A stretch of 64,000 nt of DNA, from positions 434,001 through 498,000 of the forward strand of contig NZ_BSTF01000003.1 of NCBI RefSeq assembly GCF_030269365.1, in the 5' to 3' direction. Of the stretch, positions 1-64,000 are shown in pieces (position 1 is the stretch's first letter; every line of letters begins with the position of its first letter). The stretch comes from Lentzea sp. NBRC 102530 (lineage in GTDB: Bacteria > Actinomycetota > Actinomycetes > Mycobacteriales > Pseudonocardiaceae). The position numbers and the translations under genes are program-made. The notes under the pieces were generated by a model, which was not told where the DNA came from, did no database searches, and saw only the letters and a program-made list of their open reading frames with translations.

Positions 1-54
1 CGAGGCGACGGTACCCCTGCCGGTGATCGTGTAGTCGAACGTTCCAGTGCGCAC
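1..54 (-). CDS. Partial hypothetical protein (N-terminal 18 codons)
   Basis: A GTG start at 54 opens a frame running off the left edge and reading (M)RTGTFDYTITGRGTVAS. It begins two bases after the TGA of the upstream permease gene, and an AAGGAA ribosome-binding sequence lies about 8 nt before it, inside the end of that gene. This suggests the second gene of an operon. Too little is visible to assign a family. Confidence 0.4.
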   Translation of the reverse strand, partial: MRTGTFDYTITGRGTVAS

Positions 55-56
55 GT

Positions 57-1208
57 TCAGAGTTCCTTCACCCGTTCGCTCTTGTCGTCCTTGGGTGCCG
101 TGTCCTGCGGGTTCAGCACGTCCACCTGCTCCGGCTCCTGCGCCGCGTCCGCATCGGACACCAGCGACCGGATCCCGGAGTTCAGCACCGCCAGCAACGG
201 CACCGCCAGCAACGCCCCGGCGATCCCGCCGGTCACCAACCCGCCGGCGATGGCCAGCACCACGGCCAGCGGGTGCAGCTTCACCGCGCGCCCCAGCAAC
301 AACGGCTGCAGGACGTGCGACTCCAGCTGCATCACGCCGATCAACACGGCCAGCACCACAAGCGCAGCGATAGGCCCGTTGGTCACCAACGCGATCAACA
401 CAGCCACAGCGCCCGTGAACACCGCACCGATGATGGGGATGAACGCCCCGAGGAACACCAACGCCGACAGCGGCACCACGAGCGGCACCCCGATGATCGC
501 CAGCCCGATGCCGACACCGACGGCGTCCACGATCGCGACCACGGCGGTCGCCCGCACGTAGGAGACGAGCGACCCGAACCCGCGGCGCCCGGCCACGTCC
601 ACCCGCTGCCGCACGTCCCTGGGCACCGCGCGGGTGACGAACCGCCAGATCCCGTCGCCGTCGTGCAAGAAGAAGATCAGCGTGAAGAGCGCCAGCAGCA
701 ACCCGGTCAGCAGCTCGCCGAGGGTCGCCGCGGTGGTGAGGGCACCGGACGTGATCTCCGCCTGGTTCTCCTTGATCGTCTTGACGACCTCGTTGACGTA
801 CCCCTGCAGCTGCTGGTCCGACAGGTGCGCGGGCCCGTCCTTCAGCCACTTCTGGATGGTGTCCAGCGACGCGGCCACCTGCGACTGCAGCTCCGGCAGA
901 CCGCGGGAGAACTCGCTGATCACGAACGTCAGCACACCGCCGAGCACGCCGATGCCCAGGATCATCATCACCGTGGTCGCGACCCCGCGCGGCACCCGCC
1001 ACTCGACGAGCTTCGTCACCCCCGGCGACAGCAGGGCGGCGAGCAGCAGGGCGATTGCGACGGGGATCACGATCGACGCGAGGAAGCCGAACACGTACGC
1101 GACGACGTACAACGCGGCGATCACCACGACGAACCGCCAGCTCAGCGCGGCGCTCACCCGCAACAGCTTCGGAACGCGGTTGCTGATCTCCGACTCCGGC
1201 GTGCTCAT
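57..1208 (-). CDS. AI-2E family transporter (putative permease)
   Basis: A 383-residue polytopic membrane protein of the AI-2E transporter family (TqsA/YdiK-like). Residues about 20-95 hold N-terminal membrane helices, a soluble amphipathic stretch rich in Gln/Lys follows (about 100-160), and the C-terminal half has further hydrophobic helices with family-like Gly/Pro-rich segments (GAFIPIIGAVF, HVLQPLLLG). The tail is charged and cytoplasmic. Members export small molecules or ions, and the substrate cannot be told from sequence. The ATG at 1208 is preferred over an in-frame TTG at 1241. The gene is divergent from the repeat protein at 1289 and probably co-transcribed with the partial ORF at 1-54. 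Confidence 0.85.
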   Translation of the reverse strand: MSTPESEISNRVPKLLRVSAALSWRFVVVIAALYVVAYVFGFLASIVIPVAIALLLAALLSPGVTKLVEWRVPRGVATTVMMILGIGVLGGVLTFVISEFSRGLPELQSQVAASLDTIQKWLKDGPAHLSDQQLQGYVNEVVKTIKENQAEITSGALTTAATLGELLTGLLLALFTLIFFLHDGDGIWRFVTRAVPRDVRQRVDVAGRRGFGSLVSYVRATAVVAIVDAVGVGIGLAIIGVPLVVPLSALVFLGAFIPIIGAVFTGAVAVLIALVTNGPIAALVVLAVLIGVMQLESHVLQPLLLGRAVKLHPLAVVLAIAGGLVTGGIAGALLAVPLLAVLNSGIRSLVSDADAAQEPEQVDVLNPQDTAPKDDKSERVKEL

Positions 1209-1288
1209 GGACCTCAACTTAACTGTTCGGACCCTCGCCAACCCGGAACTCCACCAGGGATGATCCGACTCGTCAGGGGGAGGACGAA

Positions 1289-3466
1289 GTGATCAAGCCG
1301 GAAGACTTGACCGAAGTCGAGCGCCAGGTCGCGGGCGCCTACGCCGGCGGCACCGAGATCGACCTGACCGGACAGAGCGCCCGCGGCGAGGTGCTCACCG
1401 GTCTGCTGACCGGTATGTACCGCGTTCCGCGCAAGGGACTACCCGCTTTGCGCCTGCGCAACGCGCGGATCACCGGGAAGTTCGAACTCGAGGGCACGCG
1501 CGTCACGCGGGTCATCGACCTGACCCACTGCGCGTTCGAGGAACCGCTCGACCTCCGCATGGCCCGCCTGATCGGCCTGCGCCTGCGCGGTACCCGCGTG
1601 CCGGGTCTGCAGGGCCGCAACCTCAGGGTCTTCAGCGACCTGGTGCTCGAAGCCGGCTTCACCTGCACCGGCACCGTCGACCTCACCGACGCGGCGGTGG
1701 ACGGCACCCTCCGGCTCGCCGGCGCGGTGCTCCGTTCCAACACCCACCACGCGCTGCTCGGCGCACGCCTGCGGGTCAGCGGTTCCGTGCAGGCCATCGC
1801 GATGCGCGCGCAAGGTGAGGTGAGGCTGCGCGGCGCGAACGTCGGCGGCAGCGTGCACCTCGGGGGTGCGCGGCTGATCAACACCGGCAAGGACGCGCTC
1901 GACGCGTCCGGGCTCGTCGTCGCCGGCAACGTCTTCTGCAACGCCGAGGGCGGCCGGTTCACCGCCGACGGCCGCGTCCTCTTCGACGGCGCACGGATCG
2001 GCGGCAACGTCGAGTTCACCGGCGCCCGCCTCAACTCCACCCACCGCGTCGACAACCAGGTGCTCGTCCTGCCGCACGGATCGGCGGACGAGGCCGCGAC
2101 GCTGGTGGCCGACCGCATCCGGGTCGAGGGCAACGTCGAGCTCGACGACGGGTTCACCAGCACCGGCACGGTCCGGCTGCCCAACGCGAGCGTCGGCGGG
2201 TACCTGCGGATGTCCGGCGCGGTGATCGGGCCGCGCGAGGTCGCCGAGGAACTCGCTGGTGACGTCACCAACCGCATCCCCGTCGCACTGCACGCCGACG
2301 GCATGCAGGTGCGCGGTGACGTCGAGGCGCGCAGCGCGGTCAACGGCGCGGGCACGCGTTGCCCGGCGTTGCAGACCTACGGCCAGGTGCGGTTGTCCAA
2401 CGCGACGATCATGGGCAGCGCCAGCATGTCCGGCGTCTCGTTGCACGGGCCGGGCATCGACGTCCTGTTCGCCGACCGCCTCCAGATAGGAGGCACGCTC
2501 TTCCTGCGCGAGCTGAAGGCCAAGGGCTCGATCCGCCTGCAGAACGCGAACATCGGCTCCACGCTCGACCTGTCCGGCGCCGAGCTCACGTTGCCACGCC
2601 TGCGGCCGAACGGCACGCAGAAGCCCTCACTCGACGCCCGCGCCATCACGATCGGCAAGGACCTGTTGTGCAGCCGCGGGTTCACGGCCGTCGGCGGTGT
2701 GCGGATCAGACTCGGCGAGGTCGGCAAGATGGCCACGTTCAGCGACTCGCACCTCGGCTCGACCGCCGCCGACATCGCGTTGAACGCCTACGGCCTCACC
2801 GTGCACCAGTTCCGCCTGCACATCCCCGAGGGCCAGGAGCCCAAGGGCAAGGTCGTGCTGAGCCGCCTCAAGGCCGTGTCGGTGACCGACGGGCCGGGGC
2901 TGTGGGACGCCAGGGGCGGCGTCGCCGTGGACGACTTCGAGTTCGCCGGCATCACCGCCGACCCGGACGTGCCGGTGCAGACGCGGCTGAAGTGGCTGCT
3001 CAAGGTCCAGCCGGACTTCGCGCCCGGACCGTACGAGCAGCTCGCCGCCGTCTACCAGCAGGGTGGCGAAGAGGAACTCGCGCAGAAGGTCCAGCTGGAG
3101 AAGCAGCGCCGCCGCTACTCGGAACTCGGCAGGGCCGGTCGGGTCTGGGGCATGGTGCAGCGCTTCACCGTCGGGTACGGCTACCGGCCGTGGCTCGCGA
3201 TCTGCTGGCTCGCCGTCTTCTGGCTCGTCGGCGCGCTGTGGTTCAACTGGCACCCGATGGTCCGGCTCAACAAGGACGAGGACCCGGTCTGGAACGCCGC
3301 CCTGCTCGCGCTCGACCTGTTGATCCCGATCATCGACTTCGGTCAGGACGGGAAATGGCAGTTCACGGGTGCGTCGCAATGGGTCGCGGCGCTGCTCGTG
3401 GCCGTTGGCTGGGTGCTCGCTTCTACTGCTGCTGCGGGAGCCGCACGCGTTCTTAAACGCGTGTAA
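1289..3466 (+). CDS. Repeat-rich membrane-anchored protein, beta-solenoid type
   Basis: A 725-residue protein with a GTG start behind a strong GGGGGAGG site. Residues about 45-530 consist of degenerate repeats of the form (L)RLRxAxxxGxVxLxGAxL, with regular Leu/Ile/Val and Gly spacing (for example LRLRNARITG, VRLPNASVGG, IRLQNANIGS). These resemble the pentapeptide- or bactofilin-like beta-solenoids of actinobacterial proteins often called membrane-associated oxidoreductases. No nucleotide-binding or redox motif is visible, so an enzymatic name is unsupported. A basic helical segment (about 590-630) leads to two C-terminal hydrophobic segments (about 632-650 and 700-718) that should anchor it with the solenoid cytoplasmic. 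It is divergent from the AI-2E permease. Confidence 0.7.
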   Translation: MIKPEDLTEVERQVAGAYAGGTEIDLTGQSARGEVLTGLLTGMYRVPRKGLPALRLRNARITGKFELEGTRVTRVIDLTHCAFEEPLDLRMARLIGLRLRGTRVPGLQGRNLRVFSDLVLEAGFTCTGTVDLTDAAVDGTLRLAGAVLRSNTHHALLGARLRVSGSVQAIAMRAQGEVRLRGANVGGSVHLGGARLINTGKDALDASGLVVAGNVFCNAEGGRFTADGRVLFDGARIGGNVEFTGARLNSTHRVDNQVLVLPHGSADEAATLVADRIRVEGNVELDDGFTSTGTVRLPNASVGGYLRMSGAVIGPREVAEELAGDVTNRIPVALHADGMQVRGDVEARSAVNGAGTRCPALQTYGQVRLSNATIMGSASMSGVSLHGPGIDVLFADRLQIGGTLFLRELKAKGSIRLQNANIGSTLDLSGAELTLPRLRPNGTQKPSLDARAITIGKDLLCSRGFTAVGGVRIRLGEVGKMATFSDSHLGSTAADIALNAYGLTVHQFRLHIPEGQEPKGKVVLSRLKAVSVTDGPGLWDARGGVAVDDFEFAGITADPDVPVQTRLKWLLKVQPDFAPGPYEQLAAVYQQGGEEELAQKVQLEKQRRRYSELGRAGRVWGMVQRFTVGYGYRPWLAICWLAVFWLVGALWFNWHPMVRLNKDEDPVWNAALLALDLLIPIIDFGQDGKWQFTGASQWVAALLVAVGWVLASTAAAGAARVLKRV

Positions 3467-3674
3467 TTCCGCGCGATTTCAGGCGGGGCGTTCACACGAT
3501 GTGGTTAACCGGGCGCTCAGAGCGTGCATTCGGGGTGGATGGACTGGCAGAGTCGCCGACGTCGACTTGATCAGCTTGATCTTGATCGTCGGCGATTCCC
3601 TTGAGTGCCACCGAGTAGCGAGGTTTCCTGCGTTGTTCTCCGCTGATCTGCGAGCGAAGACGGGAGCGTCCGGC

Positions 3675-4403
3675 ATGCGCCGGTTCGCCACCCGTGCGCT
3701 GCTCGCCGTCGGTGGGGCGATCGCGGGAACGGCCGTTGCGTGGGCACTCGGCACGTCGTCGGCCCACGCGGCCGAAGGCGCTGACACGCAGCAGTTCGAC
3801 ATCGTCAGCAAGGTCGTCGCGTCCAGCGACGAGAAGCTGCCGGTCGTCGTCGTTCCGGCTGCCAAGGCAGTGCACAAGATCGACGAGACCTTGCGCGCCG
3901 AGCAGGAGAAGGCTCGCGCCGCCCTGCCGAACGTGCAGGTCCAGCAGGCGGTCGAGACGATCGCCGAGCGCATCCTGCCGCAGGTCACCAGGATCGGTCA
4001 GACGCAGGCACCCGCCGAAGAGCGGATGCTCGACGTGACGTTCCCGGAGATCCCGGCCCCTGCCACCGGAGCCGTCCAGTCGGCGGACCCGGTGGTCTCG
4101 CAGTACACCGGCCCGTCCGGTGCTTCGTGGACTGACCTGTTGGAGCACCACAACTTCGTCGTGCCCTCCGAACAGCGTCCGTCCCTGCCCAGCAACCCGT
4201 TGCCGAAGCTGCCCGTCCCGGCCCCCGCGCCGGTGCAGTGCTCCTCGTGCCACGACGGTTCTGGCTCTGCCAAGGGCAGCCTTCTCGCTGCTCTCGCTGC
4301 TCCCGGCAACGCTCACGGCATCTCGTCGACGGCTGCTCTCGCGCCGTCCACCGACGAGGTCACCGTGACGCCGGGCAAGCAGCCCGGTATCAACCCCGAC
4401 TGA
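3675..4403 (+). CDS. Secreted protein of unknown function
   Basis: A 242-residue exported protein. The ATG at 3675 follows GGGAG and gives a typical signal peptide (Arg-rich n-region, hydrophobic core, AHA-type cleavage near residue 33). The mature part has an Ala/Lys/Glu helical region (about 50-120), a Pro-rich segment (about 165-190), a short Cys pair (CSSCH near 189-193) and a C-terminus ending PGINPD. No family is recognised. Its position 200 bp before the chaplin-like repeat gene, in the same orientation, suggests a related surface role, which is inference. The CxxCH string is unlikely to bind haem because no cytochrome fold surrounds it. Confidence 0.65.
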   Translation: MRRFATRALLAVGGAIAGTAVAWALGTSSAHAAEGADTQQFDIVSKVVASSDEKLPVVVVPAAKAVHKIDETLRAEQEKARAALPNVQVQQAVETIAERILPQVTRIGQTQAPAEERMLDVTFPEIPAPATGAVQSADPVVSQYTGPSGASWTDLLEHHNFVVPSEQRPSLPSNPLPKLPVPAPAPVQCSSCHDGSGSAKGSLLAALAAPGNAHGISSTAALAPSTDEVTVTPGKQPGINPD

Positions 4404-4452
4404 TCACAGCGCGCGGTCCGCGACAGCCTTCCTCCCCACGGCTGTCCGGGAT

Positions 4453-4491
4453 TCGACCGACGCGCTTTTTTCTTGCGCTCCTTTCGGTCGA
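4453..4491 (+). promoter_or_regulatory. Hairpin in the leader/intergenic region before the chaplin-like gene
   Basis: TCGACCGA (4453-4460) pairs with TCGGTCGA (4484-4491), with a second GCGC/GCGC pairing inside around a T-rich loop. It lies between the secreted-protein stop (4403) and the chaplin-like start (4603). It could be a terminator for the upstream gene or a leader structure. A smaller CCCGTT/AACGGG hairpin lies just before the ribosome-binding site. Confidence 0.45.
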
Positions 4492-4602
4492 TCACCGCGT
4501 GCGACTCCCCCGGTGAAAGACGCGCCTTCCCCTGCGCGTTCTCGGCCCCACCTCCCATGAACCCCCGTTTCTCTGAACGGGAATTTGGAAAAAGGAGATC
4601 TA

Positions 4603-7600
4603 ATGCAGACCTGGGCAAAGCGCGGACTTCAGACCGCGTTTGTCACTGGTGGTTTGCTGATGCTCGGTACGGGCATCGCTTCTGCCCAGGAGAACGTCGA
4701 CCCCGACGCCGCCCCGCCGGCCGTCGACGTCGCCGCTTCGGTCCCGCTGAAGGCGGACCAGAACAAGCTGGCCACCCCGGTCAAGGAGATCACTCTCCCC
4801 AAGGTCGACCGCACGATCAGCACGGACCGCGTCACCAGCGCGGTGCCCACCCGCACGGCTGCGCCCGTCGCGAACCCGCTGGTCCGCCAGGCCGGTGAGC
4901 GCCTGCAGGGCACCGCGCTGCAGGGCCTCATCCGCGGCAACACGATCCAGGCGCACGTCGATGTGCCGATCAACATCTGCGGCAACGCGATCGCGGTCCT
5001 CGCGAACACCGACGCGACCGCCGACTGCTCGCAGACCACGCACCGCGACGGCACGATCGTCACGGACGGCGCGGGCCAGGCGCTGGCCGGCAACGTCGTC
5101 GCCGTCAACCACATCCTGCCGGTCCAGATCACCGGCAACGCCATCGCGGCGGGTGGCAACGCCACCACCAACACGGCCGCCGAGCAGGTCTCGACGACCG
5201 GCGGCGACATCACCACCAACGGTGACCGCGGCGCCATCTCCGGCAACGTCGTCGCCGAGCAGGGTGCGACCCCCGTCCAGATCACCGGCAACGGTGTGGG
5301 TGCGGCCGGCATCGCGCAGGCCAACTCGACCGCCGACACGTTCGCGTCCTCCGAGGGCGACGTGCTGACGAGCGGCAAGAGCAGCTCCATCTCCGGCAAC
5401 GCAGTGCCGATCCCGCTGGCCCCGCTGGCCGAGGTCAACGGCAACTCCGCCGCGGGTGCGGGCAACTCCGGCACCGACTCGGTGCAGACCGGCACCGCGA
5501 TCGCCGGTGGCAAGACCGACACCAACGGTGACCCGGCCACGCTGGCCGGCAACGTCGTGGCCCCCGCCCTCGCGGGCCCCGTCACGGTGGACGACAACGC
5601 CGCCGCGGTCGGTGGCAACGCCGCCGCTGTGAGCGACACGTCGAACTGGTCCGACGCCGGTGGCCACATCCACACCGACGGCCGCGGCTCCACCGCGTCC
5701 GGCAACATCGCGGGCGTCCCCGTCTCGCTGCCCACCTCGGTCGGCGGCAACGGCGCGTCCCTGGTCGGCAACGCGCTGACCGACCACGCGAACGAGGTCA
5801 CCTCGAACGCCGGTGGCGACGCCTACACGCTGGGCGACAAGTCGGTCCTCTCGGGCAACATCGCCGACGTTCCCCCGGCCACGGCCGTGGACGTGTGCGG
5901 CAACGGTGCGACGCTGGCCGGCCAGGCGGCGGGCACCTGCGTCAACGACGTCGACTCGGAGACGGGCGGCTACCAGGGCACCACCGGCAACGACTCGGTG
6001 ATCTCGGGCAACATCGCCCAGACCCCCGTTGCCACCCCGGCCGAGGTCTACGGCATCGCCGGCACCCTCGGTGGCCAGGCGTCGGGCTCCGCGGACGAGA
6101 CCAAGTCGGTCCGTTCCAGCGGCCAGCCGAACACCGAAGACGACAACGGCACGGTCTCCAGCAACATCGTGACCGCCCCGACGGCCGCCGCGCCGCAGGT
6201 CTTCGCGGTCACCGCGGGCCTCGTCGGCAACACCACGTCGGACACCTCGAACGACACCAAGGTCATCGCGGGCGACGACCCCAAGGCGTTCGGCAAGAAG
6301 TCCTCGGCCTCCGGCAACATCGTCCAGGTCCCGACCTCGACGCCGGCCCAGGTCTTCGCCGACGGTGCCACCCTGGTCGGCAACAACAAGACCACCGGTG
6401 ACAACGCCACCGACATGAAGGCCGGCGGCGACGCCATCACCACCGGCGAGGCGGGCTCCATCGCGGGCAACGTCGTGTCGGCTCCGGTCGCCACCGGCAC
6501 GCAGGTGCTCGGCTGGTCGGTCGGCGGCGGCAGCAACGTCGACGCCTTCTCCACCAACTCGCTGTCGTCCGTCGCCGGTGGCGACGTCAACAGCAACGGT
6601 GACAAGGGTGCCGTCTCCGGCAACCTGATCGGCGCTCAGCCGGCCGTTCTCCCCGCGGTGCCGGGCAACACGGTCGCCGCGGCCGGCATCACCAACTCCG
6701 ACGTGGTGTCCGACACCAACGTCATCTCGGGTGCCGACAGCTACTCGACGGCCGACGACGCCTCGGTGTCCGGCAACCTGATCCACGTCCCCGCCAACGC
6801 CTTCGCGGGCGTCTACGCGGACGCGGTCGCGGCTGCGGGCAACGCGACGACCGTCACCGACAAGTCGTCGTACACCCAGGCCGGCGGCGAGATGCTGACC
6901 GAGGGCTCCGGCCCGCTGACCGCCCGCGAGATGACCGTTCCGGTCGAGGCGGCGGCCAAGGTCGCGCGCATCCCCGTCGAGGTCGTCGGCCAGGCGACCA
7001 CGCTGGGCCAGAGCGACGACACGCAGCTCACCGGCGAGGACACCGACGGCACCCTGCGCGCCGCGCAGCTCAAGGGCCTCGAGCTCCCCAAGGGCGTCGA
7101 CAGCCTGCTGAAGGCCAACCAGGTTCCGACCTTCCACGGCCTCGACAGCAAGCTGCCGGTCAACCAGTTCCCGAACCCGGCTGACCTGACCGCGATGGCC
7201 GGCACGCTGCCCGTCCCCGCGCTGCCCGGTGTGGCGCAGGAGCGCACCGCTCTGCCGGTGAACGGTGGCCTCGCGAGCCTGTCCCCGAACGTCCAGGGCC
7301 TGCCCCTGGGCCAGCTGCTCGACGGTGCCAAGGACCTGGTTCCGGCCGGCGCCACCGAGCGTTCGCTGCCGTCCCTGCCCGTGACCGCCCCGGCCCTGCC
7401 GGTGCCGGTCCAGCTGCCCGCCCTGCCGACCGAGCGCTCGCTGCCGACGCTCCCGGTCGACGGCCCGGCCTCCCTCTCGGGTCTCAACCTGAACCCGACC
7501 CAGGGCCTGGCCCCGCAGGCCGACGAGCGCGCGCTGCCGCAGCTGCCGTTCGGTGCCCCGGCGCTGTCCGCGCTGGACACGGCCAACGTCTTCAAGACGG

Positions 7601-7617
7601 TGTCCGGCCTGCTGTAA
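4603..7617 (+). CDS. Secreted tandem chaplin-like repeat protein
   Basis: A 1004-residue exported protein with a strong AAAGGAG ribosome-binding site 5 nt before the ATG and a signal peptide cleaved near GIASAQ-E (about 29). From residue 110 to about 772 it holds thirteen units starting (I/L/V/A)(S/A)GN at exact 51-residue spacing (110, 161, 212 ... 722). A decayed fourteenth unit begins near 773. The core, such as SGNIVQVPxxxPxxVxGN, resembles the chaplin domain (SGNvvqvPvhvPvNvCGN). Units 1 and 7 keep two cysteines each (126/142 and 432/446), as chaplins do. A Pro-rich tail (about 850-990) repeats (Q/T/D)ER(S/A)LPxLP. No LPXTG sorting signal is present. It probably forms an amphipathic surface layer on hyphae or spores. 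Chaplin homology is by motif only. Confidence 0.75.
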   Translation: MQTWAKRGLQTAFVTGGLLMLGTGIASAQENVDPDAAPPAVDVAASVPLKADQNKLATPVKEITLPKVDRTISTDRVTSAVPTRTAAPVANPLVRQAGERLQGTALQGLIRGNTIQAHVDVPINICGNAIAVLANTDATADCSQTTHRDGTIVTDGAGQALAGNVVAVNHILPVQITGNAIAAGGNATTNTAAEQVSTTGGDITTNGDRGAISGNVVAEQGATPVQITGNGVGAAGIAQANSTADTFASSEGDVLTSGKSSSISGNAVPIPLAPLAEVNGNSAAGAGNSGTDSVQTGTAIAGGKTDTNGDPATLAGNVVAPALAGPVTVDDNAAAVGGNAAAVSDTSNWSDAGGHIHTDGRGSTASGNIAGVPVSLPTSVGGNGASLVGNALTDHANEVTSNAGGDAYTLGDKSVLSGNIADVPPATAVDVCGNGATLAGQAAGTCVNDVDSETGGYQGTTGNDSVISGNIAQTPVATPAEVYGIAGTLGGQASGSADETKSVRSSGQPNTEDDNGTVSSNIVTAPTAAAPQVFAVTAGLVGNTTSDTSNDTKVIAGDDPKAFGKKSSASGNIVQVPTSTPAQVFADGATLVGNNKTTGDNATDMKAGGDAITTGEAGSIAGNVVSAPVATGTQVLGWSVGGGSNVDAFSTNSLSSVAGGDVNSNGDKGAVSGNLIGAQPAVLPAVPGNTVAAAGITNSDVVSDTNVISGADSYSTADDASVSGNLIHVPANAFAGVYADAVAAAGNATTVTDKSSYTQAGGEMLTEGSGPLTAREMTVPVEAAAKVARIPVEVVGQATTLGQSDDTQLTGEDTDGTLRAAQLKGLELPKGVDSLLKANQVPTFHGLDSKLPVNQFPNPADLTAMAGTLPVPALPGVAQERTALPVNGGLASLSPNVQGLPLGQLLDGAKDLVPAGATERSLPSLPVTAPALPVPVQLPALPTERSLPTLPVDGPASLSGLNLNPTQGLAPQADERALPQLPFGAPALSALDTANVFKTVSGLL
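4930..6918 (+). repeat. Thirteen 153-bp coding repeats (51-residue units)
   Basis: Thirteen units of exactly 153 bp in one frame without insertions or deletions. Each encodes (S/A)GN near its start, a second Gly-Asn about 18 residues later, and GGD or a similar turn near residue 40. The units differ strongly in DNA sequence, so this is an old, protein-level periodicity and not a recent tandem duplication. Confidence 0.85.
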
Positions 7618-7657
7618 GCAACACCCGCTAGACGCAACACCCTCCTCCGGTAAGAAG

Positions 7658-7695
7658 CTGAGCCCCAGCGACACGACGGTGTCGCTGGGGCTCAG
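7658..7695. terminator. Perfect 17-bp hairpin, bidirectional terminator candidate
   Basis: CTGAGCCCCAGCGACAC (7658-7674) and its exact complement (7679-7695) enclose a GACG tetraloop. It sits between the convergent chaplin-like gene and GGDEF remnant and overlaps the stop codon of the latter. Confidence 0.8.
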
Positions 7696-8060
7696 TGCCG
7701 TTCCGGGGGAGTTCGTGCTGTCTCGATGACGTCGTGCGGCTGCGCGTCCCCGTCACTGGTCACCCAGTGCACGTGCGGACTCTCCCCCACCAGCTGCCGG
7801 GTGAGCTCGGCGATCGGCTCCCCGTCCCCGAAGTCGTGCTCCGCCAGCACCGCGAGCGCCGAGTCGCTGAACCGCGCCACCGTGAAGTCCGGCCGCAACC
7901 CGTTCCGCAGTCGCTTGGCCGCCTCGATCACGTCGTCCGGCCCGCTGATGAGGACCAACGTGACGAGCGTGCCCCGTGTCCGCGCACGAATCAGCGCCTG
8001 CTCCAGGCGGTCGAGCAGCAGCGCGTGTCCGGGCAGCCCCGTGAGCGGGTCGTGCAGCAC
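7692..8060 (-). pseudogene. GGDEF-domain remnant
   Basis: A 122-codon frame starting GTG with LHDPLTGLPG, the hallmark entry of diguanylate cyclase GGDEF domains, followed by LLLDRLEQAL. Where the GG(D/E)EF active-site loop should be the protein reads FSDSALAVL, so catalysis is not expected and no RxxD inhibitory site is visible. The domain is shorter than the usual 160 residues. A stop codon lies three codons before the GTG, while another frame just upstream encodes HEARLEPE, which resembles the linker that normally precedes this domain. This suggests a frameshift plus loss of the N-terminal sensor part. It could instead be a short degenerate regulator. Confidence 0.5.
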
Positions 8061-8123
8061 CCTCCGGTTCTAGCCGAGCCTCGTGCTGTTGACCAGCACC
8101 ACCACCACGACGGGTGAGTGCCG

Positions 8124-8972
8124 TTATGCGTTGGGGTTGGGCACGGCCTTCTCCGCCGCCCGACTCGTCTCCTCCCAGGCGGCCCACGTCTCCATCCGCT
8201 GCTTCGACAGGTAGAACGCGACGTCGTAAACCATGCTCCCGAGCAACAGCCGCAACGGCGGCTCCTCGGCGTCGACCAGCTTCAGCACCGCCTCCGCGGC
8301 CAGCCGCGGCTCGCTGTCCACGGACCCCTCGGCCCACTGCTTCTCCAGCTCAGTCCGCAGATCCTGGTAGACGGGATCGGGCGTCGTCGCCTGGCTGCTC
8401 GCGTACAGGTCGGTCCAGTACCCACCGGGCTGCACGATGGTGACCTTGACCCCGAACTGCTTCGCCTCAGCGGCCAACGCCTCGCTCATCCCTTCGAGCG
8501 CGAACTTGCTGGCGCTGTACAAGCCGGTACTGGGAAACCCGCCGAGCGCCCCGATGCTGGAAACCTGCAGGAGGTGCCCACTCCGCTGCTTCCGCAGCTG
8601 CGGCATCACGGCCTGACTGACCCACAACGCCCCGAAGAAGTTGAGCTCCATCTGAGCCCGGGCCTCGGCCTCGCTGAACTCCTCGACCATCCCGGCGTGC
8701 AACACCCCGGCGTTGTTCACCACGACATCAAGCCGCCCGAACCGTTCCACGGCCTGGTCAACGGCCTCGAACACCTTCTCCCGATCCGTCACGTCAACGG
8801 CGAGCGCCAGCACGCGCTCCGGGTGCTCCGCGACGAGGTCGTCCAGCCGCGACACATCCCGAGCCACCCCGACCACCACGTCGCCGGCACCGAGCGCGGC
8901 CTCCGTGAACGCCCGCCCCAGCCCACGGCTGGCACCAGTGACAAACCAAACACGAGCCCCAGCGACGTTCAT
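8124..8972 (-). CDS. SDR family oxidoreductase
   Basis: A 282-residue classical short-chain dehydrogenase/reductase. TGASRGLG (NAD(P)-binding) lies near residue 12, NNAG near 85, the catalytic Ser region QVSSIG near 133 and YSASK near 148. The Arg after the Gly motif favours NADPH. The ATG at 8972 is chosen for its GGGGAG ribosome-binding site at 6 nt. The gene is divergent from a TetR regulator, and one of two near-identical palindromes in the shared intergenic region lies directly in front of its start. It is therefore probably repressed by that regulator and induced by a small hydrophobic substrate. Its substrate is unknown. Confidence 0.88.
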   Translation of the reverse strand: MNVAGARVWFVTGASRGLGRAFTEAALGAGDVVVGVARDVSRLDDLVAEHPERVLALAVDVTDREKVFEAVDQAVERFGRLDVVVNNAGVLHAGMVEEFSEAEARAQMELNFFGALWVSQAVMPQLRKQRSGHLLQVSSIGALGGFPSTGLYSASKFALEGMSEALAAEAKQFGVKVTIVQPGGYWTDLYASSQATTPDPVYQDLRTELEKQWAEGSVDSEPRLAAEAVLKLVDAEEPPLRLLLGSMVYDVAFYLSKQRMETWAAWEETSRAAEKAVPNPNA

Positions 8973-8990
8973 CTGCTTCTCCCCTTGATC

Positions 8991-9018
8991 CAACGAGACG
9001 AGACGTCTCGTCTCGTTG
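8991..9018. promoter_or_regulatory. 28-bp perfect palindrome, TetR operator O1
   Basis: The half-site CAACGAGACGAGAC is followed immediately by its exact reverse complement, 19 bp before the SDR start. It almost matches a second copy at 9051-9078. Confidence 0.85.
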
Positions 9019-9050
9019 AGTGGAAGCATGCCTGCTTCCTTTGGGTTTGT

Positions 9051-9078
9051 CAACGAGACGAGTCGTCTCGTCTCGTGA
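9051..9078. promoter_or_regulatory. TetR operator O2 (near-copy of O1)
   Basis: The same palindrome with a central A-to-T change and an altered right end, 60 bp (centre to centre) from O1. It precedes the tetR GTG at 9096. A TAGATT -10-like hexamer (9084-9089) between operator and start suggests a leaderless or short-leader transcript under autorepression. Confidence 0.8.
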
Positions 9079-9095
9079 CCTGCTAGATTCCCCGA

Positions 9096-9695
9096 GTGCC
9101 CACCAAGGTCGCCCCAGATCCCACCCGCCGCAGCGACTCCTCCCGCCGCGCGATCCTCACCGCGGCCCTCGCGCTGGTCAGCGAGATCGGCTACCCCAAC
9201 GTCACGATGGTCGCCATCGCCAAGGCAGCAGGCGTCGGCAAACAGACCATCTACCGCTGGTGGCCGACGAAGGGCGAACTCCTCTTCGACGCCTTCCTCT
9301 CCCTGGCAGGAGACGGCGGAGCAGCGTCACTCCCCGACACCGGCGACCTGGCCACGGACCTGAAGGCAGTACTGGACGCCACCGTCGACGAACTGAACGA
9401 CCCGGGCCTGGACCAGGCGATGCGAGCCATGCACACCGAGGTGGTCCACGACCAGGACCTGGCCGCTGACTACGCCACCAGACTCGACGGCCCCATGCGC
9501 GCCCTGAAGAAGGCCCGCCTGGCAGCAGCGCAAGAGGCGGGCCAGATCGCGGACGACGTGGACCTGGACGTGGCGGTGGACCTGATCTGGGGCCCGATCC
9601 TCACCCGCTGGCTGCACCGCACCGAACCGCTGACCAGCGACTACGCCCACAGGGTGGTGGACACGGCCCTGCGAGGCCTGACCCCACGCGCCTGA
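9096..9695 (+). CDS. TetR/AcrR family transcriptional regulator
   Basis: A 199-residue repressor. An N-terminal helix-turn-helix domain occupies about residues 17-63, with the family recognition region (VTMVAIAKAAGVGKQTIYRWWPTK pattern, given here as a description of residues 36-59). The remaining all-helical part is the ligand-binding/dimer domain of the TetR_C type. The GTG start has no clear ribosome-binding site, fitting a leaderless message. It is divergent from the SDR gene and flanked by two palindromic operators, so autoregulation and control of the SDR are likely. The ligand is unknown. Confidence 0.88.
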   Translation: MPTKVAPDPTRRSDSSRRAILTAALALVSEIGYPNVTMVAIAKAAGVGKQTIYRWWPTKGELLFDAFLSLAGDGGAASLPDTGDLATDLKAVLDATVDELNDPGLDQAMRAMHTEVVHDQDLAADYATRLDGPMRALKKARLAAAQEAGQIADDVDLDVAVDLIWGPILTRWLHRTEPLTSDYAHRVVDTALRGLTPRA

Positions 9696-9910
9696 GGTCC
9701 GACCGAGCGCCAGCATCGCGACGGCGCAGCCGAGCCCGCCAAGACCCAACGCAATGCCGCAGGCGAGGCGTCAGTCTTGGCTGAACCGTCGAGCTGGTGT
9801 GGTGACGTACGCGCCCAACCCGATCCCTACCGTCGCGCAGCGGCGATGAAATGGCCCGGCTCGTCAAAGTCTTTGCAGCCCAACGCAACCACCACCCGAA
9901 GGCGACCTGA

Positions 9911-11962
9911 TCAGGTCTGGGCCAGGTCCGTGAACCGCGAGTAGTGCAGCTGGTGCGCCACGGTGATGGTCGCCGTAGGCCCAGCACGGTGCTTGGCGAT
10001 GATCAGGTCAGCCTCACCGGCCCGGGGATCGTCCCGCTCCCAAGCGTCAGGCCGGTTGACCAGGATGACCATGTCGGCGTCCTGCTCCAGCGACCCGGAC
10101 TCACGAAGGTCGGACAGCATCGGCCGCTTGTCGGTCCGCTGTTCCGGACCACGGTTCAGCTGCGAGATCGCGATCACCGGAACGTGGAGTTCCTTGGCGA
10201 TCAGCTTCAGGTTTCGGGAGAACTCCGAGACTTCCTGCTGGCGGGACTCGGTCTTCTTGCCGGACGACATCAGCTGGAGGTAGTCGACGACGACGAGCTT
10301 GAGGTCGTGGCGCTGCTTCAACCGACGGGCCTTGGCCCGGATCTCCATCATGGTGAGGTTGGGGCTGTCGTCGACGAACAGGGGCGCTTCGCTGATCTCG
10401 CTCATGCGGCGGGCCAGGCGGGTCCAGTCGTCGTCGCTCATGGTGCCGCCTCGCATGTCGCTGAGGCGGATGCGGGCCTCGGCGGAGAGCATGCGCATGA
10501 CGATTTCGGTGCGGCTCATTTCCAGGCTGAAGATGGCGCTGGTCATGCCGTGCTTCACCGAGCACGACCTGGCGAAGTCCAGGCCGAGCGTCGAGTTGTG
10601 GGTCGGGATCATGGTCTCGCCGGCCAGGTACAGGTGGTCGTGGTTGTCGACCTCCACGCAGCGGACCGGGACCGAGGCGACCGGGCGGACGGCGAGGATC
10701 TCCACCTGGTCGTGCCGGCCGAGGCTCGCGGTCAGCTCGTCCACGTCGCGGCGCAGGCGGGCGAAACGCCCGTCGATCTGCAGGGCGGCGAGGAGTTCGG
10801 CCCGCTGCTTGTGCGACGCGCGCAGGTACGCGGCCGGGATGTGCGGGTCGTCGGCCACGTCGAGGTCCTTCGCGACGCGGAGCTCCTCGTCGGTCAGTTC
10901 CAGGTCGCCGAGGCCCGAGAGGAACAGGCCGAGCGCGCGCGGCGACAGCGGCAGCGCGGCAGCAGGCAGTTCCCAGGCCGAGGACAGGCGCACGTACTGG
11001 CGGCAGAGGCCGACGCGATCGAAGAGCTGTGCGGTGGTGCGGATGGCCCAGAAGCCACCGGTCTCGGAGCAGGACTCGGTCAGCCACTGGTGTTCGGCGT
11101 CGGCGGTGATGACGGTGCCGTCGGAGAACTCGACCTCGAAACACGGGCGCCCAGTCATCACCTCGGTCGCGGCGACGACGCGGGTCGGGCGGCCGTCGGC
11201 GCCGATCAGGTACGAGCCGACCGCGACGGAACCCATCGTCGTCCAGCCGGACGGGGTGGGCAGCGGGGTGTCGAGAGCCAGCGCCTTGCCGACACCGGGG
11301 CGGGCGGCGACGATGATCATCTGGCCGCCGTGCAGGCCGTTGGTGAGGGCGTCGAGGTCCGCGAAGCCCGTCGGGATGCCCTGGGAGATGCCGCCCCGGG
11401 ACGCGATGGCGTCGATCTCGTCCATCGTCGGCTGGAGCAGGTCCTCGAGGGCGACGTAGTCCTCGGTGGTGCGGCGGTCGGTGACCTCGTAGATCGCGGC
11501 CTGGGCCCGGTCGACCACCTCGTCGACGTCCGCGCCCTCCGCTCCGTTGTAGCCGAGCTGCACGATGCGGGTGCCGGCCTCGACGAGGCGACGCAGAACC
11601 GCCTTCTCGGCGACGATCTCGGCGTAGTAACCCGCGTTCGCCGCCGTGGGGACCGTCGCGATCAACGTGTGCAGGTACGGTGCGCCGCCGACGCGCAGCA
11701 GTTCGCCGCGGCGTTCGAGCTCGGCGGAGATGGTGATCGGGTCGGCCGGTTCGCCCCGGCCGTAGAGGTCGAGGATGCAGTCGTAGATCGCCTGGTGGGC
11801 AGGGCGGTAGAAGTCGTTCGGGGCGAGGGCCTCGATGACGTCCGCGATGGCGTCCTTCGACAGCAACATGCCGCCCAGCACGGACTGCTCCGCGGCCAGG
11901 TCCTGAGGCGGCTGGCGCTCGAAAGCGGGTTCCGCCATGCCCCGGTCGTCCACGAGCGCCAC
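9911..11962 (-). CDS. dnaB: Replicative DNA helicase DnaB with in-frame intein
   Basis: The hexameric replication-fork helicase. The 683-residue precursor contains a 230-residue intein splitting the Walker A motif after RPGVGK. The ligated product is 453 residues, normal for DnaB. The N-terminal domain (PPQDLAAEQSVLGGMLL onward) is at residues about 18-150 and the RecA-like domain after it. The C-extein begins Ser-Thr (completing GKST) and has Walker B-like VVVDYLQLM and the ISQLNRG motif. The start chosen is GTG 11962 (ALVDDRG...) behind AGGGG, with ATG 11938 as the alternative. It lies downstream of rplI in the same direction but is separated by about 510 bp rich in DnaA boxes, so it probably has its own promoter. 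Confidence 0.95.
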   Translation of the reverse strand: MALVDDRGMAEPAFERQPPQDLAAEQSVLGGMLLSKDAIADVIEALAPNDFYRPAHQAIYDCILDLYGRGEPADPITISAELERRGELLRVGGAPYLHTLIATVPTAANAGYYAEIVAEKAVLRRLVEAGTRIVQLGYNGAEGADVDEVVDRAQAAIYEVTDRRTTEDYVALEDLLQPTMDEIDAIASRGGISQGIPTGFADLDALTNGLHGGQMIIVAARPGVGKALALDTPLPTPSGWTTMGSVAVGSYLIGADGRPTRVVAATEVMTGRPCFEVEFSDGTVITADAEHQWLTESCSETGGFWAIRTTAQLFDRVGLCRQYVRLSSAWELPAAALPLSPRALGLFLSGLGDLELTDEELRVAKDLDVADDPHIPAAYLRASHKQRAELLAALQIDGRFARLRRDVDELTASLGRHDQVEILAVRPVASVPVRCVEVDNHDHLYLAGETMIPTHNSTLGLDFARSCSVKHGMTSAIFSLEMSRTEIVMRMLSAEARIRLSDMRGGTMSDDDWTRLARRMSEISEAPLFVDDSPNLTMMEIRAKARRLKQRHDLKLVVVDYLQLMSSGKKTESRQQEVSEFSRNLKLIAKELHVPVIAISQLNRGPEQRTDKRPMLSDLRESGSLEQDADMVILVNRPDAWERDDPRAGEADLIIAKHRAGPTATITVAHQLHYSRFTDLAQT
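10595..11284 (-). other. Class 3 intein inserted in the DnaB P-loop
   Basis: 230 codons between Lys of RPGVGK and Ser of the C-extein. The first residue is Ala, not Cys/Ser, which excludes class 1 splicing chemistry. The WCT set that defines class 3 inteins is present: Trp67 in block B (AEHQW), Cys209 in block F (VRCVEVDN) and Thr228 in block G (IPTHN), with terminal His-Asn and Ser at +1. Residues about 115-127 (ALGLFLSGLGD) and 150-172 (IPAAYLRAS, LLAALQIDG) look like remains of a LAGLIDADG endonuclease that has lost its acidic residues and much of its length. Mycobacterial DnaB carries related inteins at this position. Confidence 0.93.
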
Positions 11963-12125
11963 TGCTGAATCACCCCTGCGAAGAGTCGAGAAGCCGGTGC
12001 CTGAGTCCCCTAGTTGTACCTCGCGGCACCGACAATGTCGGGCGGCCACGCTGCGCGATGGGGCGCCCTGGTAGCGACGCTAGAGGGACCCGTCCGGAGC
12101 AAGCAAACCAGCGTGTGGATCGTCC

Positions 12126-12350
12126 TGTGGACAACTGGGGGACAACCTGTGGATGGTTGCTCACAGGGGTGAGGGCGCTGGGGACAACCTGTTGACAACC
12201 AGTGGAGTGACAGAAATAACCCCAGCTCAAAGGCTGTGCACAAGTTGTGGAAAAAGTTGTGTGGCACGCCCTCGGCGTGTCGCGAAAAACACTCTCGTCG
12301 GCGTGTCGCGGCGTCGGTAAACCTTCGGTTTATCCACAGGACGTGGACAA
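12126..12350. promoter_or_regulatory. DnaA-box cluster upstream of dnaB
   Basis: The gap between dnaB and rplI (11963-12473) has no gene but several 9-mers matching TTGTCCACA/TTATCCACA. Exact matches are TGTGGACAA (12126-12134) and TTATCCACA (12330-12338). Near matches are at 12148 (TGTGGATGG), 12190 (TGTTGACAA), 12235 (TGTGCACAA), 12246 (TGTGGAAAA) and 12342 (CGTGGACAA). Most lie on the same strand as each other. This suggests DnaA control of dnaB or a DnaA titration site. The rest of the gap holds the rplI terminator and nothing else recognised. Confidence 0.6.
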
Positions 12351-12374
12351 GCGCGCACTGGTCCGAACGAGCGA

Positions 12375-12414
12375 AAGCGCCACCCACCCGGAGCATTCCG
12401 GGTAGGCGGCGCTT
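12375..12414 (-). terminator. Hairpin terminator of the rpsF-rplI operon
   Basis: AAGCGCCACCCACCCGGA (12375-12392) pairs with TCCGGGTAGGCGGCGCTT (12397-12414) with two mismatches and a GCAT loop, about 60 bp after the rplI stop. Confidence 0.65.
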
Positions 12415-12473
12415 CAGCAAACTCAACCGTGGGCGATCCCCACCATCGGGTGGTGATCATGGCCCAAAGTCAA

Positions 12474-12929
12474 TTACTCGCCGGCCGTGACGTTCAGCGG
12501 CAGGGCGACGGTGACCTCGGGGTGGAGGCGAACCGTCACCGAGTGCTTGCCCGTGGTCTTGATGTGACCCGGCAGCTCGATGGCGCGCTTGTCCAGCACC
12601 GGACCACCGGCGGACTTGACGGCAGCCGCCACGTCCGCGTTGGTGACCGAGCCGAACAGCTTCTTGGAGCCCGAGGCGGCCTTCGCGGTCAGGGTGACGC
12701 CACCCAGACCCTCGAGCGCGGCCTTGATCTCCTTGGCGTGGTCCAGGTCGCGCACGCGGCGGGTGTCCTGCGCGCGGGTGATGACCTGGATCTGCTTCTG
12801 CGCACCGCGGGTCGCGACGATCGCGAGACCGCGCGGGAGCAGGTAGTTGCGGCCGTAGCCGTCCTTGACCTCGACGATGTCGCCGGGAGCGCCAAGGCCG
12901 GAAACGTCAGCGGTGAGGATGAGCTTCAT
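12474..12929 (-). CDS. rplI: 50S ribosomal protein bL9
   Basis: 151 residues, full length for bL9. The N-terminal domain starts [13 protein letters not shown], with the conserved [21 protein letters not shown] region that binds 23S rRNA. A long connecting helix (about 40-75) and the C-terminal domain (about 80-148, ending ALPLNV) follow. It is the last gene of rpsF-ssb-rpsR-rplI, 17 bp after rpsR, with a hairpin terminator downstream. Confidence 0.97.
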
Positions 12930-12946
12930 CGCGAATGTCCCCTTTC

Positions 12947-13186
12947 TTAGCGAGCGGTCGAGGTGTAGGGCAGCAGGGCCATCTCACGGGCGTTCTTCAC
13001 GGCAACAGCGACGTCGCGCTGGTGCTGCGAGCAGTTGCCCGTGACGCGGCGGGCACGGATCTTGCCGCGGTCCGAGATGAACTTGCGGAGCAGCGTCGTG
13101 TCCTTGTAGTCGATCAGGGACGCGCTCTTGTCCTTGCAGAAGGCGCAGACCTTCTTCTTGGGCTTGCGCACAGGCGGCTTGGCCAT
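12947..13186 (-). CDS. rpsR: 30S ribosomal protein bS18 (zinc-binding, C+ form)
   Basis: 79 residues. Cys14 and Cys17 (KKVCAFC) with Cys52 and His55 (GNCSQH) form the zinc site of the C+ variant, so this is the zinc-replete paralogue and not the zinc-free form some actinobacteria induce on zinc starvation. It pairs with bS6 on the 30S platform. It lies between ssb and rplI in the conserved operon. Confidence 0.97.
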
Positions 13187-13245
13187 GTGTCTCTAACTCC
13201 TGGATACGCAGTGAATGAAGTACTGGATGACCGGTGCGGTTCGGT

Positions 13246-13752
13246 CTAGAAGGGGGGCTCGTCGGCAAAGCCACCGGAGCCGGCCGGCGGGGCGGAACCC
13301 CACGGGTCGTCTGCCGGCGCGCCGCCGCCACCGCCGCGAGACTGCTGACCGCCGCCGCCGCCGAAGCCGCCGCCACCGCCGTCTCCACGGCTGACCTTGT
13401 TGACCTTCGCGGTCGCGTAGCGCAGCGAGGGGCCGATCTCGTCGACCTCAAGCTCCACGACGGTGCGCTTCTCGCCTTCCTTCGTCTCGAAGGAACGCTG
13501 GCGCAGCCGTCCGGAGACGAGCACTCGCGAACCGCGGGTGAGCGACTCGGCCACGTTCTCGGCGACCTGCCGCCACACGTTGCACCGCAGGAACAGCGCT
13601 TCGCCGTCCTTCCACTCGCCGGACTGGCGGTCGAAGGTGCGGGGCGTGGAGGCCACCGTGAAGGAGGCCACCGCGGCACCGCTCTGGGTGAAGCGGAGTT
13701 CCGGGTCGGCAGTCAGGTTCCCGACCACCGTGATCGTCGTCTCACCAGCCAT
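13246..13752 (-). CDS. ssb: Single-stranded DNA-binding protein
   Basis: 168 residues. The OB-fold domain (about 1-110) begins [22 protein letters not shown] Gly-rich disordered linker (about 118-150) follows, then the acidic C-terminal tip DEPPF that recruits replication and repair partners. The length and tip match the essential SsbA type. It lies between rpsF and rpsR, the standard actinobacterial arrangement. Confidence 0.97.
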
Positions 13753-13781
13753 GTCTTGGGAGCTCCCCTAATCGAGGTTCG

Positions 13782-14090
13782 TCAGGCCTTGACGGCCGAC
13801 TTGGCGGGCTCGCGGCGCAGGACCTTCGTCCGGAGCACCGTCTCCTGCAGACCGAGCTGGCGGTCCAGTTCCTTCACCGCGTCAGGCGTCGAGGTCAGGT
13901 CGAGCACCGCGTAGATGCCCTCGCTGTTCTTGTTGATCTCGAAGCTCAACCGGCGCTTGCCCCACACCTCGACCTTCTCAACGTTTCCGCCCGTGGTGCG
14001 GATGACGTTGAGGAACGTGTCGAGAGACGGCGCGATCGTGCGCTCGTCAAGGCTGGGGTCGAGGATGACCATCACTTCGTAATGACGCAT
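13782..14090 (-). CDS. rpsF: 30S ribosomal protein bS6
   Basis: 102 residues from the ATG at 14090 ([18 protein letters not shown]), the start seen across actinobacteria. A GTG three codons earlier (14099) is only 3 nt from the AGGAGG sequence and is less likely. The ferredoxin-like fold includes [22 protein letters not shown]. It is the first gene of the rpsF-ssb-rpsR-rplI operon. The 5' leader can fold so as to hide the ribosome-binding site (see the leader entry), consistent with S6:S18 feedback. Confidence 0.96.
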
Positions 14091-14103
14091 GAGGACCACT
14101 CAC

Positions 14104-14143
14104 CTCCTGTGGACTCGCGGCCACGGGCTTTCCGTGGCAGGAG
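14104..14143 (-). ncRNA. Candidate rpsF leader (S6:S18-binding RNA motif)
   Basis: In the rpsF mRNA leader an outer stem pairs CUCCUG (14143-14138) with CAGGAG (14109-14104), which is the Shine-Dalgarno sequence. An inner stem CCACGG/CCGUGG (14137-14132 with 14126-14121) stacks on its 5' side. An asymmetric bulge beginning CCG separates the two on the 3' side. An asymmetric loop with CCG next to a hairpin is the signature of the S6:S18 autoregulatory motif in bacterial rpsF leaders. The fold is read by eye. Confidence 0.55.
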
Positions 14144-14191
14144 GGTCGTCGCGTCAGCAACTGACAAAGGTTAACAGAGCGCGTCCGGCGA

Positions 14192-15127
14192 CTACGCAGG
14201 GGTGCGGCGGAGCACCCAGGTCCGCACCAGCGCGCCCGTGACCAGCGCCAGCATCAGCACCGCGACCAGCACCGGAGCGCCGACACCGCCGGGACCCGAG
14301 AGCCGCGGCAACGCCGTGGCGCGACCGGCGGCCTGCACCGAGTCGCCCTCGATGCCCGTGCCGTTGGACGCGCGCGGCACCTGCGAGCCGTACCGGACGC
14401 CGGGGGACGGCGAGTACAGGCCCGGCATCGCGAACGGCAGCGAGCCGTAGCTGAACAGCGGCACGCGCCCGAAGTTCGAGCCGATCGGGTACAGCGAGAA
14501 GTCGCGGTTGCTGGGCGCACCGGCTCCGACGCCCGGAACGCCGGGCTGAGTGCCCGGCTGCGTACCGGGCTGGGTCCCCGGCTGACCGCCGGGGGGCTGC
14601 TGACCAGGGGGTTTCGGCTGGCCGGGCAGTTGCGGCGTCAACGCCTGCGACTGGTCGGCGATCGCCTTCGACCCGTCCTGGATCGGCGCCGCGACCTGGT
14701 TCACGCCGGTCACGACGATCTGGCAGCCCTGGCCCAGCGTCTGCCGCACCGTCTTGTCGAGGGTGCCGAGGATCGGCCCGAGCAGCGGGATCTTGTTGAC
14801 CTCGGCCATCACCGCGTTGGCGATCGTCGCGCCGGAAATGGTCTGCGTCCCGACCTGCACCGCACCGATCGGCATGGGCTTGGCCTGCGCGAACGCCTTC
14901 TGGAACGGCTCGGCGAGCGGCGGCCCGAGCAGCGGCACGGCGCGCACCAGGTCGGTGATCGGCTGCGTCACGGCGGCCGGACTGAGAGAGATCGGAGTGC
15001 CGGGCGCGCCCTGCACGGACGTGGCACAGCTCCCGACCACGATGGGATCAGCCGCGTGCGCGACCCCGCCCACCGAAGCGGACGCCAGGGCCAGCAGCGC
15101 CGTGGCGGCGACGCTCAACAGCCTCAT
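14192..15127 (-). CDS. Secreted, C-terminally anchored protein of unknown function
   Basis: A 311-residue protein with a signal peptide (cleavage after AHA, about 25) and an AAAGGGG site before the ATG. The mature part has a helical domain with two similar PLLGP segments (about 65 and 115) and two cysteines (about 33 and 134). A Pro/Gly/Gln-rich stalk follows, with PGTQ repeated four times (about 170-195). A low-complexity region leads to a C-terminal membrane helix (about 283-303) and an Arg-rich tail. The topology is that of a cell-wall-spanning anchored protein. No function is recognised. It lies directly upstream of the rpsF operon in the same direction. Confidence 0.65.
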   Translation of the reverse strand: MRLLSVAATALLALASASVGGVAHAADPIVVGSCATSVQGAPGTPISLSPAAVTQPITDLVRAVPLLGPPLAEPFQKAFAQAKPMPIGAVQVGTQTISGATIANAVMAEVNKIPLLGPILGTLDKTVRQTLGQGCQIVVTGVNQVAAPIQDGSKAIADQSQALTPQLPGQPKPPGQQPPGGQPGTQPGTQPGTQPGVPGVGAGAPSNRDFSLYPIGSNFGRVPLFSYGSLPFAMPGLYSPSPGVRYGSQVPRASNGTGIEGDSVQAAGRATALPRLSGPGGVGAPVLVAVLMLALVTGALVRTWVLRRTPA

Positions 15128-15258
15128 GCGAACCCCTTTCCTACTCTCAAGTAACGACCGTAGGTCCTGGTGGTGACGCGGGCCACCCCCAGTTTTCGCA
15201 ATTACTCCTATCGGCGGCGGCTGCGATGACGTTATGGGCGGCGACTACCCTCCTGCGT

Positions 15259-16029
15259 ATGCGCATCGGGGCCCATGTACGCGACGACGACCCGGTCGGC
15301 GCCGCGGCCGAACGCGGGGCCGAGGTCGTCCAGTTCTTCCTGTCGGATCCCCAGGGTTGGAAGAAGCCCAAACCCCACCCGCAGGCGGAGGCCCTGCTCG
15401 CCTCCGGCCTCGAGGTGTTCGTCCACGCCCCGTACCTGATCAACATCGCGTCGTTGAACAACAAGATCCGGATTCCGTCCAGGAAGAACGTGGTCCAGCA
15501 CGCGGAGGCGGCCGCGACCGTCGGCGCCAAGGGCCTGGTCGTGCACGGCGGCCACGTGACCAAGGGCGAGGACCCGGCCGACGGCTTCGCGAACTGGCGC
15601 AAGTTCTTCGAACGGCAGGTCGCCGAAGGCGGCTTCGCGGTCCCGGTGCTGATCGAGAACACCGCGGGCGGCGACAACGCGATGGCGCGCTCGTTCGACA
15701 ACATCAAGCGCCTCTGGGACGCGGTCGGCGAGTTCGGTTCGGGCTTCTGCCTGGACACCTGCCACGCGTTCGCGGCGGGCGAGGACCTGGTCGGCATCGT
15801 CGATCGGGTGAAAGCGATCACCGGCCGGATCGACCTCGTGCACCTCAACAGCTCGAAGGACGACTTCGGTTCGGCGCGCGATCGGCACGACAACATCAAG
15901 ACTGGCACCATCGACGCCGATCAACTGGCGGCCGTGGTCGCCAGCGCCGGGTGCCCCGTCGTGGTGGAGACACCGGACGAGGGCCAGGCAGAAGACATCG
16001 CCTTCCTGCGCGACCGCGCCGGCCGGTGA
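15259..16029 (+). CDS. nfo: Endonuclease IV family AP endonuclease
   Basis: 256 residues, a TIM-barrel deoxyribonuclease IV of the AP_endonuc_2 family that cleaves 5' to abasic sites. Metal-site motifs are in the family order: HAPYLIN (about 59), VVHGGH (about 96), VLIENTAG (about 133), GFCLDTCHAF (about 165), HLNSSKDDFGSARDRHDNI (about 193, carrying the His/Asp ligands) and VVVETP near the end. The ATG at 15259 starts MRIGAHV as in homologues. A GT87-type gene follows within 25 bp or overlaps the stop. Confidence 0.93.
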   Translation: MRIGAHVRDDDPVGAAAERGAEVVQFFLSDPQGWKKPKPHPQAEALLASGLEVFVHAPYLINIASLNNKIRIPSRKNVVQHAEAAATVGAKGLVVHGGHVTKGEDPADGFANWRKFFERQVAEGGFAVPVLIENTAGGDNAMARSFDNIKRLWDAVGEFGSGFCLDTCHAFAAGEDLVGIVDRVKAITGRIDLVHLNSSKDDFGSARDRHDNIKTGTIDADQLAAVVASAGCPVVVETPDEGQAEDIAFLRDRAGR

Positions 16030-16052
16030 ACTCCGTGCACGAGGTGGTGAGC

Positions 16053-17429
16053 GTGACGCCCGAGCGAGGCGACGCCCGGCGTTTCGCGCACCGCTTCGGC
16101 AGCGCCGCCGCCGTCGTGCTCGTGCTCCTGTGCGGGCTCACGCTGCTGCTGGGCTTCGTCAACAAGGACCGCTGCACCGGTCCCTCGTTCGACCAGTGGG
16201 GCCGCACGCAGCCCGACTACGACGAGCGCAACAAGGAAGACGTCTGCTACTCCGACATCCAGCACCTCTGGATCGGGCGCGACATCGACCGCCACGTCTT
16301 CCCCTACGTCGACGGCAACATCAACGACAAGGGCGTCCTCATCGGGGGCACGGTCGAGTACCCGGTGCTCTCCGGCCTGCTGATCTGGGCGGGTGCGATC
16401 TTCGCGCACAACGACGCGGAGTACCTGCTCTACTCGTCGCTGCTGATGGCGCCGTTCGGCCTGCTCACCGGCTGGCTGCTGGGCAAGCTCGCCCGCTGGC
16501 GCGCCCTGCTCTGGGCGATCGGGCCACCGCTGGTCCTCTACGCGTTCCACAACTGGGACCTGCCGGTCGTGCTGTGCTCGGTCGCCGCGGTCTTCGTGGT
16601 GCACCGCTGGAACCGTCCGCTGGTCGAGAGAGCGGTGGTCGCGTCCGTTCTGCTGGGCCTCGGGTTCGCGTTCAAGGTCTACCCGGCGGCGTTCGTGCTG
16701 CCGCTGATGCTCTTCGTCGCCACCGGTGGCTGGCGCGGCCAGGAGATGCCCGACGGCAAGAAGGTCGACGTCGCCGGCGCGATCAAGGTCGGCCTCGCCT
16801 CGATCGTCACGGTCGTGCTGGTCAACCTGCCGTTCGCGATCGCCGGGTACGACGGCTGGGCGGCGTCGTTCGAGTTCCAGTCGCTGCGCCGGGTCGACAT
16901 CACCACGAACTCGATCTGGTACTGGGGCCTGCGGCCGTTCATCGGCGACGACGCGATGCAGTCGCTGGTCGGCGTGCTCTCGCCGATCGCGATCCTGGTC
17001 TCGTTCGCGATCGCCGCGGGCTACGGCTGGGTGCGGTTCCGCCGCGAGGGCAGCTACCCGTGGATCGCGGTGTCCGGCGCGATGCTGTGCGGCTTCATGC
17101 TGCTGCACAAGGTCCACTCGCCGCAGTACACGCTGTGGCTGGTGCCGTTCCTCGTGCTGCTGCGCGTGCGGCTGATGTGGGCGTTCGCGTACTACGTCGT
17201 CGACATCGCGATGGGCATCGGCATCTTCCGCTGGTTCTGGGCGATCGAGTTCGGCCAGCCGGCGGGGATCTACGACAGCTTCTCCGCGCAGGCCGTGATG
17301 ATCGGCGTGTGGGGCCGGGCCGCGCTGCTCGCGGCGTTGTTCGTGGTGTTCCTGAAGTCGAGGGACGTCACCGAGGACGACCACGAAGATCTGAAGTTCG
17401 TCCGCGGGACTGTAGCCGCGAGGGCCTGA
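16053..17429 (+). CDS. GT87-family polyprenyl-phosphate-dependent glycosyltransferase
   Basis: A 458-residue polytopic membrane protein, GT87 type (PimE-like mannosyltransferases). It has about ten helices, an extracytoplasmic loop with acidic residues after helix 1 (DQWGRTQPDYDE...CYSDIQ) and a C-terminal HSPQYTLWLVP motif. Such enzymes transfer sugars, usually mannose, from polyprenyl phosphate outside the membrane. The start is uncertain: GTG 16053 has GAGG at 8 nt, while GTG 16026 would overlap the nfo stop as GTGA. It is a paralogue of the convergent gene at 18368-19981, which shares the YPV..GL, Cys-containing first loop and SPQY(T/S)LWLVP features. Confidence 0.82.
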   Translation: MTPERGDARRFAHRFGSAAAVVLVLLCGLTLLLGFVNKDRCTGPSFDQWGRTQPDYDERNKEDVCYSDIQHLWIGRDIDRHVFPYVDGNINDKGVLIGGTVEYPVLSGLLIWAGAIFAHNDAEYLLYSSLLMAPFGLLTGWLLGKLARWRALLWAIGPPLVLYAFHNWDLPVVLCSVAAVFVVHRWNRPLVERAVVASVLLGLGFAFKVYPAAFVLPLMLFVATGGWRGQEMPDGKKVDVAGAIKVGLASIVTVVLVNLPFAIAGYDGWAASFEFQSLRRVDITTNSIWYWGLRPFIGDDAMQSLVGVLSPIAILVSFAIAAGYGWVRFRREGSYPWIAVSGAMLCGFMLLHKVHSPQYTLWLVPFLVLLRVRLMWAFAYYVVDIAMGIGIFRWFWAIEFGQPAGIYDSFSAQAVMIGVWGRAALLAALFVVFLKSRDVTEDDHEDLKFVRGTVAARA

Positions 17430-17448
17430 CCCGACGCAGACTGCAAGC

Positions 17449-18456
17449 GTGAGGGTGATCATCGCGCTGGCGTTGCTGCTGGTCTGCGGTGCCTCCGGCG
17501 TGCCGGTGCGGTCGGAGGTGATCCGCTGGCTGCCCGTGTGGCAGGCCGTGCCGACCCAGTCGAGCGCGGTACCGGACCAGAGCGTGCGCACCACCGTCGA
17601 CCTCGCGGCGGGCGGCACGTCCGTGCGCGTCCGGCTGTCGAACCTCATGGGCATCAAGCCCGTCCGCGTCCAAGAGGTCGTCGCCACGGCGGACGGCGAG
17701 ATGCGGCGGCTCACGTTCAACAGGTCCACGGCCGTGACCATTCGTGCGCGCGGTGAGGTCTACAGCGACGCCGTGCAGCTCAAGGTCACCGACACGCTCG
17801 ACATCCGCACGTACACACCGGCCGGAACGCCGTGCCAGGCCCGTGCGCACCGCACGATCACCTCGACCCGCGAGCAGATCTGCCTGATCTCCGCGGTCGA
17901 GGTCGCGGGCTTCACCGCACCGGGCGCGGTGGTGATGTTCGGCGACTCGATCACCGAAGGCTGGTACGAGAACACCTGGCCGTCCCTGGTCGAGACCGAC
18001 TACGCGGTGCTCAACGCCGGCATCAACGGCAACGGCGTGGTGCTGGGCAACGCGCCGATGGTCACCCGTGTCCACCGGGACGTCCTGTACAGCAAGGAGG
18101 TCCGCAAGGTCGTGCTGCTCGGCGGCATCAACGACATCCAGAACGGCGTCAGCGCCGAGAACGTCATCGCGGGCATCCGCACCCTCCAGGCGCGGTGCCG
18201 CACCGAGGGCGTGGAGTTCCGCGTCGGCACCATCACGCCGTGGCGCGGCTGGTTCGCCTGGACCGAGGAACGCGAGCAGCAGCGGCAGGAGGTGAACGCG
18301 TGGATCCGCGCCACCTTCCCCGACGCCATCGACTTCGACGCGGCCGTCCGCGACCGCGCCGACCCGCTCAGACTGCGTCCGGAGTTCGACTCCGGGGATC
18401 ACCTGCACCCGAACGGGACCGCATTCGGTGCAATGGCTCGCCTCGTGAGGGTCTGA
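17449..18456 (+). CDS. Secreted SGNH/GDSL hydrolase
   Basis: 335 residues with an N-terminal signal sequence (about 1-20). An N-terminal beta-rich domain (about 25-150) resembles the carbohydrate-binding half of two-domain SGNH esterases. The catalytic domain has block I GDSIT with Ser167, block II Gly (NAGINGNG, about 191), block III GGIND with Asn228, and block V DHLHPN with Asp317 and His320. It probably removes acyl or acetyl groups from a glycan or lipid outside the cell. It is 20 bp downstream of a GT87 gene, and its 3' end overlaps the next, convergent GT87 gene by 89 bp. Confidence 0.88.
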   Translation: MRVIIALALLLVCGASGVPVRSEVIRWLPVWQAVPTQSSAVPDQSVRTTVDLAAGGTSVRVRLSNLMGIKPVRVQEVVATADGEMRRLTFNRSTAVTIRARGEVYSDAVQLKVTDTLDIRTYTPAGTPCQARAHRTITSTREQICLISAVEVAGFTAPGAVVMFGDSITEGWYENTWPSLVETDYAVLNAGINGNGVVLGNAPMVTRVHRDVLYSKEVRKVVLLGGINDIQNGVSAENVIAGIRTLQARCRTEGVEFRVGTITPWRGWFAWTEEREQQRQEVNAWIRATFPDAIDFDAAVRDRADPLRLRPEFDSGDHLHPNGTAFGAMARLVRV

Positions 18457-19981
18457 CCAGCGGCCGGTCCGGCGCGTCGGCCAGCACGCCCGCCAACGGG
18501 TCGTCGCCCGCCATCCGCACCAGGTCGCGTTCCGGGTGGTAGATCTCCTTCAGGATCAGCACGCACAACGCGATGACGGCCGCGTCCCGCAGCAGCACGG
18601 CGCCGAGGAACCAGTCGATCGGCAGTCCCTTGTGGTCCGTGCCGAGGTAGAAGTACATGCGCGGCACCCACACCAGCGCGTCCACGGTCATCCACGCCAG
18701 CAACAGCTTCCAGCGCGGCAACGCGAGCACGGCCAGCGGCACCAGCCACAGCGAGTACTGCGGGCTCCACACCTTGTTCGTCAGCAGGAACGCCGCCACC
18801 ACGAGGAACCCGAGCTGGGCCAGCCGCGGCCGGGTGGGCGCCGACAGCGCCACGTACGCGATGCCGGCGCAGCAGACCAGGAACAGCACCATGCTGACCG
18901 TGTTGAGCACCGTCGGCGGCTGCCCCTGCGTGAGGCCGGGGTCGAAGCCCTGCCAGCCCGTCCACTGCACGAGGACGTTGTAGAGCGTGTCCGGGTCCGC
19001 GTTGCGTTCGGTGTTGAGCCTGAAGAACTCCCGCCAGCCCGTGTGCGACGCCGGGTTCAACGCCAGCGGTGCGTTCACCAACGCCCACGCGCCTATGGCC
19101 GCCGCAGTGGTGGTGAGACCGACCTTGAGTCTGTTGGACCGCCAGCACAACAACAGCAACGGCCCGAGCAGGAACAACGGATAGAGCTTCGCCGCGCCAC
19201 CGAGCCCCAGCAACACACCGGCGAGCACGGGTTTCTTCCGCGCCCACGCCAGCATGCCTGCCGTGGCGAACGCCGTCGCGATCGTGTCGAAGTTCGTGAA
19301 CGCGTGCACGATGACCAGCGGTGACACCGCCACGATCGCCGCGTCCCAGGTCCGTCGCCGCGCGATGCGGGCCACCGAGAACACCGTCACCAGCCACGCC
19401 ACCGCGAGCCAGAACGCCGTGACGTTGAAGAACACGATGACCGTCATCGGCAGACCGGGCACCAACGCCACGAGGCCCTGCGCAACGCGCGCGTTGAGCC
19501 ACATGAACAAGCCCGTGACGACCGGATACTCCATGTACCGGACGTGCTCGGTCGGCTTGCCCTCGTCGTCCTTCCACGACGTGATGTACGGGAAGGAGCC
19601 CTGCTGGTCGAGCCGTTCCGCCGTGTAGAGCGGCACGGTGTCGGAGTAGCAGAGCGCGACGAACTGACGGCTCCCCCGCCAGTCGAGCTGCACGACGCCC
19701 TTGTCGTCGACGTACTGCTGGATGCACGGCGACTTCTGCACCCATCCCAGCAGCAACGTGACCACGGCGAGCATCAGGACGACCCGCACGGCCGTCCAGA
19801 AGTAGTTCCTGCCGACCAGCGCGTGCTCGCCCAGCGGACCGCCGAACGGTCTGCTCAGGCCGCGCGCCAGTGACTCGGTCCACGTCGGTGCGACGCGCTC
19901 CTCGGGCGTGAGCGAGTCGGTGTCCTCGGCGAGGTCCTTCTCGGAGGACTCGGCGGGAAGCTCGGCAGGGCTGCTGGGCAC
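18368..19981 (-). CDS. GT87-family membrane glycosyltransferase
   Basis: A 537-residue polytopic protein with a charged cytoplasmic N-terminus (about 1-65), about ten to twelve helices, and a first extracytoplasmic loop carrying Cys and DWRGSRQF. It contains the SPQYSLWLVPL motif and a conserved Trp/Tyr-rich loop (WFLGA). The position next to the class A PBP and the rpsF operon matches the GT87 protein Rv0051 of M. tuberculosis. A role in lipoglycan or wall-polymer glycosylation is inferred. GTG 19981 is the start, without an obvious ribosome-binding site. The C-terminal 30 residues are encoded opposite the SGNH gene's end. Confidence 0.82.
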   Translation of the reverse strand: MPSSPAELPAESSEKDLAEDTDSLTPEERVAPTWTESLARGLSRPFGGPLGEHALVGRNYFWTAVRVVLMLAVVTLLLGWVQKSPCIQQYVDDKGVVQLDWRGSRQFVALCYSDTVPLYTAERLDQQGSFPYITSWKDDEGKPTEHVRYMEYPVVTGLFMWLNARVAQGLVALVPGLPMTVIVFFNVTAFWLAVAWLVTVFSVARIARRRTWDAAIVAVSPLVIVHAFTNFDTIATAFATAGMLAWARKKPVLAGVLLGLGGAAKLYPLFLLGPLLLLCWRSNRLKVGLTTTAAAIGAWALVNAPLALNPASHTGWREFFRLNTERNADPDTLYNVLVQWTGWQGFDPGLTQGQPPTVLNTVSMVLFLVCCAGIAYVALSAPTRPRLAQLGFLVVAAFLLTNKVWSPQYSLWLVPLAVLALPRWKLLLAWMTVDALVWVPRMYFYLGTDHKGLPIDWFLGAVLLRDAAVIALCVLILKEIYHPERDLVRMAGDDPLAGVLADAPDRPLVRPSRGEPLHRMRSRSGAGDPRSRTPDAV

Positions 19982-20044
19982 GGGGCGGATGTTACGGCCA
20001 AGACCGTTTCGCCGTGGTCAACATCCCAGGTAACGGCACAAAGC

Positions 20045-20079
20045 GAAGGGGCCCGGTGCGCTGTGCACCGGGCCCCTTC
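20045..20079. terminator. Terminator after the PBP gene
   Basis: GAAGGGGCCCGGTGC (20045-20059) pairs perfectly with GCACCGGGCCCCTTC (20065-20079) around a 5-nt loop, 6 bp beyond the PBP stop codon. Confidence 0.8.
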
Positions 20080-20084
20080 ACTGG

Positions 20085-22898
20085 TCAGCCTCCTGGATTA
20101 CCACCCCTGGGCCTCGTCTGCGACGGGTCCGGGGGCTCGTTCGACGGGTCCTCACAGGTGATGCCGGGGATGCAGGGCTTCGACGGCTGCGTCTGCGGCG
20201 GCTTCGTCTCCGACGTCTGCGGAGGCGGGCTCGGGTTCGACGGCTGGTTGTTGCTCGACGGCGGTGCCGGCGGGTCCGACTTCTTCGGCGGGTTGAAGTT
20301 GCCCAGCGGGACCGGCGTCGGGAACGCTTCCTTCTGCGCGTTCGCGAGGGCCGCGTCCATGAACTTCTTCCACATCAGGCCGGGCAGACCGGAACCGAAG
20401 ACGGCCTTGCCGCTCTTGTCCCTGATGGCCACGTTGCCCTGGTCCTTGCCGACCCACACGGAGGCGGACAGCTGCGGCGTGTAACCGACCATCCAGGCCT
20501 TCGAGTTCTGGTCGAGGCTGCCGGGGAGCTCGTGCGTACCGGTCTTGCCCGCGCACGGACGGCCACCGGCACAGGCGATCGCGCCGGACGGGATCGCCTT
20601 CAACGTCTCGGTGACGTTGTCCGCGATGTCGCGGCTCTTCGTCTCGACCGGGTCGAACGCCGGCACGGCCTGGTCGACGTGCTGGTAGAGCACGTCACCG
20701 GTCGGGCCGACGACCTTCGCGACGAAGAACGGCTGGCGGTACATGCCGCGCGCCGCGAACGTCGCGTACGCCGAGGCCATGTCGAACGGACGGACCTGCG
20801 CGCTGTCCGCGCCGATGGCGATACCGGCGGTGGGCGGGTTGCCGCCCTCACCGACCAGGGTCTGCTTCTCCTGGCCACCGACCCGCACGACCTTCGGGAT
20901 GCCCGCCGCGTGCGCCGCGTCGGCCACGGCCTTGGTGCCCGTGCCCTCCGGACCCGCCACCATGTCGTAGAACACGGTGTTGAGGGACTCCTTCATGGCC
21001 TGCTTGATCGGGCACTGCTTGCCGCACGTGGTGTTGCCCGCGTTGCGGACCTCGACGCCGGCGATCTTGCGCGGGGTGGCGTCGTAGGTGTCGCCGATGC
21101 CCTTGCCCGCCTTGAGCGCGGCCACCAGGTCGAACGGCTTGAACGACGAGCCGGCCTCCTGGATCGTGCCCTTGGCGTAGTCGATGCCCTTCAGGCCGTC
21201 CTTGCCCGGGTAGTAGGCCCTGACCGCGCCCGACTGCGGCTCGATCGCGCTGAGCGACGTCCGCAGTTCCGGGTCCTGGCCCTCCATCACGGCGGTCACG
21301 GCGTCGAGGGCGGCCTGCTGCATGCCCTTGTCGATCGTCGTGGTGATCGTGACGCCGACCTTCTGCGCACGCTCCATGCTGAGGTTGCCGATCCCGCTGT
21401 CGATCTCGTTCTGGACCTGCTGGCTCACGCGGGCGAGCGGGCCGTCGAGACCGGCGGGCTGCGTCTGCTCGAACGGCAGCGGCTGCGGGTACTGGCGGGC
21501 GTCGTAGTCGGCCTGGCTGATCCACTTCTTCTGAAGCATCTGGAGCATCACGAACTCCCAGCGCTTCTTCGAGTACTCGACGTCCTCCGACCAGGAAGGC
21601 GTCTGGATCATGCCGGCGATGAGCGCGGCCTCGGACGGGGTGAGCTCCGCCATCGGCTTGTTGTAGTAGACCTGCGAGGCGGCCTTGAAGCCGTTCGCGC
21701 CACGACCGAAGTACACCGTGTTGAGGTACGCGGTGAGGATCGTGTTGTGGTCCGACTCGTTGCTCATCTTGTAGGCCTTGACGAGCTCGGTGAACTTACG
21801 GGTCAGCGTCGCTTCCTCGTTGCCCGTGGCCTTCTTGATGTACTGCTGCGTCAGACCGGAACCACCCGAGCTGCCGCCCGTCGCCTGGATCCAGACGGCG
21901 CGCACGATCGCCTTGGCGTCGAAGCCGGGGTTGTCGTAGAAGTTCGCGTCCTCCGCGGCCATGACCGCGTTCTTCACGTTGTCCGGGATCTCCTCGTAGG
22001 TGAGGAGCGTGCGGTTCTGGCCCGGCGAGGTGATCTTGCCCATCTCGGAGCCGTCCGAGTAGAGCAGCGTGATCGTCTTGTCCTGGGCGTCCGCGATCTC
22101 GTTCGGGCGCGGCCAGTCGACCAGCGGGTACGCGACCGCGATGGCGATCACCGGACCCAGGATCATCATGCCGATGGCGACGAACGCGCCGATGCGGACG
22201 CGCTTCCAGATCTTCTTCTTGCGCAGCCGACGCTCCTCCTCTTCGGTGAGCTCCGGCTCGTCGTCGTAGTACTCGTCGTCATCGTCGTCCACGCCGGCCA
22301 TGAGGAACTCGTCGTCAGGCTCGCGGTGGGTGATGAGCTCGGGCTCGCGTTGCGTCGGCCGGTTGACCGGCGGCATCTGCGTGGTGCGCTCTTCGCCGGG
22401 GTTGCGCGGGGGCATGCCGGGACGGCCGGGGCCACCCTGCGGGCCGGGACCACCCGGACCGGGGCCACCGGGACCGCTGGGACCACCGGGGCGGCGGGCG
22501 CCGGGAGGCGGGGCGATGGGCATGCCACCGGGAGGCGTCGGCGGACGGTTGCCGCCGGGGCCACCGGGCCCGCCCTGCGGACCGGGGCCACCCATGCCGG
22601 GACCGCCCTGCGGGCCGGGACCGCCCGGACCGTTCATCGGCCGGCCGGGACCGCCCTGCGGCCCACCCTGCGGCCCACCCTGCGGACCGCCTGGTCCGTT
22701 CGGGCGGCGCGGAGGCTGTTGCTGTGGGAAACCACCGGGCGGCGTGCCACCCTGGGGAGGGCGCGCGAAACCGCCGGGCGGGGTGCCCGGTCGCGGCTGA
22801 TTCGGGACATCGCGCCTCGTGCCGCCGCCGTCCGGGTCGTCCCCGGTCGGCCACTGCGGCTCGCCTCCGCGCTGCCGGTCATCATGCTGGTCGTTCAC
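20085..22898 (-). CDS. ponA: Class A penicillin-binding protein (PonA1-like)
   Basis: A 937-residue bifunctional peptidoglycan synthase. The cytoplasmic tail (about 1-195) is extremely Pro/Gly/Gln-rich with (P)QGG repeats, then acidic. A membrane helix lies at about 236-260. The GT51 transglycosylase domain has the catalytic Glu in AAEDANF (about 316) and the FGRGANGFKAASQVYYNKP motif. The transpeptidase domain has SSFK (Ser584), SLN (638-640) and KTGT (785-788). A Pro/Ser/Thr-rich extracellular tail with a Cys pair ends the protein. Neighbours (GT87, DUF5318, PadR, ino1) match the M. tuberculosis ponA1 locus. It builds wall at sites of growth, and the long tail may recruit cytoskeletal partners (inference). 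Confidence 0.95.
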   Translation of the reverse strand: MNDQHDDRQRGGEPQWPTGDDPDGGGTRRDVPNQPRPGTPPGGFARPPQGGTPPGGFPQQQPPRRPNGPGGPQGGPQGGPQGGPGRPMNGPGGPGPQGGPGMGGPGPQGGPGGPGGNRPPTPPGGMPIAPPPGARRPGGPSGPGGPGPGGPGPQGGPGRPGMPPRNPGEERTTQMPPVNRPTQREPELITHREPDDEFLMAGVDDDDDEYYDDEPELTEEEERRLRKKKIWKRVRIGAFVAIGMMILGPVIAIAVAYPLVDWPRPNEIADAQDKTITLLYSDGSEMGKITSPGQNRTLLTYEEIPDNVKNAVMAAEDANFYDNPGFDAKAIVRAVWIQATGGSSGGSGLTQQYIKKATGNEEATLTRKFTELVKAYKMSNESDHNTILTAYLNTVYFGRGANGFKAASQVYYNKPMAELTPSEAALIAGMIQTPSWSEDVEYSKKRWEFVMLQMLQKKWISQADYDARQYPQPLPFEQTQPAGLDGPLARVSQQVQNEIDSGIGNLSMERAQKVGVTITTTIDKGMQQAALDAVTAVMEGQDPELRTSLSAIEPQSGAVRAYYPGKDGLKGIDYAKGTIQEAGSSFKPFDLVAALKAGKGIGDTYDATPRKIAGVEVRNAGNTTCGKQCPIKQAMKESLNTVFYDMVAGPEGTGTKAVADAAHAAGIPKVVRVGGQEKQTLVGEGGNPPTAGIAIGADSAQVRPFDMASAYATFAARGMYRQPFFVAKVVGPTGDVLYQHVDQAVPAFDPVETKSRDIADNVTETLKAIPSGAIACAGGRPCAGKTGTHELPGSLDQNSKAWMVGYTPQLSASVWVGKDQGNVAIRDKSGKAVFGSGLPGLMWKKFMDAALANAQKEAFPTPVPLGNFNPPKKSDPPAPPSSNNQPSNPSPPPQTSETKPPQTQPSKPCIPGITCEDPSNEPPDPSQTRPRGGNPGG

Positions 22899-22978
22899 GT
22901 GAAAAGGCCTCCCAGACCGGCGTGCATCAGCACACGGTTCGGTGGTCGTACTTCGTTCGGAGCAGTGTCACCTGAGCG

Positions 22979-23377
22979 TCATTCCGCCGCAGTCCTCCTG
23001 CGTGGCTTTTCCAGCCCACGCTTCCCCAGGACGTATGACTGCACCAGGTGGTTCCAACTGCACGTGCGGCAAACCTCAACGAGGTACACGGAGAACTCGT
23101 CGAAGAGGTTCGCCATCTTCACCAGTTCTTCAGGTGTCCGCGCCGACCCGGACGCGTGCTTGAGCTCGTCACCGTAGACCCACGACACGTGCGTCAGCGG
23201 TTCCTTGCGGCACACCGGGCAGGGCACGTCGGTCGCCGTACCGTGGAACTTCGCAGCTCGCAGCAGGTACGGGTTCGCGTCGCAGACCTCCATGGTGCCC
23301 GTGCGACCGGCATGGACCTCCGCCAGCAGCGCACGTCGCTGCAGCGAGTAGTCCACCACCTGCCGTTGGGTCAACAC
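22979..23377 (-). CDS. DUF5318 family zinc-ribbon-like protein
   Basis: 132 residues matching the DUF5318 family conserved next to ponA in actinobacteria (Rv0049 in M. tuberculosis). Two Cys pairs are visible, CPVC (about 53-56) and CRTC (about 103-106), likely forming a zinc ribbon, with HVSWVYGDELK between them. The function is not established. It is the first gene of a likely DUF5318-PBP operon, 80 bp before the PBP start, and divergent from the PadR regulator. Confidence 0.8.
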   Translation of the reverse strand: MLTQRQVVDYSLQRRALLAEVHAGRTGTMEVCDANPYLLRAAKFHGTATDVPCPVCRKEPLTHVSWVYGDELKHASGSARTPEELVKMANLFDEFSVYLVEVCRTCSWNHLVQSYVLGKRGLEKPRRRTAAE

Positions 23378-23487
23378 GTGACAAGAGTACGTGCCGGGCG
23401 CTTTTCGATGATGGGCCGTTCAGGGCAGCGGTCGGCGACGCGGTATCACGGTGTGCCACATCCCACAGTTCTGAGGAGCACACGATG

Positions 23488-23504
23488 TATCGCGCCGATA
23501 TAAT
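23488..23504. promoter_or_regulatory. padR promoter with overlapping palindromic operator
   Basis: TATCGCGCCGATA (23488-23500) is a TATCG/CGATA palindrome overlapping a perfect -10 hexamer TATAAT (23499-23504). A third half-site (TATCGG) lies at 23514-23519 before the ribosome-binding site. A regulator bound here would block RNA polymerase, consistent with PadR autorepression. Confidence 0.65.
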
Positions 23505-23541
23505 CACCTCACCTATCGGTGCAGGTGCGGGGAGGTGACTC

Positions 23542-24081
23542 GTGTTCGAGTTCGCGCTGCTCGGCCTGCTGCACGAGGCGCCCATGCACGGCTACGAGCT
23601 GCGCAAGCGCTTGCATGACCTGCTCGGAGCGTTTCGCGCGTTCTCCTACGGATCGCTGTACCCAACACTGCGGCGACTCCAACGGGCGGGCCTGATCGTG
23701 GAGGAGGGGCCGGAGGAATCGGCTCTTTCTTGGGGACGTCGGGCTCGCAAGGTCTACAAGCTGACCCCGGACGGCAAGGAGCGGTTCGCCGACCTCCTGG
23801 CCAACGCGGGGCCGCAGACCTGGGACGACGACTCGTTCGGGGTCCACCTGGCGTTCTTCTCACGCACGCCGGCCGACGTCAGGATGCGCATCCTGGAAGG
23901 CCGCCGGCGGTGTGTCGAAGAACGCAGGGAGGGCCTGCGCGAGCGACTGACGCGAACCGGTGAGCAGATCGATCGCTACACCCGTGAGCTGCACAGCCAA
24001 GGCCTGGAAAGCACGGAGCGCGAGGTGCGGTGGCTCAACGAGCTCATCGCGCACGAGAAGTCCGAGCAGGACGAGCAGTAA
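23542..24081 (+). CDS. PadR family transcriptional regulator
   Basis: 179 residues with a GTG start behind GGGGAGG. The N-terminal winged helix (about 1-80) begins [21 protein letters not shown] and includes [18 protein letters not shown], the family recognition region. The C-terminal half (about 90-175) is an Arg/Glu-rich coiled coil for dimerisation (Vir_act_alpha_C-like). The equivalent gene in mycobacteria (Rv0047c) lies beside ino1. Here it is 29 bp upstream of ino1, so the two are probably co-transcribed from the operator-overlapped TATAAT promoter. Its signal is unknown. Confidence 0.88.
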
Positions 24082-24110
24082 CTCACATGTTGATCAAGGA
24101 GGACTCGGCA

Positions 24111-25196
24111 ATGGGCGAAAACCGCCGCACCGTTCGAGTGGCCATCGTCGGGGTTGGCAACTGCGCGGCGTCGCTGGTGCAGGGCGTCCACTACTACCGT
24201 GACGCCGACCCGAGCACCCGCGTGCCCGGTCTGATGCACGTGCAGTTCGGTGACTACCACGTGCGCGACGTCGAGTTCGTCGCAGCGTTCGACGTGGACG
24301 CGAAGAAGGTGGGTGTCGACCTCTCCGAGGCCATCGGCGCCAGCGAGAACAACACCATCAAGATCGCGGACGTGCCGCCGCTCGGCGTCGTCGTGCAGCG
24401 CGGGCACACCTACGACGGCCTCGGTCGCTTCTACCGGGAGACGATCGAGGAGTCCGACGCGGCACCGGTCGACGTGGTCGCCGCTCTGCGCGAGGCCGAG
24501 GTCGACGTGCTGGTCTCGTACCTGCCCGTGGGTTCCGAGGACGCGGACCGCTTCTACGCCCAGTGCGCCATCGACGCCGGTGTCGGCTTCGTCAACGCCC
24601 TGCCGGTCTTCATCGCGTCGGACCCGGAGTGGGCGGAGAAGTTCCGCGCCGCCGGCGTCCCGATCGTCGGTGACGACATCAAGTCCCAGGTCGGCGCCAC
24701 CATCACGCACCGCGTGCTGGCGAAGCTGTTCGAGGACCGCGGCGTCCAGCTCGACCGCACCATGCAGCTGAACGTCGGCGGCAACATGGACTTCCTGAAC
24801 ATGAAGGAACTGGAGCGCCTGGAGTCCAAGAAGGTCTCCAAGACCCAGGCCGTCACGTCCCAGGTGGACCGCGAGATGGGCAAGCGCAACGTCCACATCG
24901 GCCCGTCCGACTACGTGGCGTGGCTCGACGACCGCAAGTGGGCCTACGTGCGCCTCGAGGGCCGCGCGTTCGGTGACGTCCCGCTGAACCTCGAGTACAA
25001 GCTGGAGGTCTGGGACTCCCCGAACTCCGCGGGCATCATCATCGACGCGGTCCGCGCGGCGAAGATCGCCCTGGACCGCGGCATCGGCGGCCCGATCCTC
25101 TCGGCCTCCTCGTACTTCATGAAGTCCCCGCCCGTGCAGTACTCGGACTCCGAGGCGCACGAGGCCGTGGAGAAGTTCATCCGCGGCGAGGCGTAG
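24111..25196 (+). CDS. ino1: Inositol-3-phosphate synthase
   Basis: 361 residues, the actinobacterial short form. It converts glucose 6-phosphate to 1L-myo-inositol 3-phosphate using NAD, feeding phosphatidylinositol, mannosylated phosphoinositides and mycothiol. The NAD-binding motif GVGNCA is at about 13, with [11 protein letters not shown], the [11 protein letters not shown] active-site region, [11 protein letters not shown] and the Lys-containing SKTQAV following in family order. The ATG at 24111 has GGAGG at 8 nt. It lies downstream of padR and upstream of a strong terminator. Confidence 0.96.
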
Positions 25197-25205
25197 TTGT
25201 TGTTG

Positions 25206-25237
25206 GGGCCGCCTCTCTCGTTCGGGGCGGCCCCTTC
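25206..25237 (+). terminator. Terminator after ino1
   Basis: GGGGCCGCC (25206-25214) pairs with GGCGGCCCC (25227-25235), followed by TTCTTC. It lies between convergent ino1 and the SDR gene and can serve both. Confidence 0.75.
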
Positions 25238-25239
25238 TT

Positions 25240-25974
25240 CTACCGCTTGGACAGGCGCAGCTTCTGCCAGCTGCCGTCCGCGGTCCACCCGCCGTCGACC
25301 GGCAACGCGACCCCGTTGACGTACCTGGCGTTGTCGCCGGCCAGGAACCGCACGGCCTGCGCGATGTCGTCCGGCGCCGCGAACCGCCCCATCGGCACGT
25401 GGTCGGTGATGTCGTCGTCCACGTAGTACCCGCCGGCCTGCGACTCGACGTCCATCTCGGTCTTGACCCACCCGGGACACACGGCGTTGACCCGCACTCC
25501 CCTCCCGCCCCACTCGACGGCCAGGGTGCGCGTGAGGCCGATCAGCCCGTGCTTGGTCGTGTTGTAGGCGGCCCGATCCGCGACGCCCTGCAGCCCGGCC
25601 ACCGACGCGATGTTGACGACGCTGCCGCTGCCCTGTCGCAGCATGATCCTGCCCAGCGCCTGCGTGAGCAGGAACGGCCCGGTCAGGTTGACCGCCATGA
25701 TCCGTTCCCACTGCTCCAGGCTCGTGTCCTCGAACGGCACGATGCCCGCGATCCCGGCGTTGTTGACCAGCACGTCCACCCTCTGATGGGTGCTCATGAC
25801 GTGCTCGGTGAGCCTCTCGACGTCCGCGGCGCTCGCGACGTTGCCGACGACCCCGTCCTGGCTCTCCTGCAGGTCGAAGCCGACGACGGCGAACCCGTCC
25901 TCCCGCAGCACCTCGGCGATCCGCAGCCCCATGCCCTGCGCGGTACCGGTGACCACAGCAACTCGTTGCGTCAT
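25240..25974 (-). CDS. SDR family oxidoreductase
   Basis: 244 residues, classical short-chain dehydrogenase of the FabG/glucose-dehydrogenase type: TGTAQGMG (about 9), NNAGIAG (about 80), NIASVAG with catalytic Ser (about 131), YNTTK (about 145), PGWVKTEM and the C-terminal NGVALPVDGGWTA. Asp at the end of the second strand (GFDLQ) favours NAD. The frame is open far upstream, but homology begins at the ATG at 25974. The substrate cannot be assigned. Confidence 0.88.
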   Translation of the reverse strand: MTQRVAVVTGTAQGMGLRIAEVLREDGFAVVGFDLQESQDGVVGNVASAADVERLTEHVMSTHQRVDVLVNNAGIAGIVPFEDTSLEQWERIMAVNLTGPFLLTQALGRIMLRQGSGSVVNIASVAGLQGVADRAAYNTTKHGLIGLTRTLAVEWGGRGVRVNAVCPGWVKTEMDVESQAGGYYVDDDITDHVPMGRFAAPDDIAQAVRFLAGDNARYVNGVALPVDGGWTADGSWQKLRLSKR

Positions 25975-26154
25975 ACCGGCCACGCTAAGGACGTGTGGCC
26001 GTCCGGCGACAGACACCTGCGTGTGTTCCCAGTCTGAGCGCCAGCGGGTCTGACGCTCACGTGAGCGGAAGCCGGAATCTCCACGAGCCGACCGAGGCGG
26101 GTGAACTTCGCGCGGGACTCGCTCGCGGGCGCCGATCACCGCTAGCTTCAGGCC

Positions 26155-26736
26155 GTGCGCACGCTGCTCGTCGCCCTCCCCGGCCTGGTCCTGGCGGGAA
26201 TCGGCCTGACCCACCCCCACCACCTGGACGCGTCGACCGCCCAGTGGTGGCAGAACATGCACGTCATCCTGGCGGTGATCTTCCCGCTTCTCGGTGCCGC
26301 GCAATGGGTCCTGCTCGACGACAGCCCGAAATACGTCCGCTACCCGGCCAGGGTCGCGGCCTTCGGTTACGTCGTCTTCTACGGCGCCCTGGACGCGTTG
26401 GCCGGCATCGGCGGTGGCGCGCTGGTCCTGCAGAACGGCGGCCGCGCACCGGGTGACGCGGCCGTCTTCCGGATCGGCAACCAGCTCGGAACCGTTGGCG
26501 CGTGGTGCTTCTTCGCCGCCAGCCTCGCGATCGCGGTGTGCGCGCTGCTCCAGAGCCGCCTCAAGGCCGTCCCCGGTGCGCTCTTGCTGATGGCGGGCAG
26601 CTACCTGTTCCTCAGCAGCCACATCTACTGGCCGAAGGGCGTCCTCGCCTGCGCCTGCATCGCCCTCGGCATGGCCGCGACCAGCTACGCGAGCGCGTCC
26701 GGCAACTCGGCGATCGACCCGAGCACCCGCACCTGA
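26155..26736 (+). CDS. Integral membrane protein of unknown function
   Basis: 193 residues with about five hydrophobic segments (2-19, 34-52, 67-88, 120-138, 146-178) and a His/Trp-containing first loop (THPHHLD, QWWQNMH). The GTG start has a TAGCTT -10-like hexamer 7 nt before it and no ribosome-binding site, suggesting a leaderless message. No family is recognised. The 3' end overlaps the convergent HAD gene by 52 bp. Confidence 0.65.
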   Translation: MRTLLVALPGLVLAGIGLTHPHHLDASTAQWWQNMHVILAVIFPLLGAAQWVLLDDSPKYVRYPARVAAFGYVVFYGALDALAGIGGGALVLQNGGRAPGDAAVFRIGNQLGTVGAWCFFAASLAIAVCALLQSRLKAVPGALLLMAGSYLFLSSHIYWPKGVLACACIALGMAATSYASASGNSAIDPSTRT

Positions 26737-27314
26737 GCCAGCACGTCCTCAGCCGGCGGGAAGTGCGGGTTCGGCACGGCCAGCACCGTCATCCCCGCGG
26801 CCAGCGCCGCCTTCAGCCCGTTCGTCGAATCCTCGACGGCGTAACAGGCAGCAGCTGCAACACCCAACTGCTCGGCCGCTGCGAGGTACACGTCCGGTGC
26901 GGGCTTCCCCGCCGCGCAGGACTCCGACGAAACCGCAACGGGCACCGGCAGCCCGGTCACGTCGAGGAACACCCTGATGAGCACGGCCGGCGCGGACGAA
27001 GCGATGGCGACCGGGTAGCGGGAGGCCACCGCCTGCACCGCCTCGACGGCCCCGGGCAGCACCGGCAGGTGTGCCGCGTAGGCCTTCTGCATCTCGGCGA
27101 TCACCCCGGCCGAAACCTCATCCGGCTTCAACTGGACGCCCACGTCGGACACCAGGTACGCGGCCCACTCCGGCGTCGACATCCCCTGCATCGCCCGAGT
27201 CGCTTCGGGAGTCCAGGTCCCGCCATGAGCAGCGGCGAACGACTGGCGCACCTCGTCCCACACCTGCTCGGAGTCGATCAGCACGCCGTCGAGGTCGAAG
27301 ATCACCGCATCCAC
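26685..27314 (-). CDS. HAD superfamily phosphatase (beta-phosphoglucomutase-like)
   Basis: 209 residues. Motif I DAVIFDLDGVLIDSE has both nucleophile/acid aspartates. An alpha-helical cap (about 15-85) of the subfamily IA type follows, then motif II IASSAP (about 107), motif III Lys in AGKPAPDVYLAAA (about 137) and motif IV VEDSTNGLKAA (about 160). It is a small sugar-phosphate phosphatase or mutase, substrate unknown. The GTG at 27314 starts four residues before motif I. Confidence 0.88.
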   Translation of the reverse strand: MDAVIFDLDGVLIDSEQVWDEVRQSFAAAHGGTWTPEATRAMQGMSTPEWAAYLVSDVGVQLKPDEVSAGVIAEMQKAYAAHLPVLPGAVEAVQAVASRYPVAIASSAPAVLIRVFLDVTGLPVPVAVSSESCAAGKPAPDVYLAAAEQLGVAAAACYAVEDSTNGLKAALAAGMTVLAVPNPHFPPAEDVLAQVRVLGSIAELPDALA

Positions 27315-27363
27315 GCCCCGAACCGTACCCTGTGGCGCACGATACTTCGCTATGCTAAGCAAA

Positions 27364-27382
27364 ATCGGTTAGGCTGGCTAAG
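27364..27382. promoter_or_regulatory. GGTTAGGC repeat element before the MFS gene
   Basis: GGTTAGGCT (27367-27375) matches one half of the actinobacterial DtxR/IdeR iron box, flanked by GCTAAG sequences at 27354 and 27377. The second half-site is poor (about 12 of 19 consensus positions by eye). TAGGCT (27370-27375) is also spaced as a -10 for a leaderless start at 27382. Confidence 0.3.
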
Positions 27383-28548
27383 TGAATTTCAAAGCTCAGC
27401 CCAAACAGGTCTGGATCACGGCGTTCGCCGCCGTGATCGCCTTCATGGGGATCGGGCTCGTGGACCCGATCCTGTTGTCCATCGCAGAGGGTCTGCACGC
27501 GACACCGGCGCAGGTCACCCTGCTCTTCTCGTCCTACCTCGGCGTCCAGGTCGTGGCGATGCTCTTCACGGGCGCGGCCACGGCGCGATTCGGGGCCAAG
27601 CGCACGCTCGTCGGCGGGCTCGCGCTGATCGTCGTCGCCACGCTGCTGTGCTCGGCGGCAGGGAGCATCGGGCAGCTGGTCGGCCTGCGGGCCGTGTGGG
27701 GGCTCGGCAACGCGTTCTTCATCGCCACCGCGCTCAGCGTCATCGTCGGTGCGGCGAGCGGCGGCCAGAAGGCGGCGATCCTGCTCTACGAGGCCGCGCT
27801 CGGGCTCGGTCTGAGCGTCGGGCCGCTGCTGGGTGCCCTCCTGGGCAGCATCTCGTGGCGCGGACCGTTCCTCGGCACCGCGGTCCTGATGGCGGTGGCG
27901 TTGATCCTTTGTGCAACGTTCCTGGCCAGGGACTCGCACCAGGAACGCCCGAAGATCGGCCTCGTCGACCCCCTCAAGGCGCTGAGGAACCCGACCCTGC
28001 TCCGCACGAGCATCGGAGCGGCGCTCTACACGGCGGCGTTCTTCACCGTGCTGGCCTGGTCGCCGTTCGTCCTCCGGTTCGGCGCCGTCGAGATCGGACT
28101 GATCTTCTTCGGCTGGGGCGTGTGCGTCGCGGTCTCCAGCGTCTTCCTCGCGCCGCGGCTCGCGGACCGGATCGGCGAGAAGCGCGCGATCATCGCGTCG
28201 GTGCTCGCGTTCGCCGTGCTGATGCTGCTGATGGCGGTGCCGAGCAAGCCGTTGCTGGTCGTGGCGATCATCGTGAGCGGCCTGGTCAGCGGCCTGCTCA
28301 ACACCCTGTTCACGGGTACCGCGATGAGCGTCGGCGACGCGCCGCGGCCGGTGGCGAGCGCCGGGTACAACTTCCTGCGGTGGCTCGGCGGCGCGCTGGC
28401 CGCGACGTTCGTCAGCCACCTCGCCCAGCCGTTCGTCGTGGCGGCGGTGCTGTGCGTGGGCGCGGCCGTCCTGCTCGCGTTCAACCGAACTGATACGCGC
28501 GAGGTACCTACGGAAGTCGTGATCGCGAGCGAGCAGCTAGTCGGTTAA
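27382..28548 (+). CDS. MFS transporter
   Basis: A 388-residue, twelve-helix major facilitator. The loop 2-3 signature (ARFGAKRTLVGG, about 68-79), its equivalent in the second half (LADRIGEKRAIIAS) and the motif C-like Gly-rich GLGLSVGPLLGALLG (about 141-155, antiporter signature) indicate a proton-coupled exporter of the DHA1 type. The GTG start has no ribosome-binding site. The upstream sequence carries a weak iron-box-like repeat, so metal or siderophore control is possible but unproven. Its stop codon lies inside the PHO-box-like site of the next gene. Confidence 0.85.
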   Translation: MNFKAQPKQVWITAFAAVIAFMGIGLVDPILLSIAEGLHATPAQVTLLFSSYLGVQVVAMLFTGAATARFGAKRTLVGGLALIVVATLLCSAAGSIGQLVGLRAVWGLGNAFFIATALSVIVGAASGGQKAAILLYEAALGLGLSVGPLLGALLGSISWRGPFLGTAVLMAVALILCATFLARDSHQERPKIGLVDPLKALRNPTLLRTSIGAALYTAAFFTVLAWSPFVLRFGAVEIGLIFFGWGVCVAVSSVFLAPRLADRIGEKRAIIASVLAFAVLMLLMAVPSKPLLVVAIIVSGLVSGLLNTLFTGTAMSVGDAPRPVASAGYNFLRWLGGALAATFVSHLAQPFVVAAVLCVGAAVLLAFNRTDTREVPTEVVIASEQLVG

Positions 28549-28560
28549 CAAACGGTGAAC
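28543..28560 (-). promoter_or_regulatory. PHO-box-like direct repeat before phoX1
   Basis: On the minus strand GTTCACC-GTTT-GTTAACC: two 7-mers with 4-nt spacing, matching the Streptomyces PhoP repeat (GTTCACC plus 4 nt). It lies 46 bp before the first PhoX start and overlaps the MFS stop codon. Confidence 0.6.
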
Positions 28561-28605
28561 TACGGTCGGCTGCGGTTCCCGCACCGACCGTAGGAGGCCA
28601 CCACC

Positions 28606-30630
28606 ATGATCCCCCTGCCGCTCGTCAACCACCGCGTCGGCAGAGCAGCGGTGACATGTGAATACCGCTGCGGCGACGCGTGTTTCCACGACGTTCCGAA
28701 CACTTCGGACAATCCGTACTTCGGCGACCTGGTCAGTCGCCGCACCGCGCTCAAGGCCGGTGCGGTCGTCGCGGCCGCCGCCACGATCGCCACCCCCGCG
28801 ACGGCCGCGGCCGCCGCACCCGCCGAGAAGTCCCAGGGCCGCCCACCCCGGGGCCTCGACTTCAAGCCCGTCCAGGTCAACACCAAGGACGAGGTCGTCG
28901 TCCCGGAGGGCTACGAGCAGGGGATCGTGATCCGCTGGGGCGACCCGCTCTTCCCCGGCGTCCCCGAGTTCGACTTCGACAACCAGACCGCGGCCAAGCA
29001 GGAGAAGCAGTTCGGCTTCAACTGCGACTTCGCCGCGATCCTGCCGCTGGACCCGTTGGAGCTCAGCGGGATCATGGTCACGAACCACGAGTACACCAGC
29101 GAGCCGTTCATGTTCCGCGGCTACGACGCGAACAACCCCACCGAGGAACAGGCCAGGATCGGCTGGGCCGCGCACGGCCTGTCGGTGTTCATGATCAAGC
29201 GGTCGCTGTTCACCGGCCACTACAAGCCGCGCTTCAGCAAGTACAACCGCCGCATCACCCTCAACACGCCGTTCGAGGTGCGTGGCCCGGCCGCGGGCAG
29301 CGACCTGCTCAAGACCTCGGTGGACCCCACCGGCAGGAAGGTCTTCGGCACGATCAACAACTGCTCCGGCGGCGTCACGCCGTGGGGCACGATCCTGTCC
29401 GGCGAGGAGAACTTCAACCAGTACTTCGCCAACGCCGCCGGCCGCAACGACCCGCGCCTCACCCGCTACGGCGTCACCGGCACCGCGACGACGCGCAAGT
29501 GGGAGCGCTTCGACAAGCGCTGGGACCTCGCGAAGGAACCCAACGAGGTCAACAGGTTCGGCTGGGTCATCGAACTCGACCCGCACGACCCGGACTCCAC
29601 GCCGGTCAAGCACACGCACCTCGGCCGCTTCAAGCACGAGACCGCGAACATCCGCGTCGCCGACGACGGCCGCGTCGTCGCGTACTCCGGTGACGACGAA
29701 CGCTTCGAGTACATCTACAAGTTCATCTCCACCGGGAAGATGAAGCGCGGCAACAGCAAGGCCGCGCGCCGCCACAACATGACGCTGCTCGACGACGGCA
29801 CGCTCTACGTCGCGCGGTTCAAGGGCGACAGCCCGGCGTCCGAGATCGACGGCACCGGAAAGCTGCCCAGCGACGGCAAGTTCGACGGCACCGGCGAGTG
29901 GATCCCGCTGGCGGCGGGCAAGAAGTCGTTCGTGCCGGGCATGACCGCCGAGGAGGTCTACGTCTTCACGCGCATCGCGGCCGACAAGGTCGGCGCCACG
30001 AAGATGGACCGCCCCGAGGACATCGAGTGCCACCCGCGCACCGGCACGGTCTACTGCGCGCTCAGCAACAACGTCGAACGCGGCGTCACGGCGGGCAAGG
30101 AAGGCGCGACCGAGCCGAACCCGCGCATCAACAACCGCCACGGCCAGGTCCTGGAACTGCAGGAACGCCGCAGCGACGCGCTCGCGCTGACGTTCAACTG
30201 GGGTCTCTTCCTGGTCTGCGGCTTCCCGGACGACCCGAACACGTACTTCGGCGGGTACGACAAGTCGCAGGTCAGCCCGATCTCCAGTCCGGACAACGTG
30301 GCGTTCGACCGCTACGGCAACCTGTGGATCTCCACCGACGCCGACGGCAAGCTCGACGGCCTGAACGACGGCCTGTACGGCGTGCCGCTGGAAGGCCCGG
30401 AACGCGGTCACCTCAAGCTGTTCCTCACGGTCCCGCGCGGTGGCGAGACGTGCGGCCCGGTGATCGGCGAACGCGTGATCACGGTCTGCGTGCAGCACCC
30501 CGGTGAGGTGGACGGCGCGAACGCCGACAAGCCCGTCTCCAACTGGCCCGACCGGGGCACCAGCAGGCCGCGTCCGTCGGTCGTCGCGGTGTGGCGCAAG
30601 GACCGGGGGCGACTGGGCGAGATCGGCTGA
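28606..30630 (+). CDS. phoX: PhoX-type alkaline phosphatase (DUF839), copy 1
   Basis: A 674-residue exported phosphatase of the PhoX family, which uses calcium/iron and removes phosphate from organic esters under phosphate starvation. Residues 1-43 (with CEYRCGDAC) precede an internal twin-arginine signal SRRTALKAG (44-52) and an Ala-rich hydrophobic stretch, as is usual for actinobacterial PhoX. Family motifs include TNHEYT, NNCSGGVTPWGTILSGEENFNQYF, PEDIE, SPDNVAFDRYGNLWISTD and QHPGE. GGAGG precedes the ATG. It is followed by a close paralogue. Confidence 0.9.
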   Translation: MIPLPLVNHRVGRAAVTCEYRCGDACFHDVPNTSDNPYFGDLVSRRTALKAGAVVAAAATIATPATAAAAAPAEKSQGRPPRGLDFKPVQVNTKDEVVVPEGYEQGIVIRWGDPLFPGVPEFDFDNQTAAKQEKQFGFNCDFAAILPLDPLELSGIMVTNHEYTSEPFMFRGYDANNPTEEQARIGWAAHGLSVFMIKRSLFTGHYKPRFSKYNRRITLNTPFEVRGPAAGSDLLKTSVDPTGRKVFGTINNCSGGVTPWGTILSGEENFNQYFANAAGRNDPRLTRYGVTGTATTRKWERFDKRWDLAKEPNEVNRFGWVIELDPHDPDSTPVKHTHLGRFKHETANIRVADDGRVVAYSGDDERFEYIYKFISTGKMKRGNSKAARRHNMTLLDDGTLYVARFKGDSPASEIDGTGKLPSDGKFDGTGEWIPLAAGKKSFVPGMTAEEVYVFTRIAADKVGATKMDRPEDIECHPRTGTVYCALSNNVERGVTAGKEGATEPNPRINNRHGQVLELQERRSDALALTFNWGLFLVCGFPDDPNTYFGGYDKSQVSPISSPDNVAFDRYGNLWISTDADGKLDGLNDGLYGVPLEGPERGHLKLFLTVPRGGETCGPVIGERVITVCVQHPGEVDGANADKPVSNWPDRGTSRPRPSVVAVWRKDRGRLGEIG

Positions 30631-30667
30631 TCACTACGCGTGCTGTGATCGTTCGGGTGTAGTACGA

Positions 30668-30685
30668 GTTCGCCCGCCGTTCATC
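30668..30685 (+). promoter_or_regulatory. PHO-box-like direct repeat before phoX2
   Basis: GTTCGCC-CGCC-GTTCATC: two 7-mers with the 11-nt PHO-box period, 75 bp before the second PhoX start. Further GTTCGGC (30707, 30720) and GTTCCCA (30729) elements follow but are off register. Confidence 0.45.
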
Positions 30686-30759
30686 TGCTGGACGGCTGGC
30701 GAACTCGTTCGGCTCTTAGGTTCGGCCAGTTCCCACACTGACCGATCTCGGAGGCCTGC

Positions 30760-32853
30760 GTGTCCTCACCCACCGATCGGGGCCGTCGCCTGCTGCCCCT
30801 GCTCCCGACCAACCACCCGCTCGGGCGTCAGGCCGTCACCTGCGAGTTCCGCTGCGGCAACGCCTGTGCCCACGAGGCGCCCAACACCACGGGCAACGCC
30901 TACTTCGGCGACGTCGTGAAGGAGGTCGTGAGCCGCCGCGGCATGCTGAAGGCCGGTGCCGTCGTCGCGGTCGCCGGTGCCGGCGCGCTCGCGTTCTCCG
31001 GTGCCGCGGCCGCCGCCCCTCCCGCGCACGCCGAGCCCGCCGGTCGTGGCGGTGCCAAGGACCCGGGCGGTCTGAACTTCGAGCCGGTGCAGCCCAACAC
31101 CCTCGACCAGATCACCGTGCCCGAGGGGTTCCAGCAGGACGTCGTCATCCGCTGGGGTGACGGGATCCTCGACGACTCGCCGGAGTTCGACTTCGACAAC
31201 CAGACGCCAGAGGCGCAGGCCAAGCAGTTCGGCTTCAACAACGACTTCTGCGGTCTGGTCCCGGTTCCTGGCTACCACGACAGCTGGCTCATGGTGAGCA
31301 ACCACGAGTACACGACCGAGTCCTTCATGTTCAAGGACTGGTCGCCCACCACGATCACCGAGAAGCACGCCAAGATCGCGTGGGCCGCGCACGGCCTGTC
31401 GGTCGTGATGGTCGACCGCGACCCGCGCACCGGCAAGCTCTTCGTCTGCCCGGACGACAAGCGGAAGTACAACCGCCGCATCACCCTCACCACGCCGTTC
31501 GAGGTGAAGGGCCCGGCCGCCGGCTCGAAGTACCTCAAGACCTCCGCCGACCCGACGGGCCGTCGCGTGCTCGGCACGCAGAACAACTGCGCCGGTGGCG
31601 TCACGCCGTGGGGCACGATCCTGTCCGGCGAGGAGAACTTCAACCAGTACTTCGCCAACGCGAGCCTGGTCACCGACCCGGACACGAAGGCTAAGTTCGC
31701 CCGTTACGGCATCAGCGGCGGCGCGTCCCTGCGCCAGTGGGAGCGCTTCGACAAGCGCTTCGACCTGGCCCAGGAACCCAACGAGGCCAACAGGTTCGGC
31801 TGGATCGTCGAGATCGACCCGCTCGACAAGCACTCGACGCCGGTCAAGCACACCGCGCTCGGCCGGTTCAAGCACGAGGGCGCGAACATCATCGTCGCCA
31901 AGGACGGCCGCGTGGTCGCGTACATGGGCGACGACGAGCGCTTCGACTACATGTACAAGTTCGTCTCCGACGAGAAGATGCAGAAGGGCGGCTCGAAGCG
32001 CGCCCGCGAGCACAACAAGCAGCTGCTGGACAAGGGCACGCTGTACGTCGCGCGCTTCACGGGTGACAGCCCGGCCGCCGAGATCGACGGCACCGGCACG
32101 CTCCCGGCCGACGGCGAGTTCGACGGCTCCGGCGAGTGGATCGCGTTGGCGCACAACGACAAGTCGTTCGTGCCGGGCTTCACCGCCGAAGAGGTCTACG
32201 TCTTCACGCGCCTGGCCGCGGACAAGGTCGGCGCCACCAAGATGGACCGCCCGGAGGACGTCGAGCCCTCGACGCACAACCGCCGGATCTACGCCGCGCT
32301 GACGAACAACACCGACCGCGGCAAGGCGGGCAAGGAAGGCCCGACCGAGATCAACCCGCGCAACGGCAACAAGCACGGCCACGTCCTGGAGATCGAGGAG
32401 CGCCGCAGCGACAACACGGCGACCACGTTCTCCTGGAAGCTGCTGCTCGTCTGCGGCGACCCGAAGGACCCCGGCACGTACTTCGGCGGCTTCGACAAGT
32501 CGCAGGTCAGCCCGATCTCGTGCCCGGACAACGTCGCGTTCGACACGCACGGCAACCTGTGGATCTCCACCGACGGCAACGCCCTGGCGTCCAACGACGG
32601 CCTGTTCGCGGTGCCCGTCGAGGGCCCGAAGCGCGGCCAGGTCAAGCAGTTCCTCACCGTGCCGAGGGGTGCCGAGACCTGCGGTCCCGTCATCACCGAG
32701 GACTTCGTGCTGGTGTCCGTGCAGCATCCCGGTGAGATCGACGGCGCGTCGGCCAACAACCCGCTGTCGCACTGGCCGGACGGTGGCACCTCGCAGCCGC
32801 GTCCGTCCGTCGCGGTGGTGTGGCGCAAGGACCGCAGGAAGATCTGCGACTGA
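30760..32853 (+). CDS. phoX: PhoX-type alkaline phosphatase (DUF839), copy 2
   Basis: 697 residues, collinear with the preceding PhoX over the whole length and clearly a tandem paralogue. The N-terminal CEFRCGNAC segment, twin-arginine signal SRRGMLKAG (58-66), SNHEYT, NNCAGGVTPWGTILSGEENFNQYF, CPDNVAFDTHGNLWISTD and QHPGE are all conserved. The proteins differ most in the first 60 residues and at the ESFMFKDW region. The intergenic gap (30631-30759) carries its own PHO-box-like repeat, so independent phosphate control is likely. It could have a different substrate or metal preference. Confidence 0.9.
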   Translation: MSSPTDRGRRLLPLLPTNHPLGRQAVTCEFRCGNACAHEAPNTTGNAYFGDVVKEVVSRRGMLKAGAVVAVAGAGALAFSGAAAAAPPAHAEPAGRGGAKDPGGLNFEPVQPNTLDQITVPEGFQQDVVIRWGDGILDDSPEFDFDNQTPEAQAKQFGFNNDFCGLVPVPGYHDSWLMVSNHEYTTESFMFKDWSPTTITEKHAKIAWAAHGLSVVMVDRDPRTGKLFVCPDDKRKYNRRITLTTPFEVKGPAAGSKYLKTSADPTGRRVLGTQNNCAGGVTPWGTILSGEENFNQYFANASLVTDPDTKAKFARYGISGGASLRQWERFDKRFDLAQEPNEANRFGWIVEIDPLDKHSTPVKHTALGRFKHEGANIIVAKDGRVVAYMGDDERFDYMYKFVSDEKMQKGGSKRAREHNKQLLDKGTLYVARFTGDSPAAEIDGTGTLPADGEFDGSGEWIALAHNDKSFVPGFTAEEVYVFTRLAADKVGATKMDRPEDVEPSTHNRRIYAALTNNTDRGKAGKEGPTEINPRNGNKHGHVLEIEERRSDNTATTFSWKLLLVCGDPKDPGTYFGGFDKSQVSPISCPDNVAFDTHGNLWISTDGNALASNDGLFAVPVEGPKRGQVKQFLTVPRGAETCGPVITEDFVLVSVQHPGEIDGASANNPLSHWPDGGTSQPRPSVAVVWRKDRRKICD

Positions 32854-32894
32854 TCTCGTGGCCTTGTGTCCTGGCTCACTCTGATCATGTGAAC

Positions 32895-32933
32895 CGGTGC
32901 AGCCGCCCGCCCGTGTCATGGGTGGCTGCACCG
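32895..32933 (+). terminator. Hairpin after phoX2
   Basis: CGGTGCAGCC (32895-32904) pairs perfectly with GGCTGCACCG (32924-32933), with a CCCG...TGGG pairing inside. No U-run follows. Confidence 0.6.
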
Positions 32934-32934
32934 C

Positions 32935-32979
32935 GGACAGCCAAAACCCCCGAAAGTCCACTTTGGCTGTCCACTTTGG
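32935..32979. repeat. Inverted and direct repeats in front of the DUF3455 lipoprotein gene
   Basis: GGACAGCCAAA (32935-32945) is repeated in inverse at 32962-32972. GTCCACTTTGG occurs twice in direct orientation (32956-32966 and 32969-32979, 13-nt period). The second copy merges into the ribosome-binding site GGAG of the gene at 32988. Confidence 0.6.
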
Positions 32980-32987
32980 AGTGAGTT

Positions 32988-33524
32988 GTGAATGTTCGTC
33001 TTCTCGTTGGTGCTGCTGCTCTTCTGGGTCTTGCTGCGTGTGGCACCCCCACGGCCGGCAGCGCCGTCCCCACTCCCGTCGCTCAGGCCCAGGACGCGCC
33101 CGTCGCGGCAGCGGTCCAGGTCCCGGCGGGCCAGGAGCTGGTCGGCAAGTACCAGGCCACGGGCGTCCAGACCTACTCGTGCCAGGGCAACGCGTGGAAG
33201 GGTCTAGAGCCCACCGCCACGTTGGTGGACAAGGACGACAAGCCGATCGTCATCCACTCGCGGGGTCCGGTCTGGATCTCCACCGTGGACGGCAGCGCGG
33301 TCGAGGCCACCCCCGTCGACGGCGCCAAGAACGACGTCAAGGGCGCGGTGCCCGAGCTCCTGCTCAAGACCAAGGTCGCGCGCGGCGACGGCCTGTTCGG
33401 CAAGGTCTCCTTCGTGCAGCGCCTCGCGACCGAGGGCGGCGTCGCCCCGGCCGGTGGTTGCAAGGCCGGCGCGCAGACCTCCGTCCCGTACAAGGCCCTC
33501 TACACCTTCTACGCCGCCAGCTGA
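32988..33524 (+). CDS. DUF3455 family lipoprotein, copy 1
   Basis: 178 residues. The lipobox LAAC places the lipidated Cys at 18, so the protein is tethered to the outer face of the membrane. The rest is one DUF3455-type domain: VPAGQELVGKYQATGVQTYSC pattern at about 47-67, W..LEPTATL, HSRGPVWISTVDGSAVEA, AVPELLLKTK, FVQRLATEGGVAPAGGC and a terminal aromatic strand. Four cysteines may pair. The function of the family is unknown. The GTG start has GGAG at 6 nt. An adjacent paralogue follows. Confidence 0.75.
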   Translation: MNVRLLVGAAALLGLAACGTPTAGSAVPTPVAQAQDAPVAAAVQVPAGQELVGKYQATGVQTYSCQGNAWKGLEPTATLVDKDDKPIVIHSRGPVWISTVDGSAVEATPVDGAKNDVKGAVPELLLKTKVARGDGLFGKVSFVQRLATEGGVAPAGGCKAGAQTSVPYKALYTFYAAS

Positions 33525-33570
33525 GACGGTACTGAACCGGTCCGCATTTCGTTCCGTACGACAGCAGGTG

Positions 33571-34110
33571 ATGAAACGAACTGGCATCGTCCTGGTCGCA
33601 TCAACCCTTCTGGGCATCCTCGTCGGAGGCGTGAGCTCCACCGCCGCGCCGACCGAGGCTGCCACGAGCGAGGCCTCCGCGAGGGTCGCACCCGCGGTAC
33701 AGGTCCCGTCGGGCCACAAGGTCGTCCAGAGGCTCCAGGCCAAGGGTGTGCAGACCTACACCTGCACAGCGGGGGCCTGGAAGGGCCTCGAACCCGCGGC
33801 CACCCTGGCGGACCGGCTCGGCAGGGCGGTCGGACTGCACTCGCGCGGTCCGATCTGGGTCTCCACCGTCGACGGCAGCGCGGTCGAGGCCGCCCCGGTC
33901 GACGGCGCCCGCAACGACGTCCCCGGAGCCGTTCCGGAGCTCCTGCTGAAAGCCAAGTCCACCAGGGGTGACGGCGTCTTCGCGGGTGTCAGCTACGTGC
34001 AGCGCCTCAACACCAGGGGCGGCCTCGCACCGACGGGCGGCTGCACCGAAGGCGCCCAGACCTCGGTCAAGTACGAGGCGCTCTACACCTTCTCGGTGCC
34101 CGCCCTCTGA
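33571..34110 (+). CDS. DUF3455 family secreted protein, copy 2
   Basis: 179 residues with a cleavable signal peptide (about 1-26) in place of the lipobox of the preceding paralogue. The domain is the same (VPSGHKVVQRLQAKGVQTYTC, GLEPAATL, HSRGPIWVSTVDGSAVEA, AVPELLLKAK, YVQRLNTRGGLAPTGGC). So one copy is lipidated and one is released, probably after tandem duplication. The ATG at 33571 follows AGCAGG. The last 28 bp overlap the convergent MFS gene. Confidence 0.75.
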   Translation: MKRTGIVLVASTLLGILVGGVSSTAAPTEAATSEASARVAPAVQVPSGHKVVQRLQAKGVQTYTCTAGAWKGLEPAATLADRLGRAVGLHSRGPIWVSTVDGSAVEAAPVDGARNDVPGAVPELLLKAKSTRGDGVFAGVSYVQRLNTRGGLAPTGGCTEGAQTSVKYEALYTFSVPAL

Positions 34111-35261
34111 ACGAGCGCGACGGCCGCCGCCGCGACCATCGTGATGCCGACGACCCAGAGGCCGGTCTTCTGGGTCCCGGTGAGGTCGCGCAGCGACCCG
34201 GTCACGTAGGGCGCGACGAAGCCGCTCAGGTTGCCCAACGAGTTGATCAATGCGATCCCGCCCGCCGCCGCAGCACCGCCGAGGAAGCTCGTGGGAAGCG
34301 CCCAGAACGTCGGCAGCGCGGCGCAGACACCGATGGCGCAGACGGAGACCGCGACCATCGCCGCGACGGGGTTCTCGAGGTAGAGCGCGAACGGGATCGC
34401 CACCCCGCCGAGCAGCATGGGCGCGGCGACGTGCCACTTCCGTTCTCCGGTGCGGTCGCCGTGCCTGGCCCACAGGACCATGGCGACCGCACCGAGGACG
34501 TACGGAATCGCGTTGATCAACCCGCGCTCGACGATGCCCGCGTCCGGCGCGAGCCCCTTGATGATCGTCGGCAGGAAGAACCCCAGCGTGTACAGCCCGT
34601 AGACGATACCGAAGTACACGAAGCTCAACGCCAGGATGCGCGGATGCGTCAGGGCCTTCTTCAACGGCCAGTGCTCCTCGGTGGCGGGTTCTTCGGGAGC
34701 GTTGCCGGGCTTGTCCGGCAACCAGAACCACGTCACGAACGCCAGCGCGATCGCCGGCAGCCCCTCGACGAGGAACATCGTCCGCCAGTCGGTCCACTGG
34801 ATCAGCAACCCGCTGAACGTGGCCCCGAGCGCCGTCGAGATCGGCACCGCCACCATGAACAGCGCGACGATCCGCGCCCGCTCCTTCTGCGGGTACCAGT
34901 ACGTCAGGTACAGGATGATCCCCGGGAAGAACCCGGCCTCCGCCACACCCAGCAGGAACCGCAGCACGATCAGCACGGTCCCGTTGGGCACGAACGCCAT
35001 CGCCGTGGCGACGATCCCCCAGCTCACCATGATCCGCGCGATCCACCGCCGCGCCCCGAACCGGTGCAACGCGAGGTTGCTGGGCACCTCGAGCAGCAGG
35101 TACCCGATGAAGAACACGCCGGACGCGAACCCGAACACGGTCGCGCTGAGCTGGAGCTCCTCCGACATCCCGTTGGGCCCGGCGAACCCTATGTTGACCC
35201 GGTCCAGGTAGTTGACGAAGTAGAGCAGGCACAGGTACGGCAGGATCAACTTCTTCGGCAC
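34083..35261 (-). CDS. MFS transporter, anion:cation symporter type
   Basis: A 392-residue major facilitator with twelve helices. The N-terminus (LPYLCLLYFVNYLDRVNIGFAG, helix 1 with Asp/Arg) and the RFLLGVAEAGFFPGIILYLTYWYP segment of helix 4 are diagnostic of the ACS family, which imports organic acids such as tartrate, phthalate or glucarate with protons. The GTG at 35261 has GGGGGA at 7 nt. It is divergent from an SDR gene whose ATG is only 12 bp away. The carboxylate substrate is not predictable. Confidence 0.88.
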   Translation of the reverse strand: MPKKLILPYLCLLYFVNYLDRVNIGFAGPNGMSEELQLSATVFGFASGVFFIGYLLLEVPSNLALHRFGARRWIARIMVSWGIVATAMAFVPNGTVLIVLRFLLGVAEAGFFPGIILYLTYWYPQKERARIVALFMVAVPISTALGATFSGLLIQWTDWRTMFLVEGLPAIALAFVTWFWLPDKPGNAPEEPATEEHWPLKKALTHPRILALSFVYFGIVYGLYTLGFFLPTIIKGLAPDAGIVERGLINAIPYVLGAVAMVLWARHGDRTGERKWHVAAPMLLGGVAIPFALYLENPVAAMVAVSVCAIGVCAALPTFWALPTSFLGGAAAAGGIALINSLGNLSGFVAPYVTGSLRDLTGTQKTGLWVVGITMVAAAAVALVQRAGTEKV

Positions 35262-35273
35262 TAGAGTTCCCCC

Positions 35274-35951
35274 ATGACTGATCGTCCGGTCGCCCTCGTC
35301 ACCGGGGCATCCAGCGGAATCGGCTCGGCCATCGCTCGCAGTCTGGCCCCGACGCACGACGTCCTGCTAGGCGGACGCGACGAGGACTCCCTCTCCGTCC
35401 TCGCCGCCGAACTCCCCGGCTCCCAGCCCTGGCCGTTCGACCTGACCGATGTCGCCTCAGCGGACCTCGGACCGCTGTCCCGCCTCGACGTCCTGGTCCA
35501 CAGCGCCGGCATCGCCCTGCTGGGCCCCCTGGCCGAGGCCACGTCCGACGACTGGCGGAAGACCTTCGACGTGAACGTCTTCGCCGTGGCCGAACTGACC
35601 AACCTGGTCCTGCCCCAGCTCCGCGCCGCCGCGGGCCACGTAGTCCTGATCAACTCGGGCGCGGGCCTGGCCGCCAACCCGGGCTGGGGCGTGTACGCGG
35701 CCTCGAAGTTCGCCCTCCGCGCCTACGCCGACGCCCTGCGCGGCGACGAGCCGGCGTTGCGCGTGACCACGGTCTACCCGGGCCGCACCGCCACCCCGAT
35801 GCAGCAGGACGTGCGCCGCCAGGAGGGCGGCGACTACGACCCGTCCAAGTACATCGACCCGGCCTCGGTGGGCCGCGCCGTGGCGTCCGCCGTGCTGGCG
35901 ACGCCCGACGCGCACATCACCGAGATCAACGTGAGGTCGCGCCCGCACTAG
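35274..35951 (+). CDS. SDR family oxidoreductase
   Basis: 225 residues, short classical SDR: TGASSGIG (about 10), HSAGIA in place of NNAG (about 75), the Ser region INSGAG (about 125) and YAASK (about 140). The start has no ribosome-binding site, and the divergent transporter starts 12 bp away, so the promoter must lie within the transporter's 5' end or the message is leaderless. Pairing with an organic-acid importer suggests catabolism of the imported compound (inference). Confidence 0.85.
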   Translation: MTDRPVALVTGASSGIGSAIARSLAPTHDVLLGGRDEDSLSVLAAELPGSQPWPFDLTDVASADLGPLSRLDVLVHSAGIALLGPLAEATSDDWRKTFDVNVFAVAELTNLVLPQLRAAAGHVVLINSGAGLAANPGWGVYAASKFALRAYADALRGDEPALRVTTVYPGRTATPMQQDVRRQEGGDYDPSKYIDPASVGRAVASAVLATPDAHITEINVRSRPH

Positions 35952-35976
35952 GGCCCCGCGCCGGAATCCGGTGCCG

Positions 35977-36090
35977 AACGAAAGCTCCCCGCGTGCGGTG
36001 GGGTGCGGCGTGTCGCGCCCCGCCACGCCGTACCCGGAAGTCACGCGGGGACCTTTCGTTTCCGCCACCTGCACGTGGGGTCCCCGCGTG
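35977..36090. repeat. Inverted-repeat element with GGTCCCCGCGTG motif
   Basis: AACGAAAGCTCCCCGCGTG (35977-35995) recurs inverted at 36042-36060 with one mismatch (18 of 19). A third, partial copy GGTCCCCGCGTG lies at 36079-36090 inside its own CACGTGGGG hairpin. It occupies the gap between the SDR and amidohydrolase genes and looks like a small extragenic repeat. Confidence 0.55.
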
Positions 36091-36140
36091 CAGCAAGCCA
36101 GGACGGGGCTACTTGGGGGATGTTGGGCGCAGGTGACTAG

Positions 36141-36169
36141 TTGTCCACAGGCTTGTCAACAGCCTGTGG
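36141..36169. promoter_or_regulatory. DnaA-box-containing hairpin
   Basis: An exact DnaA box TTGTCCACA (36141-36149) overlaps the left arm of a perfect CCACAGGC/GCCTGTGG stem (36145-36152 and 36162-36169). The loop is TTGTCAACA, a one-mismatch box. It could also act as a terminator for the convergent genes on either side. Confidence 0.45.
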
Positions 36170-36244
36170 CTAGAGGTTGACGGACCGTAGTATCGAAATG
36201 GGGGAACCCGGCGCGCACGTGCTGCTGCGCGCCGCGCACGTCCC

Positions 36245-37552
36245 CTATGCGCTGCGCAGACGGGCGGCAACCGCAGCGACTCCCGCCTGCGCCTCGTGCC
36301 GGTCCACCCGAGTCGACTCCCCACCGGACACGACCTGCTCCCCGGCCACCCACACGTCGGTGACCCGCCGCGACCCCGCCGCCCACACCAGGTTGGCCAG
36401 CAGCTGCGCGTCCGGCGCGTCCAGCCCGGTCGCGAACGCCGGGTCGTCGGCGGACACGTGCACCACGTCCGCCCACCGACCGGCCTCCAGCGAACCGATG
36501 TCGTTCCGCCCGAGAGCGTCGGCTCCACCGCGGGTGGCCATCAGCAACGCCTGAGCGGCCCCGAGCACGGTCGCGTCCATGGTGGAGACCCGCGCGAACA
36601 TCCCGGCCAGCCGCGCGGCCCCGAGCAGGTCCAGGTCGTCGCTGGAAGCAGGCCCGTCAGTTCCGAGCCCGACCGGAACGCCGGCGGCCAGCATGTCCGG
36701 CACCCGCGCGATGCCCGAAGCGAGTTTCGCGTTGGACGCCGGGCAGTGCGCCACCCCGACCCCGAACGACGCGTAGACCGCGATGTCGTCGTCCGACAGG
36801 TGCACGGAGTGCGCGGACAGCACGCGCCCGCCGAGCACGTCCGAGGCCTTCATCAACGCCGGCACGGACCCGAACTCGGCCCGAGCCGCCTCGTCCTCGA
36901 ACGGCGACTCCGCGACGTGCACCATGAACAGGGCGCCCCGAGCCCGGGCCTCCAGAGCGATGGCGGTGAGCTGCGGCGCCGAGAGCGTGTAGGCGGAGTG
37001 CGGTCCGTACGCCACCTCGACGCGCTCACCAGGTCCGAACCGCAGGCCTTCGGAATCGATCCACGACGAGATCTCGTCGGTCTGCGCCTTCCAGTCCATG
37101 CCGGGCACGTCGAGGATCGCCCCGCCGAACACCACCCGCGAACCCGCCTCCAGCACGGCCGAGGTCACCTCGCGGCCGTGGAAGTACATCTCGGCCGAGG
37201 TGGTGACGCCGTTGCGCAGCATCTCGACGGCGCCGAGCAGCATGCCCGTGTGCATGTCGGCGGGCGTCATCTGAGCCTCGTTCGGCCACATCGCCTCCTG
37301 CAACCACCTCAGCAGCGGCAGGTCGGAGCCGAGGCCGCGCAGCACGGTCATCGGGGTGTGCGCGTGGGTGTTGACCAGGCCGGGCATCAGGATCCCCGAC
37401 AGCTCGCGAACGGGGCCGTCGAACGCGGGCGCCGAGGCAGCGGGACCGACGAAGGTGATCCGGCCGTCGACGACGTCCACGACCGCGTCGCGCACCACGG
37501 CGCAGGACGGGTCGCAGGGCAGGACCACCGGGGCGTGCAGACGCAGTGACAT
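36245..37552 (-). CDS. Amidohydrolase, MTA/SAH-deaminase or TRZ/ATZ-like
   Basis: 435 residues, amidohydrolase superfamily with a zinc-dependent TIM barrel. Metal ligands are HAH in LVNTHAHTPMTVLRG (about 63-65), His in YGPHSAYTLS, His in HVAES and Asp in GTDGPASSDDLDLL. Trp/Leu-rich LLRWLQEAMWPNE and the CPASNAKLASG motif are typical of the 5'-methylthioadenosine/S-adenosylhomocysteine deaminase and chlorohydrolase group, which removes amino groups from purines or related heterocycles. The ATG at 37552 is chosen because the beta-sandwich begins there. The exact substrate is unknown. Confidence 0.88.
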   Translation of the reverse strand: MSLRLHAPVVLPCDPSCAVVRDAVVDVVDGRITFVGPAASAPAFDGPVRELSGILMPGLVNTHAHTPMTVLRGLGSDLPLLRWLQEAMWPNEAQMTPADMHTGMLLGAVEMLRNGVTTSAEMYFHGREVTSAVLEAGSRVVFGGAILDVPGMDWKAQTDEISSWIDSEGLRFGPGERVEVAYGPHSAYTLSAPQLTAIALEARARGALFMVHVAESPFEDEAARAEFGSVPALMKASDVLGGRVLSAHSVHLSDDDIAVYASFGVGVAHCPASNAKLASGIARVPDMLAAGVPVGLGTDGPASSDDLDLLGAARLAGMFARVSTMDATVLGAAQALLMATRGGADALGRNDIGSLEAGRWADVVHVSADDPAFATGLDAPDAQLLANLVWAAGSRRVTDVWVAGEQVVSGGESTRVDRHEAQAGVAAVAARLRSA

Positions 37553-37679
37553 GCGTTGAATCCTGCCATTGTGACGCCAGTCACATGCGTGCATAGTTCG
37601 CGAACCGCTGGGCATCCTCGTTCTGTCGGGCGCGGGCCGACCCCCAGGGTCCGCCCCGGCCTAAAACTTTTCCCCATCC

Positions 37680-37713
37680 AAGGGGCCCGTCACGCGTGAG
37701 CGACGGGCCCTTT
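37680..37713. terminator. Hairpin terminator
   Basis: GGGCCCGTC (37683-37691) pairs with GACGGGCCC (37702-37710), followed by TTT on the plus strand. It lies between the amidohydrolase start and the small-ORF region. Which transcript it ends is unclear, since no plus-strand gene is recognised just upstream. Confidence 0.55.
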
Positions 37714-37760
37714 GTGCATCCATGAGCAACCACGGGCCGGACAGGGGCGTCTCAAGATCA

Positions 37761-37844
37761 TGTCGAAGAAGTCGTGCACGTCCGCCGGGCAGTTCCGTCG
37801 CGCGCAGAAGCCCGCCACCCCCAAGCCGCCCACCCGGCGTTGAG
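37761..37844 (+). CDS. Possible 27-residue basic peptide
   Basis: An ATG frame encoding 27 residues with one Cys, Lys/Arg-rich at both ends and Pro-rich in the C-terminal half (PATPKPPTRR). A weak AGGGGCG sequence lies about 11 nt before it. It is not in the frame of any neighbouring gene. There is no homology I recognise. It may be a leader peptide of the next small ORF or a chance frame. Confidence 0.3.
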
Positions 37845-37847
37845 TTG

Positions 37848-37883
37848 GCATGATCACACCTCACGGTACGGGCGTGATCATGC
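37848..37883. promoter_or_regulatory. Perfect 10-bp inverted repeat before the 28-residue ORF
   Basis: GCATGATCAC (37848-37857) and GTGATCATGC (37874-37883) with a 16-nt spacer. The GGAGG of the next ORF begins at the following base. It could be an operator, an attenuator or a structure controlling translation. Confidence 0.6.
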
Positions 37884-37893
37884 GGAGGCATCA

Positions 37894-37980
37894 GTGGCCG
37901 ACATCGACCCTCAGAACGACGACCAGTTCAGCGATGTCGAGATGACTCAGGAGTTCGAAGTCATCCGCGACGACATGTGA
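37894..37980 (+). CDS. Small acidic protein (28 residues)
   Basis: A GTG start with GGAGG 5 nt upstream, preceded by a perfect inverted repeat. The product, reading (M)ADIDPQNDDQF then SDVEMTQEFEVIRDDM, is strongly acidic and has no Cys, membrane segment or signal peptide. The initiation region is too good for a chance frame. The stop lies one base from the stop of the convergent histidine kinase gene. It could be a small regulator or a modified-peptide precursor, but no maturation enzyme is nearby. Function unknown. Confidence 0.5.
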   Translation: MADIDPQNDDQFSDVEMTQEFEVIRDDM

Positions 37981-37981
37981 G

Positions 37982-39148
37982 CTAGGAAATCGGCAAGTCG
38001 GCGCGGACCGTCCACCCGGTCGGTTCGCGCCGGCCTGCGGAGAAGGTTCCGCCCAGCAGTTCCGCGCGCTCGCGCATGCCGACCAGGCCGTAGCCTCCCG
38101 ATCCGCCCACGGGGACGCCGGACGCGACGCCGTCGTCGTACACGGCCAGGTGCAGCACACCGTCCATCGAGGACAGTGAAACGTCCACCGAGGACACGGC
38201 CGCGGCGTGTTTCGCGGTGTTGGTCAGGGATTCCTGCACCAGCCGCAGCACCGAACGCGCCAGCTCCTGCGGCACGGCGTCCTGCAGGTCGAACGACAAC
38301 CGCACCGGCAGCCCGGACTCCTCCGCCAGCGCGCGCACGTCGTCCACCAACGACGATGACGCAGCCGGGGAAGCGGCTCCGGACGATTCGCCGTCGCGCA
38401 ACGTTCCGACGAGCCGCCGCATCGCGGTCAGGGCCTCGTTCCCGGACGCCGCGATCGACGGCAGCACGTCCACGGACGGGTTGAGCTGCCCGGCCTGCGC
38501 GTGCACGACGATCGCCGTCACGTAGTGCGCCACCACGTCGTGCAGTTCGCGCGCCAACGCCATCCGCTCCGCGTTTTGGGCAGCCGCAACGGAAGCAGCC
38601 AGCTGCGAGGTGCGTTCGGCGTCCCTCGCCCGGAAGTACAGCCCGGTGCCCAGCGACAGCACGAGCAGGACACCGGCGGGGATGACGTAGTTCCACGCGT
38701 CCGGCGTCCAGTCGCGGTAGTACCGGGCCGCGACGATCGGCCAGCCCAGGACCTCGGCGAACGCCAGCGCGGCGAGCACGGCCAGCACACCGACGACCGA
38801 ACGGAACCGGGAAGCGACGCGCACGAGCGTGGCGATGGTGGCCATCGCGGCGCCGGTCATCGAGATGCTGGCACCGCTCCAGAGCAGGTGCGGTTCGATC
38901 GCCACACCGAGCAAGCGCATGTAGACGGCCACGCACGCCACGGCGAACGCCAGTGCGAGGGCCGCGTCGAACGGTCTGCGCGGGGCCAGCACCGCGAGCA
39001 CGCAGATCACCGCGATACCCGGGACCTGCCACCAGCCTGCGCCCGTCGAGATCGCACCGATCTCGGACGTCGCGATCACGGCGAGAGAGATCGCCAGCGG
39101 CCACTGGCGTTTGGCGAGCAGCCACCAGTTCAAGTCCGTGCTCTCCAC
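37982..39148 (-). CDS. Sensor histidine kinase, NarL-type (orphan)
   Basis: 388 residues from GTG 39148. Five to six membrane helices (about 15-170) form the sensor without a large extracellular domain. The HisKA_3 dimerisation region contains ARELHDVVAHYV with phospho-acceptor His203, and the HATPase domain has QESLTNTAKHA and GGYGLVGMRERAELLGG. Such kinases phosphorylate NarL/LuxR-type regulators, but none is encoded beside it. The nearest is the pair at 49-51 kb, which has its own kinase. The signal is unknown. Confidence 0.87.
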   Translation of the reverse strand: MESTDLNWWLLAKRQWPLAISLAVIATSEIGAISTGAGWWQVPGIAVICVLAVLAPRRPFDAALALAFAVACVAVYMRLLGVAIEPHLLWSGASISMTGAAMATIATLVRVASRFRSVVGVLAVLAALAFAEVLGWPIVAARYYRDWTPDAWNYVIPAGVLLVLSLGTGLYFRARDAERTSQLAASVAAAQNAERMALARELHDVVAHYVTAIVVHAQAGQLNPSVDVLPSIAASGNEALTAMRRLVGTLRDGESSGAASPAASSSLVDDVRALAEESGLPVRLSFDLQDAVPQELARSVLRLVQESLTNTAKHAAAVSSVDVSLSSMDGVLHLAVYDDGVASGVPVGGSGGYGLVGMRERAELLGGTFSAGRREPTGWTVRADLPIS

Positions 39149-39318
39149 CCGAGCAACCCTATGGCCGGTCGGGTGATCCCGCGTCCGACCGGGGGCCGAC
39201 TCCGGCATCAGCCAGAAGGCTGAGGTGGCGACCTGCGGAAACACCCTCACGGCGGATGCCAGATCACGCCCCGGTCACGGACTCTGGAGGAGCGGAAGTC
39301 GGGGAAACGGAGGACGCC

Positions 39319-39414
39319 ATGTTGTCAGTTGTGTTCACTTGGGCCGCCGCGGTGGTCGGCCTGTTGGTCCTCGCGCTGATGGCCCTGTCAGGCGTGATGA
39401 TCGACTCGAAGTAG
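39319..39414 (+). CDS. 31-residue single-helix membrane protein
   Basis: The ATG is preceded by GGAGG at 5 nt. The product has one membrane helix (TWAAAVVGLLVLALMALSGV, residues 7-26) and a short MIDSK tail. It is divergent from the histidine kinase and could modulate it or another membrane complex, as tiny membrane proteins often do. No homologue is recognised. Confidence 0.6.
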   Translation: MLSVVFTWAAAVVGLLVLALMALSGVMIDSK

Positions 39415-39442
39415 TCGGCTGAACCAGCGTGTGATGGGGAAG

Positions 39443-40603
39443 TCAGACGCTGGTCAGGGAGTGTTGCTGGCGGAGGAGCTCCGCCAGCCTGCTCGTCGGT
39501 TGAGGACGGGTTTCGTCCAACGCGGCCGTGAAGCGCGCCGGAGAACCGTTCCGTGCGCGCGCCGCGGCTGCGCCGTCGAGCCGGAACGCGGGACGTGCGG
39601 CGGACGGCCGTTGCCGCGAACGCAGCCAGGCGAGGCGGTGCAACGCCTCGGCGTGGTGGTCCGTGATGGTGACGGCCGCCTTGTCGAACGAGTGCAGCAC
39701 TGCCGCGTTCAGGTGAACGGTCGCGAAGTCCCGCCACAGAGTGCGTTCGGACGAGGTGTCCAACCCCAACGCCTCGGCGACTTCACGGGCCACGCCGTAG
39801 GCGCCTTCCTCGGCCAGTGACCGGGTGCCGATCTCGGCGCCGACGAACCACGAGTTGAACGGCGCGGCGGGGTAGTTGACGCCCCCGATCGACAGCTTCA
39901 TGTTCGCGATCACCGGCACCGCGTGCCAGCGCAGGCCCATCTCGCCGAACCACGGCAGCGTCGGGTGCTCCAGCGGCACCTCGTGCACGATCTCGGACGG
40001 CAGCGTGAACAGCCGCGGCCCCTCGTGCTGCGTCTCCACCACCAACGGCAGCAGGTCGAACCGTGAGCGCCGCACGGGCGGACGCCACCCCATGCCCTGC
40101 ATGGTCTCGGTGAACCCCGCGTACCGGCGGTCGCCCATCCCGTCGGCGTACCCGGCGTACCGGATCAGCTGCTCGTTCCAGATCACCGGGCCGGGGGAAC
40201 CGGGCGCGTCCGGCGCGAACACCGTGACCAGCGGCCGGATCTCACCGCCGTTGGTCGCCAGCCTCAAGTGCTCCACGCACTCTCCGGCCACGGCGGCGGC
40301 GTTGCGGTAGCCGCGCAGATCGCGGACCTTGAGCCGCCGCCAGGGCAATCCTGAGGTGCACCAGCCGGAATCCCGCAGCGCGATGCGCGCGCCGTACGCG
40401 AGTTCGTTGGTGGTGTGGCGGTAGGTTCCGGTCTCGGCGATCTCGGCGCGCACCTGGGCGATGCGGGCGGTCAGCGAGCCTGCGTCGGAGTGCGCCGCGT
40501 GGAACATGCGGACGAACTCCTCCGCGACGGGGAGGACGTCGGGGGTCACGGAGCGAGACGCTAAGCCCGGATCGGCCTCACGCGTCACTGCCACTCGGGG
40601 CAT
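39443..40603 (-). CDS. Nitric oxide synthase oxygenase-like haem protein, divergent
   Basis: 386 residues collinear with bacterial NOS oxygenases through about residue 320. Features are SGWCTSGLPW with the likely haem-ligand Cys82, IRYAGY...MGDRRYAGFTETMQGMGW (about 147-173), LPWFGEMGLRWHAVPVIANMKLSIGG (about 216-241), FNSWFVGAEIG with substrate-binding Glu257, and VLHSFDKAAVTITDHHAEA (302-320). After DHH the usual pterin/dimer segment (CPADW...PP.SGS..PVFH) is absent and an Ala/Arg-rich tail follows. The residues around the Cys also differ (RCIGR is replaced by WCTSG). It may make NO or nitrosylate a product, or be an altered haem protein. Start weakly supported. Confidence 0.75.
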   Translation of the reverse strand: MPRVAVTREADPGLASRSVTPDVLPVAEEFVRMFHAAHSDAGSLTARIAQVRAEIAETGTYRHTTNELAYGARIALRDSGWCTSGLPWRRLKVRDLRGYRNAAAVAGECVEHLRLATNGGEIRPLVTVFAPDAPGSPGPVIWNEQLIRYAGYADGMGDRRYAGFTETMQGMGWRPPVRRSRFDLLPLVVETQHEGPRLFTLPSEIVHEVPLEHPTLPWFGEMGLRWHAVPVIANMKLSIGGVNYPAAPFNSWFVGAEIGTRSLAEEGAYGVAREVAEALGLDTSSERTLWRDFATVHLNAAVLHSFDKAAVTITDHHAEALHRLAWLRSRQRPSAARPAFRLDGAAAARARNGSPARFTAALDETRPQPTSRLAELLRQQHSLTSV

Positions 40604-40681
40604 TTCGGGTGATCAACACCGGCCACTCCAACGAGTGAACCGTAGACCCAAGGTGTTCACTCGAACGGCTTGAGGCCTCGA

Positions 40682-41383
40682 TCAGGTGAGGTCGTTCCGC
40701 CGGAACATCAGGTCGTGCGAGACCCGGTCCTCGTTCACGGCCCGCTGCTCGAACTTGGTGACCGGCCGCCAGTCCGGCCGCGGCGCCCAGCCGTCGTAGA
40801 CGTTGGTCAGCAGCCGCTCGCCGGAACAGACCTCCAGCATCTGCTCGGCGTAGTGCTCCCAGTCCGTCGCGAGGTGCAGCACGCCGCCGGGCTCGAGCCG
40901 CGACGCGATCAGGGACACGAACTCGGGCTGCACGAGCCGGCGCTTGTGGTGCTTCTTCTTCGGCCACGGGTCCGGGAAGAAGATCCGCACGCCGTGCAAC
41001 GACGCGGGCGCGATGTGGTCGGTCAGCAGCACGACGGCGTCACCGCGCAACACGCGCAGGTTGTCGAGACCGCCGAGGTGCTCGGCGCGCAGCAGCAGCT
41101 GGGCGAGGCCCGGCTTGTAGACCTCGACGGCGACGTAGTTGAGCTCGGGCGCGGCGGCCACGAGCTGCGAGGTGGTCTCGCCCATGCCGGACCCGATCTC
41201 CAGCAGCACGGGCGCGGAACGGCCGAACCACGAGTCGAAGTCCAGCGGCCCCTCGGGCAACGACTTGACGTCGTTGCCCATCTTCTCCCAGTACGTGTCC
41301 CAGGCACGTTCCTGTCCCACGGTCATGCGCTCGCCGCGCTGGACGAAGCTGACGATGGAACGGGGGAACTCAGGGCTGGTCAC
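40682..41383 (-). CDS. trmB: tRNA (guanine46-N7)-methyltransferase
   Basis: 233 residues. The SAM-binding motif LLEIGSGMGE is at about 60-69, the ribose-binding acidic residue in VAVEVYKPGL at about 86, and the family signature IFFPDPWPKKKHHKRRLVQPEF at about 134-155. It methylates G46 in the tRNA variable loop. The GTG start is 11 bp after an unknown gene in the same direction, so they form an operon. In mycobacteria trmB also lies near the PEP carboxykinase gene, here 17 kb away. Confidence 0.95.
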   Translation of the reverse strand: MTSPEFPRSIVSFVQRGERMTVGQERAWDTYWEKMGNDVKSLPEGPLDFDSWFGRSAPVLLEIGSGMGETTSQLVAAAPELNYVAVEVYKPGLAQLLLRAEHLGGLDNLRVLRGDAVVLLTDHIAPASLHGVRIFFPDPWPKKKHHKRRLVQPEFVSLIASRLEPGGVLHLATDWEHYAEQMLEVCSGERLLTNVYDGWAPRPDWRPVTKFEQRAVNEDRVSHDLMFRRNDLT

Positions 41384-41394
41384 GACGAGACATC

Positions 41395-41904
41395 TTAGGC
41401 AATCAGTTCGATGTCCTCGATCTGAGCACGCAGGTCAGCCACGGTGAAGTCGATGGCCTGCGGCTCACCCGGCCCCCGGTGGGCGGCGACCAGGTGCACG
41501 AAACCGCGGTGCGAGTCCGTGAACTGCACCGTAGTGGGGGTGGCGGGGCCGTACACACCGCTCTCGGAGGGCACGAACTCCCAGTAGCCGACCTCGCCGA
41601 GGTCGACCCACGGCACGAACACCCAGCCGGGGCGTGCCGACAACAACTCGCTGACCGCGTCCTCGACGGCGTGCCCCTCGGCACGGGAGTGGAGTCTGCC
41701 TCTGTCCAGCGCGCGCAGCCACCACGGCGCGGGCGCGTCCTCGACGGACCGCACCGCGCGGTACATCGCCAGGACCTCGTTCTCGGGAGCCTTGTTCACC
41801 CACGAACGGCGGGCGTCCGCCGGCGTCAGGGGGATCTCGGCGGGGTTGGGAGCTTCTAGGGCACTGGACCACTCAAGGCCGAGCATTGCTTCAACACGGA
41901 CCAC
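41395..41904 (-). CDS. Conserved hypothetical protein upstream of trmB
   Basis: 169 residues from GTG 41904 (GGAGG at 7 nt). The frame is open further upstream, but nothing there looks coding. The protein is soluble with Trp-rich segments (APWWLRALDRGRL about 57-69, GWVFVPWVDLGEVGYWEFVP about 93-112). No motif is recognised. The 11-bp gap to trmB indicates co-transcription. Confidence 0.6.
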   Translation of the reverse strand: MVRVEAMLGLEWSSALEAPNPAEIPLTPADARRSWVNKAPENEVLAMYRAVRSVEDAPAPWWLRALDRGRLHSRAEGHAVEDAVSELLSARPGWVFVPWVDLGEVGYWEFVPSESGVYGPATPTTVQFTDSHRGFVHLVAAHRGPGEPQAIDFTVADLRAQIEDIELIA

Positions 41905-42059
41905 TGGCCACCTCCGCGGCGGGGATAACCCCATTGAACGTGAAGCCAAACGTCGATGATGTCCAAAATGCCGTTTTTCACGGCTTGTTAACAGTGCTCT
42001 TACGCAGGCTGTGACGCCAGGCACGTTGCGCCCTGACCTGGAAACACGATGTAGCTGAC

Positions 42060-43205
42060 GTGCCCCTGCTCCACGCCCTCGTCGTCGCGCTGCCGTTGCT
42101 GCTCGCCGCACAGTCGATCGAGGAACAGGAGTGGCACCTCGACGCGCTCGACGTCTACTCGGCTCAGGACCAGACCCGCGGCGAAGGCGTGGTCGTTGCG
42201 GTCATCGACTCCGGCGTCGACGCGAAACACCCCGACCTCGCGGGGCAGGTGGTACCCGGTACGGGCTTCGGACGGTCGAAAGGCACGGACGGCACGACCG
42301 ACACTGATGGCCACGGTACCGGAATGGCGGGCATCATCGCTGCTAACGGGCGTGGCGGTGGTGCGCTCGGCATCGCCCCCGGCGCCAAGATCCTGCCGAT
42401 CGCGAGCGCCGACGAGAAGGAGCAGTTCGGCCTCGACATCATCGGCGAGAGCATCAGGTGGGCCGCCGACCACGGCGCCAAGGTCATCAACCTCTCGCTC
42501 GGCTTCTCCAGTTCGATGACCCCGTCGCTGGTCAAAGCCGTGAACTACGCGATCGAGAAGGACGTCGTCCTGGTCGCCGCCACCGGCAACGAGGGAGGCG
42601 AGGTCTCCGCGCCCGCCAACATCAGCGGCGTCATCGCGGTCTCGGGCACGACCAAGGACGGCAAGCCCTGGGCGTCGTCCAACGTGGGCGAGGACACCGT
42701 GCTCGCGGCACCGGCCGTCGGCATCGTGACGCTCGCGCCGGAGAGCGTCTACGCCAGCGGGTACGCCGAGATGGACGGCACGAGCGCCGCGTCGGCCATC
42801 GTGTCCGGCGTCGTCGCGCTGGTGCGCGCCAAGCACCCGCAGATGGCCGCGAAGGACGTCGTCAACGCCCTGATCAGCACCGCGACCGACATGGCGGAAC
42901 CCGGCCGTGACGCCACGACCGGGTTCGGCATGGTCAACCCGACGGCCGCGCTGGCCGCGCAGCTCCCGCCGGTGGAGCGCAGTCCGCTGCTGCCGCCGCC
43001 GAAACCCGCGACGACGCAACCGGTGCCGACGCTCGCGGCGGAGAAGCCGCGCGAACCGGTCGACGTCGCCGCCCGGCTGCCGTTCGTCGCGGCGGTCTCC
43101 GGCGGCACCGCGCTCCTGACGGCGTTGCTGATCGTCCTGCCCGCCGTCAGGTCACGGCGGCCCAAGGCGATCAGTGCGCCTGATACTCCACCGACTCCCT
43201 GGTGA
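42060..43205 (+). CDS. S8 family serine protease, type VII secretion mycosin-like
   Basis: 381 residues. An N-terminal hydrophobic signal (about 1-18) is followed by the mycosin-like QEWHLDALDVYSAQDQTRGEGVVVAVIDSGVD. The catalytic triad is Asp50 (IDSGVD), His85 (DGHGTGMAG) and Ser242 (GTSAAS), with the oxyanion Asn in ATGNEGG (about 177). A Pro-rich linker (about 303-335) leads to a C-terminal membrane helix (about 341-363) and a basic tail, the architecture of MycP proteases. No other ESX component (EccB/C/D, WXG100) is nearby, so it is isolated. The last 35 bp overlap the convergent ABC gene. Confidence 0.88.
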   Translation: MPLLHALVVALPLLLAAQSIEEQEWHLDALDVYSAQDQTRGEGVVVAVIDSGVDAKHPDLAGQVVPGTGFGRSKGTDGTTDTDGHGTGMAGIIAANGRGGGALGIAPGAKILPIASADEKEQFGLDIIGESIRWAADHGAKVINLSLGFSSSMTPSLVKAVNYAIEKDVVLVAATGNEGGEVSAPANISGVIAVSGTTKDGKPWASSNVGEDTVLAAPAVGIVTLAPESVYASGYAEMDGTSAASAIVSGVVALVRAKHPQMAAKDVVNALISTATDMAEPGRDATTGFGMVNPTAALAAQLPPVERSPLLPPPKPATTQPVPTLAAEKPREPVDVAARLPFVAAVSGGTALLTALLIVLPAVRSRRPKAISAPDTPPTPW

Positions 43206-44073
43206 GCTGCATGAACGCCTCCTCCAGCGACCCGCGCTGAGGGCTGAGCTCGTGCAGCACGACCTGGTTCTCCGCCGCGAGCTCACCGATCTGCTGCGCG
43301 GAGATGCCCTGCACGACGAGCGATCCGCTGACCGAGTCGTCCGTCACCGTCGCGTGCGCGGCGAGGATCTCCCGCAGCTTCGCGGCGTGCGGCGACCGGA
43401 CCCGGACGGTGTCCTGGGTGGCGTCGGCGATGAACTGCTCGGTGGACGTCTGCGCGATCAGCTGTCCCTTGCCGATCACGATCAGGTCCTGCGCGGTCTG
43501 CGACATCTCCGACAGCAGGTGGCTCGACACGAACACCGTGCGGCCCTCGTCCGCGAGCCGGTGCATGAACTGCCTGATCCACAGGATGCCCTCGGGGTCG
43601 AGGCCGTTCACCGGCTCGTCGAACAGCAGCACCTCGGGGTCGCCGAGCAACGCGCCCGCGATGCCGAGCCGCTGCGACATGCCGAGCGAGAACCCACCGG
43701 CGTTCTTGTGCGCGACCTCGGACAGGCCGACGATCTCCAGCACCTCACCGACCCGGCTGGACGGGATGCTGTTGGACGCCGCGAGCCACTTGAGGTGCGA
43801 GCGCGCGGACCGGTTGGGGTGCACCCACTTCGCGTCGAGCAGCGCGCCGACCTTGGTCAGCGGCCGCTTGAGCTGGGCGTAGTGCTGCCCGTCGATCCTC
43901 ACGTCGCCACCGGTGGGGGTGTCGAGGCCGAGGATCATCCGCATGGTCGTGGACTTGCCGGCGCCGTTCGGGCCGAGGAAGCCCGTGACGCGGCCGGGCC
44001 GGACGGTGAACGACAACTCGTCGACGGCCTTGGTCCGGCCGTAGTGCTTGCTCAACCGCACTGCTTCGATCAT
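43171..44073 (-). CDS. ABC transporter ATP-binding protein (orphan paralogue)
   Basis: 300 residues, drug/lantibiotic-type ABC ATPase: Walker A GPNGAGKST (34-42), Q-loop region, signature FSLGMSQRLG, Walker B VLLFDEPVNGLDP and H-loop SSHLLSEM. The C-terminal 90 residues are the accessory domain typical of this family and end QRGSLEEAFMQLT. It is highly similar throughout to the ATPase at 44920-45831. A strong terminator separates it from the permease gene, and no permease follows, so it may energise that permease or one encoded elsewhere. Confidence 0.9.
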   Translation of the reverse strand: MIEAVRLSKHYGRTKAVDELSFTVRPGRVTGFLGPNGAGKSTTMRMILGLDTPTGGDVRIDGQHYAQLKRPLTKVGALLDAKWVHPNRSARSHLKWLAASNSIPSSRVGEVLEIVGLSEVAHKNAGGFSLGMSQRLGIAGALLGDPEVLLFDEPVNGLDPEGILWIRQFMHRLADEGRTVFVSSHLLSEMSQTAQDLIVIGKGQLIAQTSTEQFIADATQDTVRVRSPHAAKLREILAAHATVTDDSVSGSLVVQGISAQQIGELAAENQVVLHELSPQRGSLEEAFMQLTRESVEYQAH

Positions 44074-44104
44074 GGCCTCTCCCGGTTCGCTCGAAGAACT
44101 GACA

Positions 44105-44142
44105 GGGACCTGGGTCATCCCCCGACGGATGACCCAGGTCCC
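44105..44142 (-). terminator. Terminator after the ABC permease gene
   Basis: GGGACCTGGGTCATCC (44105-44120) pairs perfectly over 16 bp with 44127-44142 around CCCGAC, between the permease stop and the second ATPase start. Confidence 0.75.
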
Positions 44143-44164
44143 TCTCCCCCTTATTCGGAACGGG

Positions 44165-44923
44165 TCACGCGTCCCGCCGCTTCGCGACGACCAACGCGAC
44201 CACCAGGAGCGCGACAGCGACTCCGGCGAAGTAACCGAGCGAACCCCATTCGCTCAGCTTGAAGTCGACTCCCGTGCCGCCCATCTCAGGGCTGTCCGAG
44301 CCCATCGACAGGAAGTGGTTGGCGTTGATGAACGGCAGCCACGCCTGGATCTTCACGCCGGCCTTCGGGATGATCCCGATGAGGCTCTCGGCGAGCATCT
44401 GCCACACGAGCAGGATCGCGACGGCGCCCGCGGTCTGGCGGACCAGGATGCCGATGGCGACCGCGATGACCGCGCCGATCGCGTAGACCAGGCCCACACC
44501 CGCGACGTGCCGCCACTCGGCCGACGTGTTGATCGCGAGGTCGGAACTGGGCGAGATCACCTTGGCGACGCCCCACGAACCGAACGCGATGATCTCGCCG
44601 AGCAGGCCGGCGATGAACGCGACCACGACGGTCTTCGCGACCAGCGCGGACGTGCGGTTCGGCACCGCGAGGAACGTCGAGCGGATGGTGTTGAAGCGGT
44701 ACTCGGTGGTGACCGCGATCGCCGCCATCACCAGCACGACCGCGATGGCGAGCTGGCTGCTGCCGATCTGGGTGAGGCCGAGCGGCACGGGGCCGTCGGT
44801 CGCCGCCGCGAAGATCGCGGTGAGCCCGATGCCCATGACGATGGCGAGCGCGCTGCACCAGTAGGGCGAACGGGTCGAGAAGAGCTTGATTCTCTCAACT
44901 GCCAACAGGGTCATCAGACTCAC
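44165..44923 (-). CDS. ABC-2 type transporter permease
   Basis: 252 residues with six hydrophobic segments (about 22-40, 58-74, 92-112, 137-158, 163-184, 228-247). The N-terminal LLAVERIKLFSTRSPYW motif is typical of permeases partnered with single-domain ATPases in actinobacterial drug-efflux pairs. Its GTG overlaps the ATPase stop as GTGA, so translation is coupled. The pair probably exports a hydrophobic compound or peptide. Confidence 0.87.
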   Translation of the reverse strand: MSLMTLLAVERIKLFSTRSPYWCSALAIVMGIGLTAIFAAATDGPVPLGLTQIGSSQLAIAVVLVMAAIAVTTEYRFNTIRSTFLAVPNRTSALVAKTVVVAFIAGLLGEIIAFGSWGVAKVISPSSDLAINTSAEWRHVAGVGLVYAIGAVIAVAIGILVRQTAGAVAILLVWQMLAESLIGIIPKAGVKIQAWLPFINANHFLSMGSDSPEMGGTGVDFKLSEWGSLGYFAGVAVALLVVALVVAKRRDA

Positions 44924-45831
44924 TTCCCGATCTCTGCGTGGTACTCGACAGCATCGCCGGTCAGCTGCATGAACGCCTCTTCGAGCGAACCGCGCTGGGG
45001 GCTCAGCTCGTGCAGGACGACACCGTTCGCAGCGGCGATGTCCCCGATCTGGTCACTGGTGGCACCCGATACGGAGAACGAGCCGTCCGCACCGTCACGA
45101 ACCGTGAAGCCCTTGTCGACGAGCAACGGGCCGAGCTTGAAGAGCTGAGGGCTGCGCACGAGAACGGAGTTACCCGTTGACCGGTCGATGAACTCCTGCG
45201 TCGTGCTCTGTGTGATCAGCTTCCCCTTGCCGATCACCACGAGCTCGCTGGCCGTGAGCGCCATCTCCGAGAGCAGGTGGCTCGACACCAGGACCGTGCG
45301 GCCCTCGGCGGCGAGGTTCTGCATGAACGTGCGGATCCAGAGGATGCCCTCGGGGTCCAGGCCGTTCACCGGCTCGTCGAACAGCAGCACCTTCGGGTCG
45401 CCCAGCAGTGCCGCGGCGATCCCCAGCCGCTGCGACATGCCGAGCGAGAACCCACCGGCGTTCTTGCCCGCGACCCCGGTGAGGCCGACGGCTTCGAGCA
45501 CGGCGTCGACGCGGTTGTTCGGCAGCCCGTTGGACTTCGCGAGCCAGCGCAGGTGAGCGCGGGCGGAGCGGTTCGGGTGCACCCACTTGGCGTCGAGCAG
45601 GGCGCCGACCGTCCTCAGTGGACGGCTCAGTTCGGTGTAGGGCTTGCCGTCGATCAGCACGCGGCCTGCCGTCGGACGGTCGAGCCCCAGGATCATGCGC
45701 ATGGTGGTGGACTTGCCGGCGCCGTTCGGACCGAGGAATCCGGTCACCCGTCCAGGTTGGACGGTGAACGACAGGTCGTCGACCGCGACCGTCCTGCCGT
45801 ATCTCTTGGTGAGGCCGATTGCCTCGATCAT
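44920..45831 (-). CDS. ABC transporter ATP-binding protein
   Basis: 303 residues with Walker A GPNGAGKST (34-42), signature FSLGMSQRLG, Walker B VLLFDEPVNGLDP, SSHLLSEM and the same C-terminal accessory domain (QRGSLEEAFMQLT) as the paralogue downstream. The ATG at 45831 has GAGGGG before it. It is translationally coupled to the permease by a 4-bp overlap, which identifies it as the cognate ATPase. Confidence 0.92.
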   Translation of the reverse strand: MIEAIGLTKRYGRTVAVDDLSFTVQPGRVTGFLGPNGAGKSTTMRMILGLDRPTAGRVLIDGKPYTELSRPLRTVGALLDAKWVHPNRSARAHLRWLAKSNGLPNNRVDAVLEAVGLTGVAGKNAGGFSLGMSQRLGIAAALLGDPKVLLFDEPVNGLDPEGILWIRTFMQNLAAEGRTVLVSSHLLSEMALTASELVVIGKGKLITQSTTQEFIDRSTGNSVLVRSPQLFKLGPLLVDKGFTVRDGADGSFSVSGATSDQIGDIAAANGVVLHELSPQRGSLEEAFMQLTGDAVEYHAEIGK

Positions 45832-45953
45832 TGGCTTTCCCCTCTCGGTGATGGGAATACCTTCCCGTCCCGAGGGGTCATGGCACATCGCCCTGCGGTC
45901 TGCGGTGTGCGTCAACTTCCGTCGTCAGGTGCCGCTACCTCCGTCGTAGTTGA

Positions 45954-46397
45954 ATGAGCCACATGGGATACACGGAAGCTCCGGAAGGCTGGTGGCGCGA
46001 GTTCGTCCTGGCCAAGCCGGCCCGCACCGGCAAGCTCGCGGTCACCCGCAAGGACGGATCACCGCACGTCGCACCGGTCTGGGTGGACCTCGACGGCCCC
46101 GACGTCGTCTTCCTGACCGCGCGCGACACGATCAAGGGCAAGTCGATCCTGCGCGACGGCCGGGTGGCCATCTGCTTCGACGACGAGACACCGCCGTTCA
46201 CCTTCGTGACGATCACCGGCCGGGCCGTCGTCGACGAGGACCCCGACCAGCTGAAGTACTGGGCGGGCCGCACCGCCGCGCGCTACATGGGCGACGACCG
46301 CGCCGACGAGTACGCCGACCGCAACGGCGTGCCGGGCGAGCTGGTCGTGCGCGTGAAGGTCGACAAGGTCGTCGCCGTGCAGAACGTCTCCGACTGA
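45954..46397 (+). CDS. PPOX-class F420-dependent oxidoreductase-like protein
   Basis: 147 residues, split-barrel flavin/deazaflavin fold: ARTGKLAVTRKDGSPHVAPVWVDLDGPDVVFLTARDTIKGKSILRD covers the cofactor-binding strands (residues about 22-67 counting from ATG 45954). The KG/KS after the second strand is typical of F420-binding members, which reduce unsaturated small molecules. An in-frame ATG at 45963 is an alternative. No ribosome-binding site is visible, so the message may be leaderless. It is divergent from the ABC operon. Confidence 0.85.
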   Translation: MSHMGYTEAPEGWWREFVLAKPARTGKLAVTRKDGSPHVAPVWVDLDGPDVVFLTARDTIKGKSILRDGRVAICFDDETPPFTFVTITGRAVVDEDPDQLKYWAGRTAARYMGDDRADEYADRNGVPGELVVRVKVDKVVAVQNVSD

Positions 46398-46439
46398 TTC
46401 CGGTTGCCGTCCTGGCACCGGCCGGGTCACGCTGAACCG

Positions 46440-46700
46440 GTGCCAGGACAGAAGAAGCGCAAGGACCGCCAGGCGGCGCTGGACTGCAGGGCGGCCGCGC
46501 GCACCGCACCGGGAACCGGCGAGTGGGTCGTGCGTTTCGAAACGCAGGACCACCGCGAGTTCCGTGACCACATGCGCCGCCTGGAGGTGGAACGCCCGCC
46601 GGACTTCGATCCGGAGCTCAGCCGGATCGACACGTTCTGCGGCCGCGAGACCCACCCGACCACGTGCCGGCTGAGCGTGTTCGTCCCTCAGGCGAAGTAG
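46440..46700 (+). CDS. Small conserved-looking hypothetical protein
   Basis: 86 residues from GTG 46440. A basic N-terminus (PGQKKRKDRQAALD), a central FETQDHREFRDHMRRLE segment and two to three Cys are visible. There is no signal peptide or membrane helix. The family is unknown. It follows the PPOX gene by 42 bp and ends 13 bp inside the convergent HAD gene. Confidence 0.5.
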   Translation: MPGQKKRKDRQAALDCRAAARTAPGTGEWVVRFETQDHREFRDHMRRLEVERPPDFDPELSRIDTFCGRETHPTTCRLSVFVPQAK

Positions 46701-47473
46701 CGGTTGATCACCCGGGCGGCGCCGTCCTCCAGCACGGTGGGCGCCACCTCGTCGGCCACACCCTTGACGTGCTCCGGCGCCTGCCCCATCGCGACCCCGA
46801 GCCCGGCCCACCGCAGCATCTCGACGTCGTTGGCCCCGTCCCCGACCGCGAGCGCGTCCTCCGGTCGAACCCCCAGCCGTGCGGCGAGTTCGTCCAGCTC
46901 AGCGCCCTTCGAGATGTTCGCGGGCACCGCCGTCAGCCACGCCTCGGTGTGGTCGACGGACCACTCGACGCCGGGCAGTTCCAGCTCCCGCACGGCGAAC
47001 GACAACTCCGCCGGCGTGTGGTCGAGCCACCGCATGACCAGCCGAGGCGTCGGCGTGGCCACCATCTCCTCGAACGTGGCCTCCGAGGTCATGCCCCACA
47101 GGTCGCCCGGCAGGAACGAGCCCATGTGCAGGCTGCCGACGCCGGTCTGCTCGACCGCGAAGACCACGTCGGACAGCAACGCCTGCAACGCCTTGATCGT
47201 CGGCCCGGGATCGAACGTCGTGCGCTTCGTCACCTCGCCGCTCACCGGGTCCCACCACACCGCGCCGTTCGAGCAGAGGGTCTGCGCGACGGGCAGTTGG
47301 GCCGCGATCGGGGTGGTGCCGATGAGGCTGCGACCGGTGCACAGCACGACGTGGGTGCCGTGGTCCGCAGCGCGCACGATGGCCGCTTTCACCGCGGGAG
47401 ACATGTCGTTCGAGCCGACCGGGGTCAGGGTTCCGTCGATGTCGAGGGCGATCAAACGCGGTCTCCAGGTCAC
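46688..47473 (-). CDS. HAD family hydrolase, Cof type
   Basis: 261 residues, Cof-like (subfamily IIB) phosphatase: motif I IALDIDGTL (about 8-16), motif II VLCTGRS (about 43), a C2-type cap in the middle, Lys in NISKGAELDELAARLG (about 191) and motif IV GDGANDVEMLRWAGLGVAMG (about 214-233). It probably acts on sugar phosphates or flavin nucleotides. The GTG at 47473 (MTWRPRLIALD) is preferred. It is divergent from a TetR gene. Confidence 0.9.
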   Translation of the reverse strand: MTWRPRLIALDIDGTLTPVGSNDMSPAVKAAIVRAADHGTHVVLCTGRSLIGTTPIAAQLPVAQTLCSNGAVWWDPVSGEVTKRTTFDPGPTIKALQALLSDVVFAVEQTGVGSLHMGSFLPGDLWGMTSEATFEEMVATPTPRLVMRWLDHTPAELSFAVRELELPGVEWSVDHTEAWLTAVPANISKGAELDELAARLGVRPEDALAVGDGANDVEMLRWAGLGVAMGQAPEHVKGVADEVAPTVLEDGAARVINRYFA

Positions 47474-47494
47474 GTGACACCACCCTAGGCGAAG

Positions 47495-47518
47495 GTTAGT
47501 GAATTGTGGTTCACTAAC
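47495..47518. promoter_or_regulatory. TetR operator palindrome
   Basis: GTTAGTGAA (47495-47503) and TTCACTAAC (47510-47518), a perfect 9-bp inverted repeat with a 6-bp spacer. It ends 3 bp before the tetR GTG and about 20 bp from the divergent HAD start. Confidence 0.75.
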
Positions 47519-47521
47519 GGT

Positions 47522-48049
47522 GTGGCACGACCTCGCACCATCACCGACGAACGGATCCTGAACGCCGTCGCGGCCGTCATCGACCGGCGCGGGCCGGAGT
47601 TCACCGTCGCGGACGTGGCGGCGGAGGCCGGGGTGTCGGTCGGCGCGGTGGCGAAGCGGTTCGGCTCCAAGAGCGGGCTGCTGCAGGCGCTCACGAAGGC
47701 GGGCACCGACGAGGTCGTGCGCAGGATGCGCGAGGCGGGCAACGTCCGCGACGCGTTGCTGCTCTGGTTCGACCGCCTCGCCGATCCGGTCGTCGCCACG
47801 AACAACCTGGCGCAACTCGGGGTCGATCTGATCAACCCCGACCTGCGCGCGTTGCTGGCGAAGCACTACGCGGCACTCGAGGACGAGTTGGAGGTCCTGT
47901 GCGCGGCCGAGGGGCTGCCGCGGACCGCGGCCCGCGTCCTCGCCGCGCTGGTCTACGGGATCTCGATGGACTGGTCGGTGCGGCCGCGTGGCGACCTGCT
48001 GGCGCGCATGAGCGAGGACATCGATCTGGTGCTGGAGGGGATGCGCTGA
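47522..48049 (+). CDS. TetR family transcriptional regulator
   Basis: 175 residues. The helix-turn-helix domain (about 5-52) reads DERILNAVAAVIDRRGPEFTVADVAAEAGVSVGAVAKRFGSK across that range, slightly unusual in having VAKRFGSK where most members have (I/L)Y(R/H)(H/Y)F. The C-terminal helical domain binds an unknown effector. It heads an operon with a PPOX-fold protein and an SDR (1-bp gap and 17-bp overlap), which are the likely targets together with the divergent HAD gene. Confidence 0.87.
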   Translation: MARPRTITDERILNAVAAVIDRRGPEFTVADVAAEAGVSVGAVAKRFGSKSGLLQALTKAGTDEVVRRMREAGNVRDALLLWFDRLADPVVATNNLAQLGVDLINPDLRALLAKHYAALEDELEVLCAAEGLPRTAARVLAALVYGISMDWSVRPRGDLLARMSEDIDLVLEGMR

Positions 48050-48050
48050 A

Positions 48051-48524
48051 ATGGCTACCTGGGCGGAGTTCGCGGCGGAACAGCCCGACATGGCGGCGTT
48101 CGTGGAGGCCCGGTTCGCCGCGGACCGGCACGCGTTGCTCGCGACGCTGCGCAAGGACGGCTCGCCGCGCATCAGCGGCGTGGAACCGGACTTCACGCGG
48201 GGTCAGGTCTGGGCGGGCATGATGCACGATTCGCTGAAGTCGAAGGACTTGCGGCGCGACCCGAGGTTCGCGCTGCACTGCATGAGCACGACCGCGTCGG
48301 TCCAAGAGGCGGGGGACGCGAAGATCAGCGGCACCGCCGAGTTCTGGACCGACCAGGCCGACTACCTCAAGGACCTGTTCGACCGCACGGGGTGGAACCC
48401 CGACGAGCTCGACCTGTTCCGGTTCGACGTCACCGAGGTCGTGCAGCTCACCACCGAGGGCGACGAGATGGTCGTCCTGTCCTGGCACGAGGGAAGGGGA
48501 ACTCGTCGTGTCGTCAAGAAGTGA
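48051..48524 (+). CDS. Pyridoxamine-5'-phosphate-oxidase-fold protein
   Basis: 157 residues of the split-barrel PPOX family: FVEARFAADRHALLATLRKDGSPRISGVEPDF region at about 17-48 and DLRRDPRFALHCM at about 66-78. It probably binds FMN, F420 or haem. It follows tetR by one base and overlaps the SDR gene start by 17 bp. Confidence 0.8.
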   Translation: MATWAEFAAEQPDMAAFVEARFAADRHALLATLRKDGSPRISGVEPDFTRGQVWAGMMHDSLKSKDLRRDPRFALHCMSTTASVQEAGDAKISGTAEFWTDQADYLKDLFDRTGWNPDELDLFRFDVTEVVQLTTEGDEMVVLSWHEGRGTRRVVKK

Positions 48525-49428
48525 ACCCGATCTGAGCGGCAAGGTCGCCGTCGTCACCGGCGCCACGCGTGGTGCGGGGCGCGCGATCGCGATCGAACTG
48601 GGGGCGGCGGGCGCGACGGTGTTCGTCGCCGGCCGGACCACCCGTGAACAGCGGTCGGAGGTCGGCCGGTCGGAGACCATCGAGGAGACCGCCGAGCTCG
48701 TGGACGCCGCCGGTGGCAAGGGGATCGCGGTTCGCTGCGACCTCACGGTTCCGTCCGATGTGGACGCACTGGCCGCGCGCATCGAGAAGCTCGACATCTT
48801 CGTCGACAACGCGTGGGGCGGCGAGAACCTCGTCGAGTGGGGCAAGTTCTGGGAGCACGACCTCGACAAGCAGCTGCACATGTGGCGCAACGGCGTCGAG
48901 ACGCACCTCATCGCCATCCACAAGCTGATGCCGTTGCTGCTGAAGTCCGACGACGGCCTGGTGGTCGAGGTGACCGACGGCGAGGACGGCGAGGCCTACT
49001 TCGTGAACCTCCCGTACGACGCGGTGAAGAACTCGGTGCGCCGGTTCGGCGAGGTGCTCGCGAAGGACCTGAAGGACCACCCGAACGTGACGGCGATGGC
49101 GGTCACGCCGGGCTTCCTGCGGTCCGAGCAGATGCTCGAAGGCTTCGGCGTCACCGAGCAGAACTGGCGGGACGCGATCGAGAAGGTGCCGGACTACGCG
49201 ATTTCCGAGACGCCGCACTACCTCGGCCGCGGCATCGCGCACCTCGCCGCCGACGAGAACCGCGCCAGGTTCTCCGGGCAGTGCCTGTCGTCGTGGAAGC
49301 TCAAGCGCGAGTACGGCTTCACCGACCTCGACGGCTCGCAGCCCGACTGGGGCCACTGGTGGGACGACGTGGTGAAGCCCCGCACGGAGGGCAAGGTCGT
49401 CGACGCTGACCCGGAGAAGTACCGCTAG
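48508..49428 (+). CDS. SDR family oxidoreductase
   Basis: 306 residues: TGATRGAGRAIA (about 18), Asn-Ala-Trp-Gly replacing NNAG (about 99), VEVTDGED in the Ser region (about 152) and YDAVK (about 170). The C-terminus is extended, with DWGHWWDD. It belongs to the actinobacterial TGATRGAGR subgroup. It overlaps the PPOX gene and is the last gene of the tetR operon. Its stop TAG shares the sequence CTAG with the stop of the convergent response regulator. Confidence 0.87.
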   Translation: MSSRSEPDLSGKVAVVTGATRGAGRAIAIELGAAGATVFVAGRTTREQRSEVGRSETIEETAELVDAAGGKGIAVRCDLTVPSDVDALAARIEKLDIFVDNAWGGENLVEWGKFWEHDLDKQLHMWRNGVETHLIAIHKLMPLLLKSDDGLVVEVTDGEDGEAYFVNLPYDAVKNSVRRFGEVLAKDLKDHPNVTAMAVTPGFLRSEQMLEGFGVTEQNWRDAIEKVPDYAISETPHYLGRGIAHLAADENRARFSGQCLSSWKLKREYGFTDLDGSQPDWGHWWDDVVKPRTEGKVVDADPEKYR

Positions 49429-50081
49429 GCGTCGCCGGGGCGGACGAGACCGGTCTCGTAGGCCAGCACCACGGCCTGCACCCGGTCTCGCAGCTCCAGC
49501 TTCGCCAGGATGCGTCCGACGTGCGTCTTCACCGTCGCCTCCGACAGGAACAGCTTGCGGGCGATCTCGGTGTTCGACAGGCCCTTCGCGATCAGCACGA
49601 GCACCTCGCGCTCGCGTTCGGTCAGCACGTCGAGCATCGAGGCGTCGCGCAGCTCACCGCCGCCGTCGCCGAGGAACCGGCCGAGCAGCCGCTTGGTCAC
49701 CGACGGCGAGACCACCGCGTCGCCGGAGGCCACCGCGCGCAGTGCCGACACCAGGTCGGACGGCGGGGTGTCCTTCAGCAGGAACCCGCTGGCGCCGTTG
49801 CGCAACGCCGACAGGGCGTACTCGTCCATGTCGAACGTCGTCATGACCAGGACCTTCGCCGTGTCGGCCTCAGCGATGCGCTTCGTGGCCTCCACGCCGT
49901 CCATCACGGGCATGCGCACGTCCATCAACACCACGTCGGGCCGCAGCTTGTCGGCCATCTGCACGGCGTCGAGGCCGTCGGCCGCCTCGCCGATCACGTC
50001 GATGTCTTCCTGCGCGCCCAGCACCATGCGGAAACCCATCCGCATGAGTTCCTGGTCGTCTACGAGCAGCACCCGGATCAC
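49425..50081 (-). CDS. LuxR/NarL family response regulator
   Basis: 218 residues. The receiver domain has acidic DD (8-9), phospho-acceptor Asp54 (VVLMDVRMP), TTFD and Lys in FLLKD. The LuxR-type helix-turn-helix spans about 151-210 (LTEREREVLVLIAKGLSNTEIARKLFLSEATVKTHV pattern). The GTG is 9 bp after the histidine kinase stop, so the two form one operon and a cognate pair. Confidence 0.94.
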   Translation of the reverse strand: MIRVLLVDDQELMRMGFRMVLGAQEDIDVIGEAADGLDAVQMADKLRPDVVLMDVRMPVMDGVEATKRIAEADTAKVLVMTTFDMDEYALSALRNGASGFLLKDTPPSDLVSALRAVASGDAVVSPSVTKRLLGRFLGDGGGELRDASMLDVLTEREREVLVLIAKGLSNTEIARKLFLSEATVKTHVGRILAKLELRDRVQAVVLAYETGLVRPGDA

Positions 50082-50090
50082 GTGATCACC

Positions 50091-51269
50091 CTATGCGGCC
50101 AGCGGGAAAGTCGCGCGGACGCGCCAGCCCCCACCGGGGTTGGGGCCCGCCTCGAACTCGCCGCCCAGCACCGCAGCCCTTTCCCTCATGCCGATCAGCC
50201 CGTTGCCGCCGGACACCTTGACCACGTCGTGGGGCGTGCCGAAACCGTTGTCGGTCACCTCCAGCCGCAGTTCTTCCGGGGTCCTCGCCAGCCGCACCAG
50301 GGCGGTGGTGTCGGAACCCGCGTGCTTGATGACGTTCGTCAGCGCTTCCTGCACGATCCGGTAGACGCTCAGGCCCACGCCGACGGGCAGGTCGTCCACG
50401 TCACCGGTGATCTCCAGCTGCACCGGCACGCCGGCGGCGCGGGTGTTCTCGGCCAGTTCGACCACGCCGCGCGCGTCCGGCTGCGGCGCCCACTGCGTCT
50501 CGGCGTCCTCGCTGCGCAGCACGCCCAGCAGGCGGCGCATCTCGGTGAGCGCCAGCCGTCCGGTGTCGGCGATGGTGCGGACCGCGTTCTCGGCCATCTC
50601 CGGTTGCGACCGGATCGCGTAGGCGGCGCCGTCGGCGTGCACGATCATCACGCTCACCGCGTGCGCCACGACGTCGTGCAGTTCACGGGCGATGCGCGAG
50701 CGCTCCTCGCCCACCGCGATCTTGGCCTGCTGGTCGCGTTCGGTCTCCAAGAGCACCAACCGTTGCTCCATCTCGCGTTGGTAGGCGCGGCGGGCGCCGA
50801 CGAACTCGCCCATCGCCCAGCTGAACCCGAAGATCACCAGGATCAGGAAGACGAAGAAGACGGCACCGATCTCGCTGACCCGGAAGACCGCCCACAGCAG
50901 CGTGCCCGCGAGCAGCCAGCCCAGGTAGATCAACGCCGTCTTGCGGGTCGTGTTCGCGACGAGCGTGTACAGCGCGATGGCCAGCGCGAAGTCCGACATG
51001 CGGACAGGCAGGCCTTCGGTGCCGATGCCGTGCGTGAAGAGCTGGAGGTACCCGCCCGCGAGGATCAGGTAGCTCGTGCCCAGCGGGTGGTAGCGGCGGA
51101 ACGGCAGTGGGCCGAGCATCAGCACCGTCACGGCGAGGAACGCCGAGAACGACATGCCCTGGCCGGCCATCGCGACCCCGATGCCCAGGTCGAAGATCAG
51201 CAAGATGCCGGCGATCAGGGAGTCCCCGAACGCCGGATGAGCCTTCATCCACAGGCTGAACCTCCGCAC
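50091..51269 (-). CDS. Sensor histidine kinase (HisKA_3), partner of the adjacent regulator
   Basis: 392 residues. Five to six helices (about 18-150) are followed by a coiled linker (160-190), ARELHDVVAHAVSVMI with phospho-acceptor His198, and an HATPase domain with QEALTNVIKHAG, DNGFGT and GNGLIGMRERAAVLGGEF. It is a membrane-embedded-sensor kinase of the DesK/LiaS-like type that often responds to membrane or wall stress (inference). It is divergent from the membrane-protein/GntR pair. Confidence 0.92.
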   Translation of the reverse strand: MRRFSLWMKAHPAFGDSLIAGILLIFDLGIGVAMAGQGMSFSAFLAVTVLMLGPLPFRRYHPLGTSYLILAGGYLQLFTHGIGTEGLPVRMSDFALAIALYTLVANTTRKTALIYLGWLLAGTLLWAVFRVSEIGAVFFVFLILVIFGFSWAMGEFVGARRAYQREMEQRLVLLETERDQQAKIAVGEERSRIARELHDVVAHAVSVMIVHADGAAYAIRSQPEMAENAVRTIADTGRLALTEMRRLLGVLRSEDAETQWAPQPDARGVVELAENTRAAGVPVQLEITGDVDDLPVGVGLSVYRIVQEALTNVIKHAGSDTTALVRLARTPEELRLEVTDNGFGTPHDVVKVSGGNGLIGMRERAAVLGGEFEAGPNPGGGWRVRATFPLAA

Positions 51270-51385
51270 CGGACAAGGTTAGGTGCGGGTCGAACTTCCG
51301 CGCGTCGCGCCACGGGTTGACGCTCCGTACGACTTCAGTGTGAGTTATTGTGTCGAGGGGTTGGTACAAAGTTCGGGGGTTCGCC

Positions 51386-52054
51386 ATGTACGACGTCCTG
51401 TGGGCGGCCGGTGTCGGCCTCTTCCTGCTGCTCCTGCTGTGGCCGACCCGGTCGACCGGCAAGCGTTTGCTGAAGAGCTGGGAGGTGCCCGACCCGACGC
51501 TCGTCCAGATCGACGACGCCGTCCGGTACCTGAAGCGGCGGAGGTTGCTCTACCCCTGGCTCTACGTGGGGTTGTCGTTCCTGCCGATCGCGTCCGGCCG
51601 GGGTGTCGGGTCGCTCGCGGCGACCGTTCTCGGCGGCACGTTGCTCGCCGAACTGATCGCGACGCAGCTGCACCGCGAGGGCTCGCGGCGGGTCGCCTCG
51701 CTCACGCCGCGCGGCCTGTTCGACATCGCCTCGCAGTACGTGCTGATCGCCTACGCCGCGATCGTGGCGATCGGCGTGACCGTGCTCCTGGTCACTCTCC
51801 GCATCGAACAGCTGCCCGTGCTCGTGGTGTCCGTCGCCGCGGTCGCGGTGATCACGTGGGCGGCCGTGGCCCGGCCCGCAGACGGGGACGAGCAGGTCGA
51901 CCGGGCCCTGCGCACCCGCAGCGTGCACGTGTCGGCGGGGCTCGGCGCGGCCGTGGTCGGCGCGCTGGTGGGTGGTGGGTTCGGACTCTTCTGCGTCCTC
52001 GCGTGGATAGCGATGGCGAACACGCACTACGTGTCCAAGAAGATCTTCTGGTGA
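51386..52054 (+). CDS. Membrane protein paired with a GntR regulator
   Basis: 222 residues with hydrophobic segments at about 5-17, 57-66, 72-94, 117-135, 143-158 and 187-208 and a charged cytoplasmic stretch between the first and second. GGGGG precedes the ATG. The 4-bp GTGA overlap with a GntR gene indicates coupled translation. Family unknown. Confidence 0.65.
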   Translation: MYDVLWAAGVGLFLLLLLWPTRSTGKRLLKSWEVPDPTLVQIDDAVRYLKRRRLLYPWLYVGLSFLPIASGRGVGSLAATVLGGTLLAELIATQLHREGSRRVASLTPRGLFDIASQYVLIAYAAIVAIGVTVLLVTLRIEQLPVLVVSVAAVAVITWAAVARPADGDEQVDRALRTRSVHVSAGLGAAVVGALVGGGFGLFCVLAWIAMANTHYVSKKIFW

Positions 52055-52422
52055 CAGGTCCCCGAATCGTCGTCGACGTCGAGAACGGTGTCCCGCCCTG
52101 GCGTCAGGTGCGCGACCAGCTGGTGAGGTTGATCGGCGGAGGAGTGCTGCCGGTCGGGTCGAGGCTGCCGACGATCCGCCAGCTCGCCGCGGACCTCGGG
52201 CTCGCCGCGGGGACGGTCGCGCGGGCGTACCGCGAACTGGAGGTGTCCGGCGTGATCACCACAGGACGGAGGCAGGGCACCGTCGTGGCCGCCCTGCCTC
52301 CGCATGATCCGGACCCGCTCTCCGCCGCCGCGGCGGAGTTCGTCGCCATCGCTCGGTCACTCGGCGCCAGTGAGGGGGAGGCACTGAACGCCGTGCGAGC
52401 CCACTACTTGTTGGGTGAGTAA
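52051..52422 (+). CDS. GntR family regulator, YtrA subfamily
   Basis: 123 residues. The N-terminal winged helix (PPWRQVRDQLVRLI...LPVGSRLPTIRQLAADLGLAAGTVARAYRELEVSGVI, about 15-72) is typical of GntR. The C-terminal part is only about 45 residues, as in YtrA-type repressors, which usually control an adjacent transporter or membrane protein. Here the coupled partner is the membrane protein whose stop it overlaps. The end overlaps the convergent gene by 19 bp. Confidence 0.88.
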   Translation: MTGPRIVVDVENGVPPWRQVRDQLVRLIGGGVLPVGSRLPTIRQLAADLGLAAGTVARAYRELEVSGVITTGRRQGTVVAALPPHDPDPLSAAAAEFVAIARSLGASEGEALNAVRAHYLLGE

Positions 52423-52856
52423 GGCGACTCGATCTTGGGTGCGGGCCTCGGTTCGCTGATGTGCGCCTGGCGTTCTTCCTGGCGCTCCTCGTAGATCCGG
52501 TGTTCTTCGGCCATCTGGTCAGCGAGCTGCTGCTGGAGCTGGCGATCCCTGATCCTGGCCAGGATCGCCATGGTCGCGCCGTGAGCCAGTGCCAGCAGCA
52601 AGAGCACCACGCCCAACTTCAGCACCAGGTCTTTCGCCGCGTTGCCCGTGTTGACCTCGACGGTCGACACGATCGCGAGCAGGCCGAGCACGACGAGGTG
52701 GAACAGCACGGCCGTCAGCTTCATCATGCCGCTGGCCTGCTCGTCGTCGTACGCGGCGCGCCTCAGGTATCCCTTGCCGCCGTGGTAGATCAGCTGGCCG
52801 TCAACGACGACCAGGACGATCCCCAGCACTAGGAACGTCACGTAGCTGTCACCCAT
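52404..52856 (-). CDS. Small integral membrane protein with charged C-terminal coil
   Basis: 150 residues. Three hydrophobic segments (about 5-20, 47-66, 80-98) are followed by a Gln/Glu/Arg-rich helical tail (RDRQLQQQLADQMAEEH at about 102-118) and a Pro/Ser terminus. The function is unknown. It is divergent from the dynamin-like operon, its start lying 54 bp from the first GTPase start, so it may be functionally linked to it. Confidence 0.6.
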   Translation of the reverse strand: MGDSYVTFLVLGIVLVVVDGQLIYHGGKGYLRRAAYDDEQASGMMKLTAVLFHLVVLGLLAIVSTVEVNTGNAAKDLVLKLGVVLLLLALAHGATMAILARIRDRQLQQQLADQMAEEHRIYEERQEERQAHISEPRPAPKIESPYSPNK

Positions 52857-52910
52857 GCACGGTGGCTACCCGTGCACGCACGCCCACAAACCGTGGCACG
52901 ATCAGTGCTC

Positions 52911-54413
52911 GTGACGGCGTTGCAGGGACAACAGCTGGCCGGTCCGCTGTGCGCGGCGGTGGCCAACCTGTGCGTTGCGCTGCAACCGCAGGTGTCACCG
53001 CAGACCGCCGCCGGGTTCGGGGAGGTGCTGCGCCGGCTGCACGCGCCGTTGCAGGTCGCGGTCGCCGGCCGGATCAAGTCGGGCAAGTCGACGTTGGTGA
53101 ACGCGCTGATCGGCCGTCGCGTCGCGCCCACGGACGTCGGTGAGTGCACCCGGCTCGTCACGCGCTACCAGTACGGCACGGTCGACCGCATCGAAGTCGT
53201 GCTGAGGGACGGACGCCGCCAGGTGCTGCCGTTCGACGCGCACGGCATGATCCCCGCCTCTCTTGGCGTGCAAGGTGTTTCGCACATCGAGGCGTACCTG
53301 ACGAACGCCGTGCTGCGCGACATCACCGTCATCGACACACCGGGCCTGGGTTCGCTGGACGCCGACTCGGTCGCGCGGACCGAGGAACTGCTGGACCCCG
53401 TGTCGCGCAACGCGGTCGCGGGTGCCGAGGCCGTTCTCTACGTCGTGACGCAGGGCGTGCGCGCGGACGACCACTCGACGCTGGCCGCCTTCACCGCCGC
53501 GACCGCGTCGCGCGAGGCGGGCCCGGTCAACGCCATCGCCGCGTTGAACAAGGTCGACAACGTGGCGCCGGAAACCGTTGAGGGCTCGGAAGGTGACGTG
53601 TGGCGGGCCGCGCAGATCCTCGCCGCGAAGCAGGCCGCGCTGCTCAAGCCGCGGGTCGCGGACGTGCTGCCGGTGATCAGCCTGCTCGCCGAGTCCGCGG
53701 AGACCGGTGAGTTCACGTCCGCCGACGCCGAGGCGTTGCGCGCGCTGGCCGCCCTCGACGCGGACACCCGCTCGATGATGCTGATGTCCGGCGACCTCTT
53801 CACGTCGTGGGACTGCGACGTCGCGGCCGGGGTGCGGTCGAGGTTGCTGGAGAAGCTCGACCTCTACGGCATCGCGCGGGCGGTCGACGCGCTGGACGCC
53901 GACCCGTCCCTGACCGCCGGTGCGCTGCGGCGGGTGCTGTTCGACGCGTCCGGGTTCGCCGCCGTCCGCGGTCGCCTCGACGCCGTCTTCCGGGCCAGGG
54001 CCGACGGCATCAAGGCCGCCGCCGCGCTGGCGTCGATCACGTCGCTGGCCTCGGGGGACGTCGGTGAGCGGCAGCGCGTGCACGACGCGATCGAGGTCCT
54101 GCTGGCCCGTCCGGAAGCGCACCAGCTGCGGTTGCTGGAGGCGTTGACGCTGGTCTCGTCCGGCACCGTCGAACTGGCCGCCGACCTCACCGAGGAGGTG
54201 CTGCGCATCGGCAGCACCGGGGACTTCGCGGCCCAGCTGGGCCTGACCGGCCGTCCGGTCGCGGAACTGGTCGCGTACGCGCTGGAACGGGCCGGCTGGT
54301 GGCGTTCGTTCGCCTCCTTCGGCGCGACGCCGGCGCAAGCTCGGGTGGCGCACGTCGTCCACCGGGCGTATTTCCTCATGTGGCAGCAACTACGTGCTGG
54401 GGGGCACCGATGA
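52911..54413 (+). CDS. Dynamin-like GTPase A
   Basis: 500 residues. The GTPase domain has the P-loop GRIKSGKST (53-61), a switch-I Thr region (GECTRLVTRY), G3 DTPGLG (142-147) and G4 NKVD (213-216). A long helical region with few charged breaks follows to the C-terminus. The domain layout resembles IniA-type bacterial dynamin-like proteins, which tubulate or fuse membranes. No clear membrane helix is seen, unlike the partner at 54772. Start GTG 52911, with GTG 52905 equally possible. The gene ends in an ATGA overlap with the GrpE-like gene. Confidence 0.85.
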   Translation: MTALQGQQLAGPLCAAVANLCVALQPQVSPQTAAGFGEVLRRLHAPLQVAVAGRIKSGKSTLVNALIGRRVAPTDVGECTRLVTRYQYGTVDRIEVVLRDGRRQVLPFDAHGMIPASLGVQGVSHIEAYLTNAVLRDITVIDTPGLGSLDADSVARTEELLDPVSRNAVAGAEAVLYVVTQGVRADDHSTLAAFTAATASREAGPVNAIAALNKVDNVAPETVEGSEGDVWRAAQILAAKQAALLKPRVADVLPVISLLAESAETGEFTSADAEALRALAALDADTRSMMLMSGDLFTSWDCDVAAGVRSRLLEKLDLYGIARAVDALDADPSLTAGALRRVLFDASGFAAVRGRLDAVFRARADGIKAAAALASITSLASGDVGERQRVHDAIEVLLARPEAHQLRLLEALTLVSSGTVELAADLTEEVLRIGSTGDFAAQLGLTGRPVAELVAYALERAGWWRSFASFGATPAQARVAHVVHRAYFLMWQQLRAGGHR

Positions 54414-54775
54414 GCGGAAACGGAACCGAATCGGCGGAGCTGGCGTCGGACGACGGTGTGGAGACCATTGCCGACGAGCTGCTCGACCAGGCGCTGGCCG
54501 AACGCCGCGCGCTGGTCCAGCTGTGCCTGTACGCGCTGGACCGCGCCAGTGCCGGCGTGGTCGAACGGATCGAAGAGGGCCTGTCGTCCATAGGGGTCGT
54601 CGCGGTGCGCGCCGACGGCCAGCGCTTCGACCCGTCGCGGCACGAGGCGGGCGGCGCCGTCCCCACCGACGACCTGGCGCTGCAGGGCCTGGTCGCCGAG
54701 ACCGAGGTCCCCGGCTTCTGCGACCGGGGCCGAGTCCTGCGCGCGCCGATCGTCACGGTCTACACGGCCCGATGA
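54410..54775 (+). CDS. GrpE-like protein within the dynamin operon
   Basis: 121 residues. The C-terminal half matches the GrpE beta-domain pattern: GVVAVRADGQRFDPSRHEA (62-80), VPTDD (84-88) and a terminal RVLRAPIVTVYT strand. The N-terminal half is a shorter helix (about 15-58) than the long dimerisation helix of canonical GrpE. No DnaK or other Hsp70 gene is adjacent. It overlaps both flanking GTPase genes by 4 bp (ATGA twice), so the three products should be made in a fixed ratio. It may act as an exchange or assembly factor for the GTPases, which is inference. Confidence 0.75.
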   Translation: MSGNGTESAELASDDGVETIADELLDQALAERRALVQLCLYALDRASAGVVERIEEGLSSIGVVAVRADGQRFDPSRHEAGGAVPTDDLALQGLVAETEVPGFCDRGRVLRAPIVTVYTAR

Positions 54776-56592
54776 GCAACCTCTCCCAAACGGTCCGCCA
54801 AACGCGCGAGCGCCTGACCGCGCTGGTCCGCGACCTGGACCCGGCGATGGCCGACTGGGTGGCCCGCCGCGCGACCCCCGAGGTGTCCTCGGTGGTGATC
54901 GTCGGCGAGACCAACAGGGGCAAGTCCTCGCTGGTCAACGCCCTGCTGTCGGCACCTGGGCTCTCCCCGGTGGACGCCGACGTGGCCACCTCGACGTACC
55001 TCGTCTTCCAGCACGGCCCGACCTGGGCGGCCAGGGCCTGCTACCCCGGCCTGCTCGCCCCGGTCACCTTCCCGCTGCCGGCGTTGATCAACTGGGTGTC
55101 CGCGGCCCACGACCTCCCCGAGGGCGAACTCCCGCCGCGCTACGTCGAGGTGGACGCCCCCATCCCGCTGCTGGAACGCATGTCGGTCGTCGACACCCCG
55201 GGAGTGGGCGGCCTCGAATCCGTGCACGGCGAACTGGCCCTGGAGGCTGTCACCTCGGCCACCGCCCTGGTGTTCGTGGTCGACGCCTCCTCCCCGTTCA
55301 CCAGAGGGGAACTCGACTTCCTCAAGCGGGTGGGCGACCGCGTGGAGACCGTCGTCTTCGCCCTCACCAAGACCGACCAGCACCGGGGCTGGCGCCAGGT
55401 GCTGGACGCCGACCAGGCCCTGCTGGCCCAGCACGCCCCGCGCTTCGCCGACGCCACCTGGCACCCGGTGTCGTCCCGGATGTTCGGCATGGCCGCCCAG
55501 GCCCCGAACCCGGACGCCGCCGCCATGCTCCGCGAACGCTCGGGCATCTCCACCCTCCAGACCGCTTTGCAGGAACTCGTCACGGGCCGCGCCGGAATGC
55601 TCGCCGAAGCCAACGCCCTGCGTGCCCTCACCACGGTTCTGGCCGAACTCGAAATCCGCCTGGACCACGAAAAGCGCGCCCTTTCCGTGGGCGAAGACGA
55701 AGCGGCCCTCCTCCGCACCCGCCGAGAAGAACTGCACACCGAACGCCGTTCCTCGACCCGGGGCTGGCAGGTCCGTCTGCGCGGTGAGGTCCAACGCGCC
55801 CGCATCGAGAACTCCCACGAGATCTCCCGCCAGATGCGAGACCTCCAGACCTGGTACCGCCAGGCCATCGACCAGGCCGACCGCACCGCCCTCGCCACCC
55901 TCCCGCAGCAGGTGGACACGGCCCTCCAGGTCGTCTCCGGCCGGATCTCCACAGCGCTGTCCGTCCGCCTCTCCCAGGTGACCGACGCCGTGCTGGCCAC
56001 CCTGTTCAGCGCCGAGGAACTGACCCTGATCCGAGGCCAGTTCGCGAGGGGCGAGCAACCCCCGGTCATCCTGCGTCCCAAGGAAAAGCGCCCACCCACG
56101 GCCGAGGACAAACTCCTCGTCTTCATGGGCGTCTCCGGCGGCCTGGGCGCGGGCAAACTGGCCGTCATGCCCCTGGCCGGCCTCGGCATAGCCGCCCTGA
56201 ACCCGATCGTCCTCCCGGTGACGATCGCCCTGGGCCTCGGCGCGGGCTGGTGGATGGCCAGAACCCGCACCCACACAGCCGAGAAGCAACACGTCAAGCA
56301 ATGGCTCTCCGACGCCATCGCCGACGCCCGCTCCACAGTGGACCAACTGGCCGCCGAACAACTCATCGAGGCCGAACAGGCGTTGTCCCTGGCCCTGGAC
56401 GAGGCCCTCGCCAAGCGCATCGAGGCCATCGAGGCCGAACTGCGCGAGGTCGACCGCGCCCTCCGCATGGAGGCGGGAGAACGGGGCCGGGAACTGCAGG
56501 CCGCCACCCGCCGGCTGGCCGAGGTGGAACAGGGCAGGTCCAAGGCCGAGGAACTGCTGGGCCGCATCCGCTCGGTGCGGGACAGGGCCTAA
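54772..56592 (+). CDS. Dynamin-like GTPase B with membrane-insertion segment
   Basis: 606 residues. The GTPase domain has P-loop GETNRGKSS (45-53), G3 DTPGVG (141-146) and G4 TKTD (199-202). A helical stalk (about 270-425) precedes a long hydrophobic segment (448-495) resembling the membrane paddle of bacterial dynamins. A C-terminal Glu/Ala/Arg coiled coil (about 500-600) returns to the stalk. It is the third gene of a translationally coupled operon with GTPase A and a GrpE-like protein. Paired dynamins usually work as heteromers. Roles in septation, membrane repair or phage resistance are possible. Confidence 0.87.
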   Translation: MSNLSQTVRQTRERLTALVRDLDPAMADWVARRATPEVSSVVIVGETNRGKSSLVNALLSAPGLSPVDADVATSTYLVFQHGPTWAARACYPGLLAPVTFPLPALINWVSAAHDLPEGELPPRYVEVDAPIPLLERMSVVDTPGVGGLESVHGELALEAVTSATALVFVVDASSPFTRGELDFLKRVGDRVETVVFALTKTDQHRGWRQVLDADQALLAQHAPRFADATWHPVSSRMFGMAAQAPNPDAAAMLRERSGISTLQTALQELVTGRAGMLAEANALRALTTVLAELEIRLDHEKRALSVGEDEAALLRTRREELHTERRSSTRGWQVRLRGEVQRARIENSHEISRQMRDLQTWYRQAIDQADRTALATLPQQVDTALQVVSGRISTALSVRLSQVTDAVLATLFSAEELTLIRGQFARGEQPPVILRPKEKRPPTAEDKLLVFMGVSGGLGAGKLAVMPLAGLGIAALNPIVLPVTIALGLGAGWWMARTRTHTAEKQHVKQWLSDAIADARSTVDQLAAEQLIEAEQALSLALDEALAKRIEAIEAELREVDRALRMEAGERGRELQAATRRLAEVEQGRSKAEELLGRIRSVRDRA

Positions 56593-57104
56593 GCCAGCAG
56601 GTAGCCGACCGCACCGAGTGCCAGCGCGGCCACCACCTCCAGCAGCAGGAAGAAGTAGGCGGTGCGCCGCGCCATGCGCGGAACCCCGGAGGCGTAGGCC
56701 GCCACCACCCGCTGCACCTCCTCGCGCGTGCTGTCGTCGTTCAACAGGAGCCGGACACCGTCGGCGTCGACCAGCTCGACCCAGTGCTGCTCACCGCTGG
56801 TGGTCGGCAGCCGCAGCCGCCTGACCTCCACCAGCCTGTCCAGGTCCACCGTGCGCGGACCGGTGAAGGTCCGGCAGGTCAGGTACCGCCCGTCGCGCAG
56901 CTCCACGAACCGCCCAGCCGCCAGGTAGACGACCCACTGCCCGACCATCGCCCCGAGGAGGACGATCATCAGCCCGACCGCGACGTCCCTGCCCAGCAGC
57001 CAGCCGCCGAACACCGCCAGCCCACTGCTGAACAGCACCAACCCCACCACCGCGACCCGAGCCCGCACCCGTGGGCCCGCCGCGGTCCCCACCTCGTCAG
57101 TCAT
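56589..57104 (-). CDS. Membrane protein, PH-domain-like
   Basis: 171 residues with GGGGG before the ATG at 57104. Two N-terminal helices (about 14-33 and 41-60) and one C-terminal pair of hydrophobic stretches (about 150-170) flank a soluble strand-rich part (ELRDGRYLTCRTFTGPRTVDLDRLVEVRRLRLP) that resembles a bacterial PH-like domain. Function unknown. It overlaps the dynamin B stop by 4 bp. Confidence 0.6.
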   Translation of the reverse strand: MTDEVGTAAGPRVRARVAVVGLVLFSSGLAVFGGWLLGRDVAVGLMIVLLGAMVGQWVVYLAAGRFVELRDGRYLTCRTFTGPRTVDLDRLVEVRRLRLPTTSGEQHWVELVDADGVRLLLNDDSTREEVQRVVAAYASGVPRMARRTAYFFLLLEVVAALALGAVGYLLA

Positions 57105-57225
57105 GAGCACCCCCGGCACTCCAATACCCCGTGACGCGCGAAACGATGCCGCAACGGTTGGCGATGGAACCGAACCGGCATAACGTGGGTCATACCGGTA
57201 CAGAGCCAGTAGGAGGTGTGTCCCG

Positions 57226-57912
57226 GTGTACATCGACGAGAACGGTGCGGCCGACGCCGAGCTGAAGGTGACCGTCGAGGACGAGGAGTACACCGCAGAC
57301 GTCACCTTCGACCTCGACCAGGACGGCGTGAACGACTCCGCCGTGGTCGCGACGGACGACGGCGGACACCTCGCGTTCACCGACACGAACGGCGACGGCG
57401 ACGCCGATCTGATGAGCACGTTCGACAAGGACGGCAATCTCCTCAGCCAGGCGCGCTTCGAGGAGAATTCCGGCGAGTGGGTCGCGGTCGATCCGAACGA
57501 CACGAACGCCGAAAAAACCAATTCGTCTTCCAAACAGGCGATTGTCGTGGTCACCGAGGACGGTGAACGAAACGTCGGTCAGGCCACCGAGGACACCGAC
57601 GGCGACGGCAAGGCCGACACCGCCGTGGTCAAGGACGACGAAGGCGACACCTGGCTCTTCACCGACTCGAACGGCGACGGCAAGGCCGACGTGGCGACCG
57701 AGATCACACGATCCGGCGAGGTCACGATGTCGGAACACCGAGGTGACGACTGGGTGGAGGTCGAGCACGGCCACATCGAGGCGGACGGCAGGTACGTCAC
57801 CGACTCGAAGAGCGGCATTCTGGACGACTCGGACGACTGGCTCGAGGAAGAACGGTTCGACGGCGTCGTCCGAATCGATTCCACAACGGGTCAGTGGATC
57901 AGTCCGAACTGA
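57226..57912 (+). CDS. DUF6802-like protein with calcium-binding-type repeats
   Basis: 228 acidic residues with an AGGAGG site before the GTG. Four DxDxDG-type loops occur in two tandem pairs: DLDQDGVND and DTNGDGDAD (about 29-61), then DTDGDGKAD and DSNGDGKAD (about 123-155). Between them are the related strands AVVATDDGG/AVVKDDEGD. This is the pattern of actinobacterial DUF6802 and FG-GAP/dockerin-like loops, likely binding calcium. There is no signal peptide or membrane helix, so the location is unclear. Function unknown. Confidence 0.7.
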   Translation: MYIDENGAADAELKVTVEDEEYTADVTFDLDQDGVNDSAVVATDDGGHLAFTDTNGDGDADLMSTFDKDGNLLSQARFEENSGEWVAVDPNDTNAEKTNSSSKQAIVVVTEDGERNVGQATEDTDGDGKADTAVVKDDEGDTWLFTDSNGDGKADVATEITRSGEVTMSEHRGDDWVEVEHGHIEADGRYVTDSKSGILDDSDDWLEEERFDGVVRIDSTTGQWISPN

Positions 57913-57935
57913 CGTCTGACTGAAGCGCAGGTCAC

Positions 57936-57980
57936 AGGCCCCGGTGTGGTGAGAACCGCACCGGGGCCTCTTGTGTTTTT
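57936..57980 (+). terminator. Terminator after the DUF6802-like gene
   Basis: AGGCCCCGGTG (57936-57946) pairs with CACCGGGGCCT (57959-57969), followed by a T-rich run ending TTTTT. Confidence 0.85.
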
Positions 57981-58222
57981 CCAACCTCAACCGCGCCTTA
58001 ACGCCGTCCGAGTGCTGAATCGATTCCAGAATCGGTTTTGTGAGGGAAGCGACAGGCTGGGGGTGCTTTACCTGCCATTCACCGGGCTAACCTCGGTCCA
58101 TCCCCTTCCCAGTACGCCCGGCCCCACCGGGCGTCTGGCGCTATTCCCGAGGACGACGAAGTCCTGCACCGGACCACCACGTGCTCGGGTTGCCGAGGCG
58201 TTCAGTCAGGAGACGAGACGAG
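57981..58222 (+). promoter_or_regulatory. pckG upstream region
   Basis: About 240 bp without a gene. It contains the short inverted repeat CGATTC-CA-GAATCG (58021-58034), a possible operator, and a weak TTTACC/TAACCT promoter pair (58067-58072 and 58088-58093, 15-bp spacer). Nothing else is recognised up to the AGGAG ribosome-binding site at about 58208. Confidence 0.35.
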
Positions 58223-60034
58223 ATGACGGCAGTGACCATTCCCGGTCTCGAACAGGCACCTACCAACCACGCGCAGTTGCTCGCCTGGGTTCAGGAAGTC
58301 GCGGAGCTGACCTGCCCTGATGAGGTTGTTTGGGCTGACGGGTCTCAGGGTGAATGGGACCGTCTGACGCGCAAGCTCGTCGACGCCGGCACGTTCGTGC
58401 CGCTCAAGAAGAAGCCCAACTCGTTCTGGGCCGCCTCGGACCCCAGCGACGTGGCCCGCGTGGAGGAGCGCACGTACATCTGTTCGGTGCGCGAGGAGGA
58501 CTCGGGCGCGACGAACAACTGGATGGACCCTTCCGAGATGAAGGCCATCATGACCGAGCTCTACCGGGGCTGCATGCGTGGCCGCACGATGTACGTCATC
58601 CCGTTCTGCATGGGCCCGCTGGACGCGGAGAAGCCGATGCTCGGTGTCGAGATCACCGACTCGGAATACGTCGTCGTCTCCATGCACATCATGACCCGCA
58701 TGGGCACCAAGGCGCTCAACCTGTTCGGTGAGGACGCCCCGTACGTCCCCGCGCTGCACTCCCTCGGCGCCCCGCTGGAGCCGGGCCAGGAAGACGTGCA
58801 GTGGCCGTGCAACACCACCAAGTACATCTCGCACTTCCCGGAGACGCGCGAGATCTGGAGCTTCGGCTCCGGCTACGGCGGCAACGCGCTGCTGGGCAAG
58901 AAGTGCTTCTCGCTGCGCATCGCGTCCGCGATGGCGCGCGACGAGGGCTGGCTCGCCGAGCACATGCTGATCCTCAAGCTCACCTCGCCGGAGAACAAGG
59001 CGTACTACATCGCCGCCGCGTTCCCGTCGGCCTGCGGTAAGACGAACCTCGCGATGCTCGAGCCGACCATCCCCGGCTGGAAGGTCGAGACGCTCGGCGA
59101 CGACATCGCGTGGATGCGCTTCGGTGAGGACGGCCGCCTCTACGCGGTGAACCCGGAGAACGGCTTCTTCGGCGTCGCGCCCGGCACCGACTACCACACC
59201 AACCCGAACGCGATGCGCACCATCGCCAAGGGCAACTCGCTGTTCACGAACGTCGCGCTGACCGACGACGGTGACATCTGGTGGGAGGGCATGGGCGAGC
59301 CCCCGGCCCACCTCACCTCGTGGAAGCACCAGGACTGGACGCCGGACAGCGAGGAGCTCTCCTCGCACCCGAACTCCCGTTACTGCACGCCGATCGAGCA
59401 GTGCGACATCAAGGCGCCCGAGTGGGACGACCCGAAGGGCGTGCCGATCAGCGCGATCTTCTTCGGTGGCCGCCGCGCCACGACGATCCCGCTGGTCACC
59501 GAGTCCCGCGACTGGCAGCACGGCACCTACATGGGCGCCACGCTGTCGTCGGAGACCACGGCCGCCGCGGTCGGCAAGACCGGTGTCGTGCGCCGCGACC
59601 CGATGGCGATGCTGCCGTTCATCGGCTACAACGCCGGCGACTACTTCCAGCACTGGGTCGACCTCGGCAAGCGCGCCGACGCCGACAAGCTGCCGAAGAT
59701 CTTCTACGTCAACTGGTTCCGCCGCGGCGAGGACAAGCGCTTCCTGTGGCCCGGGTTCGGCGAGAACTCGCGCGTCCTGAAGTGGGCGATCGAGCGCATC
59801 GAGGGCAAGGCCGCAGCCCAGGAGACGCCGATCGGCTACGTGCCGACCGCGGCCGACCTGGACCTGGAGGGCCTGGACGCGTCGCGTGAGGACATCGAGG
59901 CCGCGCTCGAGTTCGACGCCGACGAGTGGCGTGCCGAGATCCCGCTCGTCGAGGAGTGGTTCGCAAAGATCGGCGAGAAGGTCCCGACCACGCTCCGCGA
60001 CGAGCTGGCGGCCCTGAAGCAGCGCCTGGGCTAG
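58223..60034 (+). CDS. pckG: Phosphoenolpyruvate carboxykinase (GTP)
   Basis: 603 residues, full length for the GTP-dependent enzyme. It interconverts oxaloacetate and phosphoenolpyruvate, the first step of gluconeogenesis. The kinase loop FPSACGKTN (267-275) contains the reactive Cys271 found in GTP-type enzymes and absent from ATP-type ones. The PEP/oxaloacetate-binding Arg region (EERTYICS), [11 protein letters not shown] metal site, [32 protein letters not shown] and FGGRR also match. AGGAG lies 10 nt before the ATG. A textbook terminator follows. Confidence 0.97.
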
Positions 60035-60053
60035 TTCTCTCAGGTGTTTCAGT

Positions 60054-60094
60054 GATGACCCAGCGGTCAACGGCGACCGCTGGGTCATCTTTTT
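60054..60094 (+). terminator. Intrinsic terminator of pckG
   Basis: GATGACCCAGCGGTC (60054-60068) pairs perfectly with 60075-60089 and is followed by TTTTT. Confidence 0.93.
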
Positions 60095-60111
60095 GAGGTA
60101 CTACTGATCGT

Positions 60112-60318
60112 GTGACGAACGATCTCCCCGGCGGCCTGAACTACGACGGCTCCACGCGTGACGTGGAGGTCGGCCCGACCACGGGCATCGTGCGTTACTA
60201 CCCGGTCCCACCCGCCCCGCCGGTCCGCACGCCGTGGTGGCGGTTCGCGCTCGTGTTCGGTGCGGGTTTAGCGGTCGGCGTGGTCGCGGGCGTGGTCCTG
60301 TGCAGCAATTTCCTGTGA
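60112..60318 (+). CDS. Small single-pass membrane protein
   Basis: 68 residues. A cytoplasmic N-terminus with a Pro-rich stretch (YYPVPPAPPVRTPWW, about 29-43) precedes one membrane helix (about 44-65) ending LCSNFL. The GTG start has no strong ribosome-binding site. Function unknown. It lies between the pckG terminator and a DnaA-box cluster. Confidence 0.55.
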   Translation: MTNDLPGGLNYDGSTRDVEVGPTTGIVRYYPVPPAPPVRTPWWRFALVFGAGLAVGVVAGVVLCSNFL

Positions 60319-60332
60319 GTCGGCGCAGCTCA

Positions 60333-60404
60333 TCGTCCACATGAGACGAAGTTGTCCACAGGTGTGGACGGCTTTGTGCACATGTTGTGGATAGCTGTGG
60401 ACAA
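60333..60404. promoter_or_regulatory. Compact DnaA-box cluster
   Basis: Six 9-mers within 72 bp. TTGTCCACA (60352-60360) and TGTGGACAA (60396-60404) are exact. TCGTCCACA (60333), TGTGGACGG (60363), TGTGCACAT (60375) and TGTGGATAG (60386) are near matches. The boxes are arranged as two facing groups. The cluster lies 15 bp before the HAD-like gene. Confidence 0.6.
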
Positions 60405-60419
60405 GCCTGGGGGCAACCG

Positions 60420-60926
60420 ATGACGGACCGTCCGCTGGTGTTCCTGGACATCGACGGCACTCTCCTGCCGCACACCGGGGTGGAGCTCCCCACGACCGTC
60501 GAGGGGTGGGTGGCGTGGCAGCTGCCGTCCAACCCGCACCTGACGACGATCGACCGCGGTCACGGTCCGCGACTACGCGCCCTGCCGTGCGACCTCTACT
60601 GGGCCACGGCCTGGATGCACGACGCCAACGCCGTGATCGCACCGCTGCTGGACCTGCCGCCACTCCCGGTAGCCGCCCTGCCCGACGCGCCGTTCGAGGA
60701 CGACACGACCGTCGTGCACTGGAAGACCCGGGCCCTGGTCGACATCGCCGCCGGACGGCCGTTCGCGTGGGTCGACGACGAGATCGGCGACCTCGACCGC
60801 GAGTGGCTGGCGGCCCACCACGACGGCCAGGCGTTGCTGCTCCGCGTCGACGCGCGGACCGGCCTCACGAGCGAGGACCTCACCGCCGTCGAGGACTGGC
60901 TCAGGCGGGCAGCGGGTTGTCCCTGA
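60420..60926 (+). CDS. HAD-like domain protein
   Basis: 168 residues. Motif I VFLDIDGTLLP (about 7-17) has both aspartates and the C-terminal PFAWVDDEIGDLDREW (about 117-132) is the acidic motif IV, as in the small HAD-type proteins that act as phosphatase-like or RNA-repair accessory enzymes. The ATG at 60420 lies just after the DnaA-box cluster. The last 26 bp overlap the convergent septum-formation gene. Confidence 0.75.
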   Translation: MTDRPLVFLDIDGTLLPHTGVELPTTVEGWVAWQLPSNPHLTTIDRGHGPRLRALPCDLYWATAWMHDANAVIAPLLDLPPLPVAALPDAPFEDDTTVVHWKTRALVDIAAGRPFAWVDDEIGDLDREWLAAHHDGQALLLRVDARTGLTSEDLTAVEDWLRRAAGCP

Positions 60927-61743
60927 TGCCCTGCAGCGTGCCGCTGAACGCCCTGTTCGCCTCGGCGTAGCAGACGGCGTTCGTCCAGCCCTCCGACCAG
61001 GCCTGCGAACCGGGGTTGCGCCACGCGGGGAACACGTCGGTGCGCTTGTCCGAGCCCAGGTAGTCGTGCACGGCCTTCGTGCACTTGTCCTTGGCGACCG
61101 AGTTCATCTGCTCCTTGGACGGAGCGGGGTCGGTCGACTTGCCGAGCGACACGACACCGGCGGGCACGGCCTCCGACAGGTGCGGCGTGGTGCACGCGAC
61201 GACCTTGACCTCCTGGTCCTTCGACGGAGACCCCTGCGTGCACGTCTGGAAGGTGCCGAACCCGTTGTCCTTCAGGGTGTTCCGCACAGAACCCTTGCGC
61301 GCCAACGGCTTCTCGTCCGGGCTGATCTCCACGACGGTGCACAGCCGCCAGCGCTGCCCGTCCTTCCAGCCCTGCTCGTTCGGCCAGAACGCCCAGACCC
61401 GCAGGCGCGTCGAGTCCGAGTCGCCCCCGCCCAGGTAGTCGCCGAGCGCCTGACGGCACGGCGGCAGCGCTGCCTTGCGCAGCACCTGCGTGTCCGGGTA
61501 GGTCGACGGCAGGCCGGACATCTCACCGACGCTCATGACCTCGGCCTCGTGCGATTCGGTGCACTGCAGCGTCTTCAGCTCGTACGCGTTCATGCACTGC
61601 CCGGCCTTCGGCAGCGTGGGTGCGGAGGCGGAAGCCGTCGAGGGCAGCGGCCCGGGGACCGCCTGCCCTCCCACCTGAATCGCGCACGCGGACAGCGTCA
61701 CCGCGCTCAGGACAATTGCCACCGCCAGCCGCACACGAGTCAC
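60901..61743 (-). CDS. Septum-formation family lipoprotein
   Basis: 280 residues. The lipobox LSAC places the lipidated Cys at 20. The mature part has the Septum_form pattern of actinobacterial proteins: repeated KAGQCM/VACTTPHLSEA-type Cys-containing units (C50, C60 with ESHEAEV; later C with TPHLSEA), which are two related halves of about 110 residues with paired cysteines. Its GTG overlaps the stop of the upstream peptidase gene as GTGA, so the two are coupled. Acts outside the membrane. The exact division role is not established. Confidence 0.8.
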   Translation of the reverse strand: MTRVRLAVAIVLSAVTLSACAIQVGGQAVPGPLPSTASASAPTLPKAGQCMNAYELKTLQCTESHEAEVMSVGEMSGLPSTYPDTQVLRKAALPPCRQALGDYLGGGDSDSTRLRVWAFWPNEQGWKDGQRWRLCTVVEISPDEKPLARKGSVRNTLKDNGFGTFQTCTQGSPSKDQEVKVVACTTPHLSEAVPAGVVSLGKSTDPAPSKEQMNSVAKDKCTKAVHDYLGSDKRTDVFPAWRNPGSQAWSEGWTNAVCYAEANRAFSGTLQGIRDNPLPA

Positions 61744-62987
61744 ACCACAGAGACTAGGGCCTTGACCTGATCGGCGATGTCCCGACGCTGCTTTTCGAAC
61801 GCCGGATCGGTGAGCGCGGCCGGGTCGGCGGGTTGTCCGAGCACCGGCGTGTGCAGGTGACCGCCCAGCACGTTCGTTGCGCCGTAACCGATCCGCAGCC
61901 GGTTGGCCCGGTACATGCTCTCGTTGGAGAGGTAGTCACCGCCGCCACCGGACGCCGCGATCCGCCCCGGGGTGGGGGTGTCGGTGCGGCACGACTGCTG
62001 CGAGCCGACCACGACCCACTCGCAGAACGCCAGGTTGTAGTTCACCGCGAACGGGCCGGTGCCGGCGTCGATCATCTTCTGGAACGGCAGCGACGTCTCG
62101 ATGAACTCCGTCGTCGGCTGCGGCCAGCCCGCCGCGTTCGGGACGCTGCCGTAAGAGTTCACGTTGTTGTTGTCCGCGAACCCACCACGCCAGCGCGCCG
62201 CCCACCGTTCGACGTCGAACCTGCCGGGGCGGCCCTGGCTGATCGTCACGAACGCGTCGGGCTTCTGCTGCAACGCCTGCCCGTAGAAGTCCTCGACGAC
62301 GCCCTCGTCGAAACCGCCCCACAGCACGGGAAGCACCGCGGCCTGGAGCACGACCTTGCCGGTCGGCGTGGAGATCTCGCGTCCGTCGAGCTGCAGCGCC
62401 GCCGCGCCGGCCGGGTTCGCGCGGCGCACGTTCACGCCGGTGAGCTGGAACGGGTCGAAGCCGGTGACCGCGATCCTGCGCACGCCCGGCTTGGCCGGGA
62501 ACTTCGCGTCGCTCAGCCCCCGCGACGCCCAGTCGAACCGCTGGATCAGCTTCGCGCGGTCGTTCGGGGACATCGTGAACCGCGGCTTCCACTGGCGCAG
62601 CGCGGAACTGAGCTGCAGCCGGGCCCAGTAGAGCGGACGGTCGTCGTAGGCGTCGTGCGCTGTCGGTGTTGTGCTCTGCGCGCGGGCCACGGCGGCCTTC
62701 CACAGCGCGTTGCCTTCGCGTTCCACGAACTGCTGCGCCTGCTTGGAGACGACCTGGCGGCACAGCTTCGCGGTGAAGTCGGTGACCCGGCCGTCGAACC
62801 CGGCGAGCTCCACCAGGGAGGGCCCGACGGCGGGGCCGCCCGCGACGAGGGTGTCGTCGAGCCGTTGCTCCTCGACGGTCAGCGGGACGGTGGTGTCGTA
62901 GCAGTTCGCGTCCTGCGCGTGGGCGACGGCAGGGCTCATGGTCAAGGCGAGTGCGGTCAGTCCGACCAGTCCGGCGATGGTTTTCAC
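61740..62987 (-). CDS. Secreted pyroglutamyl-peptidase-like (C15 family) protein
   Basis: 415 residues with a signal peptide (cleaved after AHA, about 24). An N-terminal helical domain of about 140 residues precedes the C15 fold: VTGFDPFQLTGVNVRRANPAG (about 174-194), Glu260 in SQGRPGRFDVERWA, Cys322 in NYNLAFCEWVV and His379 in GHLHTPV. The Glu-Cys-His order and spacing are those of pyrrolidone carboxyl peptidase. Canonical enzymes are about 215-residue cytoplasmic proteins, so export and the extra domain are unusual. It could process N-terminal pyroglutamate outside the cell. GTG 62987 has GAGG upstream. Confidence 0.8.
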   Translation of the reverse strand: MKTIAGLVGLTALALTMSPAVAHAQDANCYDTTVPLTVEEQRLDDTLVAGGPAVGPSLVELAGFDGRVTDFTAKLCRQVVSKQAQQFVEREGNALWKAAVARAQSTTPTAHDAYDDRPLYWARLQLSSALRQWKPRFTMSPNDRAKLIQRFDWASRGLSDAKFPAKPGVRRIAVTGFDPFQLTGVNVRRANPAGAAALQLDGREISTPTGKVVLQAAVLPVLWGGFDEGVVEDFYGQALQQKPDAFVTISQGRPGRFDVERWAARWRGGFADNNNVNSYGSVPNAAGWPQPTTEFIETSLPFQKMIDAGTGPFAVNYNLAFCEWVVVGSQQSCRTDTPTPGRIAASGGGGDYLSNESMYRANRLRIGYGATNVLGGHLHTPVLGQPADPAALTDPAFEKQRRDIADQVKALVSVV

Positions 62988-63058
62988 GACTTCGATCCTC
63001 AACGCAAAGGGCCACCCGCCGTAACCGACAGGTGGCCCATAGTGTTGCCGACTGCGTC

Positions 63059-64000
63059 TCAGTGGGCCGCGATGGGCTTCACCCTGGGGTTGTCCTCGTC
63101 GACGTGGTAGTCCGACGGGTCGGTGTGGTCGACACCGTTGGACACCTTGGCCTGCTTGGCGACCAGCGTGACGATCACCGCGACCAGCAGGTTGACGAAC
63201 AGCGCGACGATGCCGACGTAGATCTGCGTCGTCGAGGTGCCGAACGGGTGCCACCCGAAGATCGAGATGTTGCCCAGCGGCAGCGCCGAACCGGCGAAGT
63301 GCGCCTTGCCGACGGCCGGGTTGCCGATGTTGTAGAGCAGCCACATGCCGTAACCCATGCCGCCGACCCAGCCCGCGACCAGGCCGTACACGTGGAACCA
63401 GCGCGTGTAGAGCGCGATCGCGACCGCCGGCAGCGTCTGCAGGATCATCACACCGCCGATGAGCTGCAGGTCGATGGAGAACTGCGGGTCGACGAACACG
63501 ATGAACGCCACGGCGCCGAACTTCACCACCAGGGAGGCGAGCTTGGCCTGCTTGGCCTCCTCCGCCGGGGTGGCGTTCTTCTTCACGTACTCCTTGTAGA
63601 CGTTGCGCGTCCACAGGTTCGCCGCCGCGATGGACATGATCGCCGCCGGCACCAGCGCGCCGATGCCGATGGCCGCGAACGCGATGCCCGCGAACCACGA
63701 CGGGAAGTTCGCGCCGAAGAGCTCGGGGACGATCGTGTTGGTGTCGGGACGGCCGGTCGCCTGGTTGACGATCGGCTTGGTGCCCGCGCTGATCGCGACG
63801 AAACCGAGCAGTGCCAGCAGACCCAGCAGCAGCGAGTACGCGGGCAGCGCCACCATGTTGCGCTTGATGACGTTGCGGCCGCGGCTCGCGAGGATGCCGG
63901 TCAGCGAGTGCGGGTACAGGAACAGCGCCAGTGCCGAACCGAGTGCCAGCGTCGCGTACTGCAGCTGGTTCGTGCCGGTCAGCAGGATGCCGTCGGTCTT
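63059..64000 (-). CDS. Sodium:solute symporter, partial (C-terminal part)
   Basis: The C-terminal portion of an SSS-family (SLC5-like) permease running off the right edge. It reads LFLYPHSLTGILASRGRNVIKRN followed by MVALPAYSLLLGLLALLGF across the known core region, then GIGALVPAAIMSIAAANLWTRNVYKEY, which is typical of acetate/monocarboxylate symporters (ActP/MctP). About eight membrane helices are visible, and the tail is charged (DEDNPRVKPIAAH). The N-terminus lies outside the window. It could import a short organic acid. Confidence 0.85.
   Translation of the reverse strand, partial: KTDGILLTGTNQLQYATLALGSALALFLYPHSLTGILASRGRNVIKRNMVALPAYSLLLGLLALLGFVAISAGTKPIVNQATGRPDTNTIVPELFGANFPSWFAGIAFAAIGIGALVPAAIMSIAAANLWTRNVYKEYVKKNATPAEEAKQAKLASLVVKFGAVAFIVFVDPQFSIDLQLIGGVMILQTLPAVAIALYTRWFHVYGLVAGWVGGMGYGMWLLYNIGNPAVGKAHFAGSALPLGNISIFGWHPFGTSTTQIYVGIVALFVNLLVAVIVTLVAKQAKVSNGVDHTDPSDYHVDEDNPRVKPIAAH

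Follow-up and report, generated by a model that had tools for sequence, protein, structure and literature searches.

A chaplin-like protein of Lentzea with thirteen units at a 51-residue period, suggested by covariation to stack in register

The window, a 64,000-nucleotide stretch of DNA from Lentzea sp. NBRC 102530, encodes a 1004-aa protein built around a tandem array of thirteen chaplin-like units. What is new here is that neighbouring units covary in register over 106 homologues. This covariation suggests that adjacent units stack in register as 51-residue coils. Our preferred reading, to which we assign a probability of about 0.5, is that the protein is a chaplin relative in one chain, whose stacked coils would form an amphipathic coat on the cell surface. 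Within this reading, the stack appears well supported by the covariation, and a role as a hydrophobic coat would be plausible.

The gene lies on the plus strand at 4603..7617, from an ATG at 4603 to a stop codon ending at 7617; its open frame yields a PF03777 match and has orthologues. A ribosome-binding site, AAGGAG (4592..4597), is well conserved in an upstream alignment of 20 loci. The predicted signal-peptide-like N-terminus, MQTWAKRG...GIASA (residues 1-28; 4603..4686), is strongly conserved, and by the look of it the protein would be exported. A linker extends up to residue 106 and is followed by the array. The C-terminal part (7063..7617) is a Pro/Leu-rich tail that varies in length among species and contains repeated ERSLPxLPV-like segments. 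A preliminary description of this DNA had noticed both this repeated tail and the lack of LPXTG, the sortase signal of the long chaplins ChpA-C; LPXTG is indeed absent from the entire protein. Searches with the protein gave no relative among phages or in PHROG, and nothing in NCBIfam reached its cut-off. The minus strand of the same DNA contains an open frame of 1024 aa (4600-7674). This frame is probably a by-product of GC-rich codons, since it is the plus frame that has the ribosome-binding site, the signal-like N-terminus, and the family homology.

The array (4921..6909; residues 107-769), delimited by self-identity and by a unit profile, consists of thirteen ungapped units with the exact 51-residue period that had been described, starting at residues 107, 158, and so on to 719. 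The self-identity of residues 101-780 is 31.6% at a lag of 51, 28.4% at 102, and 31.9% at 153, while the best lag from 1 to 299 that is not a multiple of 51 yields 16.1%. Asn occupies unit position 7 in 13 of 13 units, and the preceding Gly at position 6 is found in 12 of 13, the exception being unit 9 with SSN in place of the GN anchor. The (S/A)GN anchors of the preliminary description do recur every 51 residues; their numbers were one residue low, and the anchor of unit 1 is RGN, as that of unit 9 is SSN. The decay noted after unit 13 corresponds to a decayed 14th unit (6910..7062), matched by the unit profile at a spacing of 50, which possibly caps the stack C-terminally. The protein has four Cys in total, residues 126, 142, 432, and 446, and the earlier statement that they form pairs in two units only is correct. 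One pair is in unit 1 (4921..5073; unit positions 20 and 36), the unit nearest to chaplins, and the other is in unit 7 (5839..5991; unit positions 20 and 34).

In 18 Lentzea-type proteins, orthologous units are 77% identical, whereas units inside one protein are 29% identical. Moreover, when the units of 17 Lentzea-type relatives were compared with those of the window, the best-matching unit had the same index in 221 of 221 cases. The array is therefore an old expansion that has been frozen, and these two results rule out a recent tandem expansion or concerted evolution.

Judging from PF03777, shuffle-tested profile scores, and profile-profile comparison, the array shares ancestry with the chaplin core, the similarity being diluted by divergence; the chaplin relationship proposed earlier is thereby upheld. 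The whole protein matches PF03777 with 40.2 bits in eight stretches, the curated cut-off being 21 bits. Of eight units scanned singly, unit 1 passes this cut-off (39.7 bits), units 7, 6, 10, 2, and 3 fall below it at 20.3-12.6 bits, and units 4 and 12 have no PF03777 match. We also constructed a chaplin profile from 21 canonical domains at ten loci (L110-L119) in genomes rich in canonical chaplins. With this profile, units 1, 3, 6, 7, 8, and 10 score above all 4200 shuffles, units 2, 4, 11, 12, and 13 are exceeded by 6-22 of the 4200, and units 5, 9, and the decayed 14th cannot be told apart from the shuffles. In hhalign, the units match the chaplin profile at 97.0%, and at 95.7% over 31 columns when the Cys-bearing units are left out. 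The first two GN of a unit are at the chaplin spacing, and the odd/even hydrophobic contrast is as in the 21 chaplin domains; the third GN is closer (7 residues on) than in chaplins. Among the 13 units, the chaplin Cys pair is kept in units 1 and 7 alone; ChpE likewise has no Cys pair (PMC3079736). Where a chaplin is characterized by one or two domains of ∼40 residues, this protein has 13 units of 51 residues.

Arrays of a similar kind turn up repeatedly in Pseudonocardiaceae. A search of 60 genomes yielded matches in all 23 Lentzea and in 38 genomes overall; the nearest named relatives are 21 Lentzea records with 62-89% identity, L. waywayandensis being the first. A family profile matched 95 of 120 Pseudonocardiaceae genomes, a count that includes matches by the N-terminus alone. 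PF03777 matched 35 of 100 Pseudonocardiaceae genomes and, class-wide, 28 of 148 genomes. Among the 53 PF03777 places listed for the 100 genomes, 47 are in open frames of at least 938 aa and six in shorter ones, one of these six being a clear short chaplin (76 bits). In further genomes, the arrays have 13-19 unit-profile matches.

The architecture was compared in 21 intact Lentzea-type loci (L032-L051 and L054), one of which, L051, is labelled Nocardia sp. NRRL S-836; the locus of L. indica (L052), broken over frames, was excluded from these counts. Over the first 13 units, 17 loci keep a spacing of exactly 51 throughout, three have a single spacing of 52, and one has a single spacing of 61. 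Cys are in units 1 and 7 in 20 loci and in units 1, 7, and 8 in one. The same units 1 and 7 carry Cys in Umezawaea and 11 Saccharothrix loci, where the spacing after unit 4 is 60-61 in 12 of 12. In Actinokineospora (eight named loci) Cys are in units 5 and 7, and the four Prauserella loci have no Cys units. The three Kutzneria loci have 18 units, and spacings of 56-57 occur there. Outside the genus spacings are mostly 51-52, with ∼60-63 after unit 4 or 5 being common. Hence the 51-residue period is conserved in close homologues but not uniformly in other genera.

Directly upstream of the array gene is a conserved partner gene (3675..4403, plus strand) encoding a 242-aa protein with an N-terminal signal- or anchor-like stretch RRxxxRALLxxGG...A, a Pro-rich middle, a CSSC motif, and the C-terminal end PGKQPGINPD. 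It matched no Pfam, NCBIfam, or PHROG family over threshold, part of these scans having been made on a longer frame that contains it. An alignment of its homologues (53 rows) has the RRxxxRAL..GG..A block and a nearly invariant C-terminal Q-P-G-x-(T/N)-P-D. The two genes are separated by 199 bp (4404..4602), and this spacing is near 190-200 bp in many relatives. A known RNA element in the spacer was considered and rejected, as an Rfam scan of 3000-8500 gave one sub-threshold match, which lies inside the gene; a promoter and terminator scan gave nothing useful.

A QPGxTPD-type frame is present upstream of the array in 61 of 78 loci, with gaps of 124-225 bp in 60 of the 61 and 414 bp in one. The Pseudonocardiaceae set comprises 65 loci (L032-L096) assigned by name or protein closeness, including two with odd labels, L051 (Nocardia) and L091 (Melainabacteria). 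As L036 has no upstream DNA, 64 loci could be considered, and 61 of them have the partner. In two Kutzneria loci (L074 and L078) the upstream frame ends in QAGITPD, at 200 and 198 bp, respectively, and L087 is the only one of the 64 to lack the partner end. In the window's own genome the QPGxTPD pattern has one match, at the partner. Of the stretches around genes that match by the N-terminus only, 6 of 6 contain the motif as well. For four of these the unit-free protein was read out: the end of the motif is 159-225 bp upstream of it in three, and ∼1.9 kb upstream in L127. The partner is therefore not tied to chaplin-like units, its motif also being present beside a protein that shares the N-terminus but has no units.

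These surroundings leave some room for a stacked surface protein with another job, such as a protein that belongs to the wall or matrix of substrate hyphae, serves in adhesion, or forms a spacer layer. In many loci the pair of partner and array genes is flanked by dnaB and a gene for a pentapeptide-type protein; none of the adjoining genes is a known developmental one; other members of the family have proteins that share the N-terminus but lack units; and some chaplins serve in attachment too (PMC4255298). Still, the hydrophobic strand face resembles that of chaplins, and the array protein is the sole PF03777 match in its genome (at E 0.001), and we regard such a different function as less likely than the aerial coat, though it is the strongest competitor.

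Whether or not the function is that of a coat, the stack was assessed by mean-field direct-coupling analysis of pooled adjacent units from 106 index-aligned proteins (1067 rows, effective number 606). These are the proteins that could be index-aligned out of 137 unique multi-unit ones, uniqueness being by exact containment, with near-identical copies retained and down-weighted by sequence weights. The analysis did not include the Streptosporangiales-type loci (L097-L109), nor units that show an indel relative to the profile. Another alignment, A2, comprised 55 proteins, that of the window and those of 54 of 78 homologous loci. The mean coupling between position i of one unit and position i of the next had z of 2.92, compared to 0.28 ± 0.06 (eight swaps) when partner units were swapped among species at the same index. 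The excess was 2.65, 1.31, and 0.80 at unit lags 1, 2, and 3, and the raw coupling was 0.43-0.54 at lag 4 and 0.30-0.41 at lag 6. The excess was 2.49 without Cys-bearing unit pairs. The in-register coupling was 2.68-3.09 over four weight and pseudocount settings, 2.85 without proteins at least 60% identical to that of the window (81 left), and 2.89 in 76 proteins below 85% identity. The strongest like-over-like position was 26, followed by 7, 22, 24, 20, and 29; positions 7, 22, and 29 are those of the GN Asn.

Co-change in 41 disjoint sister pairs agreed with the coupling. In register, the observed/expected ratio was 1.17 (95% interval 1.10-1.26) at lag 1, 1.11 at lag 2, and 1.06 at lag 3; at lags 4-8 it was 1.00-1.07, and the intervals there include 1. 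The register signal is somewhat blurred, as seen from raised off-register coupling at offset 2 (0.84 at -2 and 0.47 at +2, compared to ∼0.2 at offset 1) and from smaller rises of co-change, 1.06-1.10, at lag 1 and offsets 1-2.

The in-register coupling of neighbours, which decays with lag, argues against beads on a string, that is, thirteen independent chaplin-like hairpins that serve avidity or amyloid seeding and do not stack within the chain. The absence of spacers between units and the array without indels in 17 of 21 intact Lentzea-type loci also speak against such beads. Given that canonical short chaplins are single domains assembling between chains (PMC3079736) and that units of one protein share only 29% identity, independent hairpins have some appeal, yet we consider them improbable. 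Even less probable is that the coupling has no structural meaning and merely reflects common ancestry, phylogeny, or local gene conversion among the repeats. Repeats of common descent do covary at homologous positions, and codon sharing is slightly higher in real than in swapped species pairs. Nevertheless, the same-index swap removes nearly all the coupling, units match by index throughout, and the sister pairs agree. Gene conversion would raise the synonymous likeness of neighbours, and it is disfavoured by a same-codon excess that does not depend on lag (0.021, 0.020, 0.019, and 0.019 at lags 1, 2, 3, and 5).

For the stacked coil, couplings inside units indicate a possible geometry. They run along a ladder of i+j = 54 and 56, mostly at even positions: in Cys-free units, after a column-permutation null, mean z is 1.52 (54) and 1.13 (56) for even i, and 0.31 and 0.34 for odd i. 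The leading pairs are 23-30, 8-46, 10-46, 20-34, 20-36, 6-48, and 18-38; the pairs 3-29, 44-50, and 6-36 are strong as well and lie off the ladder. Co-change in sister pairs does not single it out (1.10 at sum 54 vs. 1.00-1.09 at nine other sums), so that the intra-coil geometry is drawn solely from the coupling analysis. Like positions over like, combined with the antiparallel intra-coil ladder, are what would be expected of a two-sheet stacked coil. Each unit would form one coil of a two-strand stack, with residue i above residue i of the next coil, and strand A (∼6-26) would lie opposite strand B (∼29-48), opposing positions i and 54-i or 56-i. With the usual strand spacing, 13 coils would make a flattened beta-solenoid ∼6 nm long, and the continuous solenoid of the preliminary description gains support from the in-register covariation. 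We propose that positions 23-36 form the turn between A and B: they are followed by 170 of 175 single-residue insertions in the listed classes, counted as sequences and not as events, with insertions at unit borders being invisible.

The Cys pairs, at 20/36 in unit 1 and 20/34 in unit 7, are on the same ladder, which argues for a bridge within the coil. A staple inside each coil is more likely than a bond from one unit to the other, and the cross-link between units 1 and 7 suggested earlier was rejected on these positions.

In strand A, 74% of residues at odd positions are V/I/L/M/F/A and 1% are D/E; this alternation was matched in 0 of 5000 permutations, and the same odd-hydrophobic alternation is seen in the 21 canonical chaplin domains. 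In strand B, D/E comprise 27% at odd positions and 1% at even ones. Based on position parity, the coupled even positions of strand A would point toward strand B and its hydrophobic odd positions outward, while the acidic odd positions of strand B would point outward and form a second, acidic outer face. This suggests a two-faced rod, hydrophobic along strand A and acidic along strand B.

As a coat, the exported protein would remain attached to the hyphal surface by non-covalent contacts, for which the co-encoded QPGxTPD protein may be a partner or tether, and could lower surface tension or render hyphae water-repellent. One pre-stacked chain might then do what Streptomyces does by assembling many short chaplins. 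A broader proposal, which we offer tentatively and consider about a one-in-three matter, less probable than the coat itself, is that much of Pseudonocardiaceae has replaced many short self-assembling chaplins by one pre-assembled amphipathic beta-solenoid chain with a genetically fixed number of coils, a few of them disulphide-stapled, and a dedicated QPGxTPD partner.

The Lentzea array protein is a candidate component in the coating and raising of aerial hyphae in Pseudonocardiaceae. A 2013 survey of ∼100 genomes included four genera of this group, and a portion of its text names none of them among chaplin-bearing taxa (PMC4255298). In the open-access literature on chaplins together with Pseudonocardiaceae, Lentzea, Pseudonocardia, Saccharothrix, or beta-solenoid, we found nothing on this protein family. 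The covariation of units provides a testable model of a chaplin coil, including the pairing of strands, the outward side, and the place of the disulphide; no relative was found by sequence in PDB. A chain whose number of stacked coils is fixed would also provide a soluble, ready-made model of a functional amyloid; if the broader proposal is true, it would be a natural length-controlled, covalently joined version of one.

Among known systems, the short chaplins ChpD-H of Streptomyces share with the Lentzea unit the core (S/A)GN-x12-(C/T)GN-x5-G, an alternating strand with hydrophobic residues at odd positions, and a Cys just before the second GN, followed by another one 14-18 residues later. 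They differ in having one ∼40-residue domain per chain (PMC3079736), vs. 13 coils of 51 residues here; the Lentzea unit has an extra polar, acidic second strand, and Cys are kept in 2 of 13 units. The long chaplins ChpA-C of Streptomyces also carry more than one domain in one secreted chain, but these are two domains with a sortase signal (PMC5618241), as opposed to 13 units and no LPXTG. The general statement that chaplins have one or two domains thus fits Streptomyces and does not extend to Nonomuraea, Planotetraspora, and relatives (L097-L109). The latter also have tandem chaplin-like units and, in most cases, a WAK-type N-terminus; their proteins contain 7-8 units, in general 52-60 residues apart. 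In 12 of the 13 proteins the first unit is the only one that lacks Cys, and in the remaining one every unit has it. None of the 13 loci showed a QPGxTPD end in the 600 bp upstream. Finally, some beta-solenoid proteins carry Asn ladders, in which like residues are stacked in register, as the covariation suggests for the array; no sequence relation was found in PDB chains.

The 242-aa protein encoded upstream of the chaplin-like array (window 3675-4403, forward strand) belongs to an uncharacterised family with a nearly invariant QPGx(T/N)PD C-terminus, other members of which are encoded by upstream ORFs at 61 of the 78 homologous loci. At nearly all Pseudonocardiaceae loci examined, this family is found upstream of a WAKRG-type protein, that is, one that has the signal-peptide-like N-terminal stretch of the window protein. 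Members of the family also occur near WAKRG-type proteins that lack chaplin-like units.

Four loci (L124, L125, L127, and L128) encode proteins of 369-484 aa that have only the N-terminus, of the M-x-x-WAKRG...SA type, in common with the window protein; no chaplin-like units were seen in them. The N-terminal sequence is conserved in these proteins despite the differing remainder.

Some genomes carry second copies of the multi-unit gene, either in tandem (L138, L165) or at a distance (L089, L090), and at L089 and L090 the QPGx(T/N)PD motif is found upstream of the multi-unit copies as well. In Lentzea indica, the copy is broken across frames (L052, positions 10001-13019); either a mistake in the assembly or a genuine lesion could account for this.

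Antisense to the multi-unit gene runs a 1024-aa open frame (window 4600-7674, reverse strand); it probably arises just from the high GC content of third codon positions. Beside the array, a 122-aa frame (7692-8060, reverse strand) has a partial match to the GGDEF domain, covering just positions 2-38 of 161; related sequence adjoins the array in many relatives. Farther along, on the reverse strand, a DnaB helicase is encoded (9911-12049), its C-terminal domain interrupted by an insert of approximately 230 residues. Judged by eye, the insert looks like an intein, but no intein family of Pfam matched it at the cut-off applied.
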